Source: Kitasatospora sp. DSM 101779 (lineage in GTDB: Bacteria; Actinomycetota; Actinomycetes; Streptomycetales; Streptomycetaceae). Taken from it: a stretch of DNA of 64,000 nt. Every line of letters starts with the position of its first letter. The stretch's first letter is position 1. The notes beneath the pieces are model-generated. The model ran no database searches and had not been told where the DNA came from. It saw only the letters and a list, made by a program, of their open reading frames with translations. Position numbers and translations under genes: made by a program. The stretch lies in NCBI RefSeq assembly GCF_025655475.1, contig NZ_JAHTIK010000001.1, positions 8,248,606 to 8,312,605 on the forward strand. The letters run 5' to 3'. This document shows positions 1 through 64,000 of this stretch, piece by piece.

Positions 1-717
1 GCCGTGGTGAAGAACGCCGACGGTAGCCAGACCCTCACCTTCGCCCTGGACGGCGGCGGCACCGAGACGGTGGTCGCCGACCACACCATCCTGGCCGTCC
101 CGCTGCCGATCCTGCAGAGCCACGTCGACCTGTCGAAGGCCGGGCTCGACCAGATGATGAAGGGCGTCCTCGCCCACATGCGGATGGGCGCCTGCACCAA
201 GCTCAACATGCAGTTCACCAACCGGAACTCCTGGTCCGGCACCGGCGTCTGGCCGGGCGTCTCCAACGGCGAGTGCTTCGCCGACCTCCCGTACCAGCAG
301 GCCTGGGACGTCACCCGCGGCCAGGCCGGCAGCAACGGCATCCTGGTCCAGTACGGCGGCGGCAGCCTCGCCCGCGGCCTCACCCCGCCGTCGGCGTTCA
401 CCACCGCGTCCACCGCGTACACCCGCAACCTGGTGGACAACTACCTCGGCCAGATCGACTCGATCTGGCCGGGCACCAAGGCCGCCTGGAACGGCAAGGC
501 CACGCTGTCCGCCTGGCACCTCAACCCGTACTCGTACGGCGCCTACTCGTACTGGCCGGTGGGCTACCTGACCACCTACGCGGGCTACGAGGGCACCGCA
601 CAGGGCAACCTGCACTTCGCCGGCGAGCACACCTCGTACGACTTCCAGGGCTACATGAACGGCGGCGCCGTCGAGGGCGCCCGGGCGGCGAACGAGGTTC
701 TCGCCGCCATCGGCTGA
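1..717 (+). CDS. flavin monoamine oxidase, C-terminal part (cut by window edge)
   Basis: The reading frame is open from the first base, so this is the 3' part (about 238 residues) of a longer gene. The C-terminus carries the FAD-contacting block of the amine oxidase/MAO family: GNLHFAGEHTS followed by GYMNGGAVEGARAANEVL. The family oxidises primary or secondary amines with FAD and releases H2O2 and an aldehyde or imine. The substrate cannot be told from this part, and the N-terminal dinucleotide-binding fold lies outside the window. A strong hairpin follows the stop codon, so this is the last gene of its transcript. Confidence 0.88.
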   Translation, partial: AVVKNADGSQTLTFALDGGGTETVVADHTILAVPLPILQSHVDLSKAGLDQMMKGVLAHMRMGACTKLNMQFTNRNSWSGTGVWPGVSNGECFADLPYQQAWDVTRGQAGSNGILVQYGGGSLARGLTPPSAFTTASTAYTRNLVDNYLGQIDSIWPGTKAAWNGKATLSAWHLNPYSYGAYSYWPVGYLTTYAGYEGTAQGNLHFAGEHTSYDFQGYMNGGAVEGARAANEVLAAIG

Positions 718-737
718 CGGGCGCCCATCAGCGGCAA

Positions 738-776
738 CGGCAACGGGCGGTCCGCCATGCGGGCCGCCCGTTGCCG
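738..776 (+). terminator. strong hairpin terminator after the amine oxidase gene
   Basis: Bases 738-755 pair with 759-776 in an 18-bp stem with one G-U pair and a 3-base loop, 20 bases after the stop codon. No long T run follows, as is usual in actinomycetes. Confidence 0.85.
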
Positions 777-1060
777 TTCGATCACGACGTGTCCGACTGG
801 TCGCGCCATGGGTGGATTATCCGACGGAACTGTGTTGTTGACATTGTCAATCGCAGCCAGGTCTGCCCCATTCACCCGCCATTGGCGACAGGCGGACTGG
901 ATCCGGTCGCCGCAGGCGGCCACCCTGCACCTGCAGCCTGGTCCGACCCGACTTCTCAGCCCTCGCCACCGGCACCACCAGCCCGTTCCGCTGCCACCCA
1001 TACACGACCCGACGTACGGCTGGCGCTGACCCGTACCGACCACGCCCAGGGTGGACGCGG
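777..1060. other. non-coding stretch
   Basis: Between the terminator and the truncated regulator I see no gene. The short open frames here have no recognisable protein features. Confidence 0.5.
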
Positions 1061-1215
1061 ATGGCACCACGGGAACGAAGCCGCGCGGAAGTCGGAGTCG
1101 TCTCCGGTTACCTGCTGCGCCTCTTGCACGAGAGCATCCCGCGCACCCAGACCCGATTCGCGGAAGACATCGGCCGGGACCTCGGTACCGTCCAGGGCTG
1201 GGAGTCCGCCGGCGC
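1061..1215 (+). pseudogene. XRE-type helix-turn-helix regulator, N-terminal fragment
   Basis: The first 50 or so residues read like the start of an actinomycete helix-turn-helix regulator (LLRLLHESIPRTQTRFAEDI, then GTVQGWES). In such proteins the recognition helix is followed by GRRPL and a long ligand domain. Here the similarity stops just after WES, where insertion-sequence debris begins. It is probably a dead remnant. The breakpoint near 1215 is estimated from loss of similarity, not from a visible target-site duplication. Confidence 0.6.
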
Positions 1216-1239
1216 CCGCTGGCTACTGACCTCGGCGCT

Positions 1240-1450
1240 TCAAGGTGATGGCGGTGGGAGGTCGAGGGAGAGTCCGGTCCCGGTGAGGAAGCCGTCGAGG
1301 AGGTCCGAGCGGAACTGCAGTCGTTTGAGGCGGTTGCGGACGAGGGCTTCGAGCCGGTCGAGGGCGACGCTGGCGAGGTTCGCCAGACTGCGTTTGACGA
1401 GGGCCCACAGGTACTCGACCGCGTTCAGCCCGGGTGCGTATGCGCACTGC
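1240..1450 (-). mobile_element. IS630-family transposase, C-terminal fragment
   Basis: Read on the minus strand, the frame gives APGLNAVEYLWALVKRSLAN, then a basic Leu/Arg-rich tail and a stop at 1240-1242. The PGLN-x-VEYLW block, with its late Glu, is the end of the DDE catalytic domain of IS630-type transposases. Everything upstream of about residue APGLN is missing, so only the last 65 or so residues remain. It adjoins the truncated XRE gene and a second, different transposase relic. Confidence 0.7.
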
Positions 1451-1469
1451 CGCTGACTTCATGGGGCCT

Positions 1470-1655
1470 GGCTCGTTGAGTTGGTGTGGGCGGGATGCCG
1501 GCGGGGCCGGGTGTGCAGTTGGTGGACCGGATCGCGCTGGGTGTGCGACGAGGGTGTTTCCACCGGCGCTGGTGGATGAGGTGGTCGACGCGACCGGCGG
1601 ACGTGAGCTGCGGCGACGCCGGCTGCCGGCGCGGGTGGTGGTCTACTTCGGATGG
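1470..1655 (+). mobile_element. IS4-family transposase, N-terminal fragment (frameshifted)
   Basis: Two adjoining frames together read VQLVDRIALG, then TRVFPPALVDEVVDATG, then LPARVVVYF. This is the N-terminal domain of actinomycete IS4-type transposases. A frameshift lies near 1540, and the similarity ends at about 1655 against the 3' end of the next gene. It cannot make an active enzyme. Confidence 0.65.
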
Positions 1656-1948
1656 CCCTTGATCCGCTGGAGGTAGAGCTCCTCGCAGTTCTCGGCCATC
1701 CATGTGGTAGCGGGGACATGGTGGATGCTGCTGTCGTGCCGGTCCACCAGGTAAGGCCGCTGCCCAACAAGGCTGTCGCGAACATCACGGGTGCGGGCGT
1801 ACTCCGCCGAGTTCCAGAAGACGAGCCAGCCGACCGCATGCTCCTCCGCGTCGCATACGGCGAGCTCGCGGAACGGTCCCGCCCATGTCCGCCGCTCTCG
1901 GGCCAGCTGGGACTCGACAAGCTCGACGGCGCGTTCCTTCGAAATCAC
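1643..1948 (-). CDS. YrhB / immunity-protein-35-like small protein
   Basis: This encodes 101 residues from a GTG start. The core (EEHAVGWLVFWNSAEYARTR, then PYLVDRHDSSIHHVPATTW) matches the YrhB/Imm35 type of small cytoplasmic protein, which is often found near polymorphic toxins and in variable regions. Its biochemical role is not established. No toxin gene is visible beside it, so the immunity role is only a family-based suggestion. The 3' end abuts the IS4 fragment, but the frame looks complete. Confidence 0.7.
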   Translation of the reverse strand: MISKERAVELVESQLARERRTWAGPFRELAVCDAEEHAVGWLVFWNSAEYARTRDVRDSLVGQRPYLVDRHDSSIHHVPATTWMAENCEELYLQRIKGHPK

Positions 1949-2028
1949 GCTTCAGTCATTCACCGCAGGTCAATCGGGATTCGGGGGGCGTGGCCGCGTC
2001 CGCGTCGGGATCTCACGCTTGCTTCCGG

Positions 2029-2628
2029 TCAGGCGCGCAGGGCCTTGAGGGCCCCGTCGGCGAAGACGGCCGTCCGGTCCTCGAGTGCGGTGAGGGTCTT
2101 CTCGTCCGGTGTCTGCTGGAGGCCGGCGTGAACGATGACCTCGATCAGCGCGTTGCCGTCCTGGGCGATCAGCTCCAGCTGTGGGCGGGGGGTGCCGGAT
2201 CCGACGGTGTTCCGGTAGCGATAAGCGGCCTGGCCCACGCCCTTCACCTCGGAGACCTTGCCTCCGACTGCGAAGGTGGGGTCGTTCCCGAGCTGGGAGG
2301 CGTAGCGGCTGCGCGCGTCGGCCGGACCGGGCAGGTAGGTGACGTAGACGAAGACCCTGGATTTCGCGTACGGCGAAGTGTCCTTCCCCCAGTAGGACGC
2401 GCGGCACCGGCCCTGCGGCGCGTTTTCGACCTCGCCGCTCGTCGGGACGGGCTTCTCGTCCGGGTCGCCCAGCGGATCCGTCAGGACGTCCAAGGGCAGC
2501 GCCGCACAGATGCTCTGCCGCGCGGTGTACTCATGCGCGCTTTCCTTCGCCGGCGCGGCGCTGCCACAGGCCGCGGTCAGCAGCAAGGCCAGCGCCGCCA
2601 GGACGGAACGCGACAGGACGCGGCACAT
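2029..2628 (-). CDS. secreted lipoprotein of unknown function
   Basis: This encodes 199 residues. The ATG at 2628 is chosen because AAGGGG lies just upstream and the protein then begins with a textbook lipoprotein signal: basic residues, a Leu/Ala-rich core and the lipobox LTAAC, with the lipidated Cys at position 21. A longer open frame upstream lacks these features. The mature part has paired cysteines and an alpha/beta pattern (FVYVTYLPG, LELIAQDGNALIEVIV). This resembles small actinobacterial cell-surface lipoproteins of the DUF3558 kind, but I cannot assign it firmly. It would be anchored to the outer face of the membrane. Confidence 0.75.
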   Translation of the reverse strand: MCRVLSRSVLAALALLLTAACGSAAPAKESAHEYTARQSICAALPLDVLTDPLGDPDEKPVPTSGEVENAPQGRCRASYWGKDTSPYAKSRVFVYVTYLPGPADARSRYASQLGNDPTFAVGGKVSEVKGVGQAAYRYRNTVGSGTPRPQLELIAQDGNALIEVIVHAGLQQTPDEKTLTALEDRTAVFADGALKALRA

Positions 2629-3017
2629 CCGATTCCCCTTCTGCTCCGACAGCTGGACGCCGGACCGCCCAGACCGCCGTGGGCGGAGACGCGGCATCGT
2701 GAGAAGCCGGTTCCGCCCTCGGCGACTGGACCCCGGCACTCGGCTCCGGCCCACCACCGACACCCGACTCACCGACCTGCTGAGGCGTCACACTCGCTCC
2801 GCCAACCCCCGCCACCAGCCGCCGTGGGAACGCAAGATCCACCACCGGCGGGTCGCGCTGCTGAGTGAGCCGATCGGCGCCGCGCCAACCTCCGCACGTG
2901 CACGGGCGGGCGCGGCAGGCCTCCTGCCGCTGCGCCCGCCGCCCGGACCGGCGCTGACGGCCCGGCTGTCGGTGAGGTTCCTCCGGCATCAGTCAGCGTG
3001 CTCGGCCGGTAGTTGTG

Positions 3018-3081
3018 CCTGCTGCCGGGGACCAGCCTCGGCAGCAGGCCGTTCTTGCCGGCGCCGGCAAGAACGGCCTGC
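3018..3081. terminator. two overlapping inverted repeats, including a 38-bp perfect palindrome
   Basis: Bases 3044-3081 form a perfect palindrome with 19-bp arms and no loop. Bases 3018-3027 pair with 3039-3048, so the two structures share bases 3044-3048 and cannot form together. The palindrome sits about 70 bases past the stop of the minus-strand carboxypeptidase gene and probably ends its transcription. The rest of the 2629-3152 gap shows no gene. Confidence 0.7.
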
Positions 3082-3152
3082 ATCATCGGTACGATGGCGC
3101 ACGGGTTGACGAGGAGATGGTCAGTGGCGTTGCGAACCGCCCCTACCGGAGC

Positions 3153-4490
3153 TCAGTTCGCGATGCCGCAGTACTGCTGCTGCTTGCCGATCGCCCGGTA
3201 CATGCAGTCGGCGTTTTCCAGCAGGAGCAGCACCGCCTCTCGATTGCGGCTGGTCTCCCGGTCGATGACCGAGCCGGGCGGGTAGAAGCCGCCGCCGCTG
3301 CTGGAGGTCGGGTACATCTCGAAGGTGTACGCGAAGATCCGGTGCGCGCCCCACAGCCAGTCGTCGATCGACCCGTCGGTGATGTACAGGTCGCTGGACT
3401 GCTCGGGGGTGTAGCCGTTGGTGGCGGCCATGGTGCGGCCGAAAGTGGCGAAGGTCTTCGCCTCGTCGGCCGTCATGCCGCTCGCGGTGTCCGCGCTGGT
3501 CCAGCCGAACGGCCACAGCACCAGCTCGCTGTAGGTGTGGAAGTCGATGGCCGCGGTGATCTGCTGCTTGCCGCTGACCACCCGGGTGCGGACGAAGTCG
3601 GCGACCACCTTGGTCTCCGTTGCGGATTCGGGTGCGCTGCCCCGGTAGGTCTCGCTGGAGGTGGAACCGGAGGAGCCTCCGCAGCAGCCCCACTTGTAGT
3701 TCCAGTTCCGGTTGAGGTCGGTGCCGATGTACCTGCTGCCGGTATTGGGTTGTCGGTCCTTGCGCCAGCTGCGGTAGTTGCCGGTCGCGATGTCGTACTC
3801 GCCACCGTCCGGGTTGAGGTCCGGGACGATCCAGATCTCCCGACTGTTGACGATGTTCGCGATTCGCGAGTCGCTCGCGTACTTGTCGCCGAACTCGTGC
3901 AGCAGGTAGAGCGCCATTTCGACGGTGAGGTGCTCGCGGGCGTGCTGGTGGAAGGTGAACAGTACCTCGGGCTCGCTTTCGTCGGTGGTGACGTTGTCAC
4001 TCACCTTCACCGCGACGATGTCTCGGCCCTCGTATGACGTACCGATCACCTGCTTGCTCATGATCGATGGGTGGGCGGCGACCACCGCATTGATGTCGGC
4101 GGTGGTCTCGGCGTAGTTGTGGTAGGCGGAGTCTTTGCTCGGGAAGTCGTTGAGCGTGGTACTGAGCTGCGGGGCTTCCTGCTCACGGCCGGGCAGAGCG
4201 ATGGGGTTCCAGCCGAGCGCCCTGAGCCGCAACAGTTCGGCTGCGTTGGCGCTGACCACCAGGGAGCGGGCGTCCACCTCGTCGATGGAAGCGCCGGTGG
4301 CGGCGATCACGGTCCGCTCGGCGACGGTGCTCGGGCCGTCGACCGCGTACTGCCTGACGGTCTCGTCGACGGTGATGTTGGGGGCGCCGGGCCGGGCGGA
4401 TGCGGAAGTCATGGTGAGGGGCGTGGCGAGGGCGAGCGAGAGCAGGGCGGCGACGGCGAGGGCCGGCCGACCGCGTCGGGGCAGTCGCAT
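3153..4490 (-). CDS. secreted M14 zinc carboxypeptidase
   Basis: This encodes 445 residues. Residues 1-32 are a Sec signal peptide (basic start, Ala/Leu core, ending ASA). A propeptide follows, then a carboxypeptidase T-like catalytic domain from about 120. Zinc ligands are H183 and E186 (HQHAREH) and H318 (DFHTYSE). The substrate-carboxylate Asn/Arg pair is in DLNRNW (about 259-263), and the catalytic Glu is E391 (TFEMYP). Two adjacent Cys at 269-270 are typical of this group. The enzyme should remove C-terminal residues from peptides outside the cell, feeding amino-acid scavenging. GGAGGACAGTC precedes the ATG. It is transcribed alone. Confidence 0.93.
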
Positions 4491-4960
4491 GACTGTCCTC
4501 CTGTGGGGGTCCGCAGGAACGGAGGGAGGAACGAGGCGCGCCCAGCCGATGGTGACTGAATGTCATGAATCAGTCAATAGTCCAGCATTAGTGAACGCGG
4601 TTGCCATGACTGGCACTTGACGGAAAAACGGGCTCAACTGGGGACTGGGGCAGCGCCTCGGTCGCCACCCGTGGGACCGCGCCGGGACCCTGCGAAGCGA
4701 CGGCGCGAGGGTCATTCACGCTGGTGGGACCGAGTCCCGTTGAGCAGGGCAGTCTGTTCGCCACAGCGGATGGCAGCATCCGCATCTCAAGAGACCGCGT
4801 GGCCAACCGTCGTCCGGGTTTCAGGGGGAGCAGCCGCCCGACCGGCGGACCGTGTGCAGCGCGGCCGTGCCGTTCGCGTCCGGCCTGCCGTTCCTCACTC
4901 CTCACACATCTTGCGTAGGGTGGGAGATCCGAGACCGGATTTGGGGGAAGGGCGGTTCCG
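4491..4960. other. intergenic region between divergent carboxypeptidase and WhiB genes
   Basis: No gene is visible. An AT-richer patch at about 4555-4610 lies upstream of the carboxypeptidase gene and may hold its promoter (TTGACT is readable on the minus strand near 4575). I could not identify a convincing -35/-10 pair for the WhiB gene. Confidence 0.4.
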
Positions 4961-5272
4961 GTGAACGACGAGACCGACTGGGCCACGTCAGGGCTGTGCC
5001 GGCAGGCTGACCCCGACGACCTGTTCGTCGACGGCGCCGCGCAGAACCGCGCCAAGGCCCTGTGTGCTGGCTGCCCGGTACGCACCGAGTGTCTCGGCTA
5101 CGCCCTCGACCATCGCATCGAGCACGGCATCTGGGGCGGCATGACCGAACGCGACCGCCGCTCCCTGCTGCGCCGACGTCCCGCCGTCGACTCCTGGCGC
5201 AGCCTGCTGGAAGCCGCGCGCGCCGAGCACGAGCAGCAGTTCTCTGTGCAAGCCATGCTGCAAGCAGGCTGA
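4961..5272 (+). CDS. WhiB-family iron-sulfur transcription factor
   Basis: This encodes 103 residues from a GTG with GAAGGG upstream. The four iron-sulfur cysteines are C13, C35, C38 and C44 (CAGCPVRTEC). They are followed by the beta-turn GIWGG (56-60) and a basic stretch (ERDRRSLLRRR) used for DNA contact. WhiB-like proteins hold a [4Fe-4S] cluster and usually act with the principal sigma factor to control development, redox or antibiotic responses. Which branch this belongs to cannot be decided by eye. It stands alone, between divergent and unrelated genes. Confidence 0.92.
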   Translation: MNDETDWATSGLCRQADPDDLFVDGAAQNRAKALCAGCPVRTECLGYALDHRIEHGIWGGMTERDRRSLLRRRPAVDSWRSLLEAARAEHEQQFSVQAMLQAG

Positions 5273-5466
5273 TCCCTCCACAGATCGGCCCCTTCCAGCC
5301 GCGCCCACCCTGCCCCTCTGCTTGGTGTTGGGCATGTCAACTCGTGTCGGGCGGTGTCGGAGTGGTGTGATCTGATCAAGAAGATCCGCCAGTGCATCGC
5401 CGACGCACTGGCCGCCAGACGAAGCCCTGGCCCTACCGCAGTCGCATACTCCCGAAGGAGCCGCGC

Positions 5467-6141
5467 ATGACTGACCTGTCAGTCACCTCCAACCCCGGCA
5501 GCGGATTCGACCCATTGGGCAACGTGTACCTCCGGCTGGTCTCCGAGGAGTCGATACCCGCGGAGGCGCGGCAGCATTTCAGCTACCTGCGCCCGCTCGC
5601 CACGGACCTCCTGGAGGGCATCGCCCTCGACACCCCGGACAACGTCCGCGTCCTCGACGACCAGGACGTGGCCCTCGTGGAGCGGGACACTCTCATGGCG
5701 GCCGCACGCTCCAACCTGCTCACCACGCCAGTCAACTACGACACCGTCGACCTTCCCGGTGGCGCCGTCCTCCATATCCTCGGCCACCCCGAGTCGGTGT
5801 TCGCGGCCAGCAAGGTGCTCGTCCTCGAGGAGGCGTTGGGTGTCGCCGGCGGCCCCGCGCTCCCAGACGAAGGCGTGCTGCTCGTCGTCCCCAACCGCCA
5901 CAACCTCGTCTTCTACCCGCTCGCCGACGGGCACGTGGTCGAAGCCGTCAACGCCCTGGCCCAGTTCGGGCAGGGCGCCTACGAGGACGGACCCGGATCC
6001 ATCTCGCCCCGCGTGTTCTGGTGGCGCAACGGAACCCTGACATCGATCACGGTCCACGACCCCGAGACCCGGACGATGAGCATCGTCCCGTCCGACGACC
6101 TCATGACGATCATGCGACGCCTGGCCCAGGGCGTCGGCTGA
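5467..6141 (+). CDS. conserved acidic protein of unknown function
   Basis: This encodes 224 residues. AAGGAG seven bases before the ATG at 5467 supports this start over longer frames. There is no signal peptide or membrane segment. The protein has an alpha/beta pattern with several hydrophobic strands (GAVLHILGHP, GVLLVVPNRHNLVFYPL, ISPRVFWWRNGTL). The layout, which alternates 'value' strands and ends in a W-rich strand, is a little like DUF1444-type proteins, but I do not recognise the family. It appears to be a single-gene unit. Confidence 0.65.
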   Translation: MTDLSVTSNPGSGFDPLGNVYLRLVSEESIPAEARQHFSYLRPLATDLLEGIALDTPDNVRVLDDQDVALVERDTLMAAARSNLLTTPVNYDTVDLPGGAVLHILGHPESVFAASKVLVLEEALGVAGGPALPDEGVLLVVPNRHNLVFYPLADGHVVEAVNALAQFGQGAYEDGPGSISPRVFWWRNGTLTSITVHDPETRTMSIVPSDDLMTIMRRLAQGVG

Positions 6142-6408
6142 CACTGCTGACGTGCGTCGCCGGGCCCCGGGGGGCTCTGCATTCGAACCAGGCCGGCAAG
6201 CCGGGATCACGAACGGGACCGCGAGAACCGGTCGGCGAAGGGCGTGCGAACGTCCGGCACGGTCACGGGCATCGTGTCGCACCCGCGCCCCGCGCCGCGT
6301 CCAGAACCGTGGCGATGTCGCCGACGGCCACTGTCTCGGCGGGGCAGTCCCGGCACGCGCCGGCGGTGCTGTGTCCTTGCCCTGTCGCCACGACGGCCCG
6401 GACATGGA

Positions 6409-6546
6409 TTAGACCGACTCGCCGACCTGGATGACGGTGAACTTCGTCGCCGCCAGCAGGTCGAGATCTTCCTTCAACCAGTCGTACGGCTGGTACTCGG
6501 GGTGGTAGGCGGCGCCGAAGAGGACGTGCGGAAGCAGGGGGAACAC
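6409..6546 (-). pseudogene. GH42 beta-galactosidase, N-terminal relic
   Basis: On the minus strand a GTG at 6546 opens a frame reading LPHVLFGAAYHPEYQPYDWL, then LDLLAATKFTVIQVGES, and a stop at 6409-6411. This is the start of the (beta/alpha)8 barrel of GH42 beta-galactosidases. Only 45 residues remain, with none of the catalytic Glu residues. The full-length GH42 gene at 15875-17860 is different in sequence, so this is the stub of another family member at the edge of the glycosidase locus. Confidence 0.65.
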
Positions 6547-6568
6547 GGCTGCACCTCGACAAGGAAAG

Positions 6569-6600
6569 GGCCCCGGCCGCCGGGCGCGTCGGCTGGGGCC
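6569..6600 (-). terminator. hairpin ending the GH5 transcript
   Basis: GGCCCCGGCCG (6569-6579) pairs with CGGCTGGGGCC (6590-6600) with one G-U pair, just past the stop of the last gene of the minus-strand glycosidase series. Confidence 0.75.
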
Positions 6601-6615
6601 TGGCGGGTGATCGGA

Positions 6616-8352
6616 TCAGGAGGCGGTGCCGGTCACCGCGGTGCCGGACCGGGTGACGTGGTAGGTGATGGTGGCGCCGCTCCAGTACTGGAAGGTGAGC
6701 GTCACGGGGGCGTCGTCCTTGAGCGACTTGAGGAAGTCGGCCTTGACGGTGGTGGTGTCGGCGCCGTAGTCGGGGCCGTAGTTGGCGAACGCCTGGTACG
6801 TGGTCCAGCCGTACGGGCCAGCGGCGGTGCCGTCGGCGTACGTGGACTGCACGGTGGCCAGCAGGTCGCCGTTGAACCGGGTCGGGATGGTGAGCCCGTC
6901 TGCCGTCCCGGTGGCGTCGGCGAGCACCGGATCGTCGTACGAGCGCACGTTGAGCTGCCAGGGAACTCCGCCGGAGTACCGCACCTGGAGCGTTGCGTTG
7001 ACCCCGTGGGCGCGGTCGCCGGCGAGCCGGGTGAGGGCGTCCGCGGTCAGCGTGAGCTGATCGCCGTTGACGGTGTAGTCGACATACGGGATCAGCGGAC
7101 GGTCGCCCTGCCAGAGCCCTGTGAACCAGAGCCCGTTGCGGTTCAGCGTGATGGTCTGCGCCGTGACGGGGCCGGACTTCGGCAGGAAGAGGTTGTCGGT
7201 GGAGGCGGTGCCCGAGCGGGCGGTCCAGGACGACTTGATCAGGGTCATCAGGTCCGGGTCCCGCCACTGCATGGTGGCGCGGTTCAGGTAGTTGGCGTCG
7301 TCCCAGAGCGCGGTGGTGATGCCGTTGGCCCGGGCCACGTAGTTGACGTGCTCGTAGTACTTCAGCATCTCCCCGCGCTCGACGACGCCGGAGTTGGGCT
7401 CGCTGAGCAGGCCGTACTCGCCGAGGTAGACGGGGATGCCCTTGGCGACGAAGGTGTCGTGCACCCGGGCGAAGCCGTCGTTCAGGTCAGCCTGGGCCGT
7501 GGCGTCGTAGGTCGTGCCACCGGCGACGTTCACGCTGAACGGCCAGTAGCTGTAGTAGTGCACGGTCGCCACCAGGTTGCGGTCGTGCAGCGAGCTCATC
7601 GTCGTCGACAGGTCGTCGAGCCAGTGCTGGGCGGAGTTGGTCTCCTCCGAGGGCAGGACGAGCAGGCGGTCCTTGTTCACCCCGCCGCTGCCCCGGACGA
7701 TGGTGTGGAACGAGGTGTTGAGCTCCCGCAGGTACTGGGTGCGCTGCACGTCGGTCGCGTCGGAGAACTGCGGCTCGTTGATGCTCTCCATGAGCAGCTT
7801 GCGCGGCTCGTCCTTGAAGGCGGTGGCGATCTGCCGCCAGGTCGAGTTGAACCGCGCCATGATGGTGTCGTGGTCGGTGGACATCTTGGAGATCCACTGC
7901 CACGAGTCGTGGTGCACATTGATCTCGACGTAGAGGCCGTCCGCCAGGGCCAGGTCGACCACCTGCTTGACCCGCGCCATCCACACCGGGTCGATGGTGT
8001 AGGGGGCGGTGGCGGACTGGTGGCCGGACCAGGTGACGGGGATGCGGACGCTGCGGAAGCCCTCCGACCGGATCCTGTCGAACAGCGCCTTGGTGGTGAA
8101 CGGGTTGCCCCAGGAGGTCTCGTCGGGGATGGCATCGAAGGTGTTGCCGAGGTTCCAGCTGGGCTGCATCGCGGCGACCGCGGCCATCGGATCCTTGGGG
8201 ACGGACATGCCGGCGGACTGTGCGGCGCCCGGGGCGGCCGCGAAGGCGGGGACGGCGGTGAGCGTACCGGCGGTGACCAGCGCCACCACGAGGCCGGCCG
8301 TCCGGTGGAGGCGGCGGCTGCGCCGGCGTAAGGTCTGCTGCGCGTTGTTCAC
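6616..8352 (-). CDS. secreted GH5 endo-beta-1,4-glucanase with X2-like module (copy 1)
   Basis: This encodes 578 residues from the GTG at 8352. That start is chosen because it aligns with the start of the neighbouring copy and follows GAAGGGA; a further ATG lies 18 bases upstream. A Sec signal covers about residues 1-39. The GH5 barrel (about 55-385) has the GH5 subfamily 4 look: WNLGNTFDA, ETSWGNP, NVHHDSW. The acid/base is E193 (SINEPQ) and the nucleophile E312 (LGEYG). An X2-type Ig-like module follows (about 389-475), then a second beta-sandwich. Subfamily 4 enzymes cut beta-1,4-glucans, and many prefer xyloglucan. It would act outside the cell and is last in the series. Confidence 0.92.
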   Translation of the reverse strand: MNNAQQTLRRRSRRLHRTAGLVVALVTAGTLTAVPAFAAAPGAAQSAGMSVPKDPMAAVAAMQPSWNLGNTFDAIPDETSWGNPFTTKALFDRIRSEGFRSVRIPVTWSGHQSATAPYTIDPVWMARVKQVVDLALADGLYVEINVHHDSWQWISKMSTDHDTIMARFNSTWRQIATAFKDEPRKLLMESINEPQFSDATDVQRTQYLRELNTSFHTIVRGSGGVNKDRLLVLPSEETNSAQHWLDDLSTTMSSLHDRNLVATVHYYSYWPFSVNVAGGTTYDATAQADLNDGFARVHDTFVAKGIPVYLGEYGLLSEPNSGVVERGEMLKYYEHVNYVARANGITTALWDDANYLNRATMQWRDPDLMTLIKSSWTARSGTASTDNLFLPKSGPVTAQTITLNRNGLWFTGLWQGDRPLIPYVDYTVNGDQLTLTADALTRLAGDRAHGVNATLQVRYSGGVPWQLNVRSYDDPVLADATGTADGLTIPTRFNGDLLATVQSTYADGTAAGPYGWTTYQAFANYGPDYGADTTTVKADFLKSLKDDAPVTLTFQYWSGATITYHVTRSGTAVTGTAS

Positions 8353-8384
8353 GAGGTGTGTCCCTTCCATGTGAACAGGTGGGC

Positions 8385-10130
8385 TCAGGAGGCGGTTCCG
8401 GTCACCGTGGTGCCGGACTTGGTCAGGTGGTAGGTCACGGTGTCGCCGGTCCAGAAGCGGAAGGTGAGCGTCACCGGGGCGTCGTCCTTGAGCTCCTTGA
8501 TGAAGTCGGGCTTGACGGTGGTGGTGTTGGCGCCGTAGTCGACGCGGAAGTTGTCGAACGACTGGAACGTGGTCCAGGAGGCCGGGCCGGCGGCGGTGCC
8601 GTCGGCGTACGTGGACTCCACGTTGGCCATCAGGGCACCGTTGAACCGGGTCGGGATGGCGATCCCGGCGGCCGTTCCAGTGGCGTCGGACATGACCGGC
8701 TTGTCGTACGAGCGCACGAAGAGCTTCCAGGGCACCCCGTCGGAGTACCGGACCTCGAGAGTGGCGTTGATGCCGGCAGCCCGGTTGCCGGCCAGCCGGG
8801 TGAGGGCGTCGGCGGTCAGGGTGAGCTGCTTGCCGTTGACGGTGTAGTCGCGGTACGGGATCAGCGGGGTGTCACCCTGCCACAGCCCTGCGAACCACTG
8901 TCCGTTGGGGTTCAGGATGATGGTCTGCGCCGCGACGGGGCCGGACTTCGGCAGGAAGATGTTGTCGGTGGATGCGGTGCCCGAGCGGGTCCGCCAGGAG
9001 GTCTGGATCAGGGCCTTCATCTCGGGGACCATCCACTGCATGGTGGAGCGGTTCAAGAAGTCGTTGGCGGCGTCCCAGACGGCGGTGGTCATGCCGCTGA
9101 CCCGCGCCGCGTAGTTGACGTGCTCGAAGTACTTGAGCATTTCCCCGCGCTCGACCACGCCGGAGTAGGGCGAGGTGAGCAGGCCGTACTCGCCGAGGTA
9201 GACGGGGATGCCCTTGGCGACGAAGGTGTCGTGCACTCGGGCGAAGCCGTCGTTCAGGTCAGCCTGGGCCGTGGCGTCGTAGGTCGGGCCGTTGGCGATG
9301 TTCACGCTGAACGGGTACCAGCTGTAGTAGTGCACGGTGGCGACCAGGTTGCGGTCGTGCAGCGAGTTCATCGTGGCCGACAGGTCGTCGAGCCAGTGCT
9401 GGGCGTTGTTGGTCTCCTCCGAGGGCAGGACGAGCAGGCGGTCCTTGTTCTGCCCGCCGGAGTTGCGGACGATGGTGTGGAACGAGGTGTTGAGCTCCCG
9501 CAGGTACTGGGTCCGCTGGGCATTCGTCGCGTCGGCGAACTGCGGCTCGTTGATGCTCTCCATGAGCAGCGCGCGGGGCTCGTCCTTGAAGGCGGTGGCG
9601 ATCTGCTGCCAGGTCGAGTTGAACCGGGCCATGATGGTGTCGTGGTCGGTGGACATGTACCTGATCCACTGCCACGAGTCGTGGTGCACGTTGATCTCGA
9701 CGTAGAGGCCGTCCTGCAGGGCCCAGTCGACCACCTGCTTGACCCGGGCCATCCACGCCGGGTCGATGGTGTAGGGCGCGGTGGTGGACTGGTGGGGGTA
9801 CCAGGTGACGGGGATGCGGACGCTGCGGAAGCCCTGCGCCTTGAGGCCGTCGAAGGTCGCCTTGGTGGTGAGCGGGTTGCCCCAGGAGGTCTCGTCGGGG
9901 ATGGCATCGAAGGTGTTGCCGAGGTTCCAGCTGGGCTGCATCGCGGCGACCGCGGCCATCGGGTCGCTCGGGACCCAGACCGCCCGGGTCCGGTCCTTGG
10001 CCCGGTCGGCCGGTGCGGCGACTGCCGTGCCGCCGGCGAGGCTGCCCGCGGTGACCAGCGCCATCACGAGGCTGGCCGTGCGGTGGAGTCGGCGATTGCG
10101 CGGACGTGCGGTCTGCTGTGCGTCGTTCAC
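8385..10130 (-). CDS. secreted GH5 endo-beta-1,4-glucanase with X2-like module (copy 2)
   Basis: This encodes 581 residues from a GTG, 32 bases upstream of copy 1 on the same strand. It has the same signal peptide, GH5 barrel, X2-like module and terminal sandwich. The acid/base is E195 and the nucleophile E314. Long blocks are identical to copy 1 through the barrel (for example STDHDTIMARFNSTW and HDTFVAKGIPVYLGEYGLL). Differences cluster in the signal peptide, a few loops near the substrate cleft (GHQSAT versus PHQSTT; SKMSTD versus RYMSTD) and the C-terminal modules. The pair is a recent tandem duplication whose copies may differ in side-chain tolerance. Confidence 0.92.
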   Translation of the reverse strand: MNDAQQTARPRNRRLHRTASLVMALVTAGSLAGGTAVAAPADRAKDRTRAVWVPSDPMAAVAAMQPSWNLGNTFDAIPDETSWGNPLTTKATFDGLKAQGFRSVRIPVTWYPHQSTTAPYTIDPAWMARVKQVVDWALQDGLYVEINVHHDSWQWIRYMSTDHDTIMARFNSTWQQIATAFKDEPRALLMESINEPQFADATNAQRTQYLRELNTSFHTIVRNSGGQNKDRLLVLPSEETNNAQHWLDDLSATMNSLHDRNLVATVHYYSWYPFSVNIANGPTYDATAQADLNDGFARVHDTFVAKGIPVYLGEYGLLTSPYSGVVERGEMLKYFEHVNYAARVSGMTTAVWDAANDFLNRSTMQWMVPEMKALIQTSWRTRSGTASTDNIFLPKSGPVAAQTIILNPNGQWFAGLWQGDTPLIPYRDYTVNGKQLTLTADALTRLAGNRAAGINATLEVRYSDGVPWKLFVRSYDKPVMSDATGTAAGIAIPTRFNGALMANVESTYADGTAAGPASWTTFQSFDNFRVDYGANTTTVKPDFIKELKDDAPVTLTFRFWTGDTVTYHLTKSGTTVTGTAS

Positions 10131-10178
10131 GGGTGTCCCTTTCGTGTGGAACAGGGGTGGGGGAGTCCTGACGGTTGG

Positions 10179-11690
10179 TCAGGGGAGCGGGAGGGGCTCG
10201 TAGTCGAACCGGTCGAAGTGGACGGTGCCGGCCGCGGCGTACATGCCGATGACCCGGCCGGTGAAGCCGCCGGCCACCTCGGTGGAGAGGTAGCGGGCGT
10301 CGAGGCCAGCGAGCACGGTGAAGGTGCCGTCGGACTCCTCGATGCCGAAGACGATGTCGTCAGGGCCGGTGCGTGGGCCGCGCGTCGGCCGCGGGACGAT
10401 CTCGACACCGAGCACCACGGCTCCGGCGGGCACCGGCCGGGCGGCGAGCTCGGTGCGCAGCGAGCCGATCCGGGCGAAGACCTTCACCTCGCCGTCGGCG
10501 GCTTCGATCTCGTAGTGGTGCTCCTCGTCCAGGCGGACGGCCAGGCCGCCGCGGCCGTCGGCGGGGTCGATCAGGGTGCGGGCCCGGCAGGCGAGGTGCT
10601 GCTGGCGCCGGCCGACGAAGACCGCGTCGTTCTCGTCCAGGGAGGAGCCGGCGGCGCGCAGGGTCAGCCAGCCGGAACGTTCCTTCGTGGTGCACAGGTG
10701 CTCCGGGCGCTCGCGCAGCGAGATCCACTGGGGGTGCAGCTCGGCCTGGTCGAAGTCGTCCCGGGCCGGTACGGCGGGCACGGGGTGCAGCGGCCAGGCC
10801 GGGGTGGGCAGTTCGGGAGTGACCGGGCCGACCATCGGCCAGCCGTCCACCCACTCGACCGGGGCGAGGAAGGTCTCCCGGCCGAGGACGTACCAGCCGG
10901 GGGTGCCGCCGCGCGGCCGGACGGCGAGCATCACCATCCACCAGGAGCCGTCGGGCGCCTGGACGAGGTCGGCGTGCCCGGTGTTCTGGATGGGACTGTC
11001 AGTGCCGCGGTGGGTCAGGACCGGGTTGGCCGGGCACGGTTCGAACGGGCCGGAGGGTGACGGGCCGCGGGCGATGGAGACGCCGTGGCCGCGCTCGGTG
11101 CCGCCCTCGGCGATCATCAGGTACCAGCACTCGCCGATCCGGTAGAGGTGCGGGGCCTCGGGGGCCATGGAGCCGGGGGTGCCGGACCAGATGCGGTACG
11201 GCTCGCCGAGGGTCTCACCGGTGGTCGGGTCGATGCACACCTGGGAGACCCCGGCGACGGTGCACCAGCAGGTGCCGTCCTCGTCCCAGGCGAGGTCCGG
11301 GTCGATGCCGTGGAGGCCGGGCAGCCGGACCGGGTCGGACCAGGGGCCGGCTGGCTCGGTCGCGGTGAAGATCATGTTGCCGTCGCCGCTGACGTTGGTG
11401 ACGATCAGCCAGAACCGGCCGTCGTGGTGGCGCAGCGTGGGGGCGTAGATCCCGCCGGAGGAGGGCGTGTCGCGCGGGAGGCGCAGCTGGCTCGGCCGGT
11501 CCAGGGCGTTGCCGATCTGCGTCCAGTTCACCAGGTCGCGGCTGCGGAAGACCGGGATGCCGGGGAAGTACTCGAAGCTGGAGCACACCAGGTAGTAGTC
11601 GTCGCCCACGCGGCAGATGCTGGGGTCGGGGTGGAAGCCGGGGATCACCGGGTTGGGGACGGTGCCGGCCGGCTGGGGTCGCTCTGACAC
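10179..11690 (-). CDS. GH43 beta-xylosidase / alpha-L-arabinofuranosidase
   Basis: This encodes 503 residues from the GTG at 11690, which has AAAGGAAC upstream. The frame is open further but reads through a terminator. The five-bladed propeller carries the GH43 triad: base D22 (HPDPS), pKa modulator D130 (GIDPDL) and acid E178 (APEAPHLY). A C-terminal beta-sandwich (about 310-503) matches the layout of xylosidase-like GH43 enzymes. There is no signal peptide, so it should work in the cytoplasm on imported xylo- or arabino-oligosaccharides. It lies 48 bases upstream of GH5 copy 2, in the same direction. Confidence 0.9.
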   Translation of the reverse strand: MSERPQPAGTVPNPVIPGFHPDPSICRVGDDYYLVCSSFEYFPGIPVFRSRDLVNWTQIGNALDRPSQLRLPRDTPSSGGIYAPTLRHHDGRFWLIVTNVSGDGNMIFTATEPAGPWSDPVRLPGLHGIDPDLAWDEDGTCWCTVAGVSQVCIDPTTGETLGEPYRIWSGTPGSMAPEAPHLYRIGECWYLMIAEGGTERGHGVSIARGPSPSGPFEPCPANPVLTHRGTDSPIQNTGHADLVQAPDGSWWMVMLAVRPRGGTPGWYVLGRETFLAPVEWVDGWPMVGPVTPELPTPAWPLHPVPAVPARDDFDQAELHPQWISLRERPEHLCTTKERSGWLTLRAAGSSLDENDAVFVGRRQQHLACRARTLIDPADGRGGLAVRLDEEHHYEIEAADGEVKVFARIGSLRTELAARPVPAGAVVLGVEIVPRPTRGPRTGPDDIVFGIEESDGTFTVLAGLDARYLSTEVAGGFTGRVIGMYAAAGTVHFDRFDYEPLPLP

Positions 11691-11723
11691 GTGGTCGGTT
11701 CCTTTCGGTGGTTCGTGTTCGGG

Positions 11724-11754
11724 GGTGGTGCCCCGGGTAGTCCGGGGCACCACC
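11724..11754 (-). terminator. hairpin between the CBM2 enzyme and GH43 genes
   Basis: A perfect 13-bp stem (11724-11736 with 11742-11754) and 5-base loop lies 9 bases past the stop of the upstream gene. It may end or attenuate transcription before GH43. Confidence 0.75.
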
Positions 11755-11762
11755 GGTCGGGT

Positions 11763-13527
11763 TCAGCCGATCGCGCAGGACGCGCCGTTGAACCAGAAGG
11801 CGGAGGGATTGGCGTCGCTCCTGGACCAGGTGGCGTTGAAGCCCCACTGGACGCTTCCGCCCTGCGGGACGGCGGCGTCGTACCACACGTTGGCGGCGTT
11901 GACGCTCGGGCCGCTCTGCGACACCGAGGCGCTCCAGGTGTTGGTGATGGCGTTGTCGCCGGTGAAGTTGAAGCCGAGGCTCCAGCCGTTGACCTGGCCG
12001 AGGCTGTTGTTGACGACGGTGACGGTGCCGACCATGCCGCCCGGCCACTCGTTCTTGTTGTAGACGACCCGGCAGGGCGCGCTGGTCGGGTGCATCTGCA
12101 CCAGTGTGATCCCGTAGGCCGGCACGGTCTGGACGGTGGTGCTGCCGGACTGGGCCAAGCCGATCGAGTGACCGTTCTTCAGGTACGAGTAGACGGTCGG
12201 GGTGGCGGAGGACGGGGTGAAGCCGGTGTACGACAAGCTGACCGTGGCGGCGTTGTTCGGGTCCTTGTTGATCAGCATGACGGTCACGTCGCCGTTGGCC
12301 TTCCGCACGGCGTGCGAGGACAGCAGAGGGGAGGAGCTGGCGGCCTTGACCAGCGTGTCCCCGGGCGCGCCCAGCTTGGAGATCATCTGGGCGCCGTAGT
12401 AGGCGGGGAAGGGCGTGTTGACGGACGGCTCGCAGCCGGCGCCGCTGGAGACCATGCCGCCGTCGTTGTAGTCGGTGGCGCCCTCGACGGTGGTCACCTT
12501 GGTGCAGTCGGTGCCGTTGCGCAGGTCCCACCAGTCGACGTTGAACGCGCCGTTCTCGATCCAGGTGAGGTAGTTGTCCGGCGCGAACAGGCCGTTCGGG
12601 GAGGTATCCAGGTAGGCCTGGGCGTTCGCCTCGGTCACCGCGATGCCGACGTTGGGGGCGTTGGTCCCGGCGTACTGGTTGATCAGCGAGCGCACGGCGC
12701 CAGCGATGGCCGGGTTCTGGGCCTGCGGCTTGGTGAGCAGGTCGGCCGGGCTGGTGCTGGTCGGGTAGGCGTGCACGATGGCGAAGTCGATCTTCGAGCC
12801 GGCGATCGACAGGATGGTGTGGTTCCAGTCCATGGTGTCGCCCGGACCGACGATGCCGTCCGGCCAGTAACCGGGGGTGGTCAGCACGGCGCCGATCTTG
12901 ATGCTCGGGTCGGCCGCCTTCATCGCCGAGACGTACTGGAGCAGGTTGTTCGCGTAGGTCGTCGCGCTCTTGCTGCTGTGGGTGTCGTACTCCCAGTTGG
13001 CGCCGTACTGGCCGTTGCCGTAGACCTCGTTGCCGATCTCCCAGTACTTGATGCCGTAGCTCTTGGTGACGTTGGCGTACCGGACCCAGTCGGCGGCCTC
13101 CTGCGGGGTGCCGGAGCCGTAGTTGGCGGTGATGATCGGCTGTGCCCCGGCGGCGCGCACGGTGCCCATGAAGGCGTCGAAGCCGGTGTTGGGGGCGACG
13201 TACGCGCCGCCCTCGGCGGTGCCGGTCTTCCAGTGGTAGACGTCGGAGTGGCTGCCGCCCGGGGTAGCGGACGGTGTTGAAGCCGGCCGTGCTGAGCAGG
13301 CCGGCCGTGGCGGCGGAGTTCATGGTGGCGTCGTAGACCGGGATGTTCACGCCGACGCCGGTGGCGGGGACGGTGGCGAGCTGCAGGGCGGCGTCGACGG
13401 ACACCGACACGGAGTTCGCGGCGGCGGCGGGCGGCGCGACGGCGGCGACCGCGCCGGTGGCGGCGAGCGCGAGGGCCGCCGCGATGGCTATGGCGCGTTC
13501 ATGACATGACTGGACTGACCTTCTCAT
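11763..13527 (-). pseudogene. secreted arabinofuranosidase-like enzyme with CBM2 (single frameshift)
   Basis: Two frames join into one protein of about 588 residues. An ATG at 13527 after GGAGGGACGCA starts a Sec signal (Ala-rich, ending PPAAAA) and the first barrel strands (GFNTVRYPG). The coding frame then shifts by one base in the CCCGGGG run at 13258-13264 and continues (SHSDVYHWKTG, YVAPNTGFDAFMGT) to 11763. The catalytic domain belongs to clan GH-A (acid/base in YWEIGNEVYG, likely nucleophile in IAVTEANAQ) and resembles GH51/GH39-type arabinofuranosidases. A CBM2 cellulose-binding module ends the protein (CRVVYNKNEW, NGWSLGFNFTGD, paired Cys). If the extra base is an assembly error, the gene is intact. 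Confidence 0.8.
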
Positions 13528-13695
13528 TGCGTCCCTCCAGGGGGTGGGGGTGCGGGGCGTTCGAGTGGGGTCGGACTCCCGCGTTCTGGACGGTGGGGCC
13601 CGGCGCGGCTGCGCGGGATCGGGCCCGGACGAGAAGCGTGTTCGGTGCGGATGCGGGCCGGCGCGGTGGGGCGCGCGCGGTCGCGGAGCGCATCG

Positions 13696-15837
13696 TCAAC
13701 TCCCTTCGGAAGAAGTCCTGGTGAGGCGGAGCAGGACGGCGGACGGGGCTCCCGGCAGGGTCAGGGCGAGTTCGGCGGAGTCCGGGTGCCAGACGGTGCC
13801 GACCCGGCCGGAGGCCGGGTAGAGGACCTCGACCCGGACAACGGCGCCGGCCAGGTGGGGCAGGGCGAGGTTCCTGGCCGCCTCCCCGCCAGGGCGCCGC
13901 CAGGCCGTGACGTAGGTGGTGTCCGGGGTGTGCAGCGCCAGGGAGATCCACGGGTCTTCCCAGCCCGGGAGGCCGAGCGGCCAGGCGGGCAGCGCCTCGC
14001 GGAGATCGGCGCGGATCGCCTTGTGGACAGCCACCGCCTCGTGGACCAGGTCCCGGGCCTGCGGGGTGAGTTCGGTGAGGCGGCCCGAGAGGTGGATGCG
14101 GCCGAGGAGCGCGTTCACCATGGTGAAGGCCACCTCGTCGAGGGAGTCGCCGGGCAGTGGGTAGGCCCAGACGGCGCCCTGCTCTGGCGTGACGGCGGTG
14201 GGGGCCGCGGCCGCGATCGGGGCGTAGCGCAGCAGGTCCTGCTGGTCGCTGGTGGACTGCAGTTGGAGTCGGGAGAGCAGGGCGTGGTCCATCCGCATTC
14301 CGCCGGAGGCGCAGTTCTCGAGCACCAGGCCCGGGTACCGGTCCAGGATGCCGTCCAGCCAGTCGAGCTGGGCCCGGTTGTGGCCGAGCAGGCCGGCCGC
14401 CGGGGCCTCGGCCGGGTGGCTGCTGGTGCCGGACCCGGGATCGGTGTTGTGGTCGAGCTTCAGGTAGCCGATGCCCCACTCGCCGACCAGGCGGTCCACC
14501 ACGCCGTCCAGGTGGGCCCGGGCGGCCGGGTGGCGCAGGTCCAGGTGGTAGCGGCCACCGCCCTCCTCCACCTGCCGACCGTCACGGCGGAAGAACGCCT
14601 CCTCCGGCAGGGAGGCGGCCACCGGGCTGTCCACCCCGACCGCCTCGGGCTCCAGCCACAGGCCGGGGACCATGCCCCGCTCCCGGATGCGGTCCAGCAC
14701 CTCGTGGATCCCGTTCGGGCCGGGGAACCGGGAGGCTGACGGCTCCCAGGCCCCGACGGAGCTCCACCAGTTGTCGCCGTCGTCGTACCAGCCGGCATCG
14801 ATGACGAAGTACTCCGCGCCGGCCTCGGCGGCGGCGTCGACCAGCGGCAGCAGCTCGGCCGTGGTGGGGTCGCCCATCAGGCAGTTCATGTAGTCGTTGA
14901 AGATCACCGGCAGCCGGTGGTGGTCGGGGTGCGGCCGGCGGGTGGCGCGGCGGTAGCGGGTGAGGGCGGCGAAGGCACCGTCGGGGCCGCCCTCCGCGGC
15001 CAGCGCCAGGGCCACCGGCACGGTGCGGAACCCGTCGCCGGGCTCCAGCGGGTGGCGCCAGCCGTGGTCGGCGTCGTTCGGGCCGTACAGTGCCGCGTAC
15101 GCGGTGTCGTCGCGCACACCGCACTCCCAGCGCCAGCCGCCGCCGTTGTGCTCGATCTGCCACAGCCAGGTACGGCCGGACCCGCGTTCCGTCAGGCCGC
15201 CCATCGGCAGCCGGCCACAGCTGGACCACACACCCTGACCGGCCACGACGCGGGTGGTGCGGCCGGCGGTGATGTGGAAGCGGCGGCCCCGCTCGGGCGA
15301 GGACATTCGTAGCGGCCGGCGCTGCCAGCGGCATTCGGCGAACCACTCGTTCTCCGCCCACAGCAGCTCGGCGCCGTCCAGGGTCACCGGGTCGCCCCCG
15401 GTGAGGCAACCCGCGACGAGCGAGCCGACCGACTCCAGGTGCAGCGTCCGGTCCCCTTCGTTGCGCAGCAGGACTTCGCTGCGTAGCACCGGCAGGCCGT
15501 CGGGGGACCGGTAGACCGCCTCGGCGGTCAGCCCGGTCTCGGGCTCGTGGAGTTCGACGGTGAGCACGTGCCAGTCTCCGTCCCTGGTCGCGTGGTGCGA
15601 GCGGTGGCGCAGCCGCGAGCCGAGGACGGTGTTGACGAGGTGGCGGCCCGACCAGTAGCGGCCGAGGCCGGCGGTTGTCACCTCCACCAGCGGCAGCGGT
15701 GCGGCGGGGCGCGGGGCGGTGGTCTTCTCGCCGGGTGCGCCGATGCGGACCAGGCGCGGCGGGCCGTGCTCGTCCAGGGCGACCTCCAGCTCCAGGGCGT
15801 CGTGACCCCAGCGGATCGTCTCGTGCGGGTCGGTCAT
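13696..15837 (-). CDS. GH36 alpha-galactosidase (first copy)
   Basis: This encodes 713 residues. An N-terminal beta-supersandwich (1-300) precedes the GH36 barrel. The nucleophile is D462 (YLKLDHNTD) and the acid/base D531 (STSDQQD). The substrate-pocket motifs DAGWYDDG (347-354) and ENCASGG (507-513) are present. There is no signal peptide, so it should release terminal alpha-galactose from imported oligosaccharides in the cytoplasm. It follows the GH42 gene by about 38 bases and is probably co-transcribed with it. The next 168 bases downstream, before the CBM2 enzyme, are a possible internal promoter region. A second, diverged GH36 lies at 33283-35427. Confidence 0.92.
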   Translation of the reverse strand: MTDPHETIRWGHDALELEVALDEHGPPRLVRIGAPGEKTTAPRPAAPLPLVEVTTAGLGRYWSGRHLVNTVLGSRLRHRSHHATRDGDWHVLTVELHEPETGLTAEAVYRSPDGLPVLRSEVLLRNEGDRTLHLESVGSLVAGCLTGGDPVTLDGAELLWAENEWFAECRWQRRPLRMSSPERGRRFHITAGRTTRVVAGQGVWSSCGRLPMGGLTERGSGRTWLWQIEHNGGGWRWECGVRDDTAYAALYGPNDADHGWRHPLEPGDGFRTVPVALALAAEGGPDGAFAALTRYRRATRRPHPDHHRLPVIFNDYMNCLMGDPTTAELLPLVDAAAEAGAEYFVIDAGWYDDGDNWWSSVGAWEPSASRFPGPNGIHEVLDRIRERGMVPGLWLEPEAVGVDSPVAASLPEEAFFRRDGRQVEEGGGRYHLDLRHPAARAHLDGVVDRLVGEWGIGYLKLDHNTDPGSGTSSHPAEAPAAGLLGHNRAQLDWLDGILDRYPGLVLENCASGGMRMDHALLSRLQLQSTSDQQDLLRYAPIAAAAPTAVTPEQGAVWAYPLPGDSLDEVAFTMVNALLGRIHLSGRLTELTPQARDLVHEAVAVHKAIRADLREALPAWPLGLPGWEDPWISLALHTPDTTYVTAWRRPGGEAARNLALPHLAGAVVRVEVLYPASGRVGTVWHPDSAELALTLPGAPSAVLLRLTRTSSEGS

Positions 15838-15874
15838 GGCGGCCTTCCTCGATGGGGAGACGTCGGGTGCGAGG

Positions 15875-17860
15875 TCAGTGCGCGCGCAGGACGGCGCAGC
15901 CGCCGGGCGGCAGTTCGCGCAGGGGCCCGTCCGTGAGGAGGTCGTGGCCCGGCCGGGGCAGTGGGACGGCCTCGTCGCGGTGGTTGAGCAGCAGTCGCCA
16001 GCTCCGGCCGTCGGGGGCGTGGCGGGTCACGGCTTCGACGCCGGGCGGCAGGCCGGGCAGCTCGGGGGAGACGTTCGCCTCGGAGAGCAGTCGGCCGACC
16101 AGTGCCGCGTAGCCCGCGTCGTCGAGGCGGGTGGACAGGTACCAGCCGTGGCCGGAGCCGAAGTCGTGGCGGGTGAGAGCCGGGCTGCCGGCCAGCATGC
16201 CGTGGGTGTAGGCGGCGAGCGTTTCGGCACCCTCGGTGCGCAGGGACTCGCTCCAGGAGCCGGCCGTCGAGCCGTCGGAGAGCGTGATCCGCTCGTCCTG
16301 GCGCAGCGGGCGGTACTCCTCGACCCGGATGCCGAGCGCCTCGCGCAGCGGGGCGGCCGGGTAGCCGCCGAGCCGGGTGTGCAGGCGCTCGTCGACCATG
16401 CCACTGAAGTGCTGCACCAGCAGGGTGCCACCGGCGGCGACGTAGCGGCGGAGGTTCTCGGCGCCCGCGTCGGTGAGCAGGAACAGGGCGGGGGCGAGGA
16501 CCAGCCGGTAGCGGCTCAGGTCGTGCTCGGGATGCGCGAAGTCGGCGGTGACACCGGCGTCCCACAGCACCCGGTGGGCGCCTCGCAGTGCGGCGAAGTA
16601 GTCCAGCTCGGACGACGGGAGCCCGTCCACGCGCATGGCCCACCAGGCGTCCGAGTCGTGCAGGACCGCCACCTCTGCCCGGACGGTGGAGCCGGCGAGT
16701 TCGCCGAGCCGGGCGACGGCCTCTCCGGCCGCCGTGACCTCGCGGAAGATCCGGCTGTCAGGACCGGCGTGCGGGACCATCGCCGAGTGCCACTGCTCGG
16801 CGCCGGTCCGGGACTGGCGCCACTGGAAGAACAGGGTGCCCTCCGAGCCGCGGGCGATGTGGGCGAGCGAGTGGCGCAGGATGTCCCCCGGCTCCTTGGC
16901 GAGGACGCGGCCGCCGGCGTAGACGGTGCTGGTGCCCTGTTCCATCAGCAGCCAGGGAGCTCCGGCGGCGATCGAGCGGGCCCGGTCGGCGTCGAAGGCG
17001 GCATGGGTAGCGGCGTCGAGGCCGGGTGCGCCAGGGTAGTGGTCGATGGCGACCAGGTCGACCTCGCGGCCGAACGCCCACAGGTCCAGGTTCTGGTAGT
17101 CGGGCAGCATCAGGTTGGTGGTTACCGGGCGGTCGCTGCGGGCGCGGATGGTGTCGCGCTGCTCGCGGTAGGCGGCGAGGGTCTCGTCGGACCAGAAGCG
17201 GCTGAAGTCCAGGGTCTGGCCGGGGTTCCTGTGCCACTGGGTGGCGCGGGGCGGCATGATCTGCTCCCACGCGGTGTAGCGCTGGCTCCAGAAGTCCGTG
17301 CCCCACGCCTCGTTGAGCGCCTCCAGGGAGCCGTGCCGCTCCCGCAGCCAGACCCGGAAGGCGGCCGCGGTGTGGTCGCACCAGCAGAGCGTCGCGTACT
17401 CGTTGTGGACGTGCCACAGGGCGAGCGCGGGGTGGTTGCCGTAGCGCTCGGCGAGCGCCGAGGCGATCCGGGCGGCGGCCTGCCGGTAGGCGGGCGCGGA
17501 GAGGCAGTAGGTGTCGCGGCTGCCGTGGGTCAGGCGGGTGCCGTCCGGCCCGACGGGCATGGCGTCCGGGTGGGCCAGGGTGAACCAGGGGGGCGGGGAG
17601 GCGGTGGGGGTGGCCAGGTCGACGGCCACGCCGGCCGCGTGCAGGCGGTCCAGGTGGGCGTCCAGCCAGGCGAAGTCGTACCTGCCCTCCTCGGGTTCCA
17701 GGAGGGCCCAGGAGAAGACGCCGACGGTCGCCAGGTTGACGCGCGCGCGGCGCATCAGCTCGTCGTCCTCCTTCCAGACCTCCTCGTCCCACTGCTCGGG
17801 GTTGTAGTCCCCGCCGAAGGCGAGGCCGCCGAGGCGGTCGGTGAGCCGGCGGATGTCCAT
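15875..17860 (-). CDS. GH42 beta-galactosidase
   Basis: This encodes 661 residues. The barrel starts at GGDYNPEQW (16-24). The acid/base is E154 (HVHNEYA) and the nucleophile E307 (LLMEQGTS). The trimer-forming glutamine-amidotransferase-like domain (about 390-590) and a short C-terminal beta domain follow, giving the normal family length. No signal peptide is present. GH42 enzymes remove terminal beta-galactose from plant-derived galacto-oligosaccharides, and in this locus they could remove galactose from xyloglucan side chains. GGAAGGACGG lies upstream of the ATG. The gene lies 30 bases downstream of the LacI gene, so the regulator and enzyme probably share a transcript. Confidence 0.93.
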   Translation of the reverse strand: MDIRRLTDRLGGLAFGGDYNPEQWDEEVWKEDDELMRRARVNLATVGVFSWALLEPEEGRYDFAWLDAHLDRLHAAGVAVDLATPTASPPPWFTLAHPDAMPVGPDGTRLTHGSRDTYCLSAPAYRQAAARIASALAERYGNHPALALWHVHNEYATLCWCDHTAAAFRVWLRERHGSLEALNEAWGTDFWSQRYTAWEQIMPPRATQWHRNPGQTLDFSRFWSDETLAAYREQRDTIRARSDRPVTTNLMLPDYQNLDLWAFGREVDLVAIDHYPGAPGLDAATHAAFDADRARSIAAGAPWLLMEQGTSTVYAGGRVLAKEPGDILRHSLAHIARGSEGTLFFQWRQSRTGAEQWHSAMVPHAGPDSRIFREVTAAGEAVARLGELAGSTVRAEVAVLHDSDAWWAMRVDGLPSSELDYFAALRGAHRVLWDAGVTADFAHPEHDLSRYRLVLAPALFLLTDAGAENLRRYVAAGGTLLVQHFSGMVDERLHTRLGGYPAAPLREALGIRVEEYRPLRQDERITLSDGSTAGSWSESLRTEGAETLAAYTHGMLAGSPALTRHDFGSGHGWYLSTRLDDAGYAALVGRLLSEANVSPELPGLPPGVEAVTRHAPDGRSWRLLLNHRDEAVPLPRPGHDLLTDGPLRELPPGGCAVLRAH

Positions 17861-17890
17861 CGGGGAACCGTCCTTCCGGTAGTGGGTCGG

Positions 17891-18919
17891 TCAACTGCGG
17901 TGCGGGGCGGGCGCGGTGCTTTCGCGGACTGTCAGTTCCGGTGGCATCAGAAGGAGTTGGTCCTGCGCATGGTCGCCTCGGGCGGTCGCGGCGATCCTTG
18001 CCATGACCTGGTCGACGGCGACCTGCCCGAGCTCCTTCTTCGGGCCACTCACGGAGGTGAGCCGGGGGGAGTGCAGTTCGGCCATCGGGTCCGGGCAGAT
18101 GGCGATGACCGAGGCGTCCTCCGGGACGGTCCGCCCGCCGGCGCGCAGCAGGCTGAGCAGTGGCCCGATGGCGGCTTCGTTCTGCACGACGAACCCGGTG
18201 GTGTCCGGGCGGTCCGCGAGGATGCGGGCCAGGGTGCCGGCGGTGCTCTCGTACGTGCCCTCGCAGGGCCGGTGCAGGAAGCGTAGGCCGTGCTGGGCGG
18301 CGCGGGCCCGGAAACCGCTCAGGGTGCGTTCGGCGTAGCCGGCGTGCCGCCGGTAGACACCGCTGCTGTAGCCGATGAAGGCGACGTCGCGGTGGCCGAG
18401 GTCGGCCAGGTGGTCGGCGCACAGGGCGCCCGCGGTGGCGAAATCATGGTCGACGCAGGAGAGTCCGGCCGGGTCGTCGGGCAGGCCGATGAGTGCGGCC
18501 GGGATCTCCTGGGCGCGCAGGACCGGGATGCGGTCGTCGTCCAGCCGGACGTCCATCAGGATGACGCCGTCGGCGAGCCCGGTGGCGGCGACGCGGCGGA
18601 CGCCTTCGGGCCCTTCGTCGTTGGTGAGCAGCAGGACGTCGTAGCCGTGTTCGCGGGCCGCCACGGTGACGGCGATGGCGATCTCCGTCATCGTGGGCAC
18701 GTGCACATCGGGATGGAGCGGGACGACCAGGGCGATGATGTGCGAGCGCTTGCCGGCCAGGGCCCGGGCGCCCGCGTGGGGGTGGTAGTCGAGGTCCGTG
18801 ATGGCCTGCTCGATGCGCTGCCTGGTCTCGTCCGAGATCGGTCGCTTGCCGCTGAGGGCGTAGCTGACCGTGCTCGACGAGACGCCGGCGTGCCTGGCCA
18901 CATCGGCGAGTGTCACCAT
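17891..18919 (-). CDS. LacI-family regulator of the glycosidase locus
   Basis: This encodes 342 residues. The ATG at 18919 is chosen because the LacI helix-turn-helix starts immediately (VTLADVARHAGVSSSTVSYA) and AAGGAA lies upstream. The hinge helix (ARALAGKRS) and a periplasmic-binding-protein-like sensor domain follow (CVDHDFATAGALCADHLADL, HRDVAFIGYSS). The usual hinge Leu-Ala pair that inserts in the minor groove is present. It sits between the permease and GH42 genes. It most likely represses the locus until an imported oligosaccharide binds. Candidate operators are the two 18-bp sites at 22588-22605 and 22709-22726. Confidence 0.93.
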   Translation of the reverse strand: MVTLADVARHAGVSSSTVSYALSGKRPISDETRQRIEQAITDLDYHPHAGARALAGKRSHIIALVVPLHPDVHVPTMTEIAIAVTVAAREHGYDVLLLTNDEGPEGVRRVAATGLADGVILMDVRLDDDRIPVLRAQEIPAALIGLPDDPAGLSCVDHDFATAGALCADHLADLGHRDVAFIGYSSGVYRRHAGYAERTLSGFRARAAQHGLRFLHRPCEGTYESTAGTLARILADRPDTTGFVVQNEAAIGPLLSLLRAGGRTVPEDASVIAICPDPMAELHSPRLTSVSGPKKELGQVAVDQVMARIAATARGDHAQDQLLLMPPELTVRESTAPAPHRS

Positions 18920-18963
18920 CGCGCTGTTTCCTTCGTGTCGGTTTCGGTTGGGGAGCGGTCCGC

Positions 18964-19938
18964 TCAGCCCTTGATCGCGCCGGTCAGGACACCGGTGCGC
19001 AGGTGCTTCTGCACGAACGGGTAGACGATCACCAGTGGTACCAGGGTCAGGACCACGACCGCCATCTGCAGAGACAGCGGGGCGGTCTGCGCGTGGGCGC
19101 TGCCGAAGCCGGAGTTGACGGAACCGGGCAGGCCGTTGCCGCGGTTGACGTAGGTGAGCAACACGTACTGCAGTGGCCATTTCTGACTGTCAGTCGGCAT
19201 GTAGAGCATGACGTTGAAGAACGAGTTCCAGTACCCGACGGCGTAGAACAGCGAGGTGACGGCGGTGACGGCGCGTGAGGTGGGCAGGACGACGGACCAC
19301 AGGATCCGCCAGTCGCCGGCGCCGTCCATCCGGGCGGCGTCGATCAGTTCGGAGGAGGTCTCCTGGTAGAAGGCGCGCAGCACCAGGATGTTGAAGACGG
19401 AGACCGCGTTCGGCAGGATCAGCGCCCACCACTGGCCATAACCGCCGAGCCCGGTGACCACCAGGAAGCTCGGGATCAGGCCGCCGCCGACGAACATCGT
19501 GATGATCAGCAGCATCAGGACGAAGCGGTGCCCGAGGGACCGGGGCCGGGAGAGGCCGTAGGCGCACAGGATCGAGACGGCCATGGACACCGCGGTGCCG
19601 ACCACGGTGATACCCAGGCTCACCATCAGTGCGGTGACCACGGTCGGGTCGTTGAGCATCTGGCGGTACGTCTCGGCGCTCAGACCGTCCGGCCAGATCA
19701 CCAGGCCGCCGGCCCGGTTGACGGCGCCGGGGGTGGAGAAGCTGGTCAGGACGATGATCCAGAGCGGGACCAGGATGACGGCGAGCGTCGCCCCGAGCGT
19801 CAGCCCCTTGGCGGCCTGGCCGACGACGGTGGGCGGCTCCTCCCACGGCGGCCGGACCGAGCGGGACCGCTGCCGGGCCGCCCCTGTCGCGTCGTGGCGC
19901 CGCCGGCGCCGGGAAGCGATGGTGAGTGCGTTGGTCAT
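18964..19938 (-). CDS. ABC sugar transporter permease (LplC/YtcP type)
   Basis: This encodes 324 residues with six predicted membrane segments. The cytoplasmic EAA loop for ATPase contact reads ELIDAARMDGAGDWRILW (about 205-222). The C-terminus KHLRTGVLTGAIKG is typical of the permease that pairs with large LplA-type binding proteins. Its ATG overlaps the stop of the upstream permease (ATGA at 19935-19938), so the two are translationally coupled. It should form the membrane channel for oligosaccharide uptake. No ATPase gene is nearby. Confidence 0.93.
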   Translation of the reverse strand: MTNALTIASRRRRRHDATGAARQRSRSVRPPWEEPPTVVGQAAKGLTLGATLAVILVPLWIIVLTSFSTPGAVNRAGGLVIWPDGLSAETYRQMLNDPTVVTALMVSLGITVVGTAVSMAVSILCAYGLSRPRSLGHRFVLMLLIITMFVGGGLIPSFLVVTGLGGYGQWWALILPNAVSVFNILVLRAFYQETSSELIDAARMDGAGDWRILWSVVLPTSRAVTAVTSLFYAVGYWNSFFNVMLYMPTDSQKWPLQYVLLTYVNRGNGLPGSVNSGFGSAHAQTAPLSLQMAVVVLTLVPLVIVYPFVQKHLRTGVLTGAIKG

Positions 19939-20882
19939 TTTCTGTACAGCCCGTCCTCGCCGAAGGCGTGCGCCAGCGTGTTGGCGCCCCAGATCAGGAG
20001 CAGCGAGACCACGCTCTTGAAGAGCCCGGCCGCCGCGCCGTAGCTGTAGCCGCCGGTGGCGATGCCGTAGTAGAAGGAGAAGGTGTCCAGGACGTCCGCG
20101 GCCTCGTGGCCGACCGCCTCGCGCTGGACCAGGAACTGCTCGAATCCGACGGACAGCGCGTTGCCGAGGCGCAGGACCAGCATCAGCACGATCACCCCGC
20201 GCAGGCCCGGCAGGGTGATGTGCCACGTCCGCCGGAAGCGTCCCGCGCCGTCCGCCGCCGCGGCCTCGTACAGCTCGCTGTTGATCGCGCTCAGCGCCGC
20301 GAGGAAGACGATGATGCCCCAGCCGGCCTCCTTCCATATCGCCTGGGAGGTCACCAGCAGCGCGAAGGTGTGCGGGTCGGTCATGATGTCCCAGGTGCCA
20401 ATGTCGTGCTGGCGCAGGAACTGGTTGAGCACGCCGGCGCCGCCCAGCATCTGCTGGAAGATGGTGATCGCGAGCACCCACGAGAAGAAGTGCGGCAGGT
20501 AGACCACGGACTGGAACAGGTTGCGGATCCGTTCGCTCATCACCGAGTTGAGCAGCAGGGCCAGGGCGATCGGGACCGGGAAGAACAGGATCAGCTGGAC
20601 GAAGCTGAGGTACAGCGTGTTCTTCATCGAGGCCCAGAAGGCCGGGTCGCCGAACAGTTGCTGGAACTGGTCGAAGCCGACCCATTCGCTGTGCCAGACC
20701 CCGACCAGCGGGTCGTACTCCTGGAAGGCGGTGACGATGCCGAACAGTGGGACGTAGTTGAACACCAGCAACAGGGCGGCCGCGGGCACCGTCATCAGCA
20801 GGAGCGACCTGTCGCGCCGCAGTCTGATCCGCCAGTCGAGTCGCGCCGGGCCTTCCGGTCGCTTCGGCGCTGCGGTGCTCAC
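19935..20882 (-). CDS. ABC sugar transporter permease (LplB type)
   Basis: This encodes 315 residues from the GTG at 20882. That start is chosen because it overlaps the stop of the binding-protein gene as GTGA, although the frame is open for 14 more codons upstream. Six membrane segments are predicted, with the EAA-type loop ELYEAAAADGAGRFRRTWH. It forms a heterodimer with the next gene's product. Members of this subfamily (LplB/YtcQ cluster) import complex plant oligosaccharides. Confidence 0.93.
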   Translation of the reverse strand: MSTAAPKRPEGPARLDWRIRLRRDRSLLLMTVPAAALLLVFNYVPLFGIVTAFQEYDPLVGVWHSEWVGFDQFQQLFGDPAFWASMKNTLYLSFVQLILFFPVPIALALLLNSVMSERIRNLFQSVVYLPHFFSWVLAITIFQQMLGGAGVLNQFLRQHDIGTWDIMTDPHTFALLVTSQAIWKEAGWGIIVFLAALSAINSELYEAAAADGAGRFRRTWHITLPGLRGVIVLMLVLRLGNALSVGFEQFLVQREAVGHEAADVLDTFSFYYGIATGGYSYGAAAGLFKSVVSLLLIWGANTLAHAFGEDGLYRK

Positions 20883-22561
20883 TGGCCGGTGCCGTACTTG
20901 TCGAGGACGTTCTCGGTCATCCACTGCTTGAGCCGCTGCCCCGGCCCGTTACGCCAGCCGGCGATGGCGTCCTGCACGTCGGAGACCTTCTTCTTGCCGT
21001 GGTAGCAGTCCTTGAGGGTGTCGTTGACGCTCTGCGCGGCCTGGGCTGAGGCGATCGCCTGCGGCATGCTGAAGTTCATGCCCCAGAACGGCGGCTTGGT
21101 GAGGTGCTTGACGTTGGCGGCCGACCAGGCCGCGTAGTCCTTGGTGACCTGGTCCCCGCCGGGGTTGCTGATCACGGAGGCGGAAGCGGCGAGGAACGGG
21201 AAGGCCGTCGCCTGGACGTCCTTCTTGCCCTCGTCGGTGAAGGTCGGCACCCCGTTCACCCGGGTGTGGTGGACGCCCTCGACACCGAAGTTGACCAGGG
21301 TGTACTCGGCCGTGCCGTAGGGGGCGGCGAGGTAGTTCGCGACGGCGAGCAGTTCCTCGATCTGTGCGGGCTTCAGGTCGGCGTTGAGGTAGCTGATCAT
21401 GCTGCTGGAGGCGCCCATGGGGACCGCGGGCGTGCCCCTGCCGTCGGCGGTGATGGCGTTGAACGCGCCGCGCCGGTAGTTCGGGTCCGCGGCGGTGCCG
21501 GACTGGTGGTCGGCCAGGTTCCAGGCGCCCAGTCCGCCGCCGCCGATGAGCGTCTTCCCGCTGTAGAAGCGGGTGGCGCCGTTGGCGTTGTCACCGGCGA
21601 GCGCGTCCGGGTGCATGTAGCCGGAGGTGGCGAGCCGGTAGTGCCAGTCGAGGGCCTCCAAGAACTCTTGGGTTTCGAACGGGTGGACCAGCTTGCCGTT
21701 GTCGACCCTCCAGTTCATGGGGACGCCCCAGCTGAACTGGAGGTAGGTCCACACGTCGTCGAAGGCCCACACACCGCGCTTGGCGTCGGTCAGCTCCTTG
21801 CCGAGGTTCATCAGGTCGTCGGCGGACTTCACCTGCGCGGCCGCGATGCCCCGGCCTTCGAGGATGTCCCGGCGGTAGAAGGTGGCGCCGGGGATGCCGA
21901 AGCTGGTGGAGAAGCAGGGGATCCCGTAGAGCTTGTCTCCCCAGACCCCGTTCTGCCAGGCGCCGGTGGGGAGGGCGGCCAGGTTCGGGTACTTCTTGAT
22001 GTTGTCGCCGGACAGGTACGGGGTCAGGTCCGCGAGCTGGCTGCCGACCAGCGAACCGGTGTTGAACTTGGCGTTCCACCAGGCCGGCAGGTTGATCCAG
22101 TCCGGCAGCTTCTTGGCGGCGGTCATCGTCGGGACGATGGTGTCGTAGGTGTTCCCGTCCGCGGGCTTGACGGTCAGCTCCACCCCCAGCGCCTTGTTCA
22201 TCGCCTGGTAGAAGGAGTTGCCGGCCGGCGGGTTGGTGCCCCACAGCGGAGTGACCGCCGTGTAGCTGCCGCCCCTGCCCGGGACGCCGGAGACGCTGGC
22301 GGGCGGGGAGGCGGGGTAGGAGAGGTAGGCCGGGTCGGTCGCGGCGTCCGGTCCGCCCTGCACGGAGGCGATGTCCGGCTTGACCGCGTTGCCGTTCGGC
22401 ACGTAGGCCGGCAGCGCCGCCTTCAGGCCCCCCTGGGTGTTCGCACCGGACTTCCTGGTCGAGCCGCCGCCGCAGGCGGACAGCAGCGGCGCCATCGCGG
22501 CGGCTCCCGCGACCGTGGCGGCAGTGCTCAGGAAGCTCCTGCGGTTCAAGCCAGATCTCAT
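20879..22561 (-). CDS. large extracellular solute-binding lipoprotein (LplA type)
   Basis: This encodes 560 residues, much longer than ordinary sugar-binding proteins (about 420) and typical of the LplA group. The N-terminus has a twin-arginine motif (NRRSFLS) and a lipobox (LSAC, Cys30), so it is probably exported folded by Tat and lipidated. The mature part has the two-lobe fold with many surface aromatics (WINLPAWWN, WGVPMNW) suited to sugar stacking. It is first in the transport series and starts at the divergent promoter region holding operator-like sites. It would capture oligosaccharides released by the secreted GH5 enzymes. Confidence 0.92.
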   Translation of the reverse strand: MRSGLNRRSFLSTAATVAGAAAMAPLLSACGGGSTRKSGANTQGGLKAALPAYVPNGNAVKPDIASVQGGPDAATDPAYLSYPASPPASVSGVPGRGGSYTAVTPLWGTNPPAGNSFYQAMNKALGVELTVKPADGNTYDTIVPTMTAAKKLPDWINLPAWWNAKFNTGSLVGSQLADLTPYLSGDNIKKYPNLAALPTGAWQNGVWGDKLYGIPCFSTSFGIPGATFYRRDILEGRGIAAAQVKSADDLMNLGKELTDAKRGVWAFDDVWTYLQFSWGVPMNWRVDNGKLVHPFETQEFLEALDWHYRLATSGYMHPDALAGDNANGATRFYSGKTLIGGGGLGAWNLADHQSGTAADPNYRRGAFNAITADGRGTPAVPMGASSSMISYLNADLKPAQIEELLAVANYLAAPYGTAEYTLVNFGVEGVHHTRVNGVPTFTDEGKKDVQATAFPFLAASASVISNPGGDQVTKDYAAWSAANVKHLTKPPFWGMNFSMPQAIASAQAAQSVNDTLKDCYHGKKKVSDVQDAIAGWRNGPGQRLKQWMTENVLDKYGTGQ

Positions 22562-22587
22562 GGTGGCGTGGCCCCTCTCCGTCGAAT

Positions 22588-22605
22588 CGTCGAAGCGCTT
22601 GGATG
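22588..22605. promoter_or_regulatory. probable LacI-family operator, site 1
   Basis: CGTCGAAGCGCTTGGATG, with the AAGCGCTT core typical of LacI operators, lies 27 bases upstream of the binding-protein start. It matches site 2 at 15 of 18 positions. Confidence 0.65.
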
Positions 22606-22708
22606 TTGCGGCGAGACTAACGACGCGTTACCAATTGGGCAAGAGGCTGAACAAATACAAAGACCCTTGTTCCCAGGGCAGTTGACAGTTACCCCGGGGC
22701 CGTGCCAG

Positions 22709-22726
22709 CGTCGAATCGCTTCGACG
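22709..22726. promoter_or_regulatory. probable LacI-family operator, site 2
   Basis: CGTCGAATCGCTTCGACG has perfect 7-base inverted arms around TCGC and lies 38 bases upstream of the GH3 start. A -35-like TTGACA is at 22682-22687, so a bound repressor would cover the expected -10/+1 region. Confidence 0.65.
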
Positions 22727-22764
22727 AACGGCCACCGCGCCCTGCCAGTCCGAAGGGTCTCCCG

Positions 22765-25626
22765 TTGACTTCCCCGTCTGTTTCCGCAGCCGAGCTGCAC
22801 CCGTTCCGCGATCCCGCACTGCCCCTGCGCAAGCGCGTCGACGACCTCCTCGGGCGACTCACGCCCGAGGAGCGGATCGCGATGCTGCACCAGTACGCGC
22901 CGGCCCTCCCGCGCCTGGGCCTCGCCGCCTTCCGCACCGGCAGCGAGGCGCTGCACGGCGTCTCCTGGCTGGGGGAGGCGACCGTCTTCCCGCAGGCCGT
23001 CGGCCTCGGCGCCAGCTGGGACGGAGAGCTGCTGCGCCGGGTCGCCGAGGCGGTCTCGGTCGAGCTGCGCGCCTTCCACCACCACCGCCCGCCGGCCGTC
23101 GCCGCCGGCCGCGGCCCCAACAGCCTGCAGGCCTGGGCCCCGGTGCTGAACCTGCTGCGCGATCCCCGCTGGGGGCGCAACGAGGAGGGCTACTCTGAGG
23201 ACCCGGTGCACACCGCCCGGCTCGGTGAGGCGTACTGCCGCGGCCTGGCCGGCGACCACCCGACCTACCTGCGCTCGGCCCCGGTGCTCAAGCACTTCCT
23301 CGCCTACAACAACGAGGACGACCGCTGCACCACCTCCTCCGGGCTGCGCCCACGGGTGCTGCAGGAGTACGACCTGGCCGCCTTCCGCCCGGTTGTCGCC
23401 TCCGGCGCCGCCACCGGCGCGATGGCCGCCTACAACCTGGTCAACGGCCGCCCCTGCCACGTCAGTCCGTTGATCGAGGACGAACTGCGTCGCTGGGCGC
23501 GGCCCACCGGCTATGAGCTGTTCGTGGTGAGCGACGCCGAGGCCCCGTCCAACCTGGTCGACCCCGAGCACTACTTCGAAGATCACGCGGAGGGCCATGC
23601 CGCCGCGCTCAAGGCCGGCATCGACAGCTTCACCGACCACGGCGAGGACAGCGAGACGGTGGTCCGCCGCCTGGGCGAAGCCCTCGAACGAGGCCTGATC
23701 GACCAGGACGACATCGACCTCGCGGTCCGCCGCCAGCTCGAAGTGCGCTTCCGCCTCGGCGAGTTCGACCCCGAACTGGACCCGTATGCGGCAATCGGTC
23801 CGGATGCGGTCAACTGCGCCGAGCACCGCGAACTCGCCCGGCGCGCCGCCACCGAGTCGGTGGTGCTGCTCAAGAACGACGGTCTGCTGCCGCTCGACGC
23901 AACCCGCGCCCAGCGGATCGCCGTGATCGGCCCGCTCTCCGACACGCTCTGCGAGGACTGGTACAGCGGCACCCTGCCCTACCGGGTCACCATCGCCGAC
24001 GGCCTCACCGTCGCCCTCGGCGCCCACGGCGGCGAGGTGGTCCGGGTGGAGGGCAACGACCAGATCACGCTGCGCTCGCGCACCACCGGCGAACTGCTCG
24101 GCGGTGCGGCGTTCGACGTGACCGACTGGGGACGCGCCATGCTGACCCTGCGAGACGCCGACACCGGCCGCTACCTCTGCCTGAAGGACGACGCCACGCT
24201 GGTCGCCGACACGCAGGTGATCAAGAGCTGGTTCGTCCAGGAGACCTTCCACTTGGAGCCGGCCGAGGACGGCGCCGTGCTGGTGCGCTCCGTCTTCACC
24301 GGCCGGTACGCCGCCGTCGACCCGGCCGACGGCCGGGTCACCGTCACCGCCGAGAACGCCGAGGACGCCGAGCGGTTCCAGCGCGACCTGCTGCGCGACG
24401 GCACCGCCGAGGCCCGGGCCGCGGCCGAGGACGCCGACGCCGCGGTCGTGGTCCTCGGAAACCACCCGCTGGTCAACGGCCGGGAGACCGAGGACCGGGT
24501 CGACATCGCGCTGCCCGCCGGGCAGGAAGCGCTGCTGCGCGCCGTCGCCGCAATCCGGCCGCAGACCGCGCTGGTGGTGATGAGCAGCTACCCGTACGCC
24601 GTCGACTGGGCCGACGCCCACCTGCCCGCCGTGCTGTGGACCTCCCACGGCGGCCAGGAGACCGGGAACGCGCTGGCCGCCGTCCTCCTCGGCGACGCCG
24701 AGCCCGCAGGCCGCCTCCCGCAGACCTGGTACCGGGGCGACGACCCGCTGCCGGCGCCGCTGGACTACGACATCATCAAGGCCGGCTGGACCTACCAGTA
24801 CCACGAGGCCGCGCCGCTCTACCCGTTCGGGCACGGGCTGTCGTACACCGAGTTCACCCACAGCGACCTGCGCCTGTCCGAGACCTCGATCGACCGGGAC
24901 GGCGCCCTTGACGCCACCCTGACATTGGCCAATACCGGACAGCGGACCGGCAGCGAGGTCGTCCAGCTCTACGTTCGCGCCCTGGACGCCCGCTACCGGG
25001 CGCCCCGGCTGCGACTGGCCGACTTCGCCAAGGTCCGCCTGGAGCCGGGCGAGAGCCGCGAGCTGGCCTTCCACCTGCCGGCCGACCGACTCGCCCACTG
25101 GGACGTGGCCACCGGAGCCTTCACCGTCGACCCCGGCGGGTACGAGATCGTGGTCGCTCGCTCGGCCGAGCACACGGTGCTCACCGCGCCGCTCACCGTC
25201 ACCGGACCGGCGCCGCAGCCCCGCTCCCTGGTCGAACACCGCATCCTGGCGGTCGACTACGACGACCACGCGGACAGCACCGTCGTCGACGCCACCCGCA
25301 CCGACGGCGACGCCGTCACCCCGGCCGACGCGGCCCAGCCGGCCGTGCTGCTGTTCCGCGGCGTCGACCTCTCGGATGCCGTCCGGGTCGAGGCGGAGAC
25401 CGCCCGGGAGGGCGTCGGCACCGGGGAGGCGCGGCTGGAGTTCCGGGCCGGCGACCGGCTGCTGGCGAAGATCGACGTACCGGTGACCGGCCACCGCTAC
25501 CGCTGGACCACGGTCGGCGCCGAACTGGCAGCCCCGCTGGTCGGCGTGCACGACCTGGTGCTGGCCCTGCACGGCGGGGTGCGCCTGGCCGCGTTCCGCT
25601 TCGGCGTGGCCGGCACCGCCGGCTGA
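22765..25626 (+). CDS. GH3 beta-glycosidase with an inserted beta-trefoil-like domain
   Basis: This encodes 953 residues from a TTG at 22765, chosen because GAAGGG lies seven bases upstream and no ATG or GTG is suitably placed. The N-terminal barrel has the nucleophile D257 (VVSDAEAP). The second GH3 domain is interrupted at about 425-548 by an extra module (GRYLCLKDD, TGRYAAVDPADGRVTV) that looks like a fascin-type beta-trefoil. A FnIII-like domain (about 705-802) and a further C-terminal beta domain (about 812-952) follow. There is no signal peptide. It is likely a cytoplasmic beta-glucosidase or beta-xylosidase acting on imported oligosaccharides, transcribed from the operator-bearing divergent region. 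Confidence 0.9.
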   Translation: MTSPSVSAAELHPFRDPALPLRKRVDDLLGRLTPEERIAMLHQYAPALPRLGLAAFRTGSEALHGVSWLGEATVFPQAVGLGASWDGELLRRVAEAVSVELRAFHHHRPPAVAAGRGPNSLQAWAPVLNLLRDPRWGRNEEGYSEDPVHTARLGEAYCRGLAGDHPTYLRSAPVLKHFLAYNNEDDRCTTSSGLRPRVLQEYDLAAFRPVVASGAATGAMAAYNLVNGRPCHVSPLIEDELRRWARPTGYELFVVSDAEAPSNLVDPEHYFEDHAEGHAAALKAGIDSFTDHGEDSETVVRRLGEALERGLIDQDDIDLAVRRQLEVRFRLGEFDPELDPYAAIGPDAVNCAEHRELARRAATESVVLLKNDGLLPLDATRAQRIAVIGPLSDTLCEDWYSGTLPYRVTIADGLTVALGAHGGEVVRVEGNDQITLRSRTTGELLGGAAFDVTDWGRAMLTLRDADTGRYLCLKDDATLVADTQVIKSWFVQETFHLEPAEDGAVLVRSVFTGRYAAVDPADGRVTVTAENAEDAERFQRDLLRDGTAEARAAAEDADAAVVVLGNHPLVNGRETEDRVDIALPAGQEALLRAVAAIRPQTALVVMSSYPYAVDWADAHLPAVLWTSHGGQETGNALAAVLLGDAEPAGRLPQTWYRGDDPLPAPLDYDIIKAGWTYQYHEAAPLYPFGHGLSYTEFTHSDLRLSETSIDRDGALDATLTLANTGQRTGSEVVQLYVRALDARYRAPRLRLADFAKVRLEPGESRELAFHLPADRLAHWDVATGAFTVDPGGYEIVVARSAEHTVLTAPLTVTGPAPQPRSLVEHRILAVDYDDHADSTVVDATRTDGDAVTPADAAQPAVLLFRGVDLSDAVRVEAETAREGVGTGEARLEFRAGDRLLAKIDVPVTGHRYRWTTVGAELAAPLVGVHDLVLALHGGVRLAAFRFGVAGTAG

Positions 25627-25641
25627 GGCCCGTCGCACCAC

Positions 25642-25672
25642 GGCGGCCCGCCCATCGGATGGGCGGGCCGCC
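25642..25672 (+). terminator. hairpin after the GH3 gene
   Basis: A perfect 14-bp stem (25642-25655 with 25659-25672) and 3-base loop lies 16 bases past the GH3 stop. The esterase operon downstream may therefore need its own promoter. Confidence 0.85.
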
Positions 25673-25820
25673 ACCCGTACCCGGCCTCCGAGCCCGGAGT
25701 ACCCCGCCTTTGGGCCGTATCCGTTCCGATCCCACCACCCGCCGCCCGGAGGCGGCCCGCATGTCACTGCTCACGCCGCATCACATCGCCTCGTCAACGC
25801 TCCACCCGGAGGACGCCCCC

Positions 25821-26804
25821 ATGCCGATCACCGACTTCGGACCCGACGAACTCGTCAGCTACCAGCCCGAGTCGACCATTCCGCAGGACTTCGACGAGTT
25901 CTGGCAGCGCACCCTTGACGAGGCTCACTCGCACGGCGGGGCGGTCAAGACCGAACGTGTCACCGCGCAGTACGGAATGCGCACCGTCGAGGTCGAAGAC
26001 GTACGGTTCCCCGGCTGGAACGGGGAGCCGGTGGCCGCCTGGCTGCTGCGCCCGCGCGGCGTGGACGGACCGCTGCCCGTCGTCGTCAGTTACCAGGGGT
26101 ACAGCGGCGGTCGCGGGCTGCCCACCGAGCACCTGTTCTGGTCCGCCGCCGGCTACGCCGAGCTCGTCGTCGACAGCCGGGGCCAGGGCCACGACACCCC
26201 GGACCGGGGCATGGGCGACGGCACCCAGTGGGTCGGGGGCTTCATGACCAAGGGCATCGACTCCCCCGAGAACCACTACTACCGGCGGCTGATGACCGAC
26301 TGCGTGCGCGCCGTCGACGCCGTCGCGCAGCTACCTGGCCTCGACGCCGACCGGATCGTCGCGGCAGGCGGCAGCCAGGGCGGCGGCCTGTCCCTCGCCG
26401 TCGCCGGGCTCAGCGGGGACCGGGTGGCCGCCGTGATGCCGGACGTCCCGTTCCTGTGCCACTACCGCGAGGGCGCACAGACCTCCCTGGACGGTCCGTA
26501 CCAGGAGCTCGTCAGCTACCTGCGCTGGCACAGTCGGGAGCGCGTGCAGCCGACCTTCGCCACCCTCGCTTACTTCGACGGCGTCAACTTCGCCCAGCGG
26601 GCCACCGCCCCCGCGCTGTTCAGCGTCGGCCTGATGGACCCGATCTGCCCTCCCCGGACGGTCTACGCCGCCTTCAACCGTTACGCGGGCGAGGACCGCA
26701 CCATGACGGTGTGGCCGTTCGCCGACCACGCCGGCGGCTGCGGCTCCAACCCGCCCGCCCAACTGGCCTGGCTGCACCGGCGCGGCCTGGCGCCGAAGCA
26801 GTGA
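25821..26804 (+). CDS. CE7 acetyl xylan esterase / cephalosporin-C deacetylase-like esterase
   Basis: This encodes 327 residues; CGGAGGA precedes the ATG at 25821. The CE7 signature is complete: RGQG (120-123), nucleophile S185 in GGSQGG, and D273 (GLMDPICPP) and H303 (FADHAGG) as the rest of the triad. The length is normal for the family, which forms hexamers that admit only small substrates. It should remove acetyl groups from imported acetylated oligosaccharides in the cytoplasm, letting the exo-glycosidases proceed. Its stop overlaps the start of GH1 (GTGA). Confidence 0.93.
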   Translation: MPITDFGPDELVSYQPESTIPQDFDEFWQRTLDEAHSHGGAVKTERVTAQYGMRTVEVEDVRFPGWNGEPVAAWLLRPRGVDGPLPVVVSYQGYSGGRGLPTEHLFWSAAGYAELVVDSRGQGHDTPDRGMGDGTQWVGGFMTKGIDSPENHYYRRLMTDCVRAVDAVAQLPGLDADRIVAAGGSQGGGLSLAVAGLSGDRVAAVMPDVPFLCHYREGAQTSLDGPYQELVSYLRWHSRERVQPTFATLAYFDGVNFAQRATAPALFSVGLMDPICPPRTVYAAFNRYAGEDRTMTVWPFADHAGGCGSNPPAQLAWLHRRGLAPKQ

Positions 26805-28216
26805 GCGCCGTGACCCCCGCCGACCCGGACTTCCCGGTCCTCCCCGCCGGGTTCCGGTTCGGCACCGCCACCGCCGCGTACCAGGTCGAGGGCGCCCACG
26901 ACCAGGACGGCCGCGGCCCCTCCATCTGGGACACCTTCAGCCACACCCCGGGCCGCACCCTCGGTGCCGCCACCGGTGACACCTCCTGCGATCACTACCA
27001 CCGCTACCAGGAGGACGTGGCCCTGCTGCGCGGGCTCGGCGTCGACAGCTACCGCTTCTCAATCGCCTGGTCCCGGCTGCTGCCCCGGGGCACCGGCCCG
27101 GTCAACCCCAAGGGCCTGGACTTCTACGACCGCCTGATCGACGAACTGCTGGCCGCCGGGATCCGGCCGGCCGTCACCCTCTACCACTGGGACCTGCCCC
27201 AGGCGCTGGAGGACCGTGGCGGCTGGCGGGTGCGGGAGACGGCCGCGGCGTTCGCCGCGTACGCGGCCCTCGCGGCCGAGCGCTACGGCGACCGGGTGGA
27301 ACGCTGGATCACCCTCAACGAACCGTACTGCTCCGCGTTCGTGGGATACGCCGAGGGACGCCACGCGCCCGGCGCCCGGGAGAGCGGCGGGGCGCTGGCC
27401 GCCGCGCACCACCTGCTGGTCGCCCACGGCCTGGCCGTGCGGGAGCTGCGCGACGCAGCCGCCCGGGAGGTCGGGATCACCCTCAACCTCGACCGCATCC
27501 ACGCCGTCTCCTCCCTCCCCGAGGACCGGGCCGCCCTGCGCCGTGCCGAAGTCCTCCACAACGAGGTGTGGACCGAGCCGCTGCTCGCCGGACGCTACCC
27601 CGCGCGGGAGACGGAGACCTGGGGCGGCCTTGCCGACGGCCCCTGGCGGCGGCCCGGCGACCTGGAGCTGATCGGCGCGCCGCTGGACTTCCTCGGCGTC
27701 AACTTCTACCGTCCGATCACCGTCGCCGCCGCCCCGCACCGCTCCGACGAGGTCGAAGCCCGCACTGCCGTGGACATCGGCCTCACCGAGCTCGACCCGT
27801 ACGGCACGACGCACACCACCATGGGATGGCCGATCGTCCCCGGCGCGCTCACCGAGCTGCTGTGCGGGCTGCACGCCCGCTACCCGCAGCTACCGCCAGT
27901 GTGGATCACCGAGAACGGCGCCGCCTTCGAGGACGAGGTCGCCCCCGACGGGAGCGTCCACGACACCTCGCGCACCGCCTACCTCCACGACCACCTCGCC
28001 GCCGTCGCCGACGCCATCGCGGCCGGCGTCGACGTGCGCGGCTACTACGTCTGGTCGCTGCTGGACAACTTCGAGTGGGCCCGCGGCTACGCGCAGCGCT
28101 TCGGCCTGGTCCGCGTCGACTACGACACACTGACCCGAACGCCCAAGGACAGCTACCACTGGTACCGGGACCTGATCACCGCGCACCGTGCGCGAACGGA
28201 GGAACCTGCGCGATGA
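26801..28216 (+). CDS. GH1 beta-glucosidase
   Basis: This encodes 471 residues from the GTG at 26801, which overlaps the esterase stop by four bases. The family features are FGTATAAYQVEG (20-31), acid/base E174 (TLNEPY) and nucleophile E371 (ITENGAAF), followed by YYVWSLLDNFEW near the C-terminus. No signal peptide is present. It would hydrolyse cello-oligosaccharides left after side-chain removal to glucose. It is the middle gene of a coupled trio, esterase-GH1-GH31. Confidence 0.95.
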   Translation: MSAVTPADPDFPVLPAGFRFGTATAAYQVEGAHDQDGRGPSIWDTFSHTPGRTLGAATGDTSCDHYHRYQEDVALLRGLGVDSYRFSIAWSRLLPRGTGPVNPKGLDFYDRLIDELLAAGIRPAVTLYHWDLPQALEDRGGWRVRETAAAFAAYAALAAERYGDRVERWITLNEPYCSAFVGYAEGRHAPGARESGGALAAAHHLLVAHGLAVRELRDAAAREVGITLNLDRIHAVSSLPEDRAALRRAEVLHNEVWTEPLLAGRYPARETETWGGLADGPWRRPGDLELIGAPLDFLGVNFYRPITVAAAPHRSDEVEARTAVDIGLTELDPYGTTHTTMGWPIVPGALTELLCGLHARYPQLPPVWITENGAAFEDEVAPDGSVHDTSRTAYLHDHLAAVADAIAAGVDVRGYYVWSLLDNFEWARGYAQRFGLVRVDYDTLTRTPKDSYHWYRDLITAHRARTEEPAR

Positions 28217-30495
28217 AGTTCACCGACGGCTACTGGCTGATGCGCCCGGGCGTCACGGCGCGCTACGCCGCCGAGGTCGCCGACGTCCGCACCGGCGAGG
28301 ACCGGATGACCCTCTACGCGCCCGTGAAACACGTGCGCGGCCGCGGTGACACGCTCAACAGCCCACTGCTGACCGTCGAGTGCTGGTCCCCGGCCGAGGG
28401 CGTGATCGGGGTGCGCACCACCCACCACGCCGGTTCGGTGCGGCGCGGGCCGGAGTTCGCGCTGCCCGGCGCCGATCAGGGCGCCGGCAAGGTGCGCCGG
28501 GACGGCGACGTGGTGGAGCTCAGCGCCGGCGACCTGACGCTGCGCGTGGACACCGCCCAGCCGTGGCGGCTGGAGTTCACCGCCGGTGGACGGGTACTGA
28601 CCTCGGTGGGGGAGCGCGGCACCGGTTTCGTCACCGACGCCGACGGTCGCCACCACATGCTCGGACAGCTCTCGCTGGGCGTCGGCGAGCTGGTCTACGG
28701 CCTCGGAGAGCGGTTTACCCCGTTCGTCCGCAACGGCCAGGTGGTGGACATCTGGCAGGCGGACGGCGGCACCAACAGCGAACAGGCGTACAAGAACGTC
28801 CCGTTCCACCTGACCAACCGGGGCTACGGCGTCTTCGTCAACCACCCGGGGAAGGTCAGCTACGAGGTTGGCTCCGAGTCCGTCGGCCAGGTGCAGTTCA
28901 GCGTCGAGGACCAGTCACTGGAGTACTTCGTCGTCCACGGTCCGACCCCAAAGGCGATCCTGGAGCGCTACACCGCGCTCACCGGCCGCCCGGCCCTGCC
29001 GCCGGCCTGGGCGCTGGGCCTGTGGCTGACCACCTCCTTCACCACCGAGTACGACGAGGCCACCGTCAACCGCTTCGTCGGCGACATGGCCGAGCGCGGC
29101 ATCCCGCTGAGCGTCTTCCACTTCGACTGCTTCTGGATGCGCGGGTACCAGTGGAGCGACTTCCGCTGGGACCCGGAAACCTTCCCGGACCCGGCGGGCA
29201 TGCTAGCCAGGCTCAAGGAGCAGGGGCTGCGCATCTGCCTGTGGATCAACCCGTACATCGCGCAGAAGTCGGAGCTGTTCGCCGAGGGCATGCGCGAGGG
29301 CTACCTCGTGCGGCGCGCGGACGGCACCGTATGGCAGTGGGACCTCTGGCAGCCGGGCATGGCCCTGGTGGATTTCACCAACCCCGCCGCCCGCGACTGG
29401 TACACCGGCAAGCTGCGCGCCCTGCTCGCGCAGGGCGTGGACTGCTTCAAGACCGACTTCGGCGAGCGCATCCCCACCGACGTCGTCTGGCACGACGGCT
29501 CCGACCCCGAGCGGATGCACAACTACTACACCCACGTCTACAACCGGGCCGTCTTCGAGCTGCTGCGCGAGGAGCGCGGCGAGGGCGAGGCGCTGCTGTT
29601 CGCCCGTTCCGCCACCGCCGGCGGCCAGCAGTACCCGGTGCACTGGGGCGGCGACTGCGAGTCCCACTTCAACGCCATGGCGGAGTCGCTGCGCGGGGGC
29701 TTGTCCCTCGGCCTGTCCGGCTTCGGCTTCTGGAGCCACGACATCGGCGGCTTCGAGGGCACCCCGACCCCCGCCGTCTTCAAGCGCTGGACACAGTTCG
29801 GCCTGCTCTCCTCGCACAGCCGCCTGCACGGCAGTAAGTCCTACCGGGTGCCCTGGGAGTTCGGTGACGAAGCGGTCGAGGTCACCCGCGAGTTCACCCT
29901 GCTCAAGCACCGCCTCGCGCCCTACCTCCAGCGCGCGGCGCAGCAGGCCCACGCCACCGGCGTCCCGGTGATGCGGGCGATGGTGCTGGAGTTCCCGGAC
30001 GACCCGGCTACCGGCACGCTCGACCGGCAGTACATGCTCGGCGACGACCTGCTCGTCGCCCCGGTCTTCACCGAGGACGGCACGGTCGAGTACTACGTGC
30101 CCGAGGGCACCTGGACCAACATCCTGACCGGCGACCAGGTCACCGGCCCGCGCTGGGTCCGCGAACACCACGGCTTCCACACCCTGCCACTGCTCGCCCG
30201 CCCCGACTCCGTCATCCCGTTCGCGGCGGACGACCAGCGCCCGGTCTCCGCCTGGGCGGAGGGCGTCGAACTGCGCGTCCACGCCTTCTCCGACGGCGCC
30301 GAGCGCACCGTGGTGATCCCGAGCAGCGACGGCCCCGGCGAGAGCGCCCGCTTCCACCTGCGTCGCACCGGCGACCGCCTGCGGGTGACCACCGACAGCC
30401 CGCACTCCTGGCAGTTGCGGACCGGCGGCCCGGGCGGCGCCCTGCCCATCAGCCCGGCCGACACCCACGAGGCGGACCTGCCGTACCCGGCCTGA
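28213..30495 (+). CDS. yicI: GH31 alpha-xylosidase (YicI type)
   Basis: This encodes 760 residues, starting at an ATG that overlaps the GH1 stop (ATGA). The N-terminal beta domain, barrel and two C-terminal beta domains have the layout of YicI. The nucleophile is D415 (FKTDFGERIP) and the acid/base D481 (HWGGDCES), each within one position of those of E. coli YicI. The KTDFGE form of the nucleophile motif is typical of alpha-xylosidases. It would remove non-reducing-end alpha-1,6-xylose from xyloglucan oligosaccharides in the cytoplasm, which is the hallmark step of xyloglucan use. Confidence 0.93.
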   Translation: MKFTDGYWLMRPGVTARYAAEVADVRTGEDRMTLYAPVKHVRGRGDTLNSPLLTVECWSPAEGVIGVRTTHHAGSVRRGPEFALPGADQGAGKVRRDGDVVELSAGDLTLRVDTAQPWRLEFTAGGRVLTSVGERGTGFVTDADGRHHMLGQLSLGVGELVYGLGERFTPFVRNGQVVDIWQADGGTNSEQAYKNVPFHLTNRGYGVFVNHPGKVSYEVGSESVGQVQFSVEDQSLEYFVVHGPTPKAILERYTALTGRPALPPAWALGLWLTTSFTTEYDEATVNRFVGDMAERGIPLSVFHFDCFWMRGYQWSDFRWDPETFPDPAGMLARLKEQGLRICLWINPYIAQKSELFAEGMREGYLVRRADGTVWQWDLWQPGMALVDFTNPAARDWYTGKLRALLAQGVDCFKTDFGERIPTDVVWHDGSDPERMHNYYTHVYNRAVFELLREERGEGEALLFARSATAGGQQYPVHWGGDCESHFNAMAESLRGGLSLGLSGFGFWSHDIGGFEGTPTPAVFKRWTQFGLLSSHSRLHGSKSYRVPWEFGDEAVEVTREFTLLKHRLAPYLQRAAQQAHATGVPVMRAMVLEFPDDPATGTLDRQYMLGDDLLVAPVFTEDGTVEYYVPEGTWTNILTGDQVTGPRWVREHHGFHTLPLLARPDSVIPFAADDQRPVSAWAEGVELRVHAFSDGAERTVVIPSSDGPGESARFHLRRTGDRLRVTTDSPHSWQLRTGGPGGALPISPADTHEADLPYPA

Positions 30496-30517
30496 GGCCC
30501 GCCCCGACGCGAGGCCC

Positions 30518-30539
30518 CGCGCCACCGCACCGTGGCGCG
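30518..30539 (+). terminator. hairpin after the alpha-xylosidase gene
   Basis: CGCGCCAC (30518-30525) pairs perfectly with GTGGCGCG (30532-30539), 22 bases after the stop codon. Confidence 0.65.
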
Positions 30540-30582
30540 TGGCCCCGCCCCCCTTCCGCCCGACCCACGCCCGGACGTGCCG

Positions 30583-30765
30583 ATGCGGAGCCGCACCAAG
30601 CGCCACCTGACACCCGCCGCCCTCGACACCCTGTGGCGCGGCTCCGCCGGCGTGGGATGCCGCCTGGAACACGAGCTGACCGACGGCTGGTTCAACAGCG
30701 CCTACCGCGTCCGCCTGGACGACGGCCGACCCGCCGTCGTCAAACTCGCCCCGCCGCCGAAGCGC
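30583..30765 (+). pseudogene. APH-type phosphotransferase, N-terminal relic
   Basis: An ATG at 30583 starts a frame reading HLTPAALDTLWRGSAG, then LTDGWFNSAYRVRLDDGRPA and VVKLAPPP. This is the first 60 or so residues of an aminoglycoside-phosphotransferase-family kinase, up to the nucleotide-binding lysine (VVKLAPP). The catalytic HGD and DFD motifs are absent, and the frame runs into the 5' region of the next GH31 gene. It is a dead fragment, possibly marking a recombination joint. Confidence 0.65.
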
Positions 30766-30799
30766 CGGTGCACCCGACCGACCCCAAAGGAACCGACCC

Positions 30800-32782
30800 T
30801 TGTCCTACAGCATCCGCGCGGGCGCCCTGGAACGGCACACCGCCGCAGAGATCCTCCGCATCGAGCCCTGGGGACCGGACGCCGTCCGGGTGCGGGCCTC
30901 GTCCAGGACCATCGACCCAACCGCCCCCGGTGCGCTGGAGAACCCGCGGCCCGCCCCGCACGCCGAGGTGTCCGTGTCGGACGACGGCTCCGCCCGCCTG
31001 GTCAACGGCAGCATGGCCGTCGAGGCCGCGGCGTACGGCCGGCTGCGGTTCGTCGATGCCACGTCGGGCCGCGAACTCCTCGCCGAGCGCAGCCCGTATG
31101 CGCACCATGCCGGCTCCCGCGTCCACGCGGCGGGCGGCCGGACGGAACAGTCCTTCGAGGCCTACGACGGCGAACGGCTGCACGGCCTGGGGCAGCACCT
31201 GCACGGGCGGCTCAACCAGAAGGGCTGTGTGATCGACCTCGTTCAGCGCAACACGGCGGCGACCGTCCCCTTCCTGCACTCCTCGCGCGGCTACGGACTG
31301 CTGTGGAACAACCCCGCCACCGGCCGGGTCGAGCTGGGCGCCGACACCACCCGGTGGACCGCCGACGGCGGCGGGCGCATCGACTACTGGATCACCGCCG
31401 GCGACACCCCGGCCCGAATCCTGGACGCCTACACCCGGACCACCGGACGCCCGCCTCTCCTCCCCGACTGGGCCTCCGGTTTCTGGCAGTCGAAACTCCG
31501 CTACCGCACCCAGGACGAACTCCTGTCCGTGGCACGGCAGTACAAGGAACGGGGACTGCCGCTGTCCGTCATCGTCTGCGACTTCTTCCACTGGCCCCGG
31601 ATGGGCGACTGGCGCTTCGAGGAGAGCGAGTGGCCCGATCCCGCCGCCATGGTCAAGGAGCTGTCGGACCTCGGCGTGAAGCTCGCCGTCTCGGTGTGGC
31701 CAACCGTGGAGGCCGACAGCGACGCGTACGACGAACTGCGCTCGGCCGGGCACCTCGTACGGGACGCGGCCGGCGGTCTGCTCACGTTCCCGTGGCCGTC
31801 CCGGTTCGGCGGGGAAGCCCTGATCCGCCCGATGGCGTACTACGACGCCACCCACCCGGGGGCGCGCGCCGCGCTGTGGCAGCGGCTGAACGACAACTAC
31901 CGTTCGCACGGCGTGGCGTGCTTCTGGCTGGACGCCTGCGAACCCGATCTGCCCCCGGGTCTCGCCGAGCGTGCCCTCTACGCGGCCGGGCCGGCGGCCG
32001 AGTCCGCGAACCTCTACCCGCTGGAGCACGCCCGCGCGGTCGCCGACGGCCTGCGTGCGGCGGGCGAGGAGCGGCCGCTGTCGCTGGTCCGCTCGGCGTG
32101 GGCGGGCAGCCAGAAGTACGGGGCCCTGCTGTGGTCCGGCGACATCCCCACGACCTTCGACTCCCTCGGGCGCCAGATCAGGGCCGGGCTGAACGTCGCG
32201 ATGAGCGGCATCCCCTGGTGGAACACCGACATCGGCGGCTTCTTCGGCGGCGACCCGGACGACCCCGCGTACCGCGAACTGCTGGTCCGGTGGTTCCAGT
32301 ACGGCACCTTCAGCCCGGTCATGCGGCTGCACGGAGACCGCGAGCCCAACTACCACGCCTTCGCCACGGAGATGACCGGCGGGCCGAACGAGATCTGGTC
32401 GTACGGGGAGGAGGCGTACGACATTCTCCGGGACCACGTGCTGCTGCGCGAGCGCCTGCGCCCCTACCTGCACGGCCTGTCCGAGGACGCCCACCGCACC
32501 GGCGCCCCGCCGATGCGCCCGCTGTTCTTCGACTTCCCCGAGGACGAGCGCGCCTGGGAGGTGGACGACCAGTTCCTGCTCGGCCCCGACCTGCTGGTGG
32601 CACCCGTGTACGAGGCGGGCGTCCGGGCCCGTCGGGCGTACCTGCCGTCCGGCACCCGCTGGCTCGACCCGGCCACCGGCCGCATGCTGGAGGGCGGAAC
32701 GACGCTCGACGCCGAGGCCCCGCTGGAGCGCATCCCGGTCTTCGTACGGGAAGGCGCCGACGTTGCGACCCGACTCTGCTGA
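30800..32782 (+). CDS. GH31 alpha-glycosidase (second, diverged copy)
   Basis: This encodes 660 residues from a TTG at 30800, preceded by AAAGGAA ten bases upstream. The GH31 nucleophile is D378 (FWLDACEPDL) and the acid/base D448 (LWSGDIPTTF). The nucleophile motif, LDACEP rather than KTDFGE, and the shorter N-terminal domain set it apart from the YicI-type neighbour. It is closer to xyloglucan-active alpha-xylosidase or alpha-glucosidase branches of GH31. No signal peptide is present. The partial specificity difference suggests it handles substrates the first enzyme does not, but the exact sugar is not readable from sequence. Confidence 0.9.
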   Translation: MSYSIRAGALERHTAAEILRIEPWGPDAVRVRASSRTIDPTAPGALENPRPAPHAEVSVSDDGSARLVNGSMAVEAAAYGRLRFVDATSGRELLAERSPYAHHAGSRVHAAGGRTEQSFEAYDGERLHGLGQHLHGRLNQKGCVIDLVQRNTAATVPFLHSSRGYGLLWNNPATGRVELGADTTRWTADGGGRIDYWITAGDTPARILDAYTRTTGRPPLLPDWASGFWQSKLRYRTQDELLSVARQYKERGLPLSVIVCDFFHWPRMGDWRFEESEWPDPAAMVKELSDLGVKLAVSVWPTVEADSDAYDELRSAGHLVRDAAGGLLTFPWPSRFGGEALIRPMAYYDATHPGARAALWQRLNDNYRSHGVACFWLDACEPDLPPGLAERALYAAGPAAESANLYPLEHARAVADGLRAAGEERPLSLVRSAWAGSQKYGALLWSGDIPTTFDSLGRQIRAGLNVAMSGIPWWNTDIGGFFGGDPDDPAYRELLVRWFQYGTFSPVMRLHGDREPNYHAFATEMTGGPNEIWSYGEEAYDILRDHVLLRERLRPYLHGLSEDAHRTGAPPMRPLFFDFPEDERAWEVDDQFLLGPDLLVAPVYEAGVRARRAYLPSGTRWLDPATGRMLEGGTTLDAEAPLERIPVFVREGADVATRLC

Positions 32783-33223
32783 CATCTTCTCAAGCCCGAC
32801 AGAGTCGACCGACGCCGAGCACCCGTACGTCCATCCCGCCTCGTGCCTCGCCGCGGGAACGATCCAGGGGACCGCCCGTCCCCTGCCGGTGGGCCGATCA
32901 GCAGGTCTACTTCCACCAGGCCTACGAACCGACCGATCGCGACCGTCACGACATGGCGCAGCCCCGACAGGCCTTCGGCATCGCCACCCACGTCTGACCC
33001 GCACTCCAGGGCGCCCGAGTCCGACCCTGTGCGGCCGGACCGCGCGGTGCTGCTGGTCCCGCACCACGGACCCGGCGTGGATCAGGATGCGCTCCCCGCC
33101 GGAGTAGCAGCGGATCCTCGCCCGTGTGCGCCAGGCCGGGGCGCCCGCGCAGCGGCTCGGACGTCCCGCTGTGACGGCTCCTGTCGAGCCCGAGCCCGCT
33201 GGACCGCGGCACACCGGTCCGCC
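32783..33223. other. non-coding stretch between convergent genes
   Basis: No gene is supported. One frame at about 32896-32997 ends in a plausible protein tail (QQVYFHQAYEPTDRDR) but has no start and no recognised family, so I treat it as possible debris. Confidence 0.4.
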
Positions 33224-33275
33224 CCGACTGCAGGGGTCCTGCTCCTGCGGGTCGGAGCGGGACCCCTGCAGTCGG
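33224..33275. terminator. long hairpin between convergent genes
   Basis: A perfect 16-bp stem (33224-33239 with 33260-33275) encloses a smaller inner hairpin. It lies 8 bases past the stop of the minus-strand GH36 gene and could also stop read-through from the GH31 gene. Confidence 0.8.
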
Positions 33276-33282
33276 CGGAGGA

Positions 33283-35427
33283 CTACGTCTGCGAGGCCGA
33301 TGGCTGCGCCTGCGCCTCGACCACCAACGCGTGGCCGGGACGGTTGGTCAGGCCCGGGGCTGCGAGGCCGACTTGGGCGAGGTAGCGGCCGGTGAGGGTG
33401 AGTGCGGTTGTACGCCGTGCCCAGGCGGGCCAGGTGTCCTCGGGGGAGGAGAGTTCGGGGCGCACCTGCAGGGCGTAGCGGGTCTCGAGGTCCAGGCCCG
33501 GGAGGCGTACGGGCGCGCCGTTCTCGGCGACGGAGGTGTCCAGTTGGACGTAGGCGAAGACGGCGTGGGTCCGGTCCCGCGAGACGACGCCGTGGACCCA
33601 GGCGGCCGGGTCGGGGTGGTCGGTGCGGACGACGTCGCCGCCGTGGAGCAGCGGGCGCAGCTGCTTGTAGGCGCCGACCCAGGCGGTGAGCGTGTTCAGG
33701 TCGTCCTGCGACCAGCTAGAGATGTCGGATTCGATGCCGGCGTGGCCGAACAGGGCGGTGGCGCAGCGGAAGGCGAGTGCGGTGTCGCGGTGGCTGATGT
33801 GGGCGGGGGCGGAGCCGACGTGGGAACCGATCAGCTCGTAGGGCAGCAGCAGGCCGGTCCAGCGCTGGATGGCCTGGCGTTCGATCGGGTCGATGTTGTC
33901 CGATCCCCAGATCCGGTCGGTGCGTTCGAGGATGCCGAGGTCGGCGCGGGCCCCGCCGGAGGAGCAGGACTCGATCTCCAGCCCGGGGTGGCGGCCGCGC
34001 AGTTCGTCCAGGAGCCGGTAGACCGCCGTGGTCTGGGCGTGTACGCCGGGTCGGCCGTCGTGGACGGCGTCGGCGAGGTCGCGGTTGTGGTCCCACTTGA
34101 TGTAGTCGATGCCCACATCCCCGACGAGGGTGCTGATCCGCTCCAGCACGTAGGCACGGGCGTCGGGGTGCGCGACGTCCAGGACGTGCTGACTGCGCTG
34201 CTCGAACGGGAGGCGGTCGGGGTCGGCCAGGAACCAGTCGGGGTGGGCGCGGGCCAGGTCGGAGTCGGGGTTGACCATCTCGGGCTCGAACCAGAGGCCG
34301 AACTGCATGCCGAGGCCGTGGACGTGGTCGGCGAGCGGGCGCAGGCCGTCGGGCCACACCTTCTCGTCGACATACCAGTCGCCGAGGCCGGCCCGGTCGT
34401 GGCGGCGGTGGCGGAACCAGCCGTCGTCCACGACGAACCGCTCCACGCCGACCTGCGCCGCGGTCTGTGCGAGGGCGCGCACCCGCTCGGGGTCGTGGTC
34501 GAAGTAGACCGCCTCCCAGATGTTCATGGTGACCGGCCGGGCGGAGTGCGGGTGCCGTGGCCGGGCCCGGAGCATGTCGTGGAACCCTCGGCTGATTCCG
34601 TCCAGACCCGTGCCGGAGGTCGCGAAGTACACCCACGGGGTTCGGTAGGACTCGCTCTCCGCCAGCCGGATCTCACCCGCGTCCAGCAGCTCGCCGCCAC
34701 CGAGGACCGTCGTCCCGTCGGCCAGCCGCTCCGCGTACTCGACGTGGTTGCCGCTCCAAGCGGGATGCACGCCCCAGACCTCGCCGTGCCGGAAGCCGAA
34801 GCCTTCGGCACCGGCGATTAGCAGCCCGGCGTCGAAGCCGGTGCGGCCGCGCCGGCTCTCCCTCGACCACACGCCCTGCCGCAGCGGGGAGCGCTGGGGG
34901 GAGCGCTCACGGGCCCAGCGGCCCGCGAAGTCCAGCAGTTCCGCGGCGTGGGCGGGCACCGGCAGCACGCACGCCAGCACGTCCAGGGTGTAGGCGTCCG
35001 TGGCCGTGTTGGTCAGGGTGTGGCGCATCCGCACCACGCCCTGCTCCGTCAGGTGCAGCTCGGTGTCCAGCGCGAGCCCCGCGCCGGGGTCCAGGGCCCG
35101 CACGTGGACGGTGCCGCCCCGGCCGTCCTGGGCGCGTACGGTGACCGGTTCGGCGAGCTCGAAGCGCAGGGGGCGGACCCGGCCGTCGCGGTGCCCGGCG
35201 AGGGTCGGACGTCCGAACCAGCCCCAGCCGCGCCCCTGGGAGGGCATCAGGCTCCCGGCCTGGTGGCGCGAGGTTCGCCCCAAGGCGTCGAGCACCTGCG
35301 CGGCATCGTCGGCGCGGAAGCCGGGATCGACGCCCCAGTGCAGCACCCGGGGCATCTCGGGTCCGGTGGCGTCGAGCGCGAGGGCCGTGTCACCAGCCGA
35401 CAGCACGACGAGGTTCGCCTCGGTCAT
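33283..35427 (-). CDS. GH36 alpha-galactosidase (second copy, diverged)
   Basis: This encodes 714 residues. The ATG at 35427 has GAGGAC upstream; the longer open frame before it is not protein-like. An N-terminal beta-supersandwich leads to a GH36 barrel with FVVDDGWF (331-338), nucleophile D446 (YIKWDHNRD), CSSGGARAD (488-496) and acid/base D510 (IWGSDNID). The spacing fits classical bacterial alpha-galactosidases closely, while the GH36 at 13696-15837 is more divergent. There is no signal peptide. It is transcribed toward the locus and closes it on the right, removing alpha-galactose from galactomannan- or raffinose-type oligosaccharides. Confidence 0.93.
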   Translation of the reverse strand: MTEANLVVLSAGDTALALDATGPEMPRVLHWGVDPGFRADDAAQVLDALGRTSRHQAGSLMPSQGRGWGWFGRPTLAGHRDGRVRPLRFELAEPVTVRAQDGRGGTVHVRALDPGAGLALDTELHLTEQGVVRMRHTLTNTATDAYTLDVLACVLPVPAHAAELLDFAGRWARERSPQRSPLRQGVWSRESRRGRTGFDAGLLIAGAEGFGFRHGEVWGVHPAWSGNHVEYAERLADGTTVLGGGELLDAGEIRLAESESYRTPWVYFATSGTGLDGISRGFHDMLRARPRHPHSARPVTMNIWEAVYFDHDPERVRALAQTAAQVGVERFVVDDGWFRHRRHDRAGLGDWYVDEKVWPDGLRPLADHVHGLGMQFGLWFEPEMVNPDSDLARAHPDWFLADPDRLPFEQRSQHVLDVAHPDARAYVLERISTLVGDVGIDYIKWDHNRDLADAVHDGRPGVHAQTTAVYRLLDELRGRHPGLEIESCSSGGARADLGILERTDRIWGSDNIDPIERQAIQRWTGLLLPYELIGSHVGSAPAHISHRDTALAFRCATALFGHAGIESDISSWSQDDLNTLTAWVGAYKQLRPLLHGGDVVRTDHPDPAAWVHGVVSRDRTHAVFAYVQLDTSVAENGAPVRLPGLDLETRYALQVRPELSSPEDTWPAWARRTTALTLTGRYLAQVGLAAPGLTNRPGHALVVEAQAQPSASQT

Positions 35428-35706
35428 TTCGTCCTCATTCAGGGGATGGTCCTGGTCCGGTGCCCGGCGGGCGCCACGCCGCACCCTCGGCAGCACGGTG
35501 GCCGTGGAACACGGGGGTGATGCGGTCACCGCAGCGGTCAACGAGCCGTGGCCGGCGCGGAAGACTCCTCGTCCGCCTGGAGCACGGCCGGAGGCATCCG
35601 GCCACGGGCAGGTTCGGTTCTCATTGGTTCGGTTGGCGCTCACAAGATGCCCTGGCCGCCACGCTCCGGAGGCCGGCCGGGGCGGGCCGATCGTCCCTCG
35701 GGCGCG

Positions 35707-35997
35707 TCATGGCGCCGATGCGTCGACGATCCGTTCGAAGAAGAACTCGTGCTTGAGGAAGGAGACGTCGTACTCGCGACCCGGGTACGGCGGGATCAGC
35801 TGAGCGGCCTGGAACAATCGCCAGCCGTCCCGGAGCGCCGCCACCCCCGTCTCGTACGGCGGCTCGTCGCTGTCGCCGGTGGTGGGCGAGGTGCGGCCGG
35901 TGCCGTCGTACCTCGCCCAGCCGACGACGTAGGAGTCCAGCGCGGAGCTGGACAGGTAGAGAACAAGTACCTGCTGCCGGGCCGAGTCGGTCCTCAT
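35707..35997 (-). CDS. small protein coupled to the PhyH dioxygenase
   Basis: This encodes 96 residues. The ATG at 35997 overlaps the dioxygenase stop (ATGA) and GGGGAAG lies upstream, so it is translationally coupled. The protein has no signal or membrane segment and is rich in Tyr and Phe (GWRLFQAAQLIPPYPGREYD, FLKHEFFFERIV). I do not recognise the family. Its place suggests an accessory role to the dioxygenase. Confidence 0.6.
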   Translation of the reverse strand: MRTDSARQQVLVLYLSSSALDSYVVGWARYDGTGRTSPTTGDSDEPPYETGVAALRDGWRLFQAAQLIPPYPGREYDVSFLKHEFFFERIVDASAP

Positions 35998-36809
35998 GGC
36001 GTCTTCCCCCTGGGGCGGTTGGAGACCCTGGTCACCCAGTGGTCGAGGTCGTAGCTGTCGTCGCCGGTCAGCGCCCGCCACAGCAGGATGCGGTTGTACC
36101 GCTCCAGGCGACCGGTCGCCCCCTCGTACCACGGGAACATCGCGTCCAACTCCGCGTTCACCTGCGGGTCGTGGAGATCCGAGGTGTCCCACAGCCGCTG
36201 TTGACGCACCGTCGGATTGAAGCGGATCTTGAACATGTAGCGCAGCGTGTCGCTGTCGTTGCGCCGGCCCCCGTGCCAGAGGCCGTGGTGCAGAAACACC
36301 ACCGTCCCGGCCGGGCAGACCAGCCGGTCCTGTCCGCGCAGGTTCTGGTAGCGGCCAGTGTCCGACTCGTTGGTCCGGCGCAGATGGCTGCCCGGCACGC
36401 TGAGAGTGCCGCCCATCTCCAATGTCACCGCCTGCGGGTAGTACATCAGCTGCACGTCGAAGGCGTCCTGCCGGACATCGATGATGGCGTCCCCGTGCAA
36501 CGCCTGGGCGTCGCCTCCGTGGGGTTCGCGGGTGTGCACGAAGTGGTGGTCCACCCACGGCTCGGGGCCCACCAGGCTGCGCAGCGCCCCTGCGACCCGC
36601 GGAAGTTCGAGCAGCCTGCGGACGAACGAGCCTTCGGGGTAGGCCGCGGACAGCGGCGTCCCGTACGGCACCGGCGGCACGTCGTCAGCCAGCACCCTCA
36701 GACCCTCGGCATTCAGCTCGGCCGGGACCACCGCGTCCAGCCGCAGCGATCCGCGCGCGACGAAGCGCGCCATCTGTACTGAGCTGAGCAGTTCCTGCCT
36801 GTTCTCCAT
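35994..36809 (-). CDS. phytanoyl-CoA dioxygenase (PhyH) family Fe(II)/2-oxoglutarate oxygenase
   Basis: This encodes 271 residues. The jelly-roll core has the iron-binding HxD...H triad: H105 and D107 (ALHGDAII) and H179 (LHHGLWHGG). Downstream arginines near 190-196 could bind 2-oxoglutarate. Family members hydroxylate or otherwise oxidise small molecules such as acyl-CoAs, ectoine or natural-product intermediates, and the substrate cannot be inferred here. It forms a two-gene unit with the small downstream protein and is divergent from an AraC regulator 146 bases away, which is the likely controller. Confidence 0.88.
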   Translation of the reverse strand: MENRQELLSSVQMARFVARGSLRLDAVVPAELNAEGLRVLADDVPPVPYGTPLSAAYPEGSFVRRLLELPRVAGALRSLVGPEPWVDHHFVHTREPHGGDAQALHGDAIIDVRQDAFDVQLMYYPQAVTLEMGGTLSVPGSHLRRTNESDTGRYQNLRGQDRLVCPAGTVVFLHHGLWHGGRRNDSDTLRYMFKIRFNPTVRQQRLWDTSDLHDPQVNAELDAMFPWYEGATGRLERYNRILLWRALTGDDSYDLDHWVTRVSNRPRGKTP

Positions 36810-36955
36810 GGCGGCAACGCTAGGCCCGCCCGCCGCCCTCCCGGGTGGGCCGCGTTCACCCAGTAGTGGTCGATTCTCACCCTGCCGCCCTGCATGGGTG
36901 AACCGAGGCTCACGACCTGGATCGGGCTGCGGACGCCGTGGTAGAACACGTGACC

Positions 36956-37738
36956 ATGCACACGGCCATCGCCCATCTCGACGAGCCTCCGCAACTCGCC
37001 GCGGTCGGCATCGGCGTGCACGGGCCGGCCGGCCACGTCGACGTGTTCTCGTTGCCAGACCTGTGGCAGCTCCATCTGTACAGCTACGACGCCGACTTGA
37101 CGGTCGACGGTACCGAGCACTCGATCCGCCCCGGCCGGGTCAGCCTCGTACCGCCCGGGACCGAAGTCCGCTACCGCTACCGGGGCCGATCCGAACACCT
37201 CTACGTCCACCTCCGCCTGGGCACCGCGGGAGCGGCCACGAGCATCCCGGTGGTTCAGCAGGCTGGTCCGGAACTGGATTTCCTCACCGTGCAGCTGCAG
37301 CAGGCGTTGGCCGCCTGGCCGCACACGCCATCGCGGGCGGTCGCCGAGGTGTGGGGTGCCCTGTGGCGGGTCGCCCGGCTCACGCCGCCACGGGAGGGGA
37401 GCGCGCAGGCCGTCCATCCTGCGGTGGCAGCCGCAGTGGCCCTGGTCGAGGCGCGGCTGACGGAGCCCCTGACGGTGCCGGAGATCGCGAGGACCGTCGG
37501 AGTCTCGCACAACCACCTGACGCGGCTGTTCCGGGCTGCCACGGGTGAGACGGTGGTCGGCTACATCCGGGCCCGGCGGATGGAGCGGGCGCGGCATTTC
37601 CTGCGGGCCACCACGCTCTCCATCACCGCCGTCGCCGCCTCGGTTGGCATTCCCGATCTGCAGGCATTCAACAAGACTTGCCGTCGTGAACTCGGGGCGT
37701 CTCCACGCGGCATCCGTGCCGCCCGTCCCGTCCCGTAG
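36956..37738 (+). CDS. AraC-family regulator divergent from the dioxygenase
   Basis: This encodes 260 residues. A cupin-like N-terminal sensor (LHLYSYDADLTVDG, RPGRVSLVPPGTEVRYRY) is followed by the double helix-turn-helix AraC domain at about 165-255 (VPEIARTVGVSHNHLTRLFR, VVGYIRARRMERARHFL). The ATG at 36956 is preferred, but in-frame GTGs lie 6 and 18 bases earlier and no clear ribosome site decides. It probably senses a small sugar-like or hydroxylated ligand and controls the divergent PhyH gene through the shared 36810-36955 region. Confidence 0.88.
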   Translation: MHTAIAHLDEPPQLAAVGIGVHGPAGHVDVFSLPDLWQLHLYSYDADLTVDGTEHSIRPGRVSLVPPGTEVRYRYRGRSEHLYVHLRLGTAGAATSIPVVQQAGPELDFLTVQLQQALAAWPHTPSRAVAEVWGALWRVARLTPPREGSAQAVHPAVAAAVALVEARLTEPLTVPEIARTVGVSHNHLTRLFRAATGETVVGYIRARRMERARHFLRATTLSITAVAASVGIPDLQAFNKTCRRELGASPRGIRAARPVP

Positions 37739-38049
37739 GCACCGGCTTCCGGTGTCCCGCTCCCGCGGGGCGGGCCCACTCAGGACACCTCGGCGTCCTT
37801 TCCGTCTCCCGGCAACCAAGCAGTGGATCCCCGACTCGGTTGACCGAGCGCGGTTGAGAGGTCCCTTCCGGAACGCGGTCACGGCCGGAGCCGTCCGCCG
37901 AGAGCGATCCGCGCCGTACCGGCGGCTCGGCGGTTGGGCCGAGGGCGGGTCCGCGCGCCAATCAGCCGCGTCCGTGCGCCACGGCCTGCGGCGATGGTCG
38001 AGGTGGCGATGCTGCCGGTTCCAGTCAAACAACCTTGCGGGCCGAGTAG
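37739..38049. other. non-coding stretch
   Basis: No gene or strong signal is visible. A short inverted pair (GTGTCC/GGACAC) lies just past the AraC stop. Confidence 0.4.
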
Positions 38050-38838
38050 TTGTGTCTCGGTATCCAGCCTGCCGCGGTCGAGTCCGCCCTCCACGACGCG
38101 GGCCTGACCGACACCGATGCCACGTTCACGGGCGCGGCTGATGCGACCGCCGTCGTGGTCAGCACCAACCTGGGCAACGTGGACAGCGTCTGCGAAGCCG
38201 CCGGCACCATGGCCGGAGCAGGCGTCAGGGGACTCAGCCCGTTGGGCCTGCCCCAGACCTCAAGCAATGTCATCGCGGGCTGGGCGGCCATCCGCAACGG
38301 GCTGGCGGCGCCAACCTCACCGTCTGCAACGGCGTCACGAGCGGTCTGGACGCCCTCGCCTGGGCCCGGAACCTCGTCGTGGCCGGGCGCGTCGAAGCAG
38401 CCGTCGTCGTCGGCGTCGAACCATCCAACGGCGTGCCGACGAAGCTGCTCGGCCAGCAGTCCACCGGCGCGGCGGTCGCCGTCGTCCTCGAACCGGCGGA
38501 CGCAGCCGCTTCCCGTGGCGCACGGCCTCGCGCCACGATCGCCGGGTACGCGCGGGGCCCGGGACCTCGCCGCGGCGCTGGCCGCCGCTGGTGTGACGCA
38601 GGGAGAATCCGTCGGACTGTGGCTCGGGGACGAGACGGGTGCCGGGTCGGGCCGGCTGCTCTCAGCTACTCGCCGGATCAACCTGGAAACCCGGCTGGGC
38701 CCGCTGTCCGGGGCGCTCGGCGTCCTGCAGTGCGCCACCGCGGCTGCCCACCTGGAGAGCGGCGCCGCCGGGAACGTGCTCGCCACGGCGGGAGGCCCTC
38801 GCGACGACGCGGCAGCCGCTGTGCTGCTGACCCGTTGA
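38050..38838 (+). pseudogene. beta-ketoacyl synthase-like remnant (two frameshifts)
   Basis: Three consecutive frames together read as the latter part of a ketosynthase or chain-length-factor-like protein. The pieces are SSNVIAGWAAIRNGL, then NLTVCNGVTSGLDALAWARN, then EAAVVVGVEPSNGVP, and finally LGALDP-like thiolase-fold residues (ETRLGPLSGALGVLQCATAA). Frameshifts lie near 38300 and 38556, the N-terminal part is missing and the C-terminal half is shortened. A stub of an acyl carrier protein follows. It looks like the corpse of a small type II polyketide or fatty-acid-like unit. Confidence 0.6.
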
Positions 38839-38879
38839 CCGACCCTAGGCCATCCACGCAGGAGCCGGGGGGACGGTCC

Positions 38880-38966
38880 ATGACCAGTGCGACCGTGACC
38901 ATCGAGGATCTCCGCGCTCTGATAGCCGGCGTACTGGAGATCGACCCCGGGGAGGTCGCCGAATGA
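38880..38966 (+). pseudogene. acyl carrier protein stub (28 residues)
   Basis: The frame reads TIEDLRALIAGVLEIDPGEV and stops. This is helix 1 and the following loop of an acyl carrier protein; the phosphopantetheine serine (DSL) is absent. Its stop overlaps the next ATG (ATGA), so the truncation may have been repaired into a coupled leader. Confidence 0.5.
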
Positions 38967-39136
38967 GCACAACCAAGCCCCCGGTACCCCGCCAGCCGTA
39001 CTTCTCGCTCAAGATCGGCGACCTGACGATCGTCCTCAAGCAGCGCCCCCGTAAACGCCCCGCACTCGTCGCCACCGCGTGGCTGCTGCTCGGGCCCGCC
39101 GCCACCCTGGCGCTCCAGGCCCGTCACGGGGCCTGA
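38963..39136 (+). CDS. small membrane protein
   Basis: This encodes 57 residues from an ATG overlapping the ACP stub's stop. A basic, Pro-rich start (TTKPPVPRQPYFSLKIGD) leads to one predicted membrane helix (ALVATAWLLLGPAATLAL). The family is unknown. It could be a late gene of the decayed ketosynthase unit or a chance frame. Confidence 0.4.
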   Translation: MSTTKPPVPRQPYFSLKIGDLTIVLKQRPRKRPALVATAWLLLGPAATLALQARHGA

Positions 39137-39166
39137 CCCCCCGAACGGCATCCGGCAGGTTCCCGA

Positions 39167-39197
39167 CTGTCGCCCTGCCCACGAGGCGGGGCGACAG
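39167..39197 (+). terminator. hairpin terminator
   Basis: CTGTCGCCC (39167-39175) pairs perfectly with GGGCGACAG (39189-39197), and CCTTTA follows. It ends the small membrane protein transcript. Confidence 0.65.
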
Positions 39198-39233
39198 CCT
39201 TTACGGGCCGGCCGGTTACTTGCCCCCTTCTCG

Positions 39234-39674
39234 TTGATCGTTCTTGCCGCCGGCGCCCTCACCGGCGCCGATCCCCACGGTCACCGGCTCTACCGGGATC
39301 CCGAGGGCGACCGCATCTACGCCGCCGTCCAGGCCGGTGCTACCCCCGGCGCATCCGCGTCCGCAGTACTGCGTCGTCTGGACCTGGAGGCCTATCTCGC
39401 CGACCTCCTCCGCAGCCGTGAACGCCTGGTGGCCGTGATCGACGCCGACGCCTGGGCGAAAGCCGAGGCGATGCCCTCCGACGAGGAGATCCGCCGGGCC
39501 CGCCGCCTGATCGGCCGGGTGAAGGACTCCGTCGACGGACTCTCCGAGCAGGAGCGCACCGAAATCGAGCAGGCCACCGCCTTGGTGCGACGTGCTCGCA
39601 ACGACGTCGTCCACCTCGGACTTCCCTCTGTCCGCCAGCCACTCGTCGACTTCCGACCAGACAGGACCCCGTGA
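39234..39674 (+). pseudogene. 3' remnant of a transposition-associated gene
   Basis: About 146 residues form a charged helical C-terminal region (EAYLADLLRSRERLVAVIDA, RRLIGRVKDSVDGLSEQERT). There is no convincing start, and the sequence begins just after the upstream terminator. Its stop overlaps the TnpC-like gene as GTGA. In actinomycetes the gene before a DUF6262/TnpC-like gene is usually a tyrosine recombinase, so this may be the tail of one. That identity is an inference from position. Confidence 0.4.
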
Positions 39675-40192
39675 CCACCACACCCATGGCCGACGGCCGC
39701 CGGGCAGACTCCGCCCGGCGCCACCAGCGCGTCATCAAGGCTGTCGCTGCCGCCGTTTAAGCCGGCACACCCATCACCGTCTCCGGTATCGCCCGCCAGG
39801 CCGGTGTCGACCGCGCCTTCCTCTACCGCCACGAGGACCTGCTCGCCCAAGTCCACGCTGCCGATGCCGAGCCGAGCGCTGACAGCACCGGACCCCTTGT
39901 CACCCGCGCCTCACTCCAAGCCGACCTGGCCAACGCCCAAGAACGCGCCGGCCGTCTCACCGCGAGGATCCGGACCCTGGAGGGCAAGTTCTCCGAGCTC
40001 CTCGGCGAGCAGGCGTGGAGAGACTCCGGACTCGGGGGCCCTGATGACGTCGACCAGCTCAAGCGCCGCATTACCGCCCTTGAGCAGCAAGCGGTCGATC
40101 TCGCCGGTCAGCTGGAAGTGCGTGACCAAGAACTCCAAGCAGCGCGAGCAGCCAATCGGCAGTTGATCAGTCGGCTCAACAGCAGTCACTGA
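39671..40192 (+). pseudogene. DUF6262 / TnpC-like protein with in-frame stop
   Basis: From the GTG at 39671 the frame has an N-terminal helix-turn-helix (TPITVSGIARQAGVDRAFLY) and a long coiled coil (about residues 75-170, with ERAGRLTARIRTLEGK). This layout matches DUF6262/Tn554 TnpC-like proteins found beside recombinases. A TAA at 39758-39760 interrupts it at codon 30, where a single C-to-T change in a CAA codon would explain the lesion. The rest of the frame is clean to 40192, so decay is recent. Confidence 0.65.
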
Positions 40193-40320
40193 CTCCTCGC
40201 GAGGGGTGTGCCAGAACCGGTTCGGCCACCACGAGACCGCAGAAGCCGAGTCGTCAGCGCTGGCATCCCGCCCACCAGCACTTCGTGGACCAGGGGCCGG
40301 AGGCGGTACATCGGAACAGG

Positions 40321-40430
40321 TTACGGCCGGAAGCCGATCACTAGCGGAGCCGACATGGTGATGCCCTCCCACTGGAGGAAGGGGCGGTAGCCGAGCGGCT
40401 GGTGATCATGGGAACCGCCGCGGGCGTGCG
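40321..40430 (-). pseudogene. 3' end fragment of an unknown gene
   Basis: The minus-strand frame ends GYRPFLQWEGITMSAPLVIG and a stop at 40321-40323. It reads like a true protein C-terminus but has no start, and I do not know the family. The rest of the 40193-40501 gap is empty. Confidence 0.3.
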
Positions 40431-40501
40431 GCTTCCCAGCGCCTGGAACTGCAGCATGTACGTTTCTTGCCATAACTGGTTTGTGATGCAAAGCTGATGG
40501 C

Positions 40502-41248
40502 ATGACAGATGCATCCATGCCCTCGTCGGGCACGCCCCGTGAAGTCCTGACGGGCCTCGGCGACCTGACCCGCAAGGTCCGGGCCGCGCAGCGCGGCACC
40601 TGGTTCCCCCTTCTGCTGCTGGGGATGCTCACGCTGGGCGGCATCCTGGTCGGCCGCTTCACCTTCAAGGTCGAGACCGTGGCCTGCCCGGCGGGTGGAG
40701 GCGCGGTCGGCAGCGGCTGCACCCTGGTCACGCAGGGCTCGGCGGTCTACTGGCCCCTCGGGCTTGCCCTGGCCTACGCCGCTACGGCGTTCTTCTACAT
40801 CCGCCGCTCCCGCAACCGCGGTGTCGGGACCCGGGTCCGGCCCTACGTCCTGACGGGGATCGTCCTGGTCGCCCTGGCGAGTGCCACCGCGATGTGGAGC
40901 CTGCGCCATGGGATGCCGCAGCTCGGCGAACCGCTCGACTTCTGGGGCCTGTACCTCGACCCCGCTTCCGGAGTGACGAGGTTCCTCGAACGGCTCGCCG
41001 GGAACGCCATGGCCGTCGGGCTGCCGCTGCTGGTGCTGGCCTGGGTGGAGCGCAGCCGCGCCTTGCTGTTGCTCGCTGTGGTGTACCTGGCCGTCGAGCT
41101 GGTGCCGCTGTCCACCGGTTGGTCGGGGATCCCGTTCACCTCGCCGTGGTCCGCTCTGCCCGCCTTCGGCGTCCCCGGCGTGCTTCTCCTGCTCGGTGCC
41201 CTGGGTTTCGGCCTGGCCGAGCTGTCCGGCCGGCGCGACGCGTCATGA
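40502..41248 (+). CDS. multi-pass membrane protein of unknown function
   Basis: This encodes 248 residues with about six membrane segments (FPLLLLGMLTLGGILVG, YWPLGLALAYAATAFFY, YVLTGIVLVALASATAM, NAMAVGLPLLVLAWV, ALLLLAVVYLAVELVPL, VPGVLLLLGALGFGLA). Two Cys in the first outer loop (ACPAGGGAVGSGC) could form a disulfide. Its stop overlaps the start of a winged-helix regulator (ATGA), a pairing common for membrane proteins controlled by their partner regulator. The function is unknown. Confidence 0.7.
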   Translation: MTDASMPSSGTPREVLTGLGDLTRKVRAAQRGTWFPLLLLGMLTLGGILVGRFTFKVETVACPAGGGAVGSGCTLVTQGSAVYWPLGLALAYAATAFFYIRRSRNRGVGTRVRPYVLTGIVLVALASATAMWSLRHGMPQLGEPLDFWGLYLDPASGVTRFLERLAGNAMAVGLPLLVLAWVERSRALLLLAVVYLAVELVPLSTGWSGIPFTSPWSALPAFGVPGVLLLLGALGFGLAELSGRRDAS

Positions 41249-41583
41249 CCGATCAGCCCGAGCAGCACCCCGTCACCGGCCTGGACGACGTGGTCCACCA
41301 GCGCGTGCGCCTCGGCATCCTCACCGTTGCCCACCAGGCGCGCCGGGTCGAGTTCGGCTTCCTGCGCACGGCGCTCGGCCTCACCGCCGGAAACCTCAGC
41401 CAGCACCTGTCCGTGCTGGAGAAGGCCGGGCTGGTGGAGATCGAGAAGGGCTACGAGGGCAAACGCGCCCGCACCTGGCTCTCCCTCACCCCTGCGGGCG
41501 ACCGCGCCCTGCGGGACGAGGTCACCCAGCTCAAGCGACTCATCCACCAGATCGAGCACGGCAGCTCAGCCCCGGAGTCCTGA
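41245..41583 (+). CDS. winged-helix transcriptional regulator (MarR/ArsR-like)
   Basis: This encodes 112 residues. A single winged helix-turn-helix (RVRLGILTVAHQARRVEFGF, then GLTAGNLSQHLSVLEKAGLV) with the wing KGYEGKRARTWLSLT matches the 'transcriptional regulator, DNA-binding MarR-like' group that usually pairs with a membrane protein gene. There is no extra ligand domain. It is coupled to the membrane protein by a 4-base overlap and probably represses the pair. Confidence 0.85.
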   Translation: MTDQPEQHPVTGLDDVVHQRVRLGILTVAHQARRVEFGFLRTALGLTAGNLSQHLSVLEKAGLVEIEKGYEGKRARTWLSLTPAGDRALRDEVTQLKRLIHQIEHGSSAPES

Positions 41584-41686
41584 TCCGCACCCCGGCGAAC
41601 CGCGGTGAGCCGTGCGCGGCTCCCGCCGACGTCCGGCGGACCCGGACAGCACGCCGAACACCGTCCAAGAAACCCAAGGAGGACAC

Positions 41687-42892
41687 GTGACCATCACACC
41701 GGTCACCACGACCGACGTGACGCGCCGTCGCATGCTCACAGCCGCGCTGATAACGGGGGTCGGGGCCGCCGTGCCGATCAGCACAGCACGCCAGGCGTGG
41801 GCTGCTCCGGTCGCCCCCGGTCCGTCGCAGCTCACGCTGCCCAGGCCCACCGGGCCGCACCCGGTGGGCACGGTGCCGCTCCACCTCGTCGACACCTCGC
41901 GTCCGGATCCCGTGGCCGGCCCGGGGCATCACCGCGAGCTGATGGCCAGCGTCTGGTACCCCGCTTGCAAGACGAAGGACCTGCCGCGTGCTCCCTGGAT
42001 GAGCCAGGGTGCGCTGCGGGCGTTACTGGCGGACGTCGGCTTCCCCCTCGATCCCGCCCTCGGCCCGCTCACCGCCGCACACGTGGGCGCACCCGTGCAC
42101 CGAACGGGCCATCGCCTGCCCGTCCTCGTGTACTCGCACGGCGCGGGCAGCCATCGCGGCGACCACACCATCGTGGTCCAGGAACTTGCCAGCCACGGCT
42201 ACGCCGTGGTCACCGTCGACCACACGTACGACGCGTTCAGCGAGTTCCCCGACGGCCGACTCACCGTTCCGGCAGACGTCCCGCCGTTCCTGGGGCCCCG
42301 GGAGTTTGCCACGGACATCCGGTTCGTGCTCGACGTCGTCGAGGCCATGGCTGCCGGGCACAACCCCGACGTCGACGGCAGGCCACTGCCCCAGGGACTG
42401 CTCGGCGCCCTCGACCCTCAGCGCATCGGCGCGTTCGGCTGGTCGAAGGGCGGCACCGCCACCGCGCTCACCATGCTCGCCGACCAGCGCATTGGCGCCG
42501 GGCTCAGTATCGACGGTCCGATGCAGCCGACCATCACCACCGACCTGGACCGGCCGTTCATGCTGATGACCGCCTCGTTCACCCGGGCCGCCATGCCGGA
42601 CGTCGCCGAGTTGTGGACACACCTTCGCGGCTGGCGGCTGAACATCCAGGCCGACGGGGCCATCCACACGACGTACGGCGACAACGCGACACTGATCCCG
42701 CAAGCGGGCACGATCCTCGGCATGACGAGCCGGCAGATCCAGGACATGATCGGCACCCTCGATCCGGCCCGGGCGGTCCGGATCCAGCAGGCCTACCCGC
42801 TCGCGTTCTTCGACCTACACCTGCGACACCGCCAGGGACATCTGCTCGACGGCCCGAGCGCGGCCTTCCCCGAGGTGAGGTTCATCGCGTGA
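41687..42892 (+). CDS. secreted PAF-acetylhydrolase-like alpha/beta hydrolase
   Basis: This encodes 401 residues. The GTG at 41687 follows a near-perfect AAGGAGGA. The N-terminus is a Tat signal (TRRRMLTAALITGVGAAVPI, ending AWAA). The hydrolase fold has an oxyanion loop VYSHGAGSHRG and nucleophile S253 in FGWSKGG, with His in the C-terminal part (AIHTTYGD). This matches the PAF-acetylhydrolase isoform II group, secreted esterases acting on short-chain or oxidised phospholipids and other esters. It is transcribed alone. Confidence 0.85.
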   Translation: MTITPVTTTDVTRRRMLTAALITGVGAAVPISTARQAWAAPVAPGPSQLTLPRPTGPHPVGTVPLHLVDTSRPDPVAGPGHHRELMASVWYPACKTKDLPRAPWMSQGALRALLADVGFPLDPALGPLTAAHVGAPVHRTGHRLPVLVYSHGAGSHRGDHTIVVQELASHGYAVVTVDHTYDAFSEFPDGRLTVPADVPPFLGPREFATDIRFVLDVVEAMAAGHNPDVDGRPLPQGLLGALDPQRIGAFGWSKGGTATALTMLADQRIGAGLSIDGPMQPTITTDLDRPFMLMTASFTRAAMPDVAELWTHLRGWRLNIQADGAIHTTYGDNATLIPQAGTILGMTSRQIQDMIGTLDPARAVRIQQAYPLAFFDLHLRHRQGHLLDGPSAAFPEVRFIA

Positions 42893-42897
42893 GAAGC

Positions 42898-42924
42898 GGC
42901 GGACCGCGCAATGCGCGGTCCGCC
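42898..42924 (+). terminator. hairpin after the alpha/beta hydrolase gene
   Basis: A perfect 12-bp stem (42898-42909 with 42913-42924) and 3-base loop lies 6 bases past the stop. Confidence 0.85.
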
Positions 42925-42947
42925 CAAGACCGCCGGGCATGCCGTCA

Positions 42948-43085
42948 CTATCGGGCGCGGCTGCCGATCATGCGGCGGTAGCAGTCGTCGGGGATGAACT
43001 CCAGCAGGTGCAGGATTTCGGAAGTTCGCCCGTAGTAGGCGAAGGCATCATGCAGACCGGTCGGATACCCCTTCCGGGACAACAT
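42948..43085 (-). pseudogene. 3' remnant, possibly of a transposase
   Basis: A 45-codon minus-strand frame ends at 42948 and includes GLHDAFAYYGRTSEILHLLE. The spacing of small and hydrophobic residues loosely resembles the region before the last catalytic residue of Tn3-type transposases. I cannot confirm this. The rest of 42925-43384 shows no gene. Confidence 0.3.
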
Positions 43086-43384
43086 GCTGCTGGCTGACTA
43101 CCGGAAGGCCGGCATCAGAGGGACAGGCCGAAGCGAGTACCGGCCGCCCAACAATGGTGAGTCGGCTGCCCTGAAACGCTAGCTCGGACGATGCCAGCCC
43201 GACACCGGATTTCCCGGGCGCTCGGCAGGGTCTCATCATCGAGGCGCCCTGGGCCAGGCAGCTATCCCCGCTAGGGCGCTCCCGGAAGCCACGGAAGAGT
43301 GAAGCCAGTCGGAGTGCCTTGCGCCACACCTGTTGTGATCAATAGCGTTCTTACCCATAGCCACTGAGCTGCGAGGACTCCGTC

Positions 43385-43573
43385 GTGAAGTCCGCCTCAG
43401 GATCGGCGACCACCCGAGAACTCGACGTCTGCCTGGCACACAACGCCGAACGGCCCCCCGAGCAGCGCGTGCCCGAGGACGTCCTGCGCCTGCAGCACCG
43501 CACCGCGCGGACCGCCCGCGAACTCCTCCCCCGCGAGGAGTGGGACGAGATCCACCACATCCACACCGCCTGA
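43385..43573 (+). pseudogene. P-loop kinase, C-terminal fragment
   Basis: The 62 residues (LDVCLAHNAERPPEQRVPED, then VLRLQHRTARTARELLP) match the C-terminal lid region of actinomycete predicted P-loop kinases, where a CxxRNxxRxxxxRVP-type segment follows the nucleotide fold. The Walker A part is absent. A GTG at 43385 could start a short peptide, but it is more likely a relic. Confidence 0.5.
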
Positions 43574-43621
43574 CCGGACCCCCGCGCTGCCCACCACCAC
43601 ACCACTCCGAAGGAGACCACC

Positions 43622-44376
43622 GTGACCGGAGCCCTGCGCACCCGCCTGATCAGCACCGCCCTGGACAGAGTCGACAGTGCCGTCACCGTCACCGCCGCGG
43701 CCGCCACCGGCCTCACCGCTTACCGAAGCCTCCACCACCGTCCGGCCGAGGCCCGCATAACCCGCGCCCTCGCGGCCGGTGCCCTCGCCGCCGTCTTCAC
43801 CGACCACCATGCCTACAGGGCCCTCGCCCCGCTGCGCCGGCACCTCGGTGCCGAGCAGCACGGCGCGGTCCGCGAGCCGGTCCCGGCGCCCACGCCTGAG
43901 CAGCTCGCCGCCGACCTGCGCAGCGACGCGGCGCACCGCGCGGCCTCCGGCGCGGCGCGGCTCGACTACGGCCAGGGCGGCCTGACCAGGGCCGCCAACT
44001 GGACCGGGCAGCCGGACGGCAGCGCGACGTGCGAACTCACGCCGACCGCGCATCTGCTGGCCGTTCCCCGTCCCACCGACCGCGACGGCTACAGCAGCCG
44101 CAGCTACCTGCTGCTCACCGGCACGGCCGCCACGCCGGTCAAGGTCCACAGCATCACCGACCTGGTTGCGCTCCTCGACAGCCCCGCCGCTGGCGAGCCG
44201 CAGCCCGCCGACGACGAGGGCGACGAGGACGGCGAACCGTGGGGCGCCCTCGGCCGGGACCTGGCCATCTCGCCGAACTCTGCCTCGCTGACCCGGGAAC
44301 GAGCGGCCCGTCCGCTGACGAGGACCCGGCTGATGTCGACCGGGAAGCCGAAGCCCACGCCAACGGCACCCTCTGA
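43622..44376 (+). CDS. conserved protein of unknown function, probable frameshift near its end
   Basis: From the ATG-like GTG at 43622, after AAGGAGACC, the protein runs about 225 residues in one frame. Two N-terminal hydrophobic stretches (VDSAVTVTAAAATGLTAY, ALAAGALAAVFTDHHAYRAL) may sit in the membrane. A soluble domain follows (CELTPTAHLLAVPRP, SYLLLTGTAATPVKVHSITD). Near 44300, in CCCGGG, the sensible reading moves by one base to an acidic tail ending EAEAHANGTL at 44376. Without the shift the frame wanders on to 44794 through sequence that does not look coding. I do not recognise the family. Confidence 0.5.
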
Positions 44377-44696
44377 TGACACTGCGGCCCGCGCGGCGTG
44401 GTGCGGTGCTCGTGGGTGCGCATCCCCGCTCCCGCGGAACCGCCGGAGCGGGGACGCGAGGAGTGCCGCGCCGTCCCTGTCCGGTTGGGTGCGGGCGAGG
44501 GCGGCCGGGCTCCTCGGCTGTCGTCCCGCGCCGCCTTGGGCTTGTCGGTGGGGTGGGGCCTGGCGTGCACCGGGACAAGCACAGCTCCCGCACCTTCTCG
44601 GGGTCTTGCCGGGCGTCGAGCGCCGGCGGGTCTGCCGTGTCGGCGTGTTCACGGGTGGTCGATCGCGGAGTTTCCGGGCGGGTGGGGTTCAGGTGT
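44377..44696. other. non-coding stretch
   Basis: No supported gene. The open frames here lack family features and are covered by no ribosome site. Confidence 0.4.
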
Positions 44697-45119
44697 CTAT
44701 TGGGGCCATCCGCTGGGTCCGGGGCTGGAGGACAGTGTGGCAACGTGGTCTCGGCAAGGCCCTGCTGCCTCCCGCCGTACTGTCGACTCGATGACGCTCG
44801 GATCTTCTTGCCGGGCCAGAGTCCGTGCGGTCGGCAGGAGGTTCTGCAGGATGCTGTATTCCCCGCTCGACAGTCCCATTTCCTGGTAGTCGAGGCCCCA
44901 GTCCGAGCCCGGCGTCACCAGGGTTCGGGCCCAGTAGCCGATCGACCGCGCGCATTCGGCCGCGGGGTCGTAACTACTGCCCGTACTCGGTGTCTTGCCC
45001 GGTTGGCCGGCAACTGCAGAAGACTGGGCCGGGCCGGTACTGCCAGGGGTGCCGCACGCGGTGAGCCCCACCGTCAGGGCTGCTGTACCCGCGGTGCGGC
45101 CGATCCAACGGAATGTCAT
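44697..45119 (-). CDS. small lipoprotein
   Basis: This encodes 140 residues with a lipoprotein signal (basic start, lipobox LTAC, Cys22) and then a Ser/Thr/Pro/Gly-rich linker. The mature domain has two Cys (AECARSIGYWARTLVTPGSD, GPCRDH) and a helical region (SSGEYSILQNLLPTARTLA). The family is unknown. It would sit on the outer membrane face. It is transcribed alone and convergent with the preceding gene. Confidence 0.7.
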   Translation of the reverse strand: MTFRWIGRTAGTAALTVGLTACGTPGSTGPAQSSAVAGQPGKTPSTGSSYDPAAECARSIGYWARTLVTPGSDWGLDYQEMGLSSGEYSILQNLLPTARTLARQEDPSVIESTVRREAAGPCRDHVATLSSSPGPSGWPQ

Positions 45120-45347
45120 CCGGGGAGTATGGGCTTGCGCGCGGGCTTGCGTCTACAGGCCGGGCGAGGAAGCTGCAGGGTGGCGACTCTCCCTGGCATC
45201 CGGGAAAACCGCGGCGCGGCTCAACGCACCCACCCCTCCTCCACGGGGACCACGCCCCCACCGGCCCGCCGCGCCGAGCACCCCACCGACCGCCACCACT
45301 GGCCCGGCCCGCACCCCGGCGGGCCGGGAGGACACCTGCCAGTTGAC

Positions 45348-46014
45348 TCAGGCGTCGGGGTTCTTGCCCGTGGCCGTGGTCTTGATGCGGTCGACCTGGA
45401 GCTTGGCGAGCGTCTGCAGATCGTCGGGCTTCGTGATGTCGGGGCCAGCAAGTAGGCGACGACCGTGCCGACGCGCATGACGGCGCTGGAGGAGTCGCCC
45501 GTGGTGCAGGCGTCAGTCTCGTCGGCGCCCGGCTGGATGGTGAGCGGCGTGGACTTGCCGTCGCTCTCGTGGGCGGAGGCGGCCAGCTGCTTCATGCCGG
45601 CCTTGGCGTTGTCGAGCGTGTCGTACGCGAGCAGGGTGAACCGCATCTTCGGCTCGGCATCCGAATCCGCGGAGGCCTTCGCCTCGTACAGCGTCTGACC
45701 CATCGAGGTCACCTCCGTGCAGGCCAACTCCTGGTAGCCGCAGTACTTCAGGGCCTCGGCGCCCTGGTACATCACCGGCTGGTTGGCGCGCCAGCCCTAC
45801 GGGGCTCCGAGCTTGCTGGGCAGCGCCTGGCTGATCTGGGACGGGCTAAAGGTGAGACCTTGGAGTCGCCCCCGCCTCCTGCTGAACTCCCGCCACTGGC
45901 GTTGCTCCCCTGAGAGCAGGCCGCCAGCCCCAGTATGAGCATGGTGCCGATGGGCCCCATGGCGAGACCGCGTGACCCCCGGCGCGCCGGATCTTCCTCC
46001 TGCTTCTTGATCAT
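45348..46014 (-). pseudogene. lipoprotein pseudogene (three lesions)
   Basis: The frames join into one lipoprotein of about 220 residues. The start (MIKKQEEDPARRGSRGLAMG) and lipobox LAAC are at 46014-45910. A frameshift near 45855 leads to FSPSQISQALPSKLGAP, followed by an in-frame TAG near 45800. The main domain then reads YQGAEALKYCGYQELACTEV and MRFTLLAYDTLDNAKAG. Another frameshift near 45448 leads to the tail ITKPDDLQTLAKLQVDRIKT, ending at 45348. The layout resembles the lipoprotein at 2029-2628 without clear sequence identity. Confidence 0.6.
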
Positions 46015-46102
46015 TCCCGTGCGGCACACCCAACACCATCGGCCGTTCCGATTCCAAGCGGACTGTTCCCCAGGCCGTCTTCTCGGCAGCCTCGTTGGTT
46101 GT

Positions 46103-46617
46103 TCATGCGAGGGCGGTGGCGGCCAGGGCGAGGGCGGCGGCGCCGAGGACGACGACGTGGCGGGCGTTCTGCAGGACCCACACCCTGCGCGGGAAGCCGG
46201 ACTCGGCGGACTTCAGCAGGGCGGCGACGTCGATCCGGACCAGGTCCGGGTCGCCCTTGCGGGCGAAGGCCGCCTTCACCGACGAGGTGGCGGTCAGATT
46301 GCTGTAGAGAATCACGCAGTTGATGGCCGGGACCAGCCCGAGGACGATCCAGTTCAGCAAGCCGGCCCAGGAGCTGCCGGTGAGGTTCAGGGCGGCGGTG
46401 ACGCCCAGCACGGTGGCGCGATCGACACCGGCGCCCAGGTCTCGTGGCCGCCGGCGTCGAAGCGCATCCCGTTCTCCTCCAGCACGGTGGTCCGCACCCC
46501 CTGGCGCCGCAGCTCGGCGTGGGCGGCGGCGGTGGCCCCGAAGCGGGCCCGGACGACCGGGATGCTGACGAAGGCGCCGGCGACGGGCAGCTGCCTGGCG
46601 GCGATGAAGACGTTCAC
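46103..46617 (-). pseudogene. small membrane protein in the TetR regulon (one frameshift)
   Basis: The GTG at 46617 follows GAGGGAG. The frame reads NVFIAARQLPVAGAFVSIPV to HETWA, shifts by one base near 46435, and continues GVDRATVLGVTAALNLTGSS with a membrane helix (WIVLGLVPAINCVILYSNL) and a second helix at the end (HVVVLGAAALALAATALA). The length is about 171 residues and the family is unknown. It is divergent from the TetR gene and shares its promoter region, which holds two copies of the 17-bp operator, so it is a likely TetR target. If the shift is an assembly error, it is an intact gene. Confidence 0.55.
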
Positions 46618-46662
46618 GATCGGTTCTCCCTCGGGACGGTGCGCCGGTCTCGGCGCCATTTC

Positions 46663-46679
46663 CTTGAACTATGTGCAAG
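46663..46679. promoter_or_regulatory. TetR operator-like site 1
   Basis: CTTGAACTATGTGCAAG fits the palindromic pattern CTTGnACnnnGTnCAAG and lies in the tetR/membrane-gene divergent region. Confidence 0.7.
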
Positions 46680-46685
46680 ATGCTT

Positions 46686-46702
46686 CCTGAACTTTGTGCA
46701 GG
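46686..46702. promoter_or_regulatory. TetR operator-like site 2
   Basis: CCTGAACTTTGTGCAGG is the same pattern with compensating C/G ends, 23 bases from site 1. It overlaps the -35 (TTGTGC, 46695-46700) of the tetR promoter, whose -10 is TATCGT (46718-46723). Confidence 0.7.
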
Positions 46703-46729
46703 AGGATGCGGCCGCCCTATCGTGGGCCC

Positions 46730-47428
46730 ATGCCACGCAACACGCTCACGCGCGACCAGATCATCCGCACCGCCGTCGAGCTGCTCGACGAGGAAGGCCT
46801 GGAAGGCCTCAACATGCGCAGCCTCGGCAAGCGCCTGGACAGCGCGGCCACCGCGGTCTACTGGCACGTCAAGAACAAGGATGAACTCGTCCTGCAGGCC
46901 GCGGACCTGGTCTGGCACGAGATCGAGCTGCCCGACCCCGGCCTGCCCGAGGACTGGTGCGAGGCTGCCATCGCACTCGCCGTCGACCTGCACGAGATGT
47001 TCGAGCGCCATCCGTGGCTGGTGCAGGCGTTCGGCTCCTACCTCTTCTACGGCCGGGGTAAGGCGCGGTACGACGACCACTGCCTCGCCCTGTACGAGCG
47101 GGCCGGGTTCGCCCCCGCCGACGCCGACCGCATCGCTGCGAGTGTTTTCACCTACGTGCTCGGCAATGGGCTCGGCCTGGCCGCCACGGTCTCCCTCAAT
47201 CGGCGCCTGAGCCGGGACGGACAGGACCCGCAGGAGCTCATCGCAGCCACCATGGCCAAGGCCGCCGAGGTCGCCCAGGAGTTCCCCCGCCTTCGCGCGC
47301 GCCTGGCCGAGCCCATCGCCGCCGACTACGCCGCGGCCCCCGAGCACACCCTCGAACGCGGCCTTCGCGCCCTCCTCGCCGGGATGGAAGCCGAACTCCC
47401 CGTCGGTGAATGCGACGCGGACGCGTAG
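46730..47428 (+). CDS. TetR/AcrR-family repressor
   Basis: This encodes 232 residues. The N-terminal helix-turn-helix (TRDQIIRTAVELLDEEGLEG, then AATAVYWHVKNKDEL) and the C-terminal ligand domain fit the TetR_C group (class I TetR-like). The start is supported by the reading frame, while no ribosome site is visible. A TTGTGC-17-TATCGT promoter places the expected transcription start on the A of the ATG, so the mRNA is probably leaderless. Five 17-bp palindromes upstream of this gene and of the downstream serine hydrolase are its probable operators. It likely autoregulates and controls both neighbours. Confidence 0.92.
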   Translation: MPRNTLTRDQIIRTAVELLDEEGLEGLNMRSLGKRLDSAATAVYWHVKNKDELVLQAADLVWHEIELPDPGLPEDWCEAAIALAVDLHEMFERHPWLVQAFGSYLFYGRGKARYDDHCLALYERAGFAPADADRIAASVFTYVLGNGLGLAATVSLNRRLSRDGQDPQELIAATMAKAAEVAQEFPRLRARLAEPIAADYAAAPEHTLERGLRALLAGMEAELPVGECDADA

Positions 47429-47452
47429 GGGTACCGCTCGGGCCGGCATCGA

Positions 47453-47469
47453 CTTGCACTGTGTTCAAG
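47453..47469. promoter_or_regulatory. TetR operator-like site 3
   Basis: CTTGCACTGTGTTCAAG is a full match to CTTGnACnnnGTnCAAG, just after the tetR stop and upstream of the serine hydrolase. Confidence 0.7.
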
Positions 47470-47475
47470 AAACCT

Positions 47476-47492
47476 CTTGTACTTTGCTCAAG
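47476..47492. promoter_or_regulatory. TetR operator-like site 4 overlapping a -35 box
   Basis: CTTGTACTTTGCTCAAG lies 23 bases from site 3, the same spacing as sites 1 and 2. It contains TTGTAC (47477-47482), which is 17 bases from TAGCTT (47500-47505), a good principal-sigma promoter for the hydrolase gene. Confidence 0.7.
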
Positions 47493-47507
47493 CTCTCGCT
47501 AGCTTCA

Positions 47508-47524
47508 CTTGAACAAAGTGAAAG
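47508..47524. promoter_or_regulatory. TetR operator-like site 5
   Basis: CTTGAACAAAGTGAAAG has one good and one degenerate half. It covers the expected transcription start of the hydrolase promoter. Confidence 0.5.
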
Positions 47525-47590
47525 TTGCTGCGGCGCCCGGTGGGCACACCTCGGGGTCTCGCGAGCCGCGCTGACCGGGAGGGAACCGAG

Positions 47591-48943
47591 ATGTCACGCG
47601 ATGCACTGGAAGAGTTCGTCGAGGCGCAGGCCAAGGAATTCGGCATCCCGGGTGTGGCGGTGGGGGTCTGGATGGACGGGCGCGAGCTGACCGCCTGTCA
47701 CGGTGTGACCAGCATCGACAACCCGCTGCCCGTCGACCGGGAGACCCTGTTCGTGCTGGGCTCGGTCACCAAGACCTACACCGCGACCGCGATCATGCGG
47801 CTCGTTGAGGAGGGGCGGGTTGAGCTGGACGCGCCGGTCCGCCGCTACGTTCCCGAACTCCGGCTCCCCGACGAGGACGCAGCCGCGCGGATCACCCTCC
47901 TGAGCCTGCTCAACCACACCGCCGGGCTGGACACCCGGATGGTTTTCGACAGCGGAGACGGAGACGACGCGCTGGCCAGCGAGGTGGCCCAGATGGCCGA
48001 GGTGGCGCTGGTCGGCCCGGTCGGGGGCCGTGCCTCCTACAGCCAGCTCGGCTACAACCTACTCGGCCGGGTCATCGAGAACGTCACCGGCGAGACCTAC
48101 GAGGCCGCCGTCGCCGCGCTCGTCCTGGAGCCGGCCGGCCTCGACAACAGCGTCTTCACCGCCGGACAGGCCATCACCCGCCGGTTCGCCGTGGGCCATA
48201 ACCTCGCCGACGGGACGCTCAAGGTTGCCCGGACCTGGAAGGACACCCGCGGCAACAACCCGGGCGGCGGCCTGGCGTCCTCGGTCTCCGACCAGCTGCG
48301 CTGGGCCCGGTTCCACCTCGGCGGCGGTGACCTGGCGCGCCGGATGCAGGAGCCGACGGTGGAACTGCACGGCTCCACTCTCGGTGACGCCATCGGCCTC
48401 GGCTGGTTCCTGCGCGACGTGGACGGCGTGCGCACCGTCGGGCACGGCGGTTCGACCAACGGCCAGTTCGCCGACCTGCTGCTGGTCCCGGAGCGGGACT
48501 TCGCCGTCGTCGCGGTGTCCAACGCCGGTCCCGACAACGGGCTGAAGTTCAACCAGGCCGTGATCCGCTGGGCCCTCGAACACTACCTCGGCGTGGCCGA
48601 GCGCGACCCCGAGCCGCTCCCGTATGACCCACAGCGCGCTCAGGAGATCACCGGGCACTACGAGAACGAGTTCATGACCCTGATCATCGACACCGACGGT
48701 GACACGATGACGCTCGAATGCCGGATCAAGCCGGAGATCCGCGCGGCAGCCGAGCGGGAGCTGCCGGCGGACCTGCCGCCGGCCGGCCTCGGCCTGCTCC
48801 CCGGAAGCGGCGACGTGTACATCGTCACCGGCGGCGGCCTGATCGGCCAGCGCGGCTTCCTCACCCGCGACGCCGACGGCGCCATCATCGGGGCGGACCT
48901 GGCCGGACGGTACTTCAGCCGGGTCCCGACACCTGGCGAATGA
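47591..48943 (+). CDS. serine hydrolase of the class C beta-lactamase fold
   Basis: This encodes 450 residues; GGAGGGAAC precedes the ATG. The catalytic SxxK is S58-V-T-K61. The second motif is Y150-S-Q rather than the YxN of true AmpC enzymes, and the third is HGG (285-287). No signal peptide is present, so it is cytoplasmic. A C-terminal lipocalin-like beta domain (about 360-450) is typical of esterase or peptidase members of this fold. It is more likely an esterase or D-aminopeptidase-type enzyme than a resistance factor. Three operator-like sites in its promoter put it under the TetR regulator. Confidence 0.88.
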   Translation: MSRDALEEFVEAQAKEFGIPGVAVGVWMDGRELTACHGVTSIDNPLPVDRETLFVLGSVTKTYTATAIMRLVEEGRVELDAPVRRYVPELRLPDEDAAARITLLSLLNHTAGLDTRMVFDSGDGDDALASEVAQMAEVALVGPVGGRASYSQLGYNLLGRVIENVTGETYEAAVAALVLEPAGLDNSVFTAGQAITRRFAVGHNLADGTLKVARTWKDTRGNNPGGGLASSVSDQLRWARFHLGGGDLARRMQEPTVELHGSTLGDAIGLGWFLRDVDGVRTVGHGGSTNGQFADLLLVPERDFAVVAVSNAGPDNGLKFNQAVIRWALEHYLGVAERDPEPLPYDPQRAQEITGHYENEFMTLIIDTDGDTMTLECRIKPEIRAAAERELPADLPPAGLGLLPGSGDVYIVTGGGLIGQRGFLTRDADGAIIGADLAGRYFSRVPTPGE

Positions 48944-49040
48944 CACCCGGAACCCACAGGATCCCGCGGGCGAGGTTCTGCTCTCGTCTGCCCGGCACGT
49001 ACACCTCCGACGGCGCCGGGCCGGCAGGACTCCGCCCGCC

Positions 49041-49071
49041 GGGGCGGCCGACCGTACACATCGGCCGCCCC
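49041..49071 (+). terminator. hairpin terminator (first of a pair)
   Basis: GGGGCGGCCGA (49041-49051) pairs perfectly with TCGGCCGCCCC (49061-49071), about 100 bases past the serine hydrolase stop. Confidence 0.7.
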
Positions 49072-49098
49072 GAAATCGGCGGCCCGCACCCGCCAGGA

Positions 49099-49128
49099 GC
49101 CGCTGCCCTTCGACCGCAGGGCAGCGGC
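49099..49128 (+). terminator. hairpin terminator (second of a pair)
   Basis: GCCGCTGCCC (49099-49108) pairs perfectly with GGGCAGCGGC (49119-49128). The remaining sequence up to the Ku gene at 49486 shows no gene. Confidence 0.65.
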
Positions 49129-49485
49129 CTTCGTACGACCCCGGGGTTCGGGAACCGGCAGCTGCCCCGGACGGCCGGGCTCAGCGCGGCTGGCTCGGCG
49201 AAGGCCGGCAGTACGCCGACGAAGGCGTGGGCTCCACGGGTGCGTGTCGTGGACTTGAAGCGGGCCAGCCACCCGAGCCAGGAGTTTGACCTGCGGGTTT
49301 CTGCGTAGGCGCCCGGTGCGGTGAGCGGCGGCCCGCAGGGGCCAGGTGGCCGTGCATCGCAGGCGGTGCCGTCGGGTGGCGGTGATGCTGAGGGCGTCCC
49401 GTCCGTGCCGCGACCGCGGGCGGGGCGTCGTCGTCCGAGTGCCCGGCCGAAGCGGTTCGGGTGTCGTGTGGTGGAGGAGGCTGTC

Positions 49486-50649
49486 ATGGCCAGGCCGGTG
49501 TGGACGGGGGTGCTGACGTTCGGGCTCGTGACCGTGCCGGTGGCGCTGTACACGGCGACGGAGTCGCACACGGTGCGCTTCCACCAGCTGGAGCGCGGCA
49601 CCTCGGACCGGGTGCGCAACCGGCGGGTGAACGAGCGCACCGGCGAGGAGGTCGCCTTCGGCGACATCGTGAAGGGCTACGAGGTCGGCGACGGCGAGTA
49701 CGTGGTCGTCGAGCCGCAGGAGCTGGAGCAGATCTCGCCTGGCCGCTCCCGGACGATCGACGTCTCGGGGTTCGTCGACCTCGGCGAGGTCGACCCGATC
49801 TTCTTCGACAAGACGTACTACCTCGGGCCGAAGGGCAAGGAGTACGCCAAGATCTACCAGCTGCTGACGAAGGCGCTGGAGCGCTCCAACCGGGCGGGGC
49901 TGGCGATGTTCTCCATGCGCGGCAAGGAGTACCTGACCGCGGTGCGCGCCGAGGACGGCCTGCTGGAACTGCACACCATGCACTTCGCCGACGAGGTCCG
50001 CGACCCGCGCCGCGAGATCGACGACCTGCCCACCGGTGACGCCAAGTTCTCCCCGCAGGAGTTGCAGACGGCCGAGCAGCTGGTGGAGATGCTCGCCGTC
50101 GACTGGGACCCCGACGAGTACCACGACACCTTCGAGGAACAGGTCCGCAAGCTCATCGAGGACAAGCAGGCCGGCCGCGAGATCACCGTCTCCGCCGGGC
50201 CCGCACCCGAGTCCACGAACGTGATCGACCTGATGGACGTGCTGCGGCGCAGCGTGGACGCCGCCCGCTCCGGCAAGTCCGCGTCCGCGGACGCCGGCGG
50301 CCAGGCAGAGGAACCGACCGCGAAGGACTCCGCGAAGGTGGCGGGCGGGCGGCGCGGCCGCGCGAGCGCCCCAGCCCCGGCGTCGCACCGGGCGCCGAAG
50401 GCGAAGGCCGGGACGAAGTCCACCTCCACCGCGGCGAAGGCCGGCAAGCAGACCGCGGCGTCGAAGAAGCGCGTCACCGCCGGCGGCAAGGTGGCGGCCG
50501 AGGACCTGTCGAAGCTGACCAAGGGCGAACTCTACAAGCGCGCCACCGATCTCGACATCCCGCACCGCTCCACCATGACCCGCGACCAGCTCCAGGACGC
50601 CGTCGCCAAGGCCACCCGCAGCAGCGGCCGCCTGCGCCGCGCCTCCTGA
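49486..50649 (+). CDS. ku: Ku protein of bacterial non-homologous end joining
   Basis: This encodes 387 residues; GGAGGAGG precedes the ATG. The Ku core (1-260) starts ARPVWTGVLTFGLVTVPVAL and includes EVDPIFFDKTYYLGP and FEEQVRKLIEDKQAG. A long Lys/Ala-rich tail (about 280-345) is followed by a Rho-N/SAP-like helical domain (KLTKGELYKRATDLDI, about 345-380), both likely to bind DNA. Ku forms a ring on double-strand ends and recruits the ligase. The next gene, 19 bases on, is an ATP-dependent ligase, making a compact repair pair that may act during spore dormancy. Confidence 0.95.
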   Translation: MARPVWTGVLTFGLVTVPVALYTATESHTVRFHQLERGTSDRVRNRRVNERTGEEVAFGDIVKGYEVGDGEYVVVEPQELEQISPGRSRTIDVSGFVDLGEVDPIFFDKTYYLGPKGKEYAKIYQLLTKALERSNRAGLAMFSMRGKEYLTAVRAEDGLLELHTMHFADEVRDPRREIDDLPTGDAKFSPQELQTAEQLVEMLAVDWDPDEYHDTFEEQVRKLIEDKQAGREITVSAGPAPESTNVIDLMDVLRRSVDAARSGKSASADAGGQAEEPTAKDSAKVAGGRRGRASAPAPASHRAPKAKAGTKSTSTAAKAGKQTAASKKRVTAGGKVAAEDLSKLTKGELYKRATDLDIPHRSTMTRDQLQDAVAKATRSSGRLRRAS

Positions 50650-50668
50650 CCACCGGACCCCGCACACC

Positions 50669-51583
50669 ATGGCGACATCGAAGAAGCCCGCCACCTCCTC
50701 CCCGGTCACCGTGCGGCCGCCGGTGGAGCTGGTGCGCCCCGCCTCCTGGCCGCTGCTGCCCGCGGAGCGCGAGCTGCCCGGCCCGGTACTGTTCCAGCCG
50801 AAGATGGACGGCTTCCGCGCCGCCGGCTTCCACCTCGACGCGGGCCGCACCCTGCTGCAGTCCCGCTCCGGCAGAGACCTGACCGCCGACTTCCCCGACA
50901 TCGCCCGCGCCCTCACCACGCTCCCGGAGGGCACCGTCGTCGACGGCGAACTCGTCGCCTGGAACGGTGCCCACATCGACTTCACCCAACTGCTGCGCAC
51001 CCCGGCCGCCCGAGCCCGGGACGGCATCCACGTCACCTACGTGGTCTTCGACCTGCTGGCGGAGCCCGGCCGGGACCTGCGTGCCCGGACGGCGGGGGAG
51101 CGGTGGGAGGTGCTGTCGCGGCTGATGGCGGGGGTGCGCCCGCCGCTGCAGCAGATCATCGCCACCACCGACCGCACCGAGGCGCTGCGCTGGCTGGAGC
51201 AGATGCAGCCCTTCGGCGTCGAGGGCCTGGTCGTGAAGACCCTGGACGGCCGGTACCTGCCCGGCGTTCGCGCCGGCTGGTGGAAGGTGAGGCACGCCGA
51301 CACCACCGACGCCGACCTGGTCGGCATCACCGGCCCGGTCACCCGCCCCGAGGCCTGCCTGGTGCGCCTGCCCGACGGCCGTCAGGAGGTCACCGCCCCG
51401 CGGCTGACCGGACCCCAGGCCCAGCAGGTCGCCGCCGCGGTCGCCGGCCGACTCGACCCGGCCACCGCCGGACCAGCCGCGCGGATCCACTGGGTCGCCG
51501 AACCGCAGCCCGTCGTCGAGGTGCTGGCCGGCAGCGGCCGCCACGGCGACGTCCGCTACATCCGCCTCCGCCCGCCCGACTGA
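50669..51583 (+). CDS. ATP-dependent DNA ligase (LigC-like)
   Basis: This encodes 304 residues. The adenylation lysine is K45 in QPKMDGFR (motif I). Further nucleotidyltransferase motifs are DGELVAW, VVFDLLA and EGLVVKTLDG, followed by an OB-fold (about 205-304). It has no polymerase or nuclease domain, unlike LigD, so it is a stand-alone ligase of the LigC type. It lies directly behind ku and is almost certainly co-transcribed. It seals nicked double-strand breaks with ATP. Confidence 0.93.
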   Translation: MATSKKPATSSPVTVRPPVELVRPASWPLLPAERELPGPVLFQPKMDGFRAAGFHLDAGRTLLQSRSGRDLTADFPDIARALTTLPEGTVVDGELVAWNGAHIDFTQLLRTPAARARDGIHVTYVVFDLLAEPGRDLRARTAGERWEVLSRLMAGVRPPLQQIIATTDRTEALRWLEQMQPFGVEGLVVKTLDGRYLPGVRAGWWKVRHADTTDADLVGITGPVTRPEACLVRLPDGRQEVTAPRLTGPQAQQVAAAVAGRLDPATAGPAARIHWVAEPQPVVEVLAGSGRHGDVRYIRLRPPD

Positions 51584-51639
51584 ACCCCGCCCCACGGCGC
51601 AGCGGTGCCCGGCGACACCTTCCGCGCCTGCCGCCTCAC

Positions 51640-51845
51640 GTCGCCCCGGCCCTGACCGGTGCGTCCTGGAGATGCGGGGCGGGCGAGACGGTGATGAGGA
51701 ACTGGGAGCTGGTGGTGCCCGGTCCGGTATTGGCCATGCCTAGCGGGTACGGCATCACGCCAGGTCGGGGTCGAACTCGTCCTTGAACTTGTACGCGGGC
51801 CCGCCGGTCCCGTTGCCAAGCAGGTCACCGTTCTGGATCACGAGG
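51640..51845 (-). pseudogene. cyclophilin-type peptidyl-prolyl isomerase relic
   Basis: Two minus-strand frames read VIQNGDLLGNGTGGPAYKFK, then PLGMANTGPGTTSSQFLITV and APHLQD. These are the central active-site strands of a cyclophilin, in which the GxxxQF segment binds proline. A frameshift separates them, and a further shift lies at the 5' side (GFRRVIER). Both ends are missing. Confidence 0.65.
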
Positions 51846-51867
51846 CCTTTCGATGACCCGGCGGAAC

Positions 51868-51925
51868 CCAGTTCACTTGCATGACCTGCTTCCCGGTCCG
51901 CCACCGCACCAACTCGCAAGTGACG
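51868..51925 (+). pseudogene. DUF4193 C-terminal relic
   Basis: The frame reads QFTCMTCFPVRHRTNSQV, matching FTCMTCFLVHHRTQLAGQ of the intact DUF4193 gene at 54028-54327. It has lost the rest of the zinc-finger-like CxxC...CxxC module. The remaining DNA to 52058 holds nothing else recognisable. Confidence 0.55.
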
Positions 51926-52058
51926 ACGGCATCACGGCGCGGAGCCAGTGCGACGGCAAGCAGAGCCGCATGGCCGACGCCAACCACGGCTCCGGCGTGC
52001 GGCCCAGCGATGCGAGGTCGGTGATGTGACCCCGGCTCGCTGTGGCTAGATTCTTGGT

Positions 52059-52367
52059 ATGCCTTCACACCTCAGTCGCGGTACTTCGGGCGCCTTCCGG
52101 CGCTTTGCCGGATGGCTCGCCCGTGGCTCGGTGGGCCACCCACTTCTCGAAGGGGTTGACTACTGGGAAGAGCTCCGTGACTCGCCTTCTCAGGTGGAGA
52201 TCTGCTTCGCCATCTTTGCCAACGTCCTTGAACTGGACGAGCTGGGAGAGCCAGTCAACGAGAAGCACGCTGAGCGCAGGGCTGCGACGTGGCTCTACCA
52301 GTACTGCACCGGGGAGCTGCCCCTGGGCGAGCCGGACATCGAGCCATGGGAATGCGAACTTCACTGA
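52059..52367 (+). CDS. small protein, DUF7677-like
   Basis: This encodes 102 residues. It has a helical N-terminus (GAFRRFAGWLARGSVGHPLL, EGVDYWEELRD), then EICFAIFANVLELDELGEPV and a conserved C-terminus (EPDIEPWECELH). This matches my memory of small DUF7677-type proteins, but the name is tentative. A TAGATT -10 box at 52047-52052 places the transcription start on the A of the ATG and no ribosome site exists, so the mRNA is likely leaderless. The function is unknown. Confidence 0.6.
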   Translation: MPSHLSRGTSGAFRRFAGWLARGSVGHPLLEGVDYWEELRDSPSQVEICFAIFANVLELDELGEPVNEKHAERRAATWLYQYCTGELPLGEPDIEPWECELH

Positions 52368-52837
52368 CTTCATGCGTACCGGACCTTGGATCAGTGCCGT
52401 GCCGAGTGCACCTCGCAGGCGGCAGTCTCAGCGGGGTGGCGGATGGCCCTCATCGGTGCCGTGAACGAGCAGCGGACCGCCCGCGGCTGGTTGGCAGCCG
52501 ACCTTGCCGAGGCGGTCTGTGGCATCCGGGCCCGTTCTGCGGCAAAGGCGCGCCCCGGGAGGACGGCCCGCTCGCGTGTGGACGTCGGCAGCGTCCAGCA
52601 TGAATTGGCCGGCCCCAGCGGGGCGAAGCCTCCCCTGGCCTCTTCTGCAGCGCCTGTAAAGTCGTACGGAGTGCGGCTCTGACCTGCTCTCTTGAGCGCA
52701 GGCGCAGGGTGCTGTTCAACGGGTTCGCTGGTGATCTGCGGGCTGTCCGGGCGATCATGACGAGAGGGCCCCGCTCAGTGACCGAGCACGCCATCTGGGC
52801 GGCCCCGCAGCAGACGGAGGACCAGGACACCGCCTCC
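52368..52837. other. non-coding or decayed stretch
   Basis: I found no gene with recognisable features here. The downstream end borders an IS5-type relic, so part may be decayed insertion-sequence DNA. Confidence 0.4.
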
Positions 52838-52990
52838 ATCACGCCACTGCACACCAGTCCTGATCTGTTACAACACCCCGTTGATCACCTGCCGGTGATC
52901 CCGCCGCCGATCACAACGCCCGTTGCTCACCGGCAGAAGCGGCTGAAGCCGCAACCACTGAGCGTCAGTCAGATCACCCTCATCCGATAG
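52838..52990 (-). mobile_element. IS5-family transposase, N-terminal relic with in-frame stop
   Basis: On the minus strand the frame reads LTDAQWLRLQPLLPVSNGRC, then DHRQVINGVL, a TAA stop, and IRTGVQWRD. This is the DUF4096-type N-terminal domain of actinomycete IS5 transposases, in which a Tyr codon normally stands at the stop. Everything after RTGVQWRD is lost. Confidence 0.7.
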
Positions 52991-53103
52991 CCAGCGGGAG
53001 CCCGCTCATCTTAGCCATGGCCCCAACCCGCCCGGTCGGGACGCCGGACCGCTGACGCCACGCGTGCCCTACGATCCCGGGCCTCCGGCGGCTGGGATGT
53101 GGT

Positions 53104-53382
53104 CTACACCAGCCCCGTCAGTCGGAAAGCTGATCCCCTTCGCGCCGACTGCCACCCGTGATCGAGCGCGGCGCGAACTCCCGCCCCGACGATGGAGGGC
53201 ACCACGGGAAAGGCCGAGGTCGCCGCCATCAACACCGCGCCCTTCTGATCGGCCTGCTCAACCACGAACTCGAACCGCCCCGACGCGCACCCTGTGCAGC
53301 AACCGGCCCCGCCGGACACACGCCACCGGTACGCCGTGCCATCGACCGTGATGAGGCGGGTGCCTTTCTTCCGCAGAGCCAA
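53104..53382 (-). CDS. small conserved protein of unknown function
   Basis: This encodes 92 residues from a TTG at 53382 with a near-perfect GAGGAGGAG upstream. The start ALRKKGTRLITVDGTAYRW and the end WQSARRGSAFRLTG match a small widespread family that begins (K)KGTRxIxVDGxxYRW. A Cys pair (CCTGCAS) in the middle is unusual. It is probably a single-domain beta-rich cytoplasmic protein. No function is known to me. Confidence 0.7.
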   Translation of the reverse strand: MALRKKGTRLITVDGTAYRWRVSGGAGCCTGCASGRFEFVVEQADQKGAVLMAATSAFPVVPSIVGAGVRAALDHGWQSARRGSAFRLTGLV

Positions 53383-54027
53383 CTGTCTCCTCCTCGACCC
53401 GAACGTAACGTGAGGCGTGAGCGTGGTGGCTTCGGATTGAATCTGACACCTGGCTCGGCTTCCACCCCGACGATCGGTCTGATCATATGTCTGTCACTGG
53501 AGGTGATGCTCCTCGCTTTCGGCGCCCCTCGAACGCCTGGCCCTGCGCCGTCGAAGTGTTGGTGACCTCCAGTACGCGGCGCGCCCCGGCGCTCGGCGCG
53601 GCTCGCCGACCCGCACCGCTCGTGCCCGACCTGCCGCCTCGTGCGGGCTGCGAGGCCCCGCCGATCAGGATCGCCGTCAACGGTGCGCGCACGGCCTGAC
53701 GGCCCGTCTGCCGAATCTCCGACCGGATACGGACACGCCGGCGAAGAGCCCCGACCGCGGCCCAGTCGGCGAAGCCCCTGGCCGGCCGGACCTGTCCCTC
53801 CACCGGGGCCCGCGGCCATCCATCGGGGCCCGCGGCCGGCACTGGTCCGTCCTGGTCCGTTTGCGGAGCGCACTCGCGTCTCGCGCCCCTGGCGGCCAGC
53901 AGATGGGAGGGTGGTGCGCGATGGGACGGGACCGAGCAGAGTCGCGCCCGGTCGATACCTCACCGGCCCCGTGCCGGGGACCGATCCCACCTGCACGAGG
54001 TGGCATGACGACGAGAGGGCACCGATC
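53383..54027. other. non-coding stretch upstream of DUF4193
   Basis: About 645 bases without a supported gene. A symmetric repeat of GGCCCGCGGCC-type words lies near 53805-53835. I see no promoter I can defend. Confidence 0.35.
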
Positions 54028-54327
54028 TTGGCAACCGACTACGACGCGCCCCGCGACACTGGTGACGGCGTCGCCGACGAGAGTATCGAGGCCCTGAAGG
54101 GCCGGCGGGACGACGAGCAGAGCGCCGTGGTCGACGTGGACGCCGAGGCTGTCGAGGGTCTGGAGCTTCCGGGCGCGGACCTGTCCGGGGAAGAACTCAC
54201 GGTCCAGGTCGTGCCCCTGCAGGAGGACGAGTTCACCTGCATGACCTGCTTCCTGGTCCACCACCGCACCCAGCTCGCGGGCCAGGACAGGCACGGCCAG
54301 CCCGTCTGCCGCGATTGCGCATCCTGA
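54028..54327 (+). CDS. DUF4193 family protein
   Basis: This encodes 99 residues from a TTG at 54028 with GAGAGGG upstream. The start (LATDYDAPRDT-like), the acidic middle (VDVDAEAVEGLELPGADLSG) and the zinc-ribbon-like C-terminus with CMTC and CRDC (EFTCMTCFLVHHRTQLAGQ) are diagnostic of DUF4193, an actinobacteria-specific family. The two CxxC pairs probably bind zinc. Its role is unknown. A hairpin terminator follows. Confidence 0.9.
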   Translation: MATDYDAPRDTGDGVADESIEALKGRRDDEQSAVVDVDAEAVEGLELPGADLSGEELTVQVVPLQEDEFTCMTCFLVHHRTQLAGQDRHGQPVCRDCAS

Positions 54328-54356
54328 GCGCGATTCCCACCGGCCCGCCCGTGGCA

Positions 54357-54385
54357 GGCACCCGGCCGATACGGTCCCGGGTGCC
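54357..54385 (+). terminator. hairpin after the DUF4193 gene
   Basis: GGCACCCGG (54357-54365) pairs perfectly with CCGGGTGCC (54377-54385), 30 bases past the stop. Confidence 0.7.
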
Positions 54386-54849
54386 GCCGCGTGTCCGGGG
54401 CCGGTGTGGCGTATGTCCCCGAGCCGTCTCGCGGTAGCTGCGCTGCACTGAGGCTGGGTGGAGGCCTGGTAATGCCGCGGCCCGGGTGTCCCAAGCCAAC
54501 CCACCGCACCGCCTCCACTGCACCCGCCGCTGCCTCGGGCCCGAGGCGGCGGCGAACCGCAACGACCGGCCGCAGTAGCCCGTCCGCCCCGGCCGCCACG
54601 GGGTCTGGCTCAGCGGGATGAGGGACGGGATCGGGGTGCGGCTCGCCCAGATGTCCGGTAGGGCTCTGATCGGTGGCCCACCGCGAGGCGGCTGGCTTCT
54701 CGGCAGCGGGCCGCTGCACGGGGACGGGGTGGTGGCCACCGGGGCGGATGGAGCGGGCGCCATAGGCTGCCCAGGGCGCTCGCGGCCCCATAGCGCGGCC
54801 GTCGGCAGCGGACGGACGGTCCACCGGGCGCGTGAGTGGATGCCCGGCG

Positions 54850-55140
54850 GTGCAGGGTGCGGCGCGCAGGGTCGACGGTGACGGCGCCGAGCAGTGGCCC
54901 CCAGGCCGGCAGGGGCGGGTAGCACAGGGTCATGGCGGGACCGGCGAAGCCGTGAGGTGCTTCGGGGCTGACCATGTTCTCGGGGCTGTTCCAGCCGAGC
55001 ACACCCAGGAAGCCCCGGGCGGTGAGGAGCAAGGCGCCGAGCCCGGCCGCGACGGTCGCGGCGAGGGGGCGCACCCGCCGGCCGCCGATGAGAGGGGCCC
55101 TGTGGGGAAGAGTGTGGCCCCAACGGCGGGCGAGGCCACA
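54850..55140 (-). pseudogene. membrane protein remnant
   Basis: The minus-strand frame has a plausible membrane-protein segment (WGHTLPHRAPLIGGRRVRPL, then AATVAAGLGALLLTARGFLG and a second helix around PAMTLCYPPLPAWGPLLGA). The WGRxxPRWxPLxGGRRVP pattern occurs in small actinomycete membrane proteins. No start or ribosome site is visible, and both ends are lost in non-coding-looking DNA. Confidence 0.4.
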
Positions 55141-55297
55141 TACCGTGCGTCTGCTGCAAAGGCTGTCCGGCCGCGCCGTGTCTGCCGGTCTCCCTGAGGG
55201 GGCCCGGTGGACGGTACCGGTGCCGCCAGGGAGGTACGCACTGCCCGCGAGGCGGAAATCGCCCCATCTGGTCGGCGACGGCGCAACCAACGACGGC

Positions 55298-55430
55298 GCA
55301 ACCAACGCGGAAACCGGCTCGGTGCTGTTCATCAGCGCTGGAACGGTGAAGAACCACCTCGCGACGGTCCGACGCAAACCGGGCGCCCGCACCCGGGTGG
55401 GAATCGCGGCCTGGGCCTGGCGTGAGGCAC
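55298..55430 (+). pseudogene. LuxR-type response regulator, C-terminal relic
   Basis: The frame reads GSVLFISAGTVKNHLATVRR, then ARTRVGIAAWAWREA. This is the recognition helix and last helix of a LuxR/NarL DNA-binding domain (the normal form would be LFISEGTVKNHLASI-x-RKLGARNRVG). The receiver domain and most of the helix-turn-helix are missing. Confidence 0.6.
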
Positions 55431-55529
55431 CCGGTGAACGGCATCTGTGGCGCAGGGGTGCCCGTTCGCTGGCCGGGCACGACCGCCGAGCCCTCCAGGG
55501 CTATCCGTGCAGTCCTCGACCGGGCCGGT

Positions 55530-55559
55530 TTGAAATCGCCGCCGGACATCAACTAGGCT
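55530..55559 (+). promoter_or_regulatory. principal-sigma promoter of the GntR/ABC operon
   Basis: TTGAAA (55530-55535) and TAGGCT (55554-55559) are separated by 18 bases, in an AT-rich island just upstream of the operon. Confidence 0.6.
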
Positions 55560-55563
55560 TCCA

Positions 55564-55575
55564 TTAATTCATTAA
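55564..55575. promoter_or_regulatory. AT-rich palindrome, probable GntR operator
   Basis: TTAATTCATTAA has perfect TTAAT/ATTAA arms around TC and sits where transcription should start. Such AT-rich sequence is rare in this DNA, and the site precedes a YtrA-type GntR gene, which usually autoregulates. Confidence 0.6.
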
Positions 55576-55605
55576 CACAAGCATGATCGGGCGGGGGAAG
55601 GCGAT

Positions 55606-56037
55606 GTGATCGACTACCGGATCGACCGTGGCAGTGGCGTACCGGCCTACGTGCAGATCATCGAGCAGACCGAACGTGCGCTGCGGATGGGCACCTTGCG
55701 GGTCGGGGACAAGCTGCCCACGGCCAGGGAGGTGGTGGCGGCGACCGCCATCAACCCCAACACCGTGCTGCGGGCCTACCGCGACATGGAACAGGCTGGC
55801 CTGGTCGAACTGCGCCGTGGCCTCGGGACGTTCGTGACGCGGTCGCTCGCCCGGCCCGAAGCGGAGAGCGACTCTCCGCTGCGCCAGAAGGTCGCCGACT
55901 GGGTGGCCCGCGCGCGGGACGCGGGGCTGGAGCGGGCAGATGTCCTCGCCCTGGTCACAGCCGCCCTGGACGTCTACGACAACGAGCACGACAGCACAAC
56001 CCCGGGCGACCGGGAACGAAAGAAGGAGAACGCATGA
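55606..56037 (+). CDS. GntR-family (YtrA type) repressor
   Basis: This encodes 143 residues from a GTG after GGGGGAAGG. A winged helix-turn-helix (VGDKLPTAREVVAATAINPN, then TVLRAYRDMEQAGLVELRRG) is followed by a short helical dimerisation tail of only about 65 residues, as in the YtrA subfamily that controls ABC transporters. Its stop overlaps the ATPase start (ATGA). It likely represses its own operon through the palindrome at 55564-55575. Confidence 0.9.
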   Translation: MIDYRIDRGSGVPAYVQIIEQTERALRMGTLRVGDKLPTAREVVAATAINPNTVLRAYRDMEQAGLVELRRGLGTFVTRSLARPEAESDSPLRQKVADWVARARDAGLERADVLALVTAALDVYDNEHDSTTPGDRERKKENA

Positions 56038-56943
56038 CCGGGCCTGACGCGTCGGCGGCGCTGTGCGCCACGGAGCTGGGATTCCGGCACCGGACGGGGC
56101 AGCTGGGCCCTGCGGGATTGCGAGTTCACCGTGCCTGGCGGTCGTATTACCGCGCTCGTCGGGCGTAACGGCGCCGGCAAGAGCACACTGCTGCACCTGG
56201 CCGGCGGGCTGCTCCGACCCGCCTGCGGGCAGCTGAGTGTGCTGGGAGCGGCCCCCGGCACGTCGGAGGCCCGTGCCCGCGTCGCTCTGCTCACCCAGGA
56301 CAAGCCGCTCTACCCGCGTTTCACCGTGGCGGACACCCTGCTGATGGGCGAGAAGCTGAACTCCTCGTGGGACCGGACGACGGCCGAGCGGATCGTCCGC
56401 GAGGGCGACATCCCGCTCCGCGCCCGCGTCGGTGAGCTGTCCCCCGGGCGGCGCACTCGCGTCGCGCTCGCCCTGGCCCTGGGCAAGCGACCCGAACTCC
56501 TGCTTCTCGACGAACCGTTGGCCGACCTCGACCCCGTGGCACGAGGCGAGATCATGGCGCAGCTGATGGCCGAGGCCGTGGAGCGGGGCATGAGCATCGT
56601 GCTGTCCTCGCACGTCCTGCCCGAGCTTGAGGAGACCTGCGACTGGGTGCTGGTACTGCGGGACGGCCGCGTCGAGCTGAGCGAGGACGTCGAGGTACTG
56701 CGTAGGAGCCATGCCGTACTGACCGGACCCGCCGGCCAGGCCGACATCCTTGCCGGACAGCACACCGTCGTACGGAGCCGCACCGGCGGCAGGCAGCTGA
56801 CCGCCCTGATACGGCAGCGCGGACCGATACGCGGCGACTGGCATATCGAACGGCCCTGCCTGGAGGACATCCTGATCGGCTACCTCCAGGCCGGTGAGCC
56901 GGGGCACCGCAGCCCCGCCGAGCGGACGGAGGCGGCGGCGTGA
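56034..56943 (+). pseudogene. ABC transporter ATPase with a single frameshift near its start
   Basis: The ATG at 56034 overlaps the GntR stop and AAGGAG lies upstream. After 22 residues (ending LGFRHRTG) the frame must shift by one base in the GGGG run at 56096-56099 to continue SWALRDCEFTVPGGRITALV. All later motifs are intact: Walker A GRNGAGKST, Q-loop TQDKPLY, signature ELSPGRRTRVAL (an SPGR variant of LSGGQ), Walker B LLLLDEPLADLDP and H-loop SSHVL. It would power the permease encoded next. The lesion is as likely to be an assembly error as a true mutation. Confidence 0.8.
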
Positions 56944-57896
56944 AGGGCTCCCTCTGGCTCGCATGGCGCCAGCAGCGCGTGTCGGCCGGCATCGGCGCGA
57001 CCGTCCTGCTCGTCGCTGCGGCGATCGCCGCGTACTACCGCTCGGGCATGCTGGACGCCCTGCACAGCGGGCTGTTCGACCACTGCGCCACCGGTCCGCT
57101 GTACTGCACACGGCCCGACACCGGTCTGCCCCTGCTGCTGGACGTCGAGCCGCTGAAGTACCTCGGAGCGCTGAACATCACCCTGCCCGTCATCATCGGC
57201 GTCTTCTGGGGCGCCCCGCTCCTGGGCCGCGACCGGGAACTGGGCACGCACCGCATGGTCCTCGCGCAGGACGTGAGGCGCGGCCAATGGTTCGCCTCCC
57301 GGTTCGCCCTGGCCGCGGTGACCACGATCGCCCTCTCCGGCCTGCTCGCGGGAGTGTTCGCCTGGTGGTGGCGGCCGGCCGCCGATCGGAGTTACGGCCT
57401 GTTCTGGTACGAGAACGCAGCCCTGAGCGGCTCAGGCCCCCGCGTTGTCGCGGCTGCCCTGTTCGGCCTGGCCGCCGGCACCCTGCTGGGTCTGCTGGTT
57501 CGCCGGGTGCTGGCGGCGATGGTCCTGACCCTGCTGGCAACGGGGGTGATGACGCTCCTGCTGGAGTGGACGCACCGGGCCCGGCTGCTGGTCCCGCCGC
57601 ACACTTACGTGAGCGCCGGCAGCATCCCCAAGCCGCCGATGGCCGAGAAGTGGTCGACCGGCGACTACGGCCTGATCACCGCTACCGGCCGCCACGACGA
57701 CGCGATGAGCTGCCCCTTCCCGTCGGGCGCCCAGCTCAAGGAGTGCATGGCGGGACACGGGTACGTGGCCCGCTTCTACCAGGCCAACCCGGCCAGTGAC
57801 TACTGGATCTTCCAGTGGGCCGACACCGCCGTCCTCGGCGCTCTCGCCGCTGGGCTCACGATCGCAACCGTGCTGCTCCTGCGTCGCCGCGTCTGA
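56940..57896 (+). CDS. ABC-2-type transporter permease
   Basis: This encodes 318 residues from a GTG overlapping the ATPase stop (GTGA). About six membrane segments (TVLLVAAAIAAYY, ITLPVIIGVFWGAPLLG, FALAAVTTIALSGLLAG, VVAAALFGLAAGTLLGLL, AAMVLTLLATGVMTLLL and VLGALAAGLTIATVLLL) flank two large outer loops, one with paired Cys (CATGPLYC). This is typical of GntR-regulated ABC exporters in Streptomyces. The substrate is unknown, but such systems often respond to cell-envelope stress. Confidence 0.88.
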   Translation: MKGSLWLAWRQQRVSAGIGATVLLVAAAIAAYYRSGMLDALHSGLFDHCATGPLYCTRPDTGLPLLLDVEPLKYLGALNITLPVIIGVFWGAPLLGRDRELGTHRMVLAQDVRRGQWFASRFALAAVTTIALSGLLAGVFAWWWRPAADRSYGLFWYENAALSGSGPRVVAAALFGLAAGTLLGLLVRRVLAAMVLTLLATGVMTLLLEWTHRARLLVPPHTYVSAGSIPKPPMAEKWSTGDYGLITATGRHDDAMSCPFPSGAQLKECMAGHGYVARFYQANPASDYWIFQWADTAVLGALAAGLTIATVLLLRRRV

Positions 57897-57986
57897 CCGC
57901 GGGACCGCATCGCGACACATCGCCTTCATCCCCTTCCTCTCCTTCATCCCCCACGGGATCCCCTTCTGCACGGAGGTCGCTTCACC

Positions 57987-58790
57987 ATGCCCGCCGACGC
58001 CAAGACACCGAAGAAACTGCGCAACAACCGCGCCGCCCTCACCCACAAGACCGGTTACGCCCTGCGCCACCCCGGCCGCGTCATCCCGTACCTGCGACGG
58101 GCCGGCCGAGACACCTGGCTGCGCCTCAAGCACCCCGACCACGTCGGCTACTACCGCGCCGTGATGGCCTCGGACACCCGCCGCAACCCGGAAGCCGCGG
58201 TCGGCAGCCAGACCCATGACCGCTGGCTGGCACTCGGGCAAATGCAGTTCGACTACCTCATCGGACACGGGCTGCGCCCGGACCACCGCATGCTCGACAT
58301 CGGCTGCGGCAACCTGCGCGGCGGCTGGCGCTTCATCAGGCACCTCCACACCGGCAACTACTACGGCATCGACATCTCGCCCGACATCCTCATGGCCGCC
58401 AAGAAGACCCTCGTCGAGCACCGTATCCAGGACAAGCTGCCGCATCTGACCATCACCGGCGACCTCACCCTGGACTTCCTGCCCGACGACCACTTCGATG
58501 TCGTCCACGCGCACAGCGTCTTCTCCCACTCGCCGCTGGAGGTCATCGACCAGTGCCTGACGCACGTCGGCCGCGTACTGACCGACACCGGGTTCTTCGA
58601 CTTCACCTTCGACCGCACCGAGGGCACCGAACACCAGGTACTGCGCGAGGATTTCTACTACCGCACCGAGACCCTCCTGGACCTGGCGCGGCGGCACGGC
58701 CTGCACGCGCGGTTCATGGAGGACTGGGAGAAGCGCCCGCACGGCCAGTCGAAGATACGTGTCAGCCGCTCGCCCCTGCCCACCGTCTGA
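57987..58790 (+). CDS. class I SAM-dependent methyltransferase
   Basis: This encodes 267 residues; a GGAGG precedes the ATG. A basic N-terminal region is followed by the Rossmann fold with the SAM-binding motif HRMLDIGCGNLRGGWRF and the acidic end YYGIDISPDIL. HAHSVFSHSPLEVIDQCLTH is a common feature of small-molecule or sugar methyltransferases. It begins a three-gene unit with an acyltransferase and a polysaccharide deacetylase, suggesting modification of a surface glycan. The acceptor is not known. Confidence 0.88.
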   Translation: MPADAKTPKKLRNNRAALTHKTGYALRHPGRVIPYLRRAGRDTWLRLKHPDHVGYYRAVMASDTRRNPEAAVGSQTHDRWLALGQMQFDYLIGHGLRPDHRMLDIGCGNLRGGWRFIRHLHTGNYYGIDISPDILMAAKKTLVEHRIQDKLPHLTITGDLTLDFLPDDHFDVVHAHSVFSHSPLEVIDQCLTHVGRVLTDTGFFDFTFDRTEGTEHQVLREDFYYRTETLLDLARRHGLHARFMEDWEKRPHGQSKIRVSRSPLPTV

Positions 58791-58808
58791 ACCGGCTCTG
58801 GTCGCCCC

Positions 58809-59960
58809 ATGCCGTCCGACAGATCGTTTCCCAGACCGCGGAGCGGGCCGGCGCGTCTGGCCGTGATAGACGGGCTCCGCCTGGTGGCAGCGGTCATGGT
58901 GGCCGCGTACCACTTCCTCGGGACACCCACCCCACACTTCTGGGGAAGGACCGAACTTCGGGATTTCACGCCGTTTTTGCATGAGATCAGCCGCTACGGC
59001 TGGCTCGGCGTCGAGTTCTTCTTCGCCATCAGCGGCTTCGTCATCTGCATGAGCTGCTGGGGACGGACTCTCGCACAGTTCACCGTCTCCCGCATCACCC
59101 GGCTCTTCCCCGCCTACTGGTGCGCCGTACTCCTCGTCATCGCGCTCGTCCTGGTCTCGCGGATGGGCCACTGGCCTGTCGCCACCCGCATCGATCCTCG
59201 TACCGTCCTGGGGAACCTGACGATGGCTCCGGGGCCGCTGGGGCTCGAACTGGTTGACGGCGTCAGCTGGACGCTCTGGGTGGAGGCCCGTTTTTACCTG
59301 CTGATGGGCCTGCTGATCGTCTTCGGGCTGTCGTACCGGCGGGTGGTGATCTTCTGCGGAGCCTGGCTCCTGGCCGGTGTCATCACCCTCGAACTCCAGT
59401 CGCCGCTGCTCGACGAATTCGTCCTGTCCCGTTACACCGGCCTCTTCGTCGCCGGAATCGTCCTCCACCTCATGCAGAGGTTCGGACAGAGCCTCCTGCT
59501 GTGGTTGCTGCTGGGCTTCGCCTGGTCCTACGAACTCACCGTGCTCGAACTCCGGGTGGCCGATCACGCCAACGTGCCCCTCGGCGAGAGCCGACCTTCC
59601 TGGGCCGTGAGTGCGGCCGTTCTCACGCTCTGCCTCGGGCTGCTGGCGCTGGCCGGTGTCGGAGGACCGCTGACGACGCTGCGATGGCGCTGGCTGGTCA
59701 CTGCGGGGGGACTCACCTACCCCTTCTACCTCATCCACCAAAGCATCGGAATTCCCATGGCCAAAGGTTTGATCCGGGCCGTCCCGAGGCTGGAACCGCT
59801 GCCCTCGATGGCGGTGTCCGTCGTCTGCGTGCTGGCGCTGTCCCTGCTCATCCACACAACGGTGGAGCGTCGGCTCGGACGCCTGCTGAGGCATCGCCTG
59901 ACGCTCGACATGCGGCTTCAGTCTCCTGCCGTGAAACCGACTCCTGCCCGCACGCGGTAA
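58809..59960 (+). CDS. acyltransferase family 3 (OafA/YrhL-like) membrane protein
   Basis: This encodes 383 residues with about ten membrane segments. The active His region is in the first segment (AVIDGLRLVAAVMVAAYHFL) and the signature GWLGVEFFFAISGFVICMS follows. Family members O-acylate sugars of the cell envelope or secondary metabolites. It lies 18 bases behind the methyltransferase gene and just before the deacetylase gene. Confidence 0.93.
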   Translation: MPSDRSFPRPRSGPARLAVIDGLRLVAAVMVAAYHFLGTPTPHFWGRTELRDFTPFLHEISRYGWLGVEFFFAISGFVICMSCWGRTLAQFTVSRITRLFPAYWCAVLLVIALVLVSRMGHWPVATRIDPRTVLGNLTMAPGPLGLELVDGVSWTLWVEARFYLLMGLLIVFGLSYRRVVIFCGAWLLAGVITLELQSPLLDEFVLSRYTGLFVAGIVLHLMQRFGQSLLLWLLLGFAWSYELTVLELRVADHANVPLGESRPSWAVSAAVLTLCLGLLALAGVGGPLTTLRWRWLVTAGGLTYPFYLIHQSIGIPMAKGLIRAVPRLEPLPSMAVSVVCVLALSLLIHTTVERRLGRLLRHRLTLDMRLQSPAVKPTPARTR

Positions 59961-59991
59961 CCCGGAAAATCCGTCCGAAGAAAGATCTCGC

Positions 59992-60771
59992 ATGCCTCCC
60001 ATCACACGGATGAGACGTTCTCGCCCGCTCATCGCCGTCGCGACAGCGATAGCCGCCGTGCCGGCCATCGCGCTGACGGTCGCCCTGACGGTCACGACCT
60101 ACGACGACACCTCGCCGCGCGCTGCTCGAGCAGAGGCATCGGGATCGGTGGCAGGAAACGTCGACTGCCGCAAGGCGAAGTGCGTGGCCCTCAGCTTCGA
60201 CGGCGGCCCCAGCCCGACCACCCCCAGGCTGCTGGACATCCTCCAGCAAGAGGGTCTGCACGCCACGTTCTTCGTTCAGGGCAAGGGCCACATCGCGAAG
60301 TACCCCGACATCCTGCGTCGCATCTCGGACGAGGGGCACGAGATTGGCAACCACACCTGGAACCACAGGAGGCTGACAGACCTCGACGAGGACGACGTCC
60401 GCCGGGAACTGACCAGTACGCAGGACGCCATCGAGAAGATCATCGGCCTCAGACCCGTTCTGATGCGTCCGCCCGAGGGCCGTACCAACCGCACAGTGGC
60501 GAAAATCTGCCGGGACTTGGGGCTGGCGCAGGTGCTGTGGAGCGTCACGGCGAAGGACTACGAGACGACCGACTCGGCTCTGATCACCAAGAGAGTGCTC
60601 GACCAGACGCACCGCGACGGCATCATCCTGCTGCACGACCTGCACGAGGGGACCGTGCCCGCCGTACCCGGGGTGATCAAGGGGCTCGAACAGCGCGGCT
60701 ACACCATCGTCACGGTGTCGCAGCTGCTCGCCCCTGCCGAGCCCCAGCCGGGCATGGTCTACCGGCCATGA
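59992..60771 (+). CDS. polysaccharide deacetylase-like protein with a substituted metal ligand
   Basis: This encodes 259 residues with an N-terminal membrane anchor or signal (LIAVATAIAAVPAIALTVAL). The NodB fold is clear (VALSFDGGPSPTTP, HATFFVQGKG, HEIGNHTWNHRRL). The metal-binding His pair, H121 and H125, is present. Motif 1 is SFDGGP rather than (T/S)FDDGP, so the second Asp, a metal ligand, is Gly71. RPPYG is RPPEG (159-163), and WSVD is WSVT. Carbohydrate esterase family 4 normally needs these residues, so this protein may be inactive, use other ligands, or bind glycan without cleaving it. It is the third gene of the surface-glycan unit. Confidence 0.85.
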   Translation: MPPITRMRRSRPLIAVATAIAAVPAIALTVALTVTTYDDTSPRAARAEASGSVAGNVDCRKAKCVALSFDGGPSPTTPRLLDILQQEGLHATFFVQGKGHIAKYPDILRRISDEGHEIGNHTWNHRRLTDLDEDDVRRELTSTQDAIEKIIGLRPVLMRPPEGRTNRTVAKICRDLGLAQVLWSVTAKDYETTDSALITKRVLDQTHRDGIILLHDLHEGTVPAVPGVIKGLEQRGYTIVTVSQLLAPAEPQPGMVYRP

Positions 60772-61288
60772 GGGAGCGCCGCGAGCGCGCTCCTGAGCGC
60801 CGCGGGCGAGGCGATCCGTTGGAGACAGATAGAAAAAGGCCGGACTGAGCCAGGTCACGGCTTCGAGGGCTTCGGCTTCTGGCGTCGGGCCGTGCAATGG
60901 GCATGCGCCCGACGTCTCAGAGCCCGGCCGCATGCCGTGGCGCGTCACTTGCCGACCTCCTGCCCCACATGCCGAACAGGATGCCCCGAGCTCCTGGAGC
61001 AGGCAGGCCGAGGCGTGTCAGACGACACCGGGGCGACCGCCGCCAGATCTGACTCCGTTGCCCGCGACGGCACCGATCTCGGCATCGGACAGCCGAACCC
61101 AGATGGCGTGTACGCCCGGCCGCCCGCCCCACAGCTGCGCTGTGCTGGCCCGGCCGGCCGAGCCTTCGGAGACCGGGTGGCTCGTACGGCCGAAAAAATT
61201 CTTCCCCCGCGAGGCAACCCGGCACAGGGGCCAACTGGTTGACCAGGTGTGAAAGACACAAGCACTGCACAGGCACGGTGGCAAGGGC
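60772..61288. other. non-coding stretch upstream of the sigma factor gene
   Basis: No supported gene. A possible SigE-type promoter lies at 61213-61240: GGCAAC and GGTT are 18 bases apart, with a purine-rich leader after. Confidence 0.35.
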
Positions 61289-61873
61289 ATGGTCGGGGCG
61301 AGAGGGAACAACGGCGGCGCACCGGACTTCGAGGAGTTCGTCCAAGCGTGCGGTCCGCGTCTGCTGCGCGTGGCGTGGCTGCTGACCGCGGATGCGCATC
61401 TGGCCGAGGACCTGCTGCAGACCGCGCTGGCCAAGGTCTGGCCCAAGTGGCGCCGGATCGCCACGGAACACCCGGAAGCCTATGTCCGCAAGACGATGGT
61501 CAACACACACGCCTCGTGGTGGCAACGCCGCTGGCGCAGCGAAGTGCCGCACGCCGAGTTGCCCGACCGGGTCGCAGGCGGCGACCCCTTCGCCGGCGTG
61601 GACCTGGAACAGGCTCTGGCGGCCGCCGTACGGCAGCTACCGTCGAGGCAGCGCGCCGTGCTCGTGCTGCGCTACTTCGAGGACCTGTCCGTCGAGGAGA
61701 CCGCGGAGACGTTGCGATGCCGGCCGGGCACCGTGAAAAGCCAGAGCGGCAAAGCCCTCAGAACGCTGCGCGCCCTTCTCGGCGACACCCCCTTCCTGTC
61801 CTCCGACGGTCCCGAATCGCGGCGTGGCCCACAGGCCGCCCTGAGTCGAATCGGAGGACGGCCGCATGCCTGA
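61289..61873 (+). CDS. ECF RNA polymerase sigma factor, SigE family
   Basis: This encodes 194 residues. Sigma2 has ACGPRLLRVAWLLTADAHLA and EDLLQTALAKVWPKW. Sigma4 has AVRQLPSRQRAVLVLRYFED and SVEETAETLRCRPGTVKSQS. This is the SigE-type group common in Streptomyces. It overlaps the next gene by 8 bases, and that gene is probably its regulator. An L,D-transpeptidase gene follows, suggesting a cell-wall stress response. Confidence 0.93.
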   Translation: MVGARGNNGGAPDFEEFVQACGPRLLRVAWLLTADAHLAEDLLQTALAKVWPKWRRIATEHPEAYVRKTMVNTHASWWQRRWRSEVPHAELPDRVAGGDPFAGVDLEQALAAAVRQLPSRQRAVLVLRYFEDLSVEETAETLRCRPGTVKSQSGKALRTLRALLGDTPFLSSDGPESRRGPQAALSRIGGRPHA

Positions 61874-62696
61874 TCCTCACCTGAGGCATTCGGACGAGGA
61901 AGCCGAGCTCAGGGTGCTCCTGGCACGGTCGGTACCCCGATTGGCGGCCCCGCCAGGCCGTATGGAGCAGGTCCGGCGCCGTGTCCGCCGCCGACGGCAG
62001 CACATCGCTTCCGCCGTCGCCGCCGGGAGCCTGGCCATGACGGGCCTGGTCCTGTGGACCGGCCCGCACCGGTTCTCGGCGCCCCGCCCCACCGCTCCGG
62101 CGGCGACGGCCTTGGCCCCGGCAGCCGAGGCCAGCCACCGGGTGCGCTTTGCGGATGCGGCCAATCTGGCCTTGACCCTTCCCGAGGGATGGCAGGCTCT
62201 CGCCACGCCGCGCATGTCCCACCCCAGCGTGGTCTATGCCGCAAACCAGCCCCTGGACGGCTTCACCACACGGTGCCAGCGCGACGCCACCAAGACCAGG
62301 GACGTCTTCTCCTGCGCACCGCTGCCTGCGCTGGAGACCGGAGCCGTCGTCATTGCCCTCGAGCCGTGGGACCCGAACGCCGCCATTCCCACCCCAGCCC
62401 CCACCCTCACTCCGGCGGCCGCGCCCGGCGCCAGCTGCCGGTCCCTGGGCGGCCAGCTCGAGTACGCCTCCGCACTCGTCCTCCCAGCCGAAGACGGACA
62501 TCCGGCGCTCCAGGTCAGCATCTGCGTGGCACCGGCCCCCGGCACCGGCGAGCCCAGCCCCTCCCGCACCAGCACTCCCGAACCGAACGAACCCGGGACG
62601 AGGGACGTCACGATCACCCCGGCCGCTCCGGCAACGAGTGCCATCCCGGCTCTGGAGCAGGCTCGGACGCTGCTGCGCACCGTCCACTTCGGCTAG
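61866..62696 (+). CDS. membrane protein, probable regulator of the adjacent SigE-type sigma factor
   Basis: This encodes 276 residues. A short charged N-terminal part (HLRHSDEEAELRVLLARSV) faces the cytoplasm, then a basic stretch and one membrane helix (IASAVAAGSLAMTGLVLW). A Pro/Ala/Thr-rich outer region with a globular part (RFADAANLALTLPEGWQALA) follows and holds several Cys. The arrangement, overlapping the sigma gene by 8 bases, is typical of anti-sigma-like partners of SigE-type factors, but the ZAS zinc motif is absent, so the role is inferred. Confidence 0.7.
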   Translation: MPDPHLRHSDEEAELRVLLARSVPRLAAPPGRMEQVRRRVRRRRQHIASAVAAGSLAMTGLVLWTGPHRFSAPRPTAPAATALAPAAEASHRVRFADAANLALTLPEGWQALATPRMSHPSVVYAANQPLDGFTTRCQRDATKTRDVFSCAPLPALETGAVVIALEPWDPNAAIPTPAPTLTPAAAPGASCRSLGGQLEYASALVLPAEDGHPALQVSICVAPAPGTGEPSPSRTSTPEPNEPGTRDVTITPAAPATSAIPALEQARTLLRTVHFG

Positions 62697-62772
62697 GCCA
62701 CCGCAGACCCGCGGCCGCCACCACCCCACCGTCAGTTACCGTCCGTCACCACGCGAGAAGGGGCTCCTCGCC

Positions 62773-63561
62773 ATGCCCGCAAACCGAACGTGCCCGTCCA
62801 CCCGCACGCCCCTACAGCTGTTCGCGATCACTGTGAGTGCAGTCTCCGTGCTGGCCGGCTGTGCGCCCGCCACCACCTCCGGGGCAGCAGCGCCCGCCAC
62901 TGCCTCCCCGGTAGTCGCTGGCCGTCCCGTGCCAGTCCAGGCCGACGCCACGCTCAGCCGGTCTGCGCGGGAGATGTCGCTGCCGGGCGTGGGCGCGGCC
63001 ATGCTCGCCGACATACCCGACACCACCCGGCAAGTGCTGCTCGCCACGGGCGACGGCAGGAACGCCAACACCTCCACGGTCGCCCTCTATGAGCGCTCCG
63101 CGGATGGTTGGGAGCAGAAGGCGGGACCCTGGGCCGCGCACAACGCGCTGCGCGGCTGGACCGACGACCACCGCCTGGACGACCTGCGGTCACCCATCGG
63201 CGTGTTCGGGCTCACCGACGCCGGCGGCCTGCTGGCCCACCCCGGCACCCGCCTGCCCTACGACCGTTCGCGCGCCTTCAGCATCTCGGGGACCGGATTC
63301 ACAGGTGAACCGCTGGCCGGCTCGTTCGACTACGTGATCGCCGTCAACTACAACCGCAAGTCCGGGATGACTCCCCTGGACTGGAGCCGGCCACTGGGCG
63401 CCACGAAGGGCGGAGGCATCTGGGTCCACGTCGACCATGGCGGCCCCACCCATGGCTGCGTCAGCATCGCCAAGGAGCACATGAAGGAACTGCTGCTGGC
63501 GCTCGACCCGGACCTCCACCCCGTCATCGTCATGGGGGACGCGGCCTCCCTGGCGCGCTGA
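62773..63561 (+). CDS. L,D-transpeptidase lipoprotein
   Basis: This encodes 262 residues. The ATG at 62773 has GAGAAGG upstream, and the protein then begins with a lipoprotein signal (lipobox LAGC, Cys30). The C-terminal YkuD catalytic domain has the motif HGGPTHGCVSI: H222, H227 and catalytic C229. It would form or alter 3-3 peptidoglycan cross-links or attach proteins at the outer membrane face. Behind the SigE-type sigma/regulator pair it is a plausible target of that stress response. Confidence 0.88.
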   Translation: MPANRTCPSTRTPLQLFAITVSAVSVLAGCAPATTSGAAAPATASPVVAGRPVPVQADATLSRSAREMSLPGVGAAMLADIPDTTRQVLLATGDGRNANTSTVALYERSADGWEQKAGPWAAHNALRGWTDDHRLDDLRSPIGVFGLTDAGGLLAHPGTRLPYDRSRAFSISGTGFTGEPLAGSFDYVIAVNYNRKSGMTPLDWSRPLGATKGGGIWVHVDHGGPTHGCVSIAKEHMKELLLALDPDLHPVIVMGDAASLAR

Positions 63562-63758
63562 GCCGTCCGGACGGTCTGCGTCGCCGGTCTGATCGTGTTG
63601 CGGCCGGGCTCCCGGTCAAGGCTTTGCCACCGGCTGCGGCGCCACACGGGCCGCAAGGCGAGCGCCGCCCTCGGCCTTCCACCGCCCCCCTGAAACGCCG
63701 AAGTCAGTACCTGGAGCGGAGGGAAGGGGGCGCGGCCGGCGGCAGGGGTGATGGCCGG

Positions 63759-63900
63759 TCAGGGACCGAGCATGGTGTCGGGAGGGACGAAGCTGTAGCC
63801 GAGCGCCTTGATTCCGCTGACGGTCTGCTTCAGCGCATCCTGCCCGTAGGAGGGGTGGTAGAAGAAGCTTGCGACGCCGTCGCCGAGCCCTGCTCGCGCT
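63759..63900 (-). pseudogene. 3' fragment of a possible deacetylase-like gene
   Basis: The minus-strand frame ends SFFYHPSYGQDALKQTVSGI, KALGYSFVPP and a stop at 63759-63761. The pattern FF-x-HP...L...ixGIxxLGYxF is seen at the end of predicted sugar-deacetylase proteins (DUF2334-like). The 5' part lies in unrecognisable sequence or beyond the window, so completeness cannot be judged. The 63562-63758 stretch holds a 12-base palindrome (63563-63574) and no gene. Confidence 0.4.
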
Positions 63901-64000
63901 GCACTCGGACCGCCGCCCCGGCGCAGCGCGCCCCTCTGCGATTCCGATCCGACCGGAGTAGCGTTGTGATCAGCAGTCGTGGTTCCGAGTCATCGCCCGC

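Follow-up and report, generated by a model that had tools for sequence, protein, structure and literature searches.

Within the window, the 64,000-nucleotide stretch of Kitasatospora sp. DSM 101779 DNA analysed here, the promoters of a tetR gene (46730-47428, + strand) and of a serine hydrolase gene (47591-48943, + strand) downstream of it carry between them five related inverted repeats of 17 bp. Divergent from tetR is the remnant of a membrane-protein gene (46103-46617, - strand; GTG start at about 46617, stop at 46103-46105), which is frameshifted around 46418-46443. Further along, downstream of the hydrolase at 49494-51583, a Ku-like gene is followed by an ATP-dependent DNA ligase-like gene, an end-joining pair to judge from their sequences.

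The repressor and the hydrolase

The 232-aa tetR product carries TetR_N (PF00440, 34.7 bits against a Pfam cut-off of 24) and TetR_C_1 (PF02909, 47.8 bits against 21), with the recognition helix AATAVYWHV. As in TetR/AcrR repressors with a TetR_C_1 domain, palindromic operators overlap its own promoter and that of a target. Among proteins of solved structure its sequence comes nearest to 5OJX, SimR, and ActR, and it belongs to a known kind, the TetR_C_1 repressors such as the latter two. The closest is the TetR family regulator of PDB 5OJX/5OJY (86.9 bits over residues 3-219; helix APMSLYWHV), for which a literature search found no paper on function or operator. The TetR-family repressor of the SimR/SimX pair of the simocyclinone producer (PDB 2Y2Z, 3ZQL; 60.7 bits) resembles the window system in having two operators between repressor and target and in a ligand that abolishes DNA binding (PMC5812520). 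It differs in its target, an MFS exporter in a biosynthetic cluster, and in its recognition helix (GTMSLYYYV versus AATAVYWHV); the likeness drawn here concerns protein and layout. ActR of the ActR/ActA pair of S. coelicolor (PDB 2OPT; 55 bits) is likewise of the TetR family and represses a divergent gene less than 200 bp away (PMC3511530), but its target is an exporter and its helix is GHASLYAHV; here too the comparison is between the proteins and their layout. In Tn10 TetR/tetA, too, palindromic operators are repeated in the stretch that separates regulator from target (PMC3511530), and the recognition-helix region is similar, yet operator and target are different there, and the window protein scores 63.2 bits against the 265-bit cut-off of NCBIfam NF010319, which rejects a tetracycline repressor proper.

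The 450-aa hydrolase (PF00144, 214.5 bits; S58-x-x-K61, Y150-S-Q152, H285-G-G) aligns along its entire length with the IS11 carboxylesterase (PDB 7SPN; 299.7 bits, E 3.4e-88), and its C-terminal region aligns to the lipocalin domain of that enzyme (PMC9972953). The Ser-x-x-Lys and Tyr residues of IS11 are conserved, S58, K61, and Y150 being invariant across 60 hydrolase sequences. Unlike IS11, which comes from Chloroflexota and has Tyr160-x-Asn162, all 60 have Gln in place of the Asn; this Tyr-Ser-Gln is a possible hallmark of a subfamily. A class C beta-lactamase proper is rejected (NCBIfam NF033085, 106.8 bits against a cut-off of 415). The initial annotation's description of a cytoplasmic enzyme of beta-lactamase fold agrees with what we find: the fold is that of a beta-lactamase and there is no obvious signal peptide.

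Operators and promoters

Relative to the pattern CTTGnACnnnGTnCAAG, operator 1 (CTTGAACTATGTGCAAG, 46663-46679) and operator 3 (CTTGCACTGTGTTCAAG, 47453-47469) are exact, operator 4 (CTTGTACTTTGCTCAAG, 47476-47492) and operator 5 (CTTGAACAAAGTGAAAG, 47508-47524) have one mismatch each, and operator 2 (CCTGAACTTTGTGCAGG, 46686-46702) has two; no strand is assigned to any of them. The initial annotation had counted five copies of one operator, two upstream of the tetR and membrane-protein genes and three upstream of the hydrolase. All five lie in those places, as related sites of which only two are exact, and the start-to-start spacing is 23 bp in both pairs, as it had said. Operator 5 is placed 32 bp past operator 4.

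The predicted tetR promoter (46694-46723, + strand) consists of TTGTGC (46694-46699) and TATCGT (46718-46723) separated by 18 bp, and the predicted hydrolase promoter (47477-47505, + strand) of TTGTAC (47477-47482) and TAGCTT (47500-47505) separated by 17 bp. The downstream half of operator 2 includes the tetR -35 box, operator 4 includes that of the hydrolase, and the expected hydrolase start point, at about 47512, falls within operator 5. The annotated positions of both -35 boxes, the start point under site 5, and the 17-bp hydrolase spacer are thereby upheld, while the 17-bp spacer claimed for tetR is not. What was called a pair of good promoters draws its support from conservation and not from consensus, since neither passes a strict sigma-70 scan. 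The hydrolase promoter region aligns with those of three relatives (L106, L138, and L139). The place of operator 2, at -44/-45 from the ATG, is the commonest operator position among tetR orthologs. The tetR -10 box ends 6 nt ahead of the ATG, and all 95 of 95 orthologous tetR upstreams have a TAnnnT at a distance of 6-8 nt from the start codon, so the tetR mRNA is probably leaderless.

Is the motif simply common in this genome? At up to two mismatches the window holds six matches where 1.08 are expected, a number reached in none of 100 shuffles, and five of the six are packed into 862 bp. The rest of the 8.5-Mb genome has only four other positions at up to one mismatch (3326658, 2179224, 2179242, and 4909299). 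A narrower pattern, CTTGMACNNNGTKCAAG, gives 39 matches genome-wide at up to two mismatches, five of them at the locus, versus 32 for a control pattern, and its two-mismatch matches outside the locus are near background. Together with an exact-site scan of 27 TetR-positive genomes, described below, these scans rule out a widespread motif, which the initial annotation had named as a finding that would refute its reading. Elsewhere in the same genome, a tandem CTTCTACGGCGTACAAG / CTTGTACACCGTAGAAG lies between an MFS-like and a MarR-like gene (L004:1501-1535; C1:2179224-2179258), with a TetR match of 30% identity about 1.7 kb away; this is a different operator of similar type.

Co-occurrence of repressor, operators, and targets

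Does this TetR own the sites? TetR orthologs (at least 56% identity) came from relatives, from other genomes of the genus, and from a genome collection at species level, giving 95 distinct 130-bp tetR upstreams, in which a site was counted at up to two mismatches. Sites are present in 90 of the 95 (one to four each, mostly three), compared with a shuffled mean of 0.36 and maximum of 3; these sites are related by descent and not independent, and the controls are the recognition helix and detached hydrolases only. Of the five exceptions, three keep a site at the usual tetR-proximal place but with three mismatches, L123 has sites at the promoter of an ABC transporter instead, and L095 has no site in the tetR upstream. 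Orthologs share the recognition helix AATA(V/I)YWH, whereas paralogs have GATSLY(T/R)H, differing at A42 (to S) and W45 (to T/R); 18 such paralogs, at 32-39% identity, are without sites except for one isolated two-mismatch match. A 45%-identical relative with the helix AATAMYWHV retains a site.

Hydrolase orthologs were sought in 299 genomes of the family. Where the hydrolase adjoins the TetR gene, sites are present in 21 of 21 cases, the window included. Seven hydrolases have no TetR gene nearby: four have two exact sites apiece and come from genomes that all hold a TetR ortholog (58-70% identity) elsewhere; the other three have no sites, and their genomes lack such an ortholog or have only the 45% relative. 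When tetR and hydrolase are convergent (L083, L099, L100, and L113), the operators lie at the hydrolase's own promoter. The 27 TetR-positive genomes contain 29 exact sites, every one of them at this system, and no match to the control pattern. A very small regulon follows, with one or two operons of this system per genome.

Repressor, operator, and target travel together across the genomes compared, and from this co-occurrence we infer that the TetR protein binds the sites. Could a different regulator bind the repeats, its nearness to this TetR being coincidental? Binding is read from sequence comparison, yet presence or absence of sites tracks this TetR from genome to genome, detached hydrolases included. 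That co-occurrence leads us to reject another owner, which we consider extremely improbable. On comparative grounds the link between this repressor and its operators is strong, and the evidence points to a real, specific, and conserved TetR autorepressor-operator system of a well-known kind. In Actinomadura barringtoniae, near a tetR-membrane module, two exact operator matches (L111:4702-4718 and L111:4983-4999) fall inside a gene predicted to encode an ArsR/low-molecular-weight phosphatase fusion; they are possibly intragenic operators or chance matches.

The subfamily occurs in Streptomyces, Kitasatospora, Nonomuraea, Planotetraspora, Micromonospora, Nocardia, and others. Within the genus its distribution is patchy, with an ortholog in 10 of 70 genomes; a same-genus genome (L055) and K. 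phosalacinea (L132) are identical in sequence upstream of tetR. The distance between adjacent operators was taken in 146 cases and, with three exceptions, is 22-24, 32-35, or 43-47 bp, a ladder with rungs about 11 bp apart. Most single operators are asymmetric, with one half CTTGAAC and the other CTTGCAC or CTTGTAC, and A-A sites (14) and C-C sites (4) fall far short of the numbers expected if halves paired at random (about 62 and 40, calculated from half-site counts). Cooperative assembly is a possible cause of both regularities, and promoter geometry alone may explain part of them.

A probably lost target, exchanged partners, and a proposed switch

In about 40 relatives the membrane-protein gene is an intact divergent target encoding 171-173 aa. 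The window TetR groups on the tree with that of S. milbemycinicus (L057, 88% identical), a membrane-protein module. Compared with this closest relative, the window is missing exactly 34 bp, which in L057 hold an operator, the spacer, and the -10 box of the membrane gene (TAACGT), a loss such as recombination between two operator repeats would produce. The deleted operator is the proximal one of the membrane gene, and by this alignment operator 1 is what is left of two. Because it is frameshifted and has lost its -10 box and proximal operator, the membrane gene, the apparent ancestral target, is probably dead and no longer a working target in this genome. The initial annotation, which placed it under TetR control, must be amended for this strain.

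An alternative is that the gene is still a functional target and the frameshift a sequencing error. The frameshift is read in one genome only, and the two in-frame pieces have dN/dS values against relatives of 0.25-0.55, overlapping the 0.22-0.35 of intact pairs; no long decay is visible, and the loss is therefore recent or the frameshift an error. The 34-bp deletion, however, removes the -10 box and proximal operator independently of the frameshift, and we regard a live gene as unlikely. The protein itself, intact ortholog included, matches no Pfam family. Intact orthologs such as L057:2240-2755 (- strand; 172 residues) are all-helical. The AlphaFold model of the intact ortholog is a confident one (pLDDT 92.5), but a Foldseek search of it against the PDB returned nothing below E 0.39 and hence suggested no function.

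The hydrolase has other affinities. It is 88-89% identical to the hydrolases of L138 and L139, whose TetRs lie elsewhere on the tree. Upstream of it the window aligns with the sequence between tetR and hydrolase in L106, as far as the L106 tetR start codon. The best reading of the window is that a module of hydrolase and operators was joined behind the tetR of a membrane module, with the older target falling out of use.

What else does this TetR lineage control? The neighbourhoods of 110 orthologs contain the hydrolase (50), the membrane protein (39), an ABC exporter (6), hydrolase and membrane protein together (2), or another partner (13), such as a carboxymuconolactone-decarboxylase (CMD)-family protein in L062. 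A single TetR is accompanied in L176 and in L177 by sites at the membrane gene and also at a hydrolase 2-8 kb away. Four tandem operator-like sites lie directly upstream of a P450 gene (L178:3857-3941) in a genome whose TetR is the 45% relative (L180). Partner labels are strongly clustered on the TetR tree, with 6 changes for the hydrolase, 13 for the membrane protein, and 3 for the ABC exporter on a tree made by a quick method and having many weak branches. ABC exporters, CMD-family proteins, and P450 are partners of detoxification type, and the grouping of exporters, P450, and esterase under a single sensor suggests a response to a toxic compound through a ligand-relieved switch. A more elaborate reading, tentative and on balance doubtful, is that a constant sensor-operator cassette exchanges effectors under one TetR lineage, several dimers assembling cooperatively on one side of the DNA at asymmetric operators in one-turn steps of 23, 34, and 45 bp.

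How might the window system work? We infer binding, repression, ligand release, and a role in detoxification, in the following scheme, to which we assign a probability of about 85%. A TetR homodimer would bind the 17-bp repeats through the half-site CTTG(A/C)AC. Without ligand it would cover the -35 regions of both promoters, its own (probably giving a leaderless transcript) and that of the hydrolase, together with the hydrolase start point, keeping the two genes low. A small molecule entering the C-terminal TetR_C_1 domain would release the repressor, and hydrolase and repressor would then be produced. The hydrolase, an IS11-like esterase of family VIII type, would act on the inducing compound or a related ester or lactone, the membrane gene being a former target. 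TetR-family genes less than 200 bp from a divergent neighbour usually repress that neighbour (PMC3511530); against the scheme, the hydrolase is not divergent in this genome. As it lies downstream of tetR on the same strand, some readthrough into it is possible. Operators 2, 4, and 5 are also imperfect in the window.

With operators on the -35 regions and the expected hydrolase start, the simplest reading of the promoter geometry is steric repression. Some TetR-family proteins activate, AtrA among them (PMC3511530), and this one might be an activator or dual regulator. That its sites sit on the -35 box, spacer, or start point of both promoters, here and in orthologs, is the geometry of steric repression, and we think activation most unlikely.

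A different objection concerns the ligand. TetR could bind the sites and sense a metabolite of the cell itself, such as a signalling ester or lactone, whose level the hydrolase tunes in a feedback loop rather than by detoxification. The one or two operons per genome, the esterase as main partner (50 of 110 orthologs), and the carboxylesterase activity of IS11 (PMC9972953) agree with such a loop. The patchy occurrence in the genus and the swapping of partners, exporters and P450 among them, better fit a xenobiotic or antibiotic response than a core metabolite; we consider an endogenous signal unlikely beside the detoxification switch that we favour.

The operator-TetR system is apparently undescribed, as the initial annotation supposed: no description of the operator appeared in the papers searched, a search by operator letters returned no paper, and one pairing TetR with serine hydrolases or family VIII esterases returned nothing specific. 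An operator and a small regulon can now be assigned to a widespread TetR subfamily, something that sequence alone seldom allows. Through this regulon a single signal connects a membrane-protein family with no Pfam match and a serine hydrolase with the unusual Tyr-Ser-Gln motif, and the identity of the inducer would therefore give the function of both. A further use for the operator-TetR pair could be as an actinobacterial expression switch.
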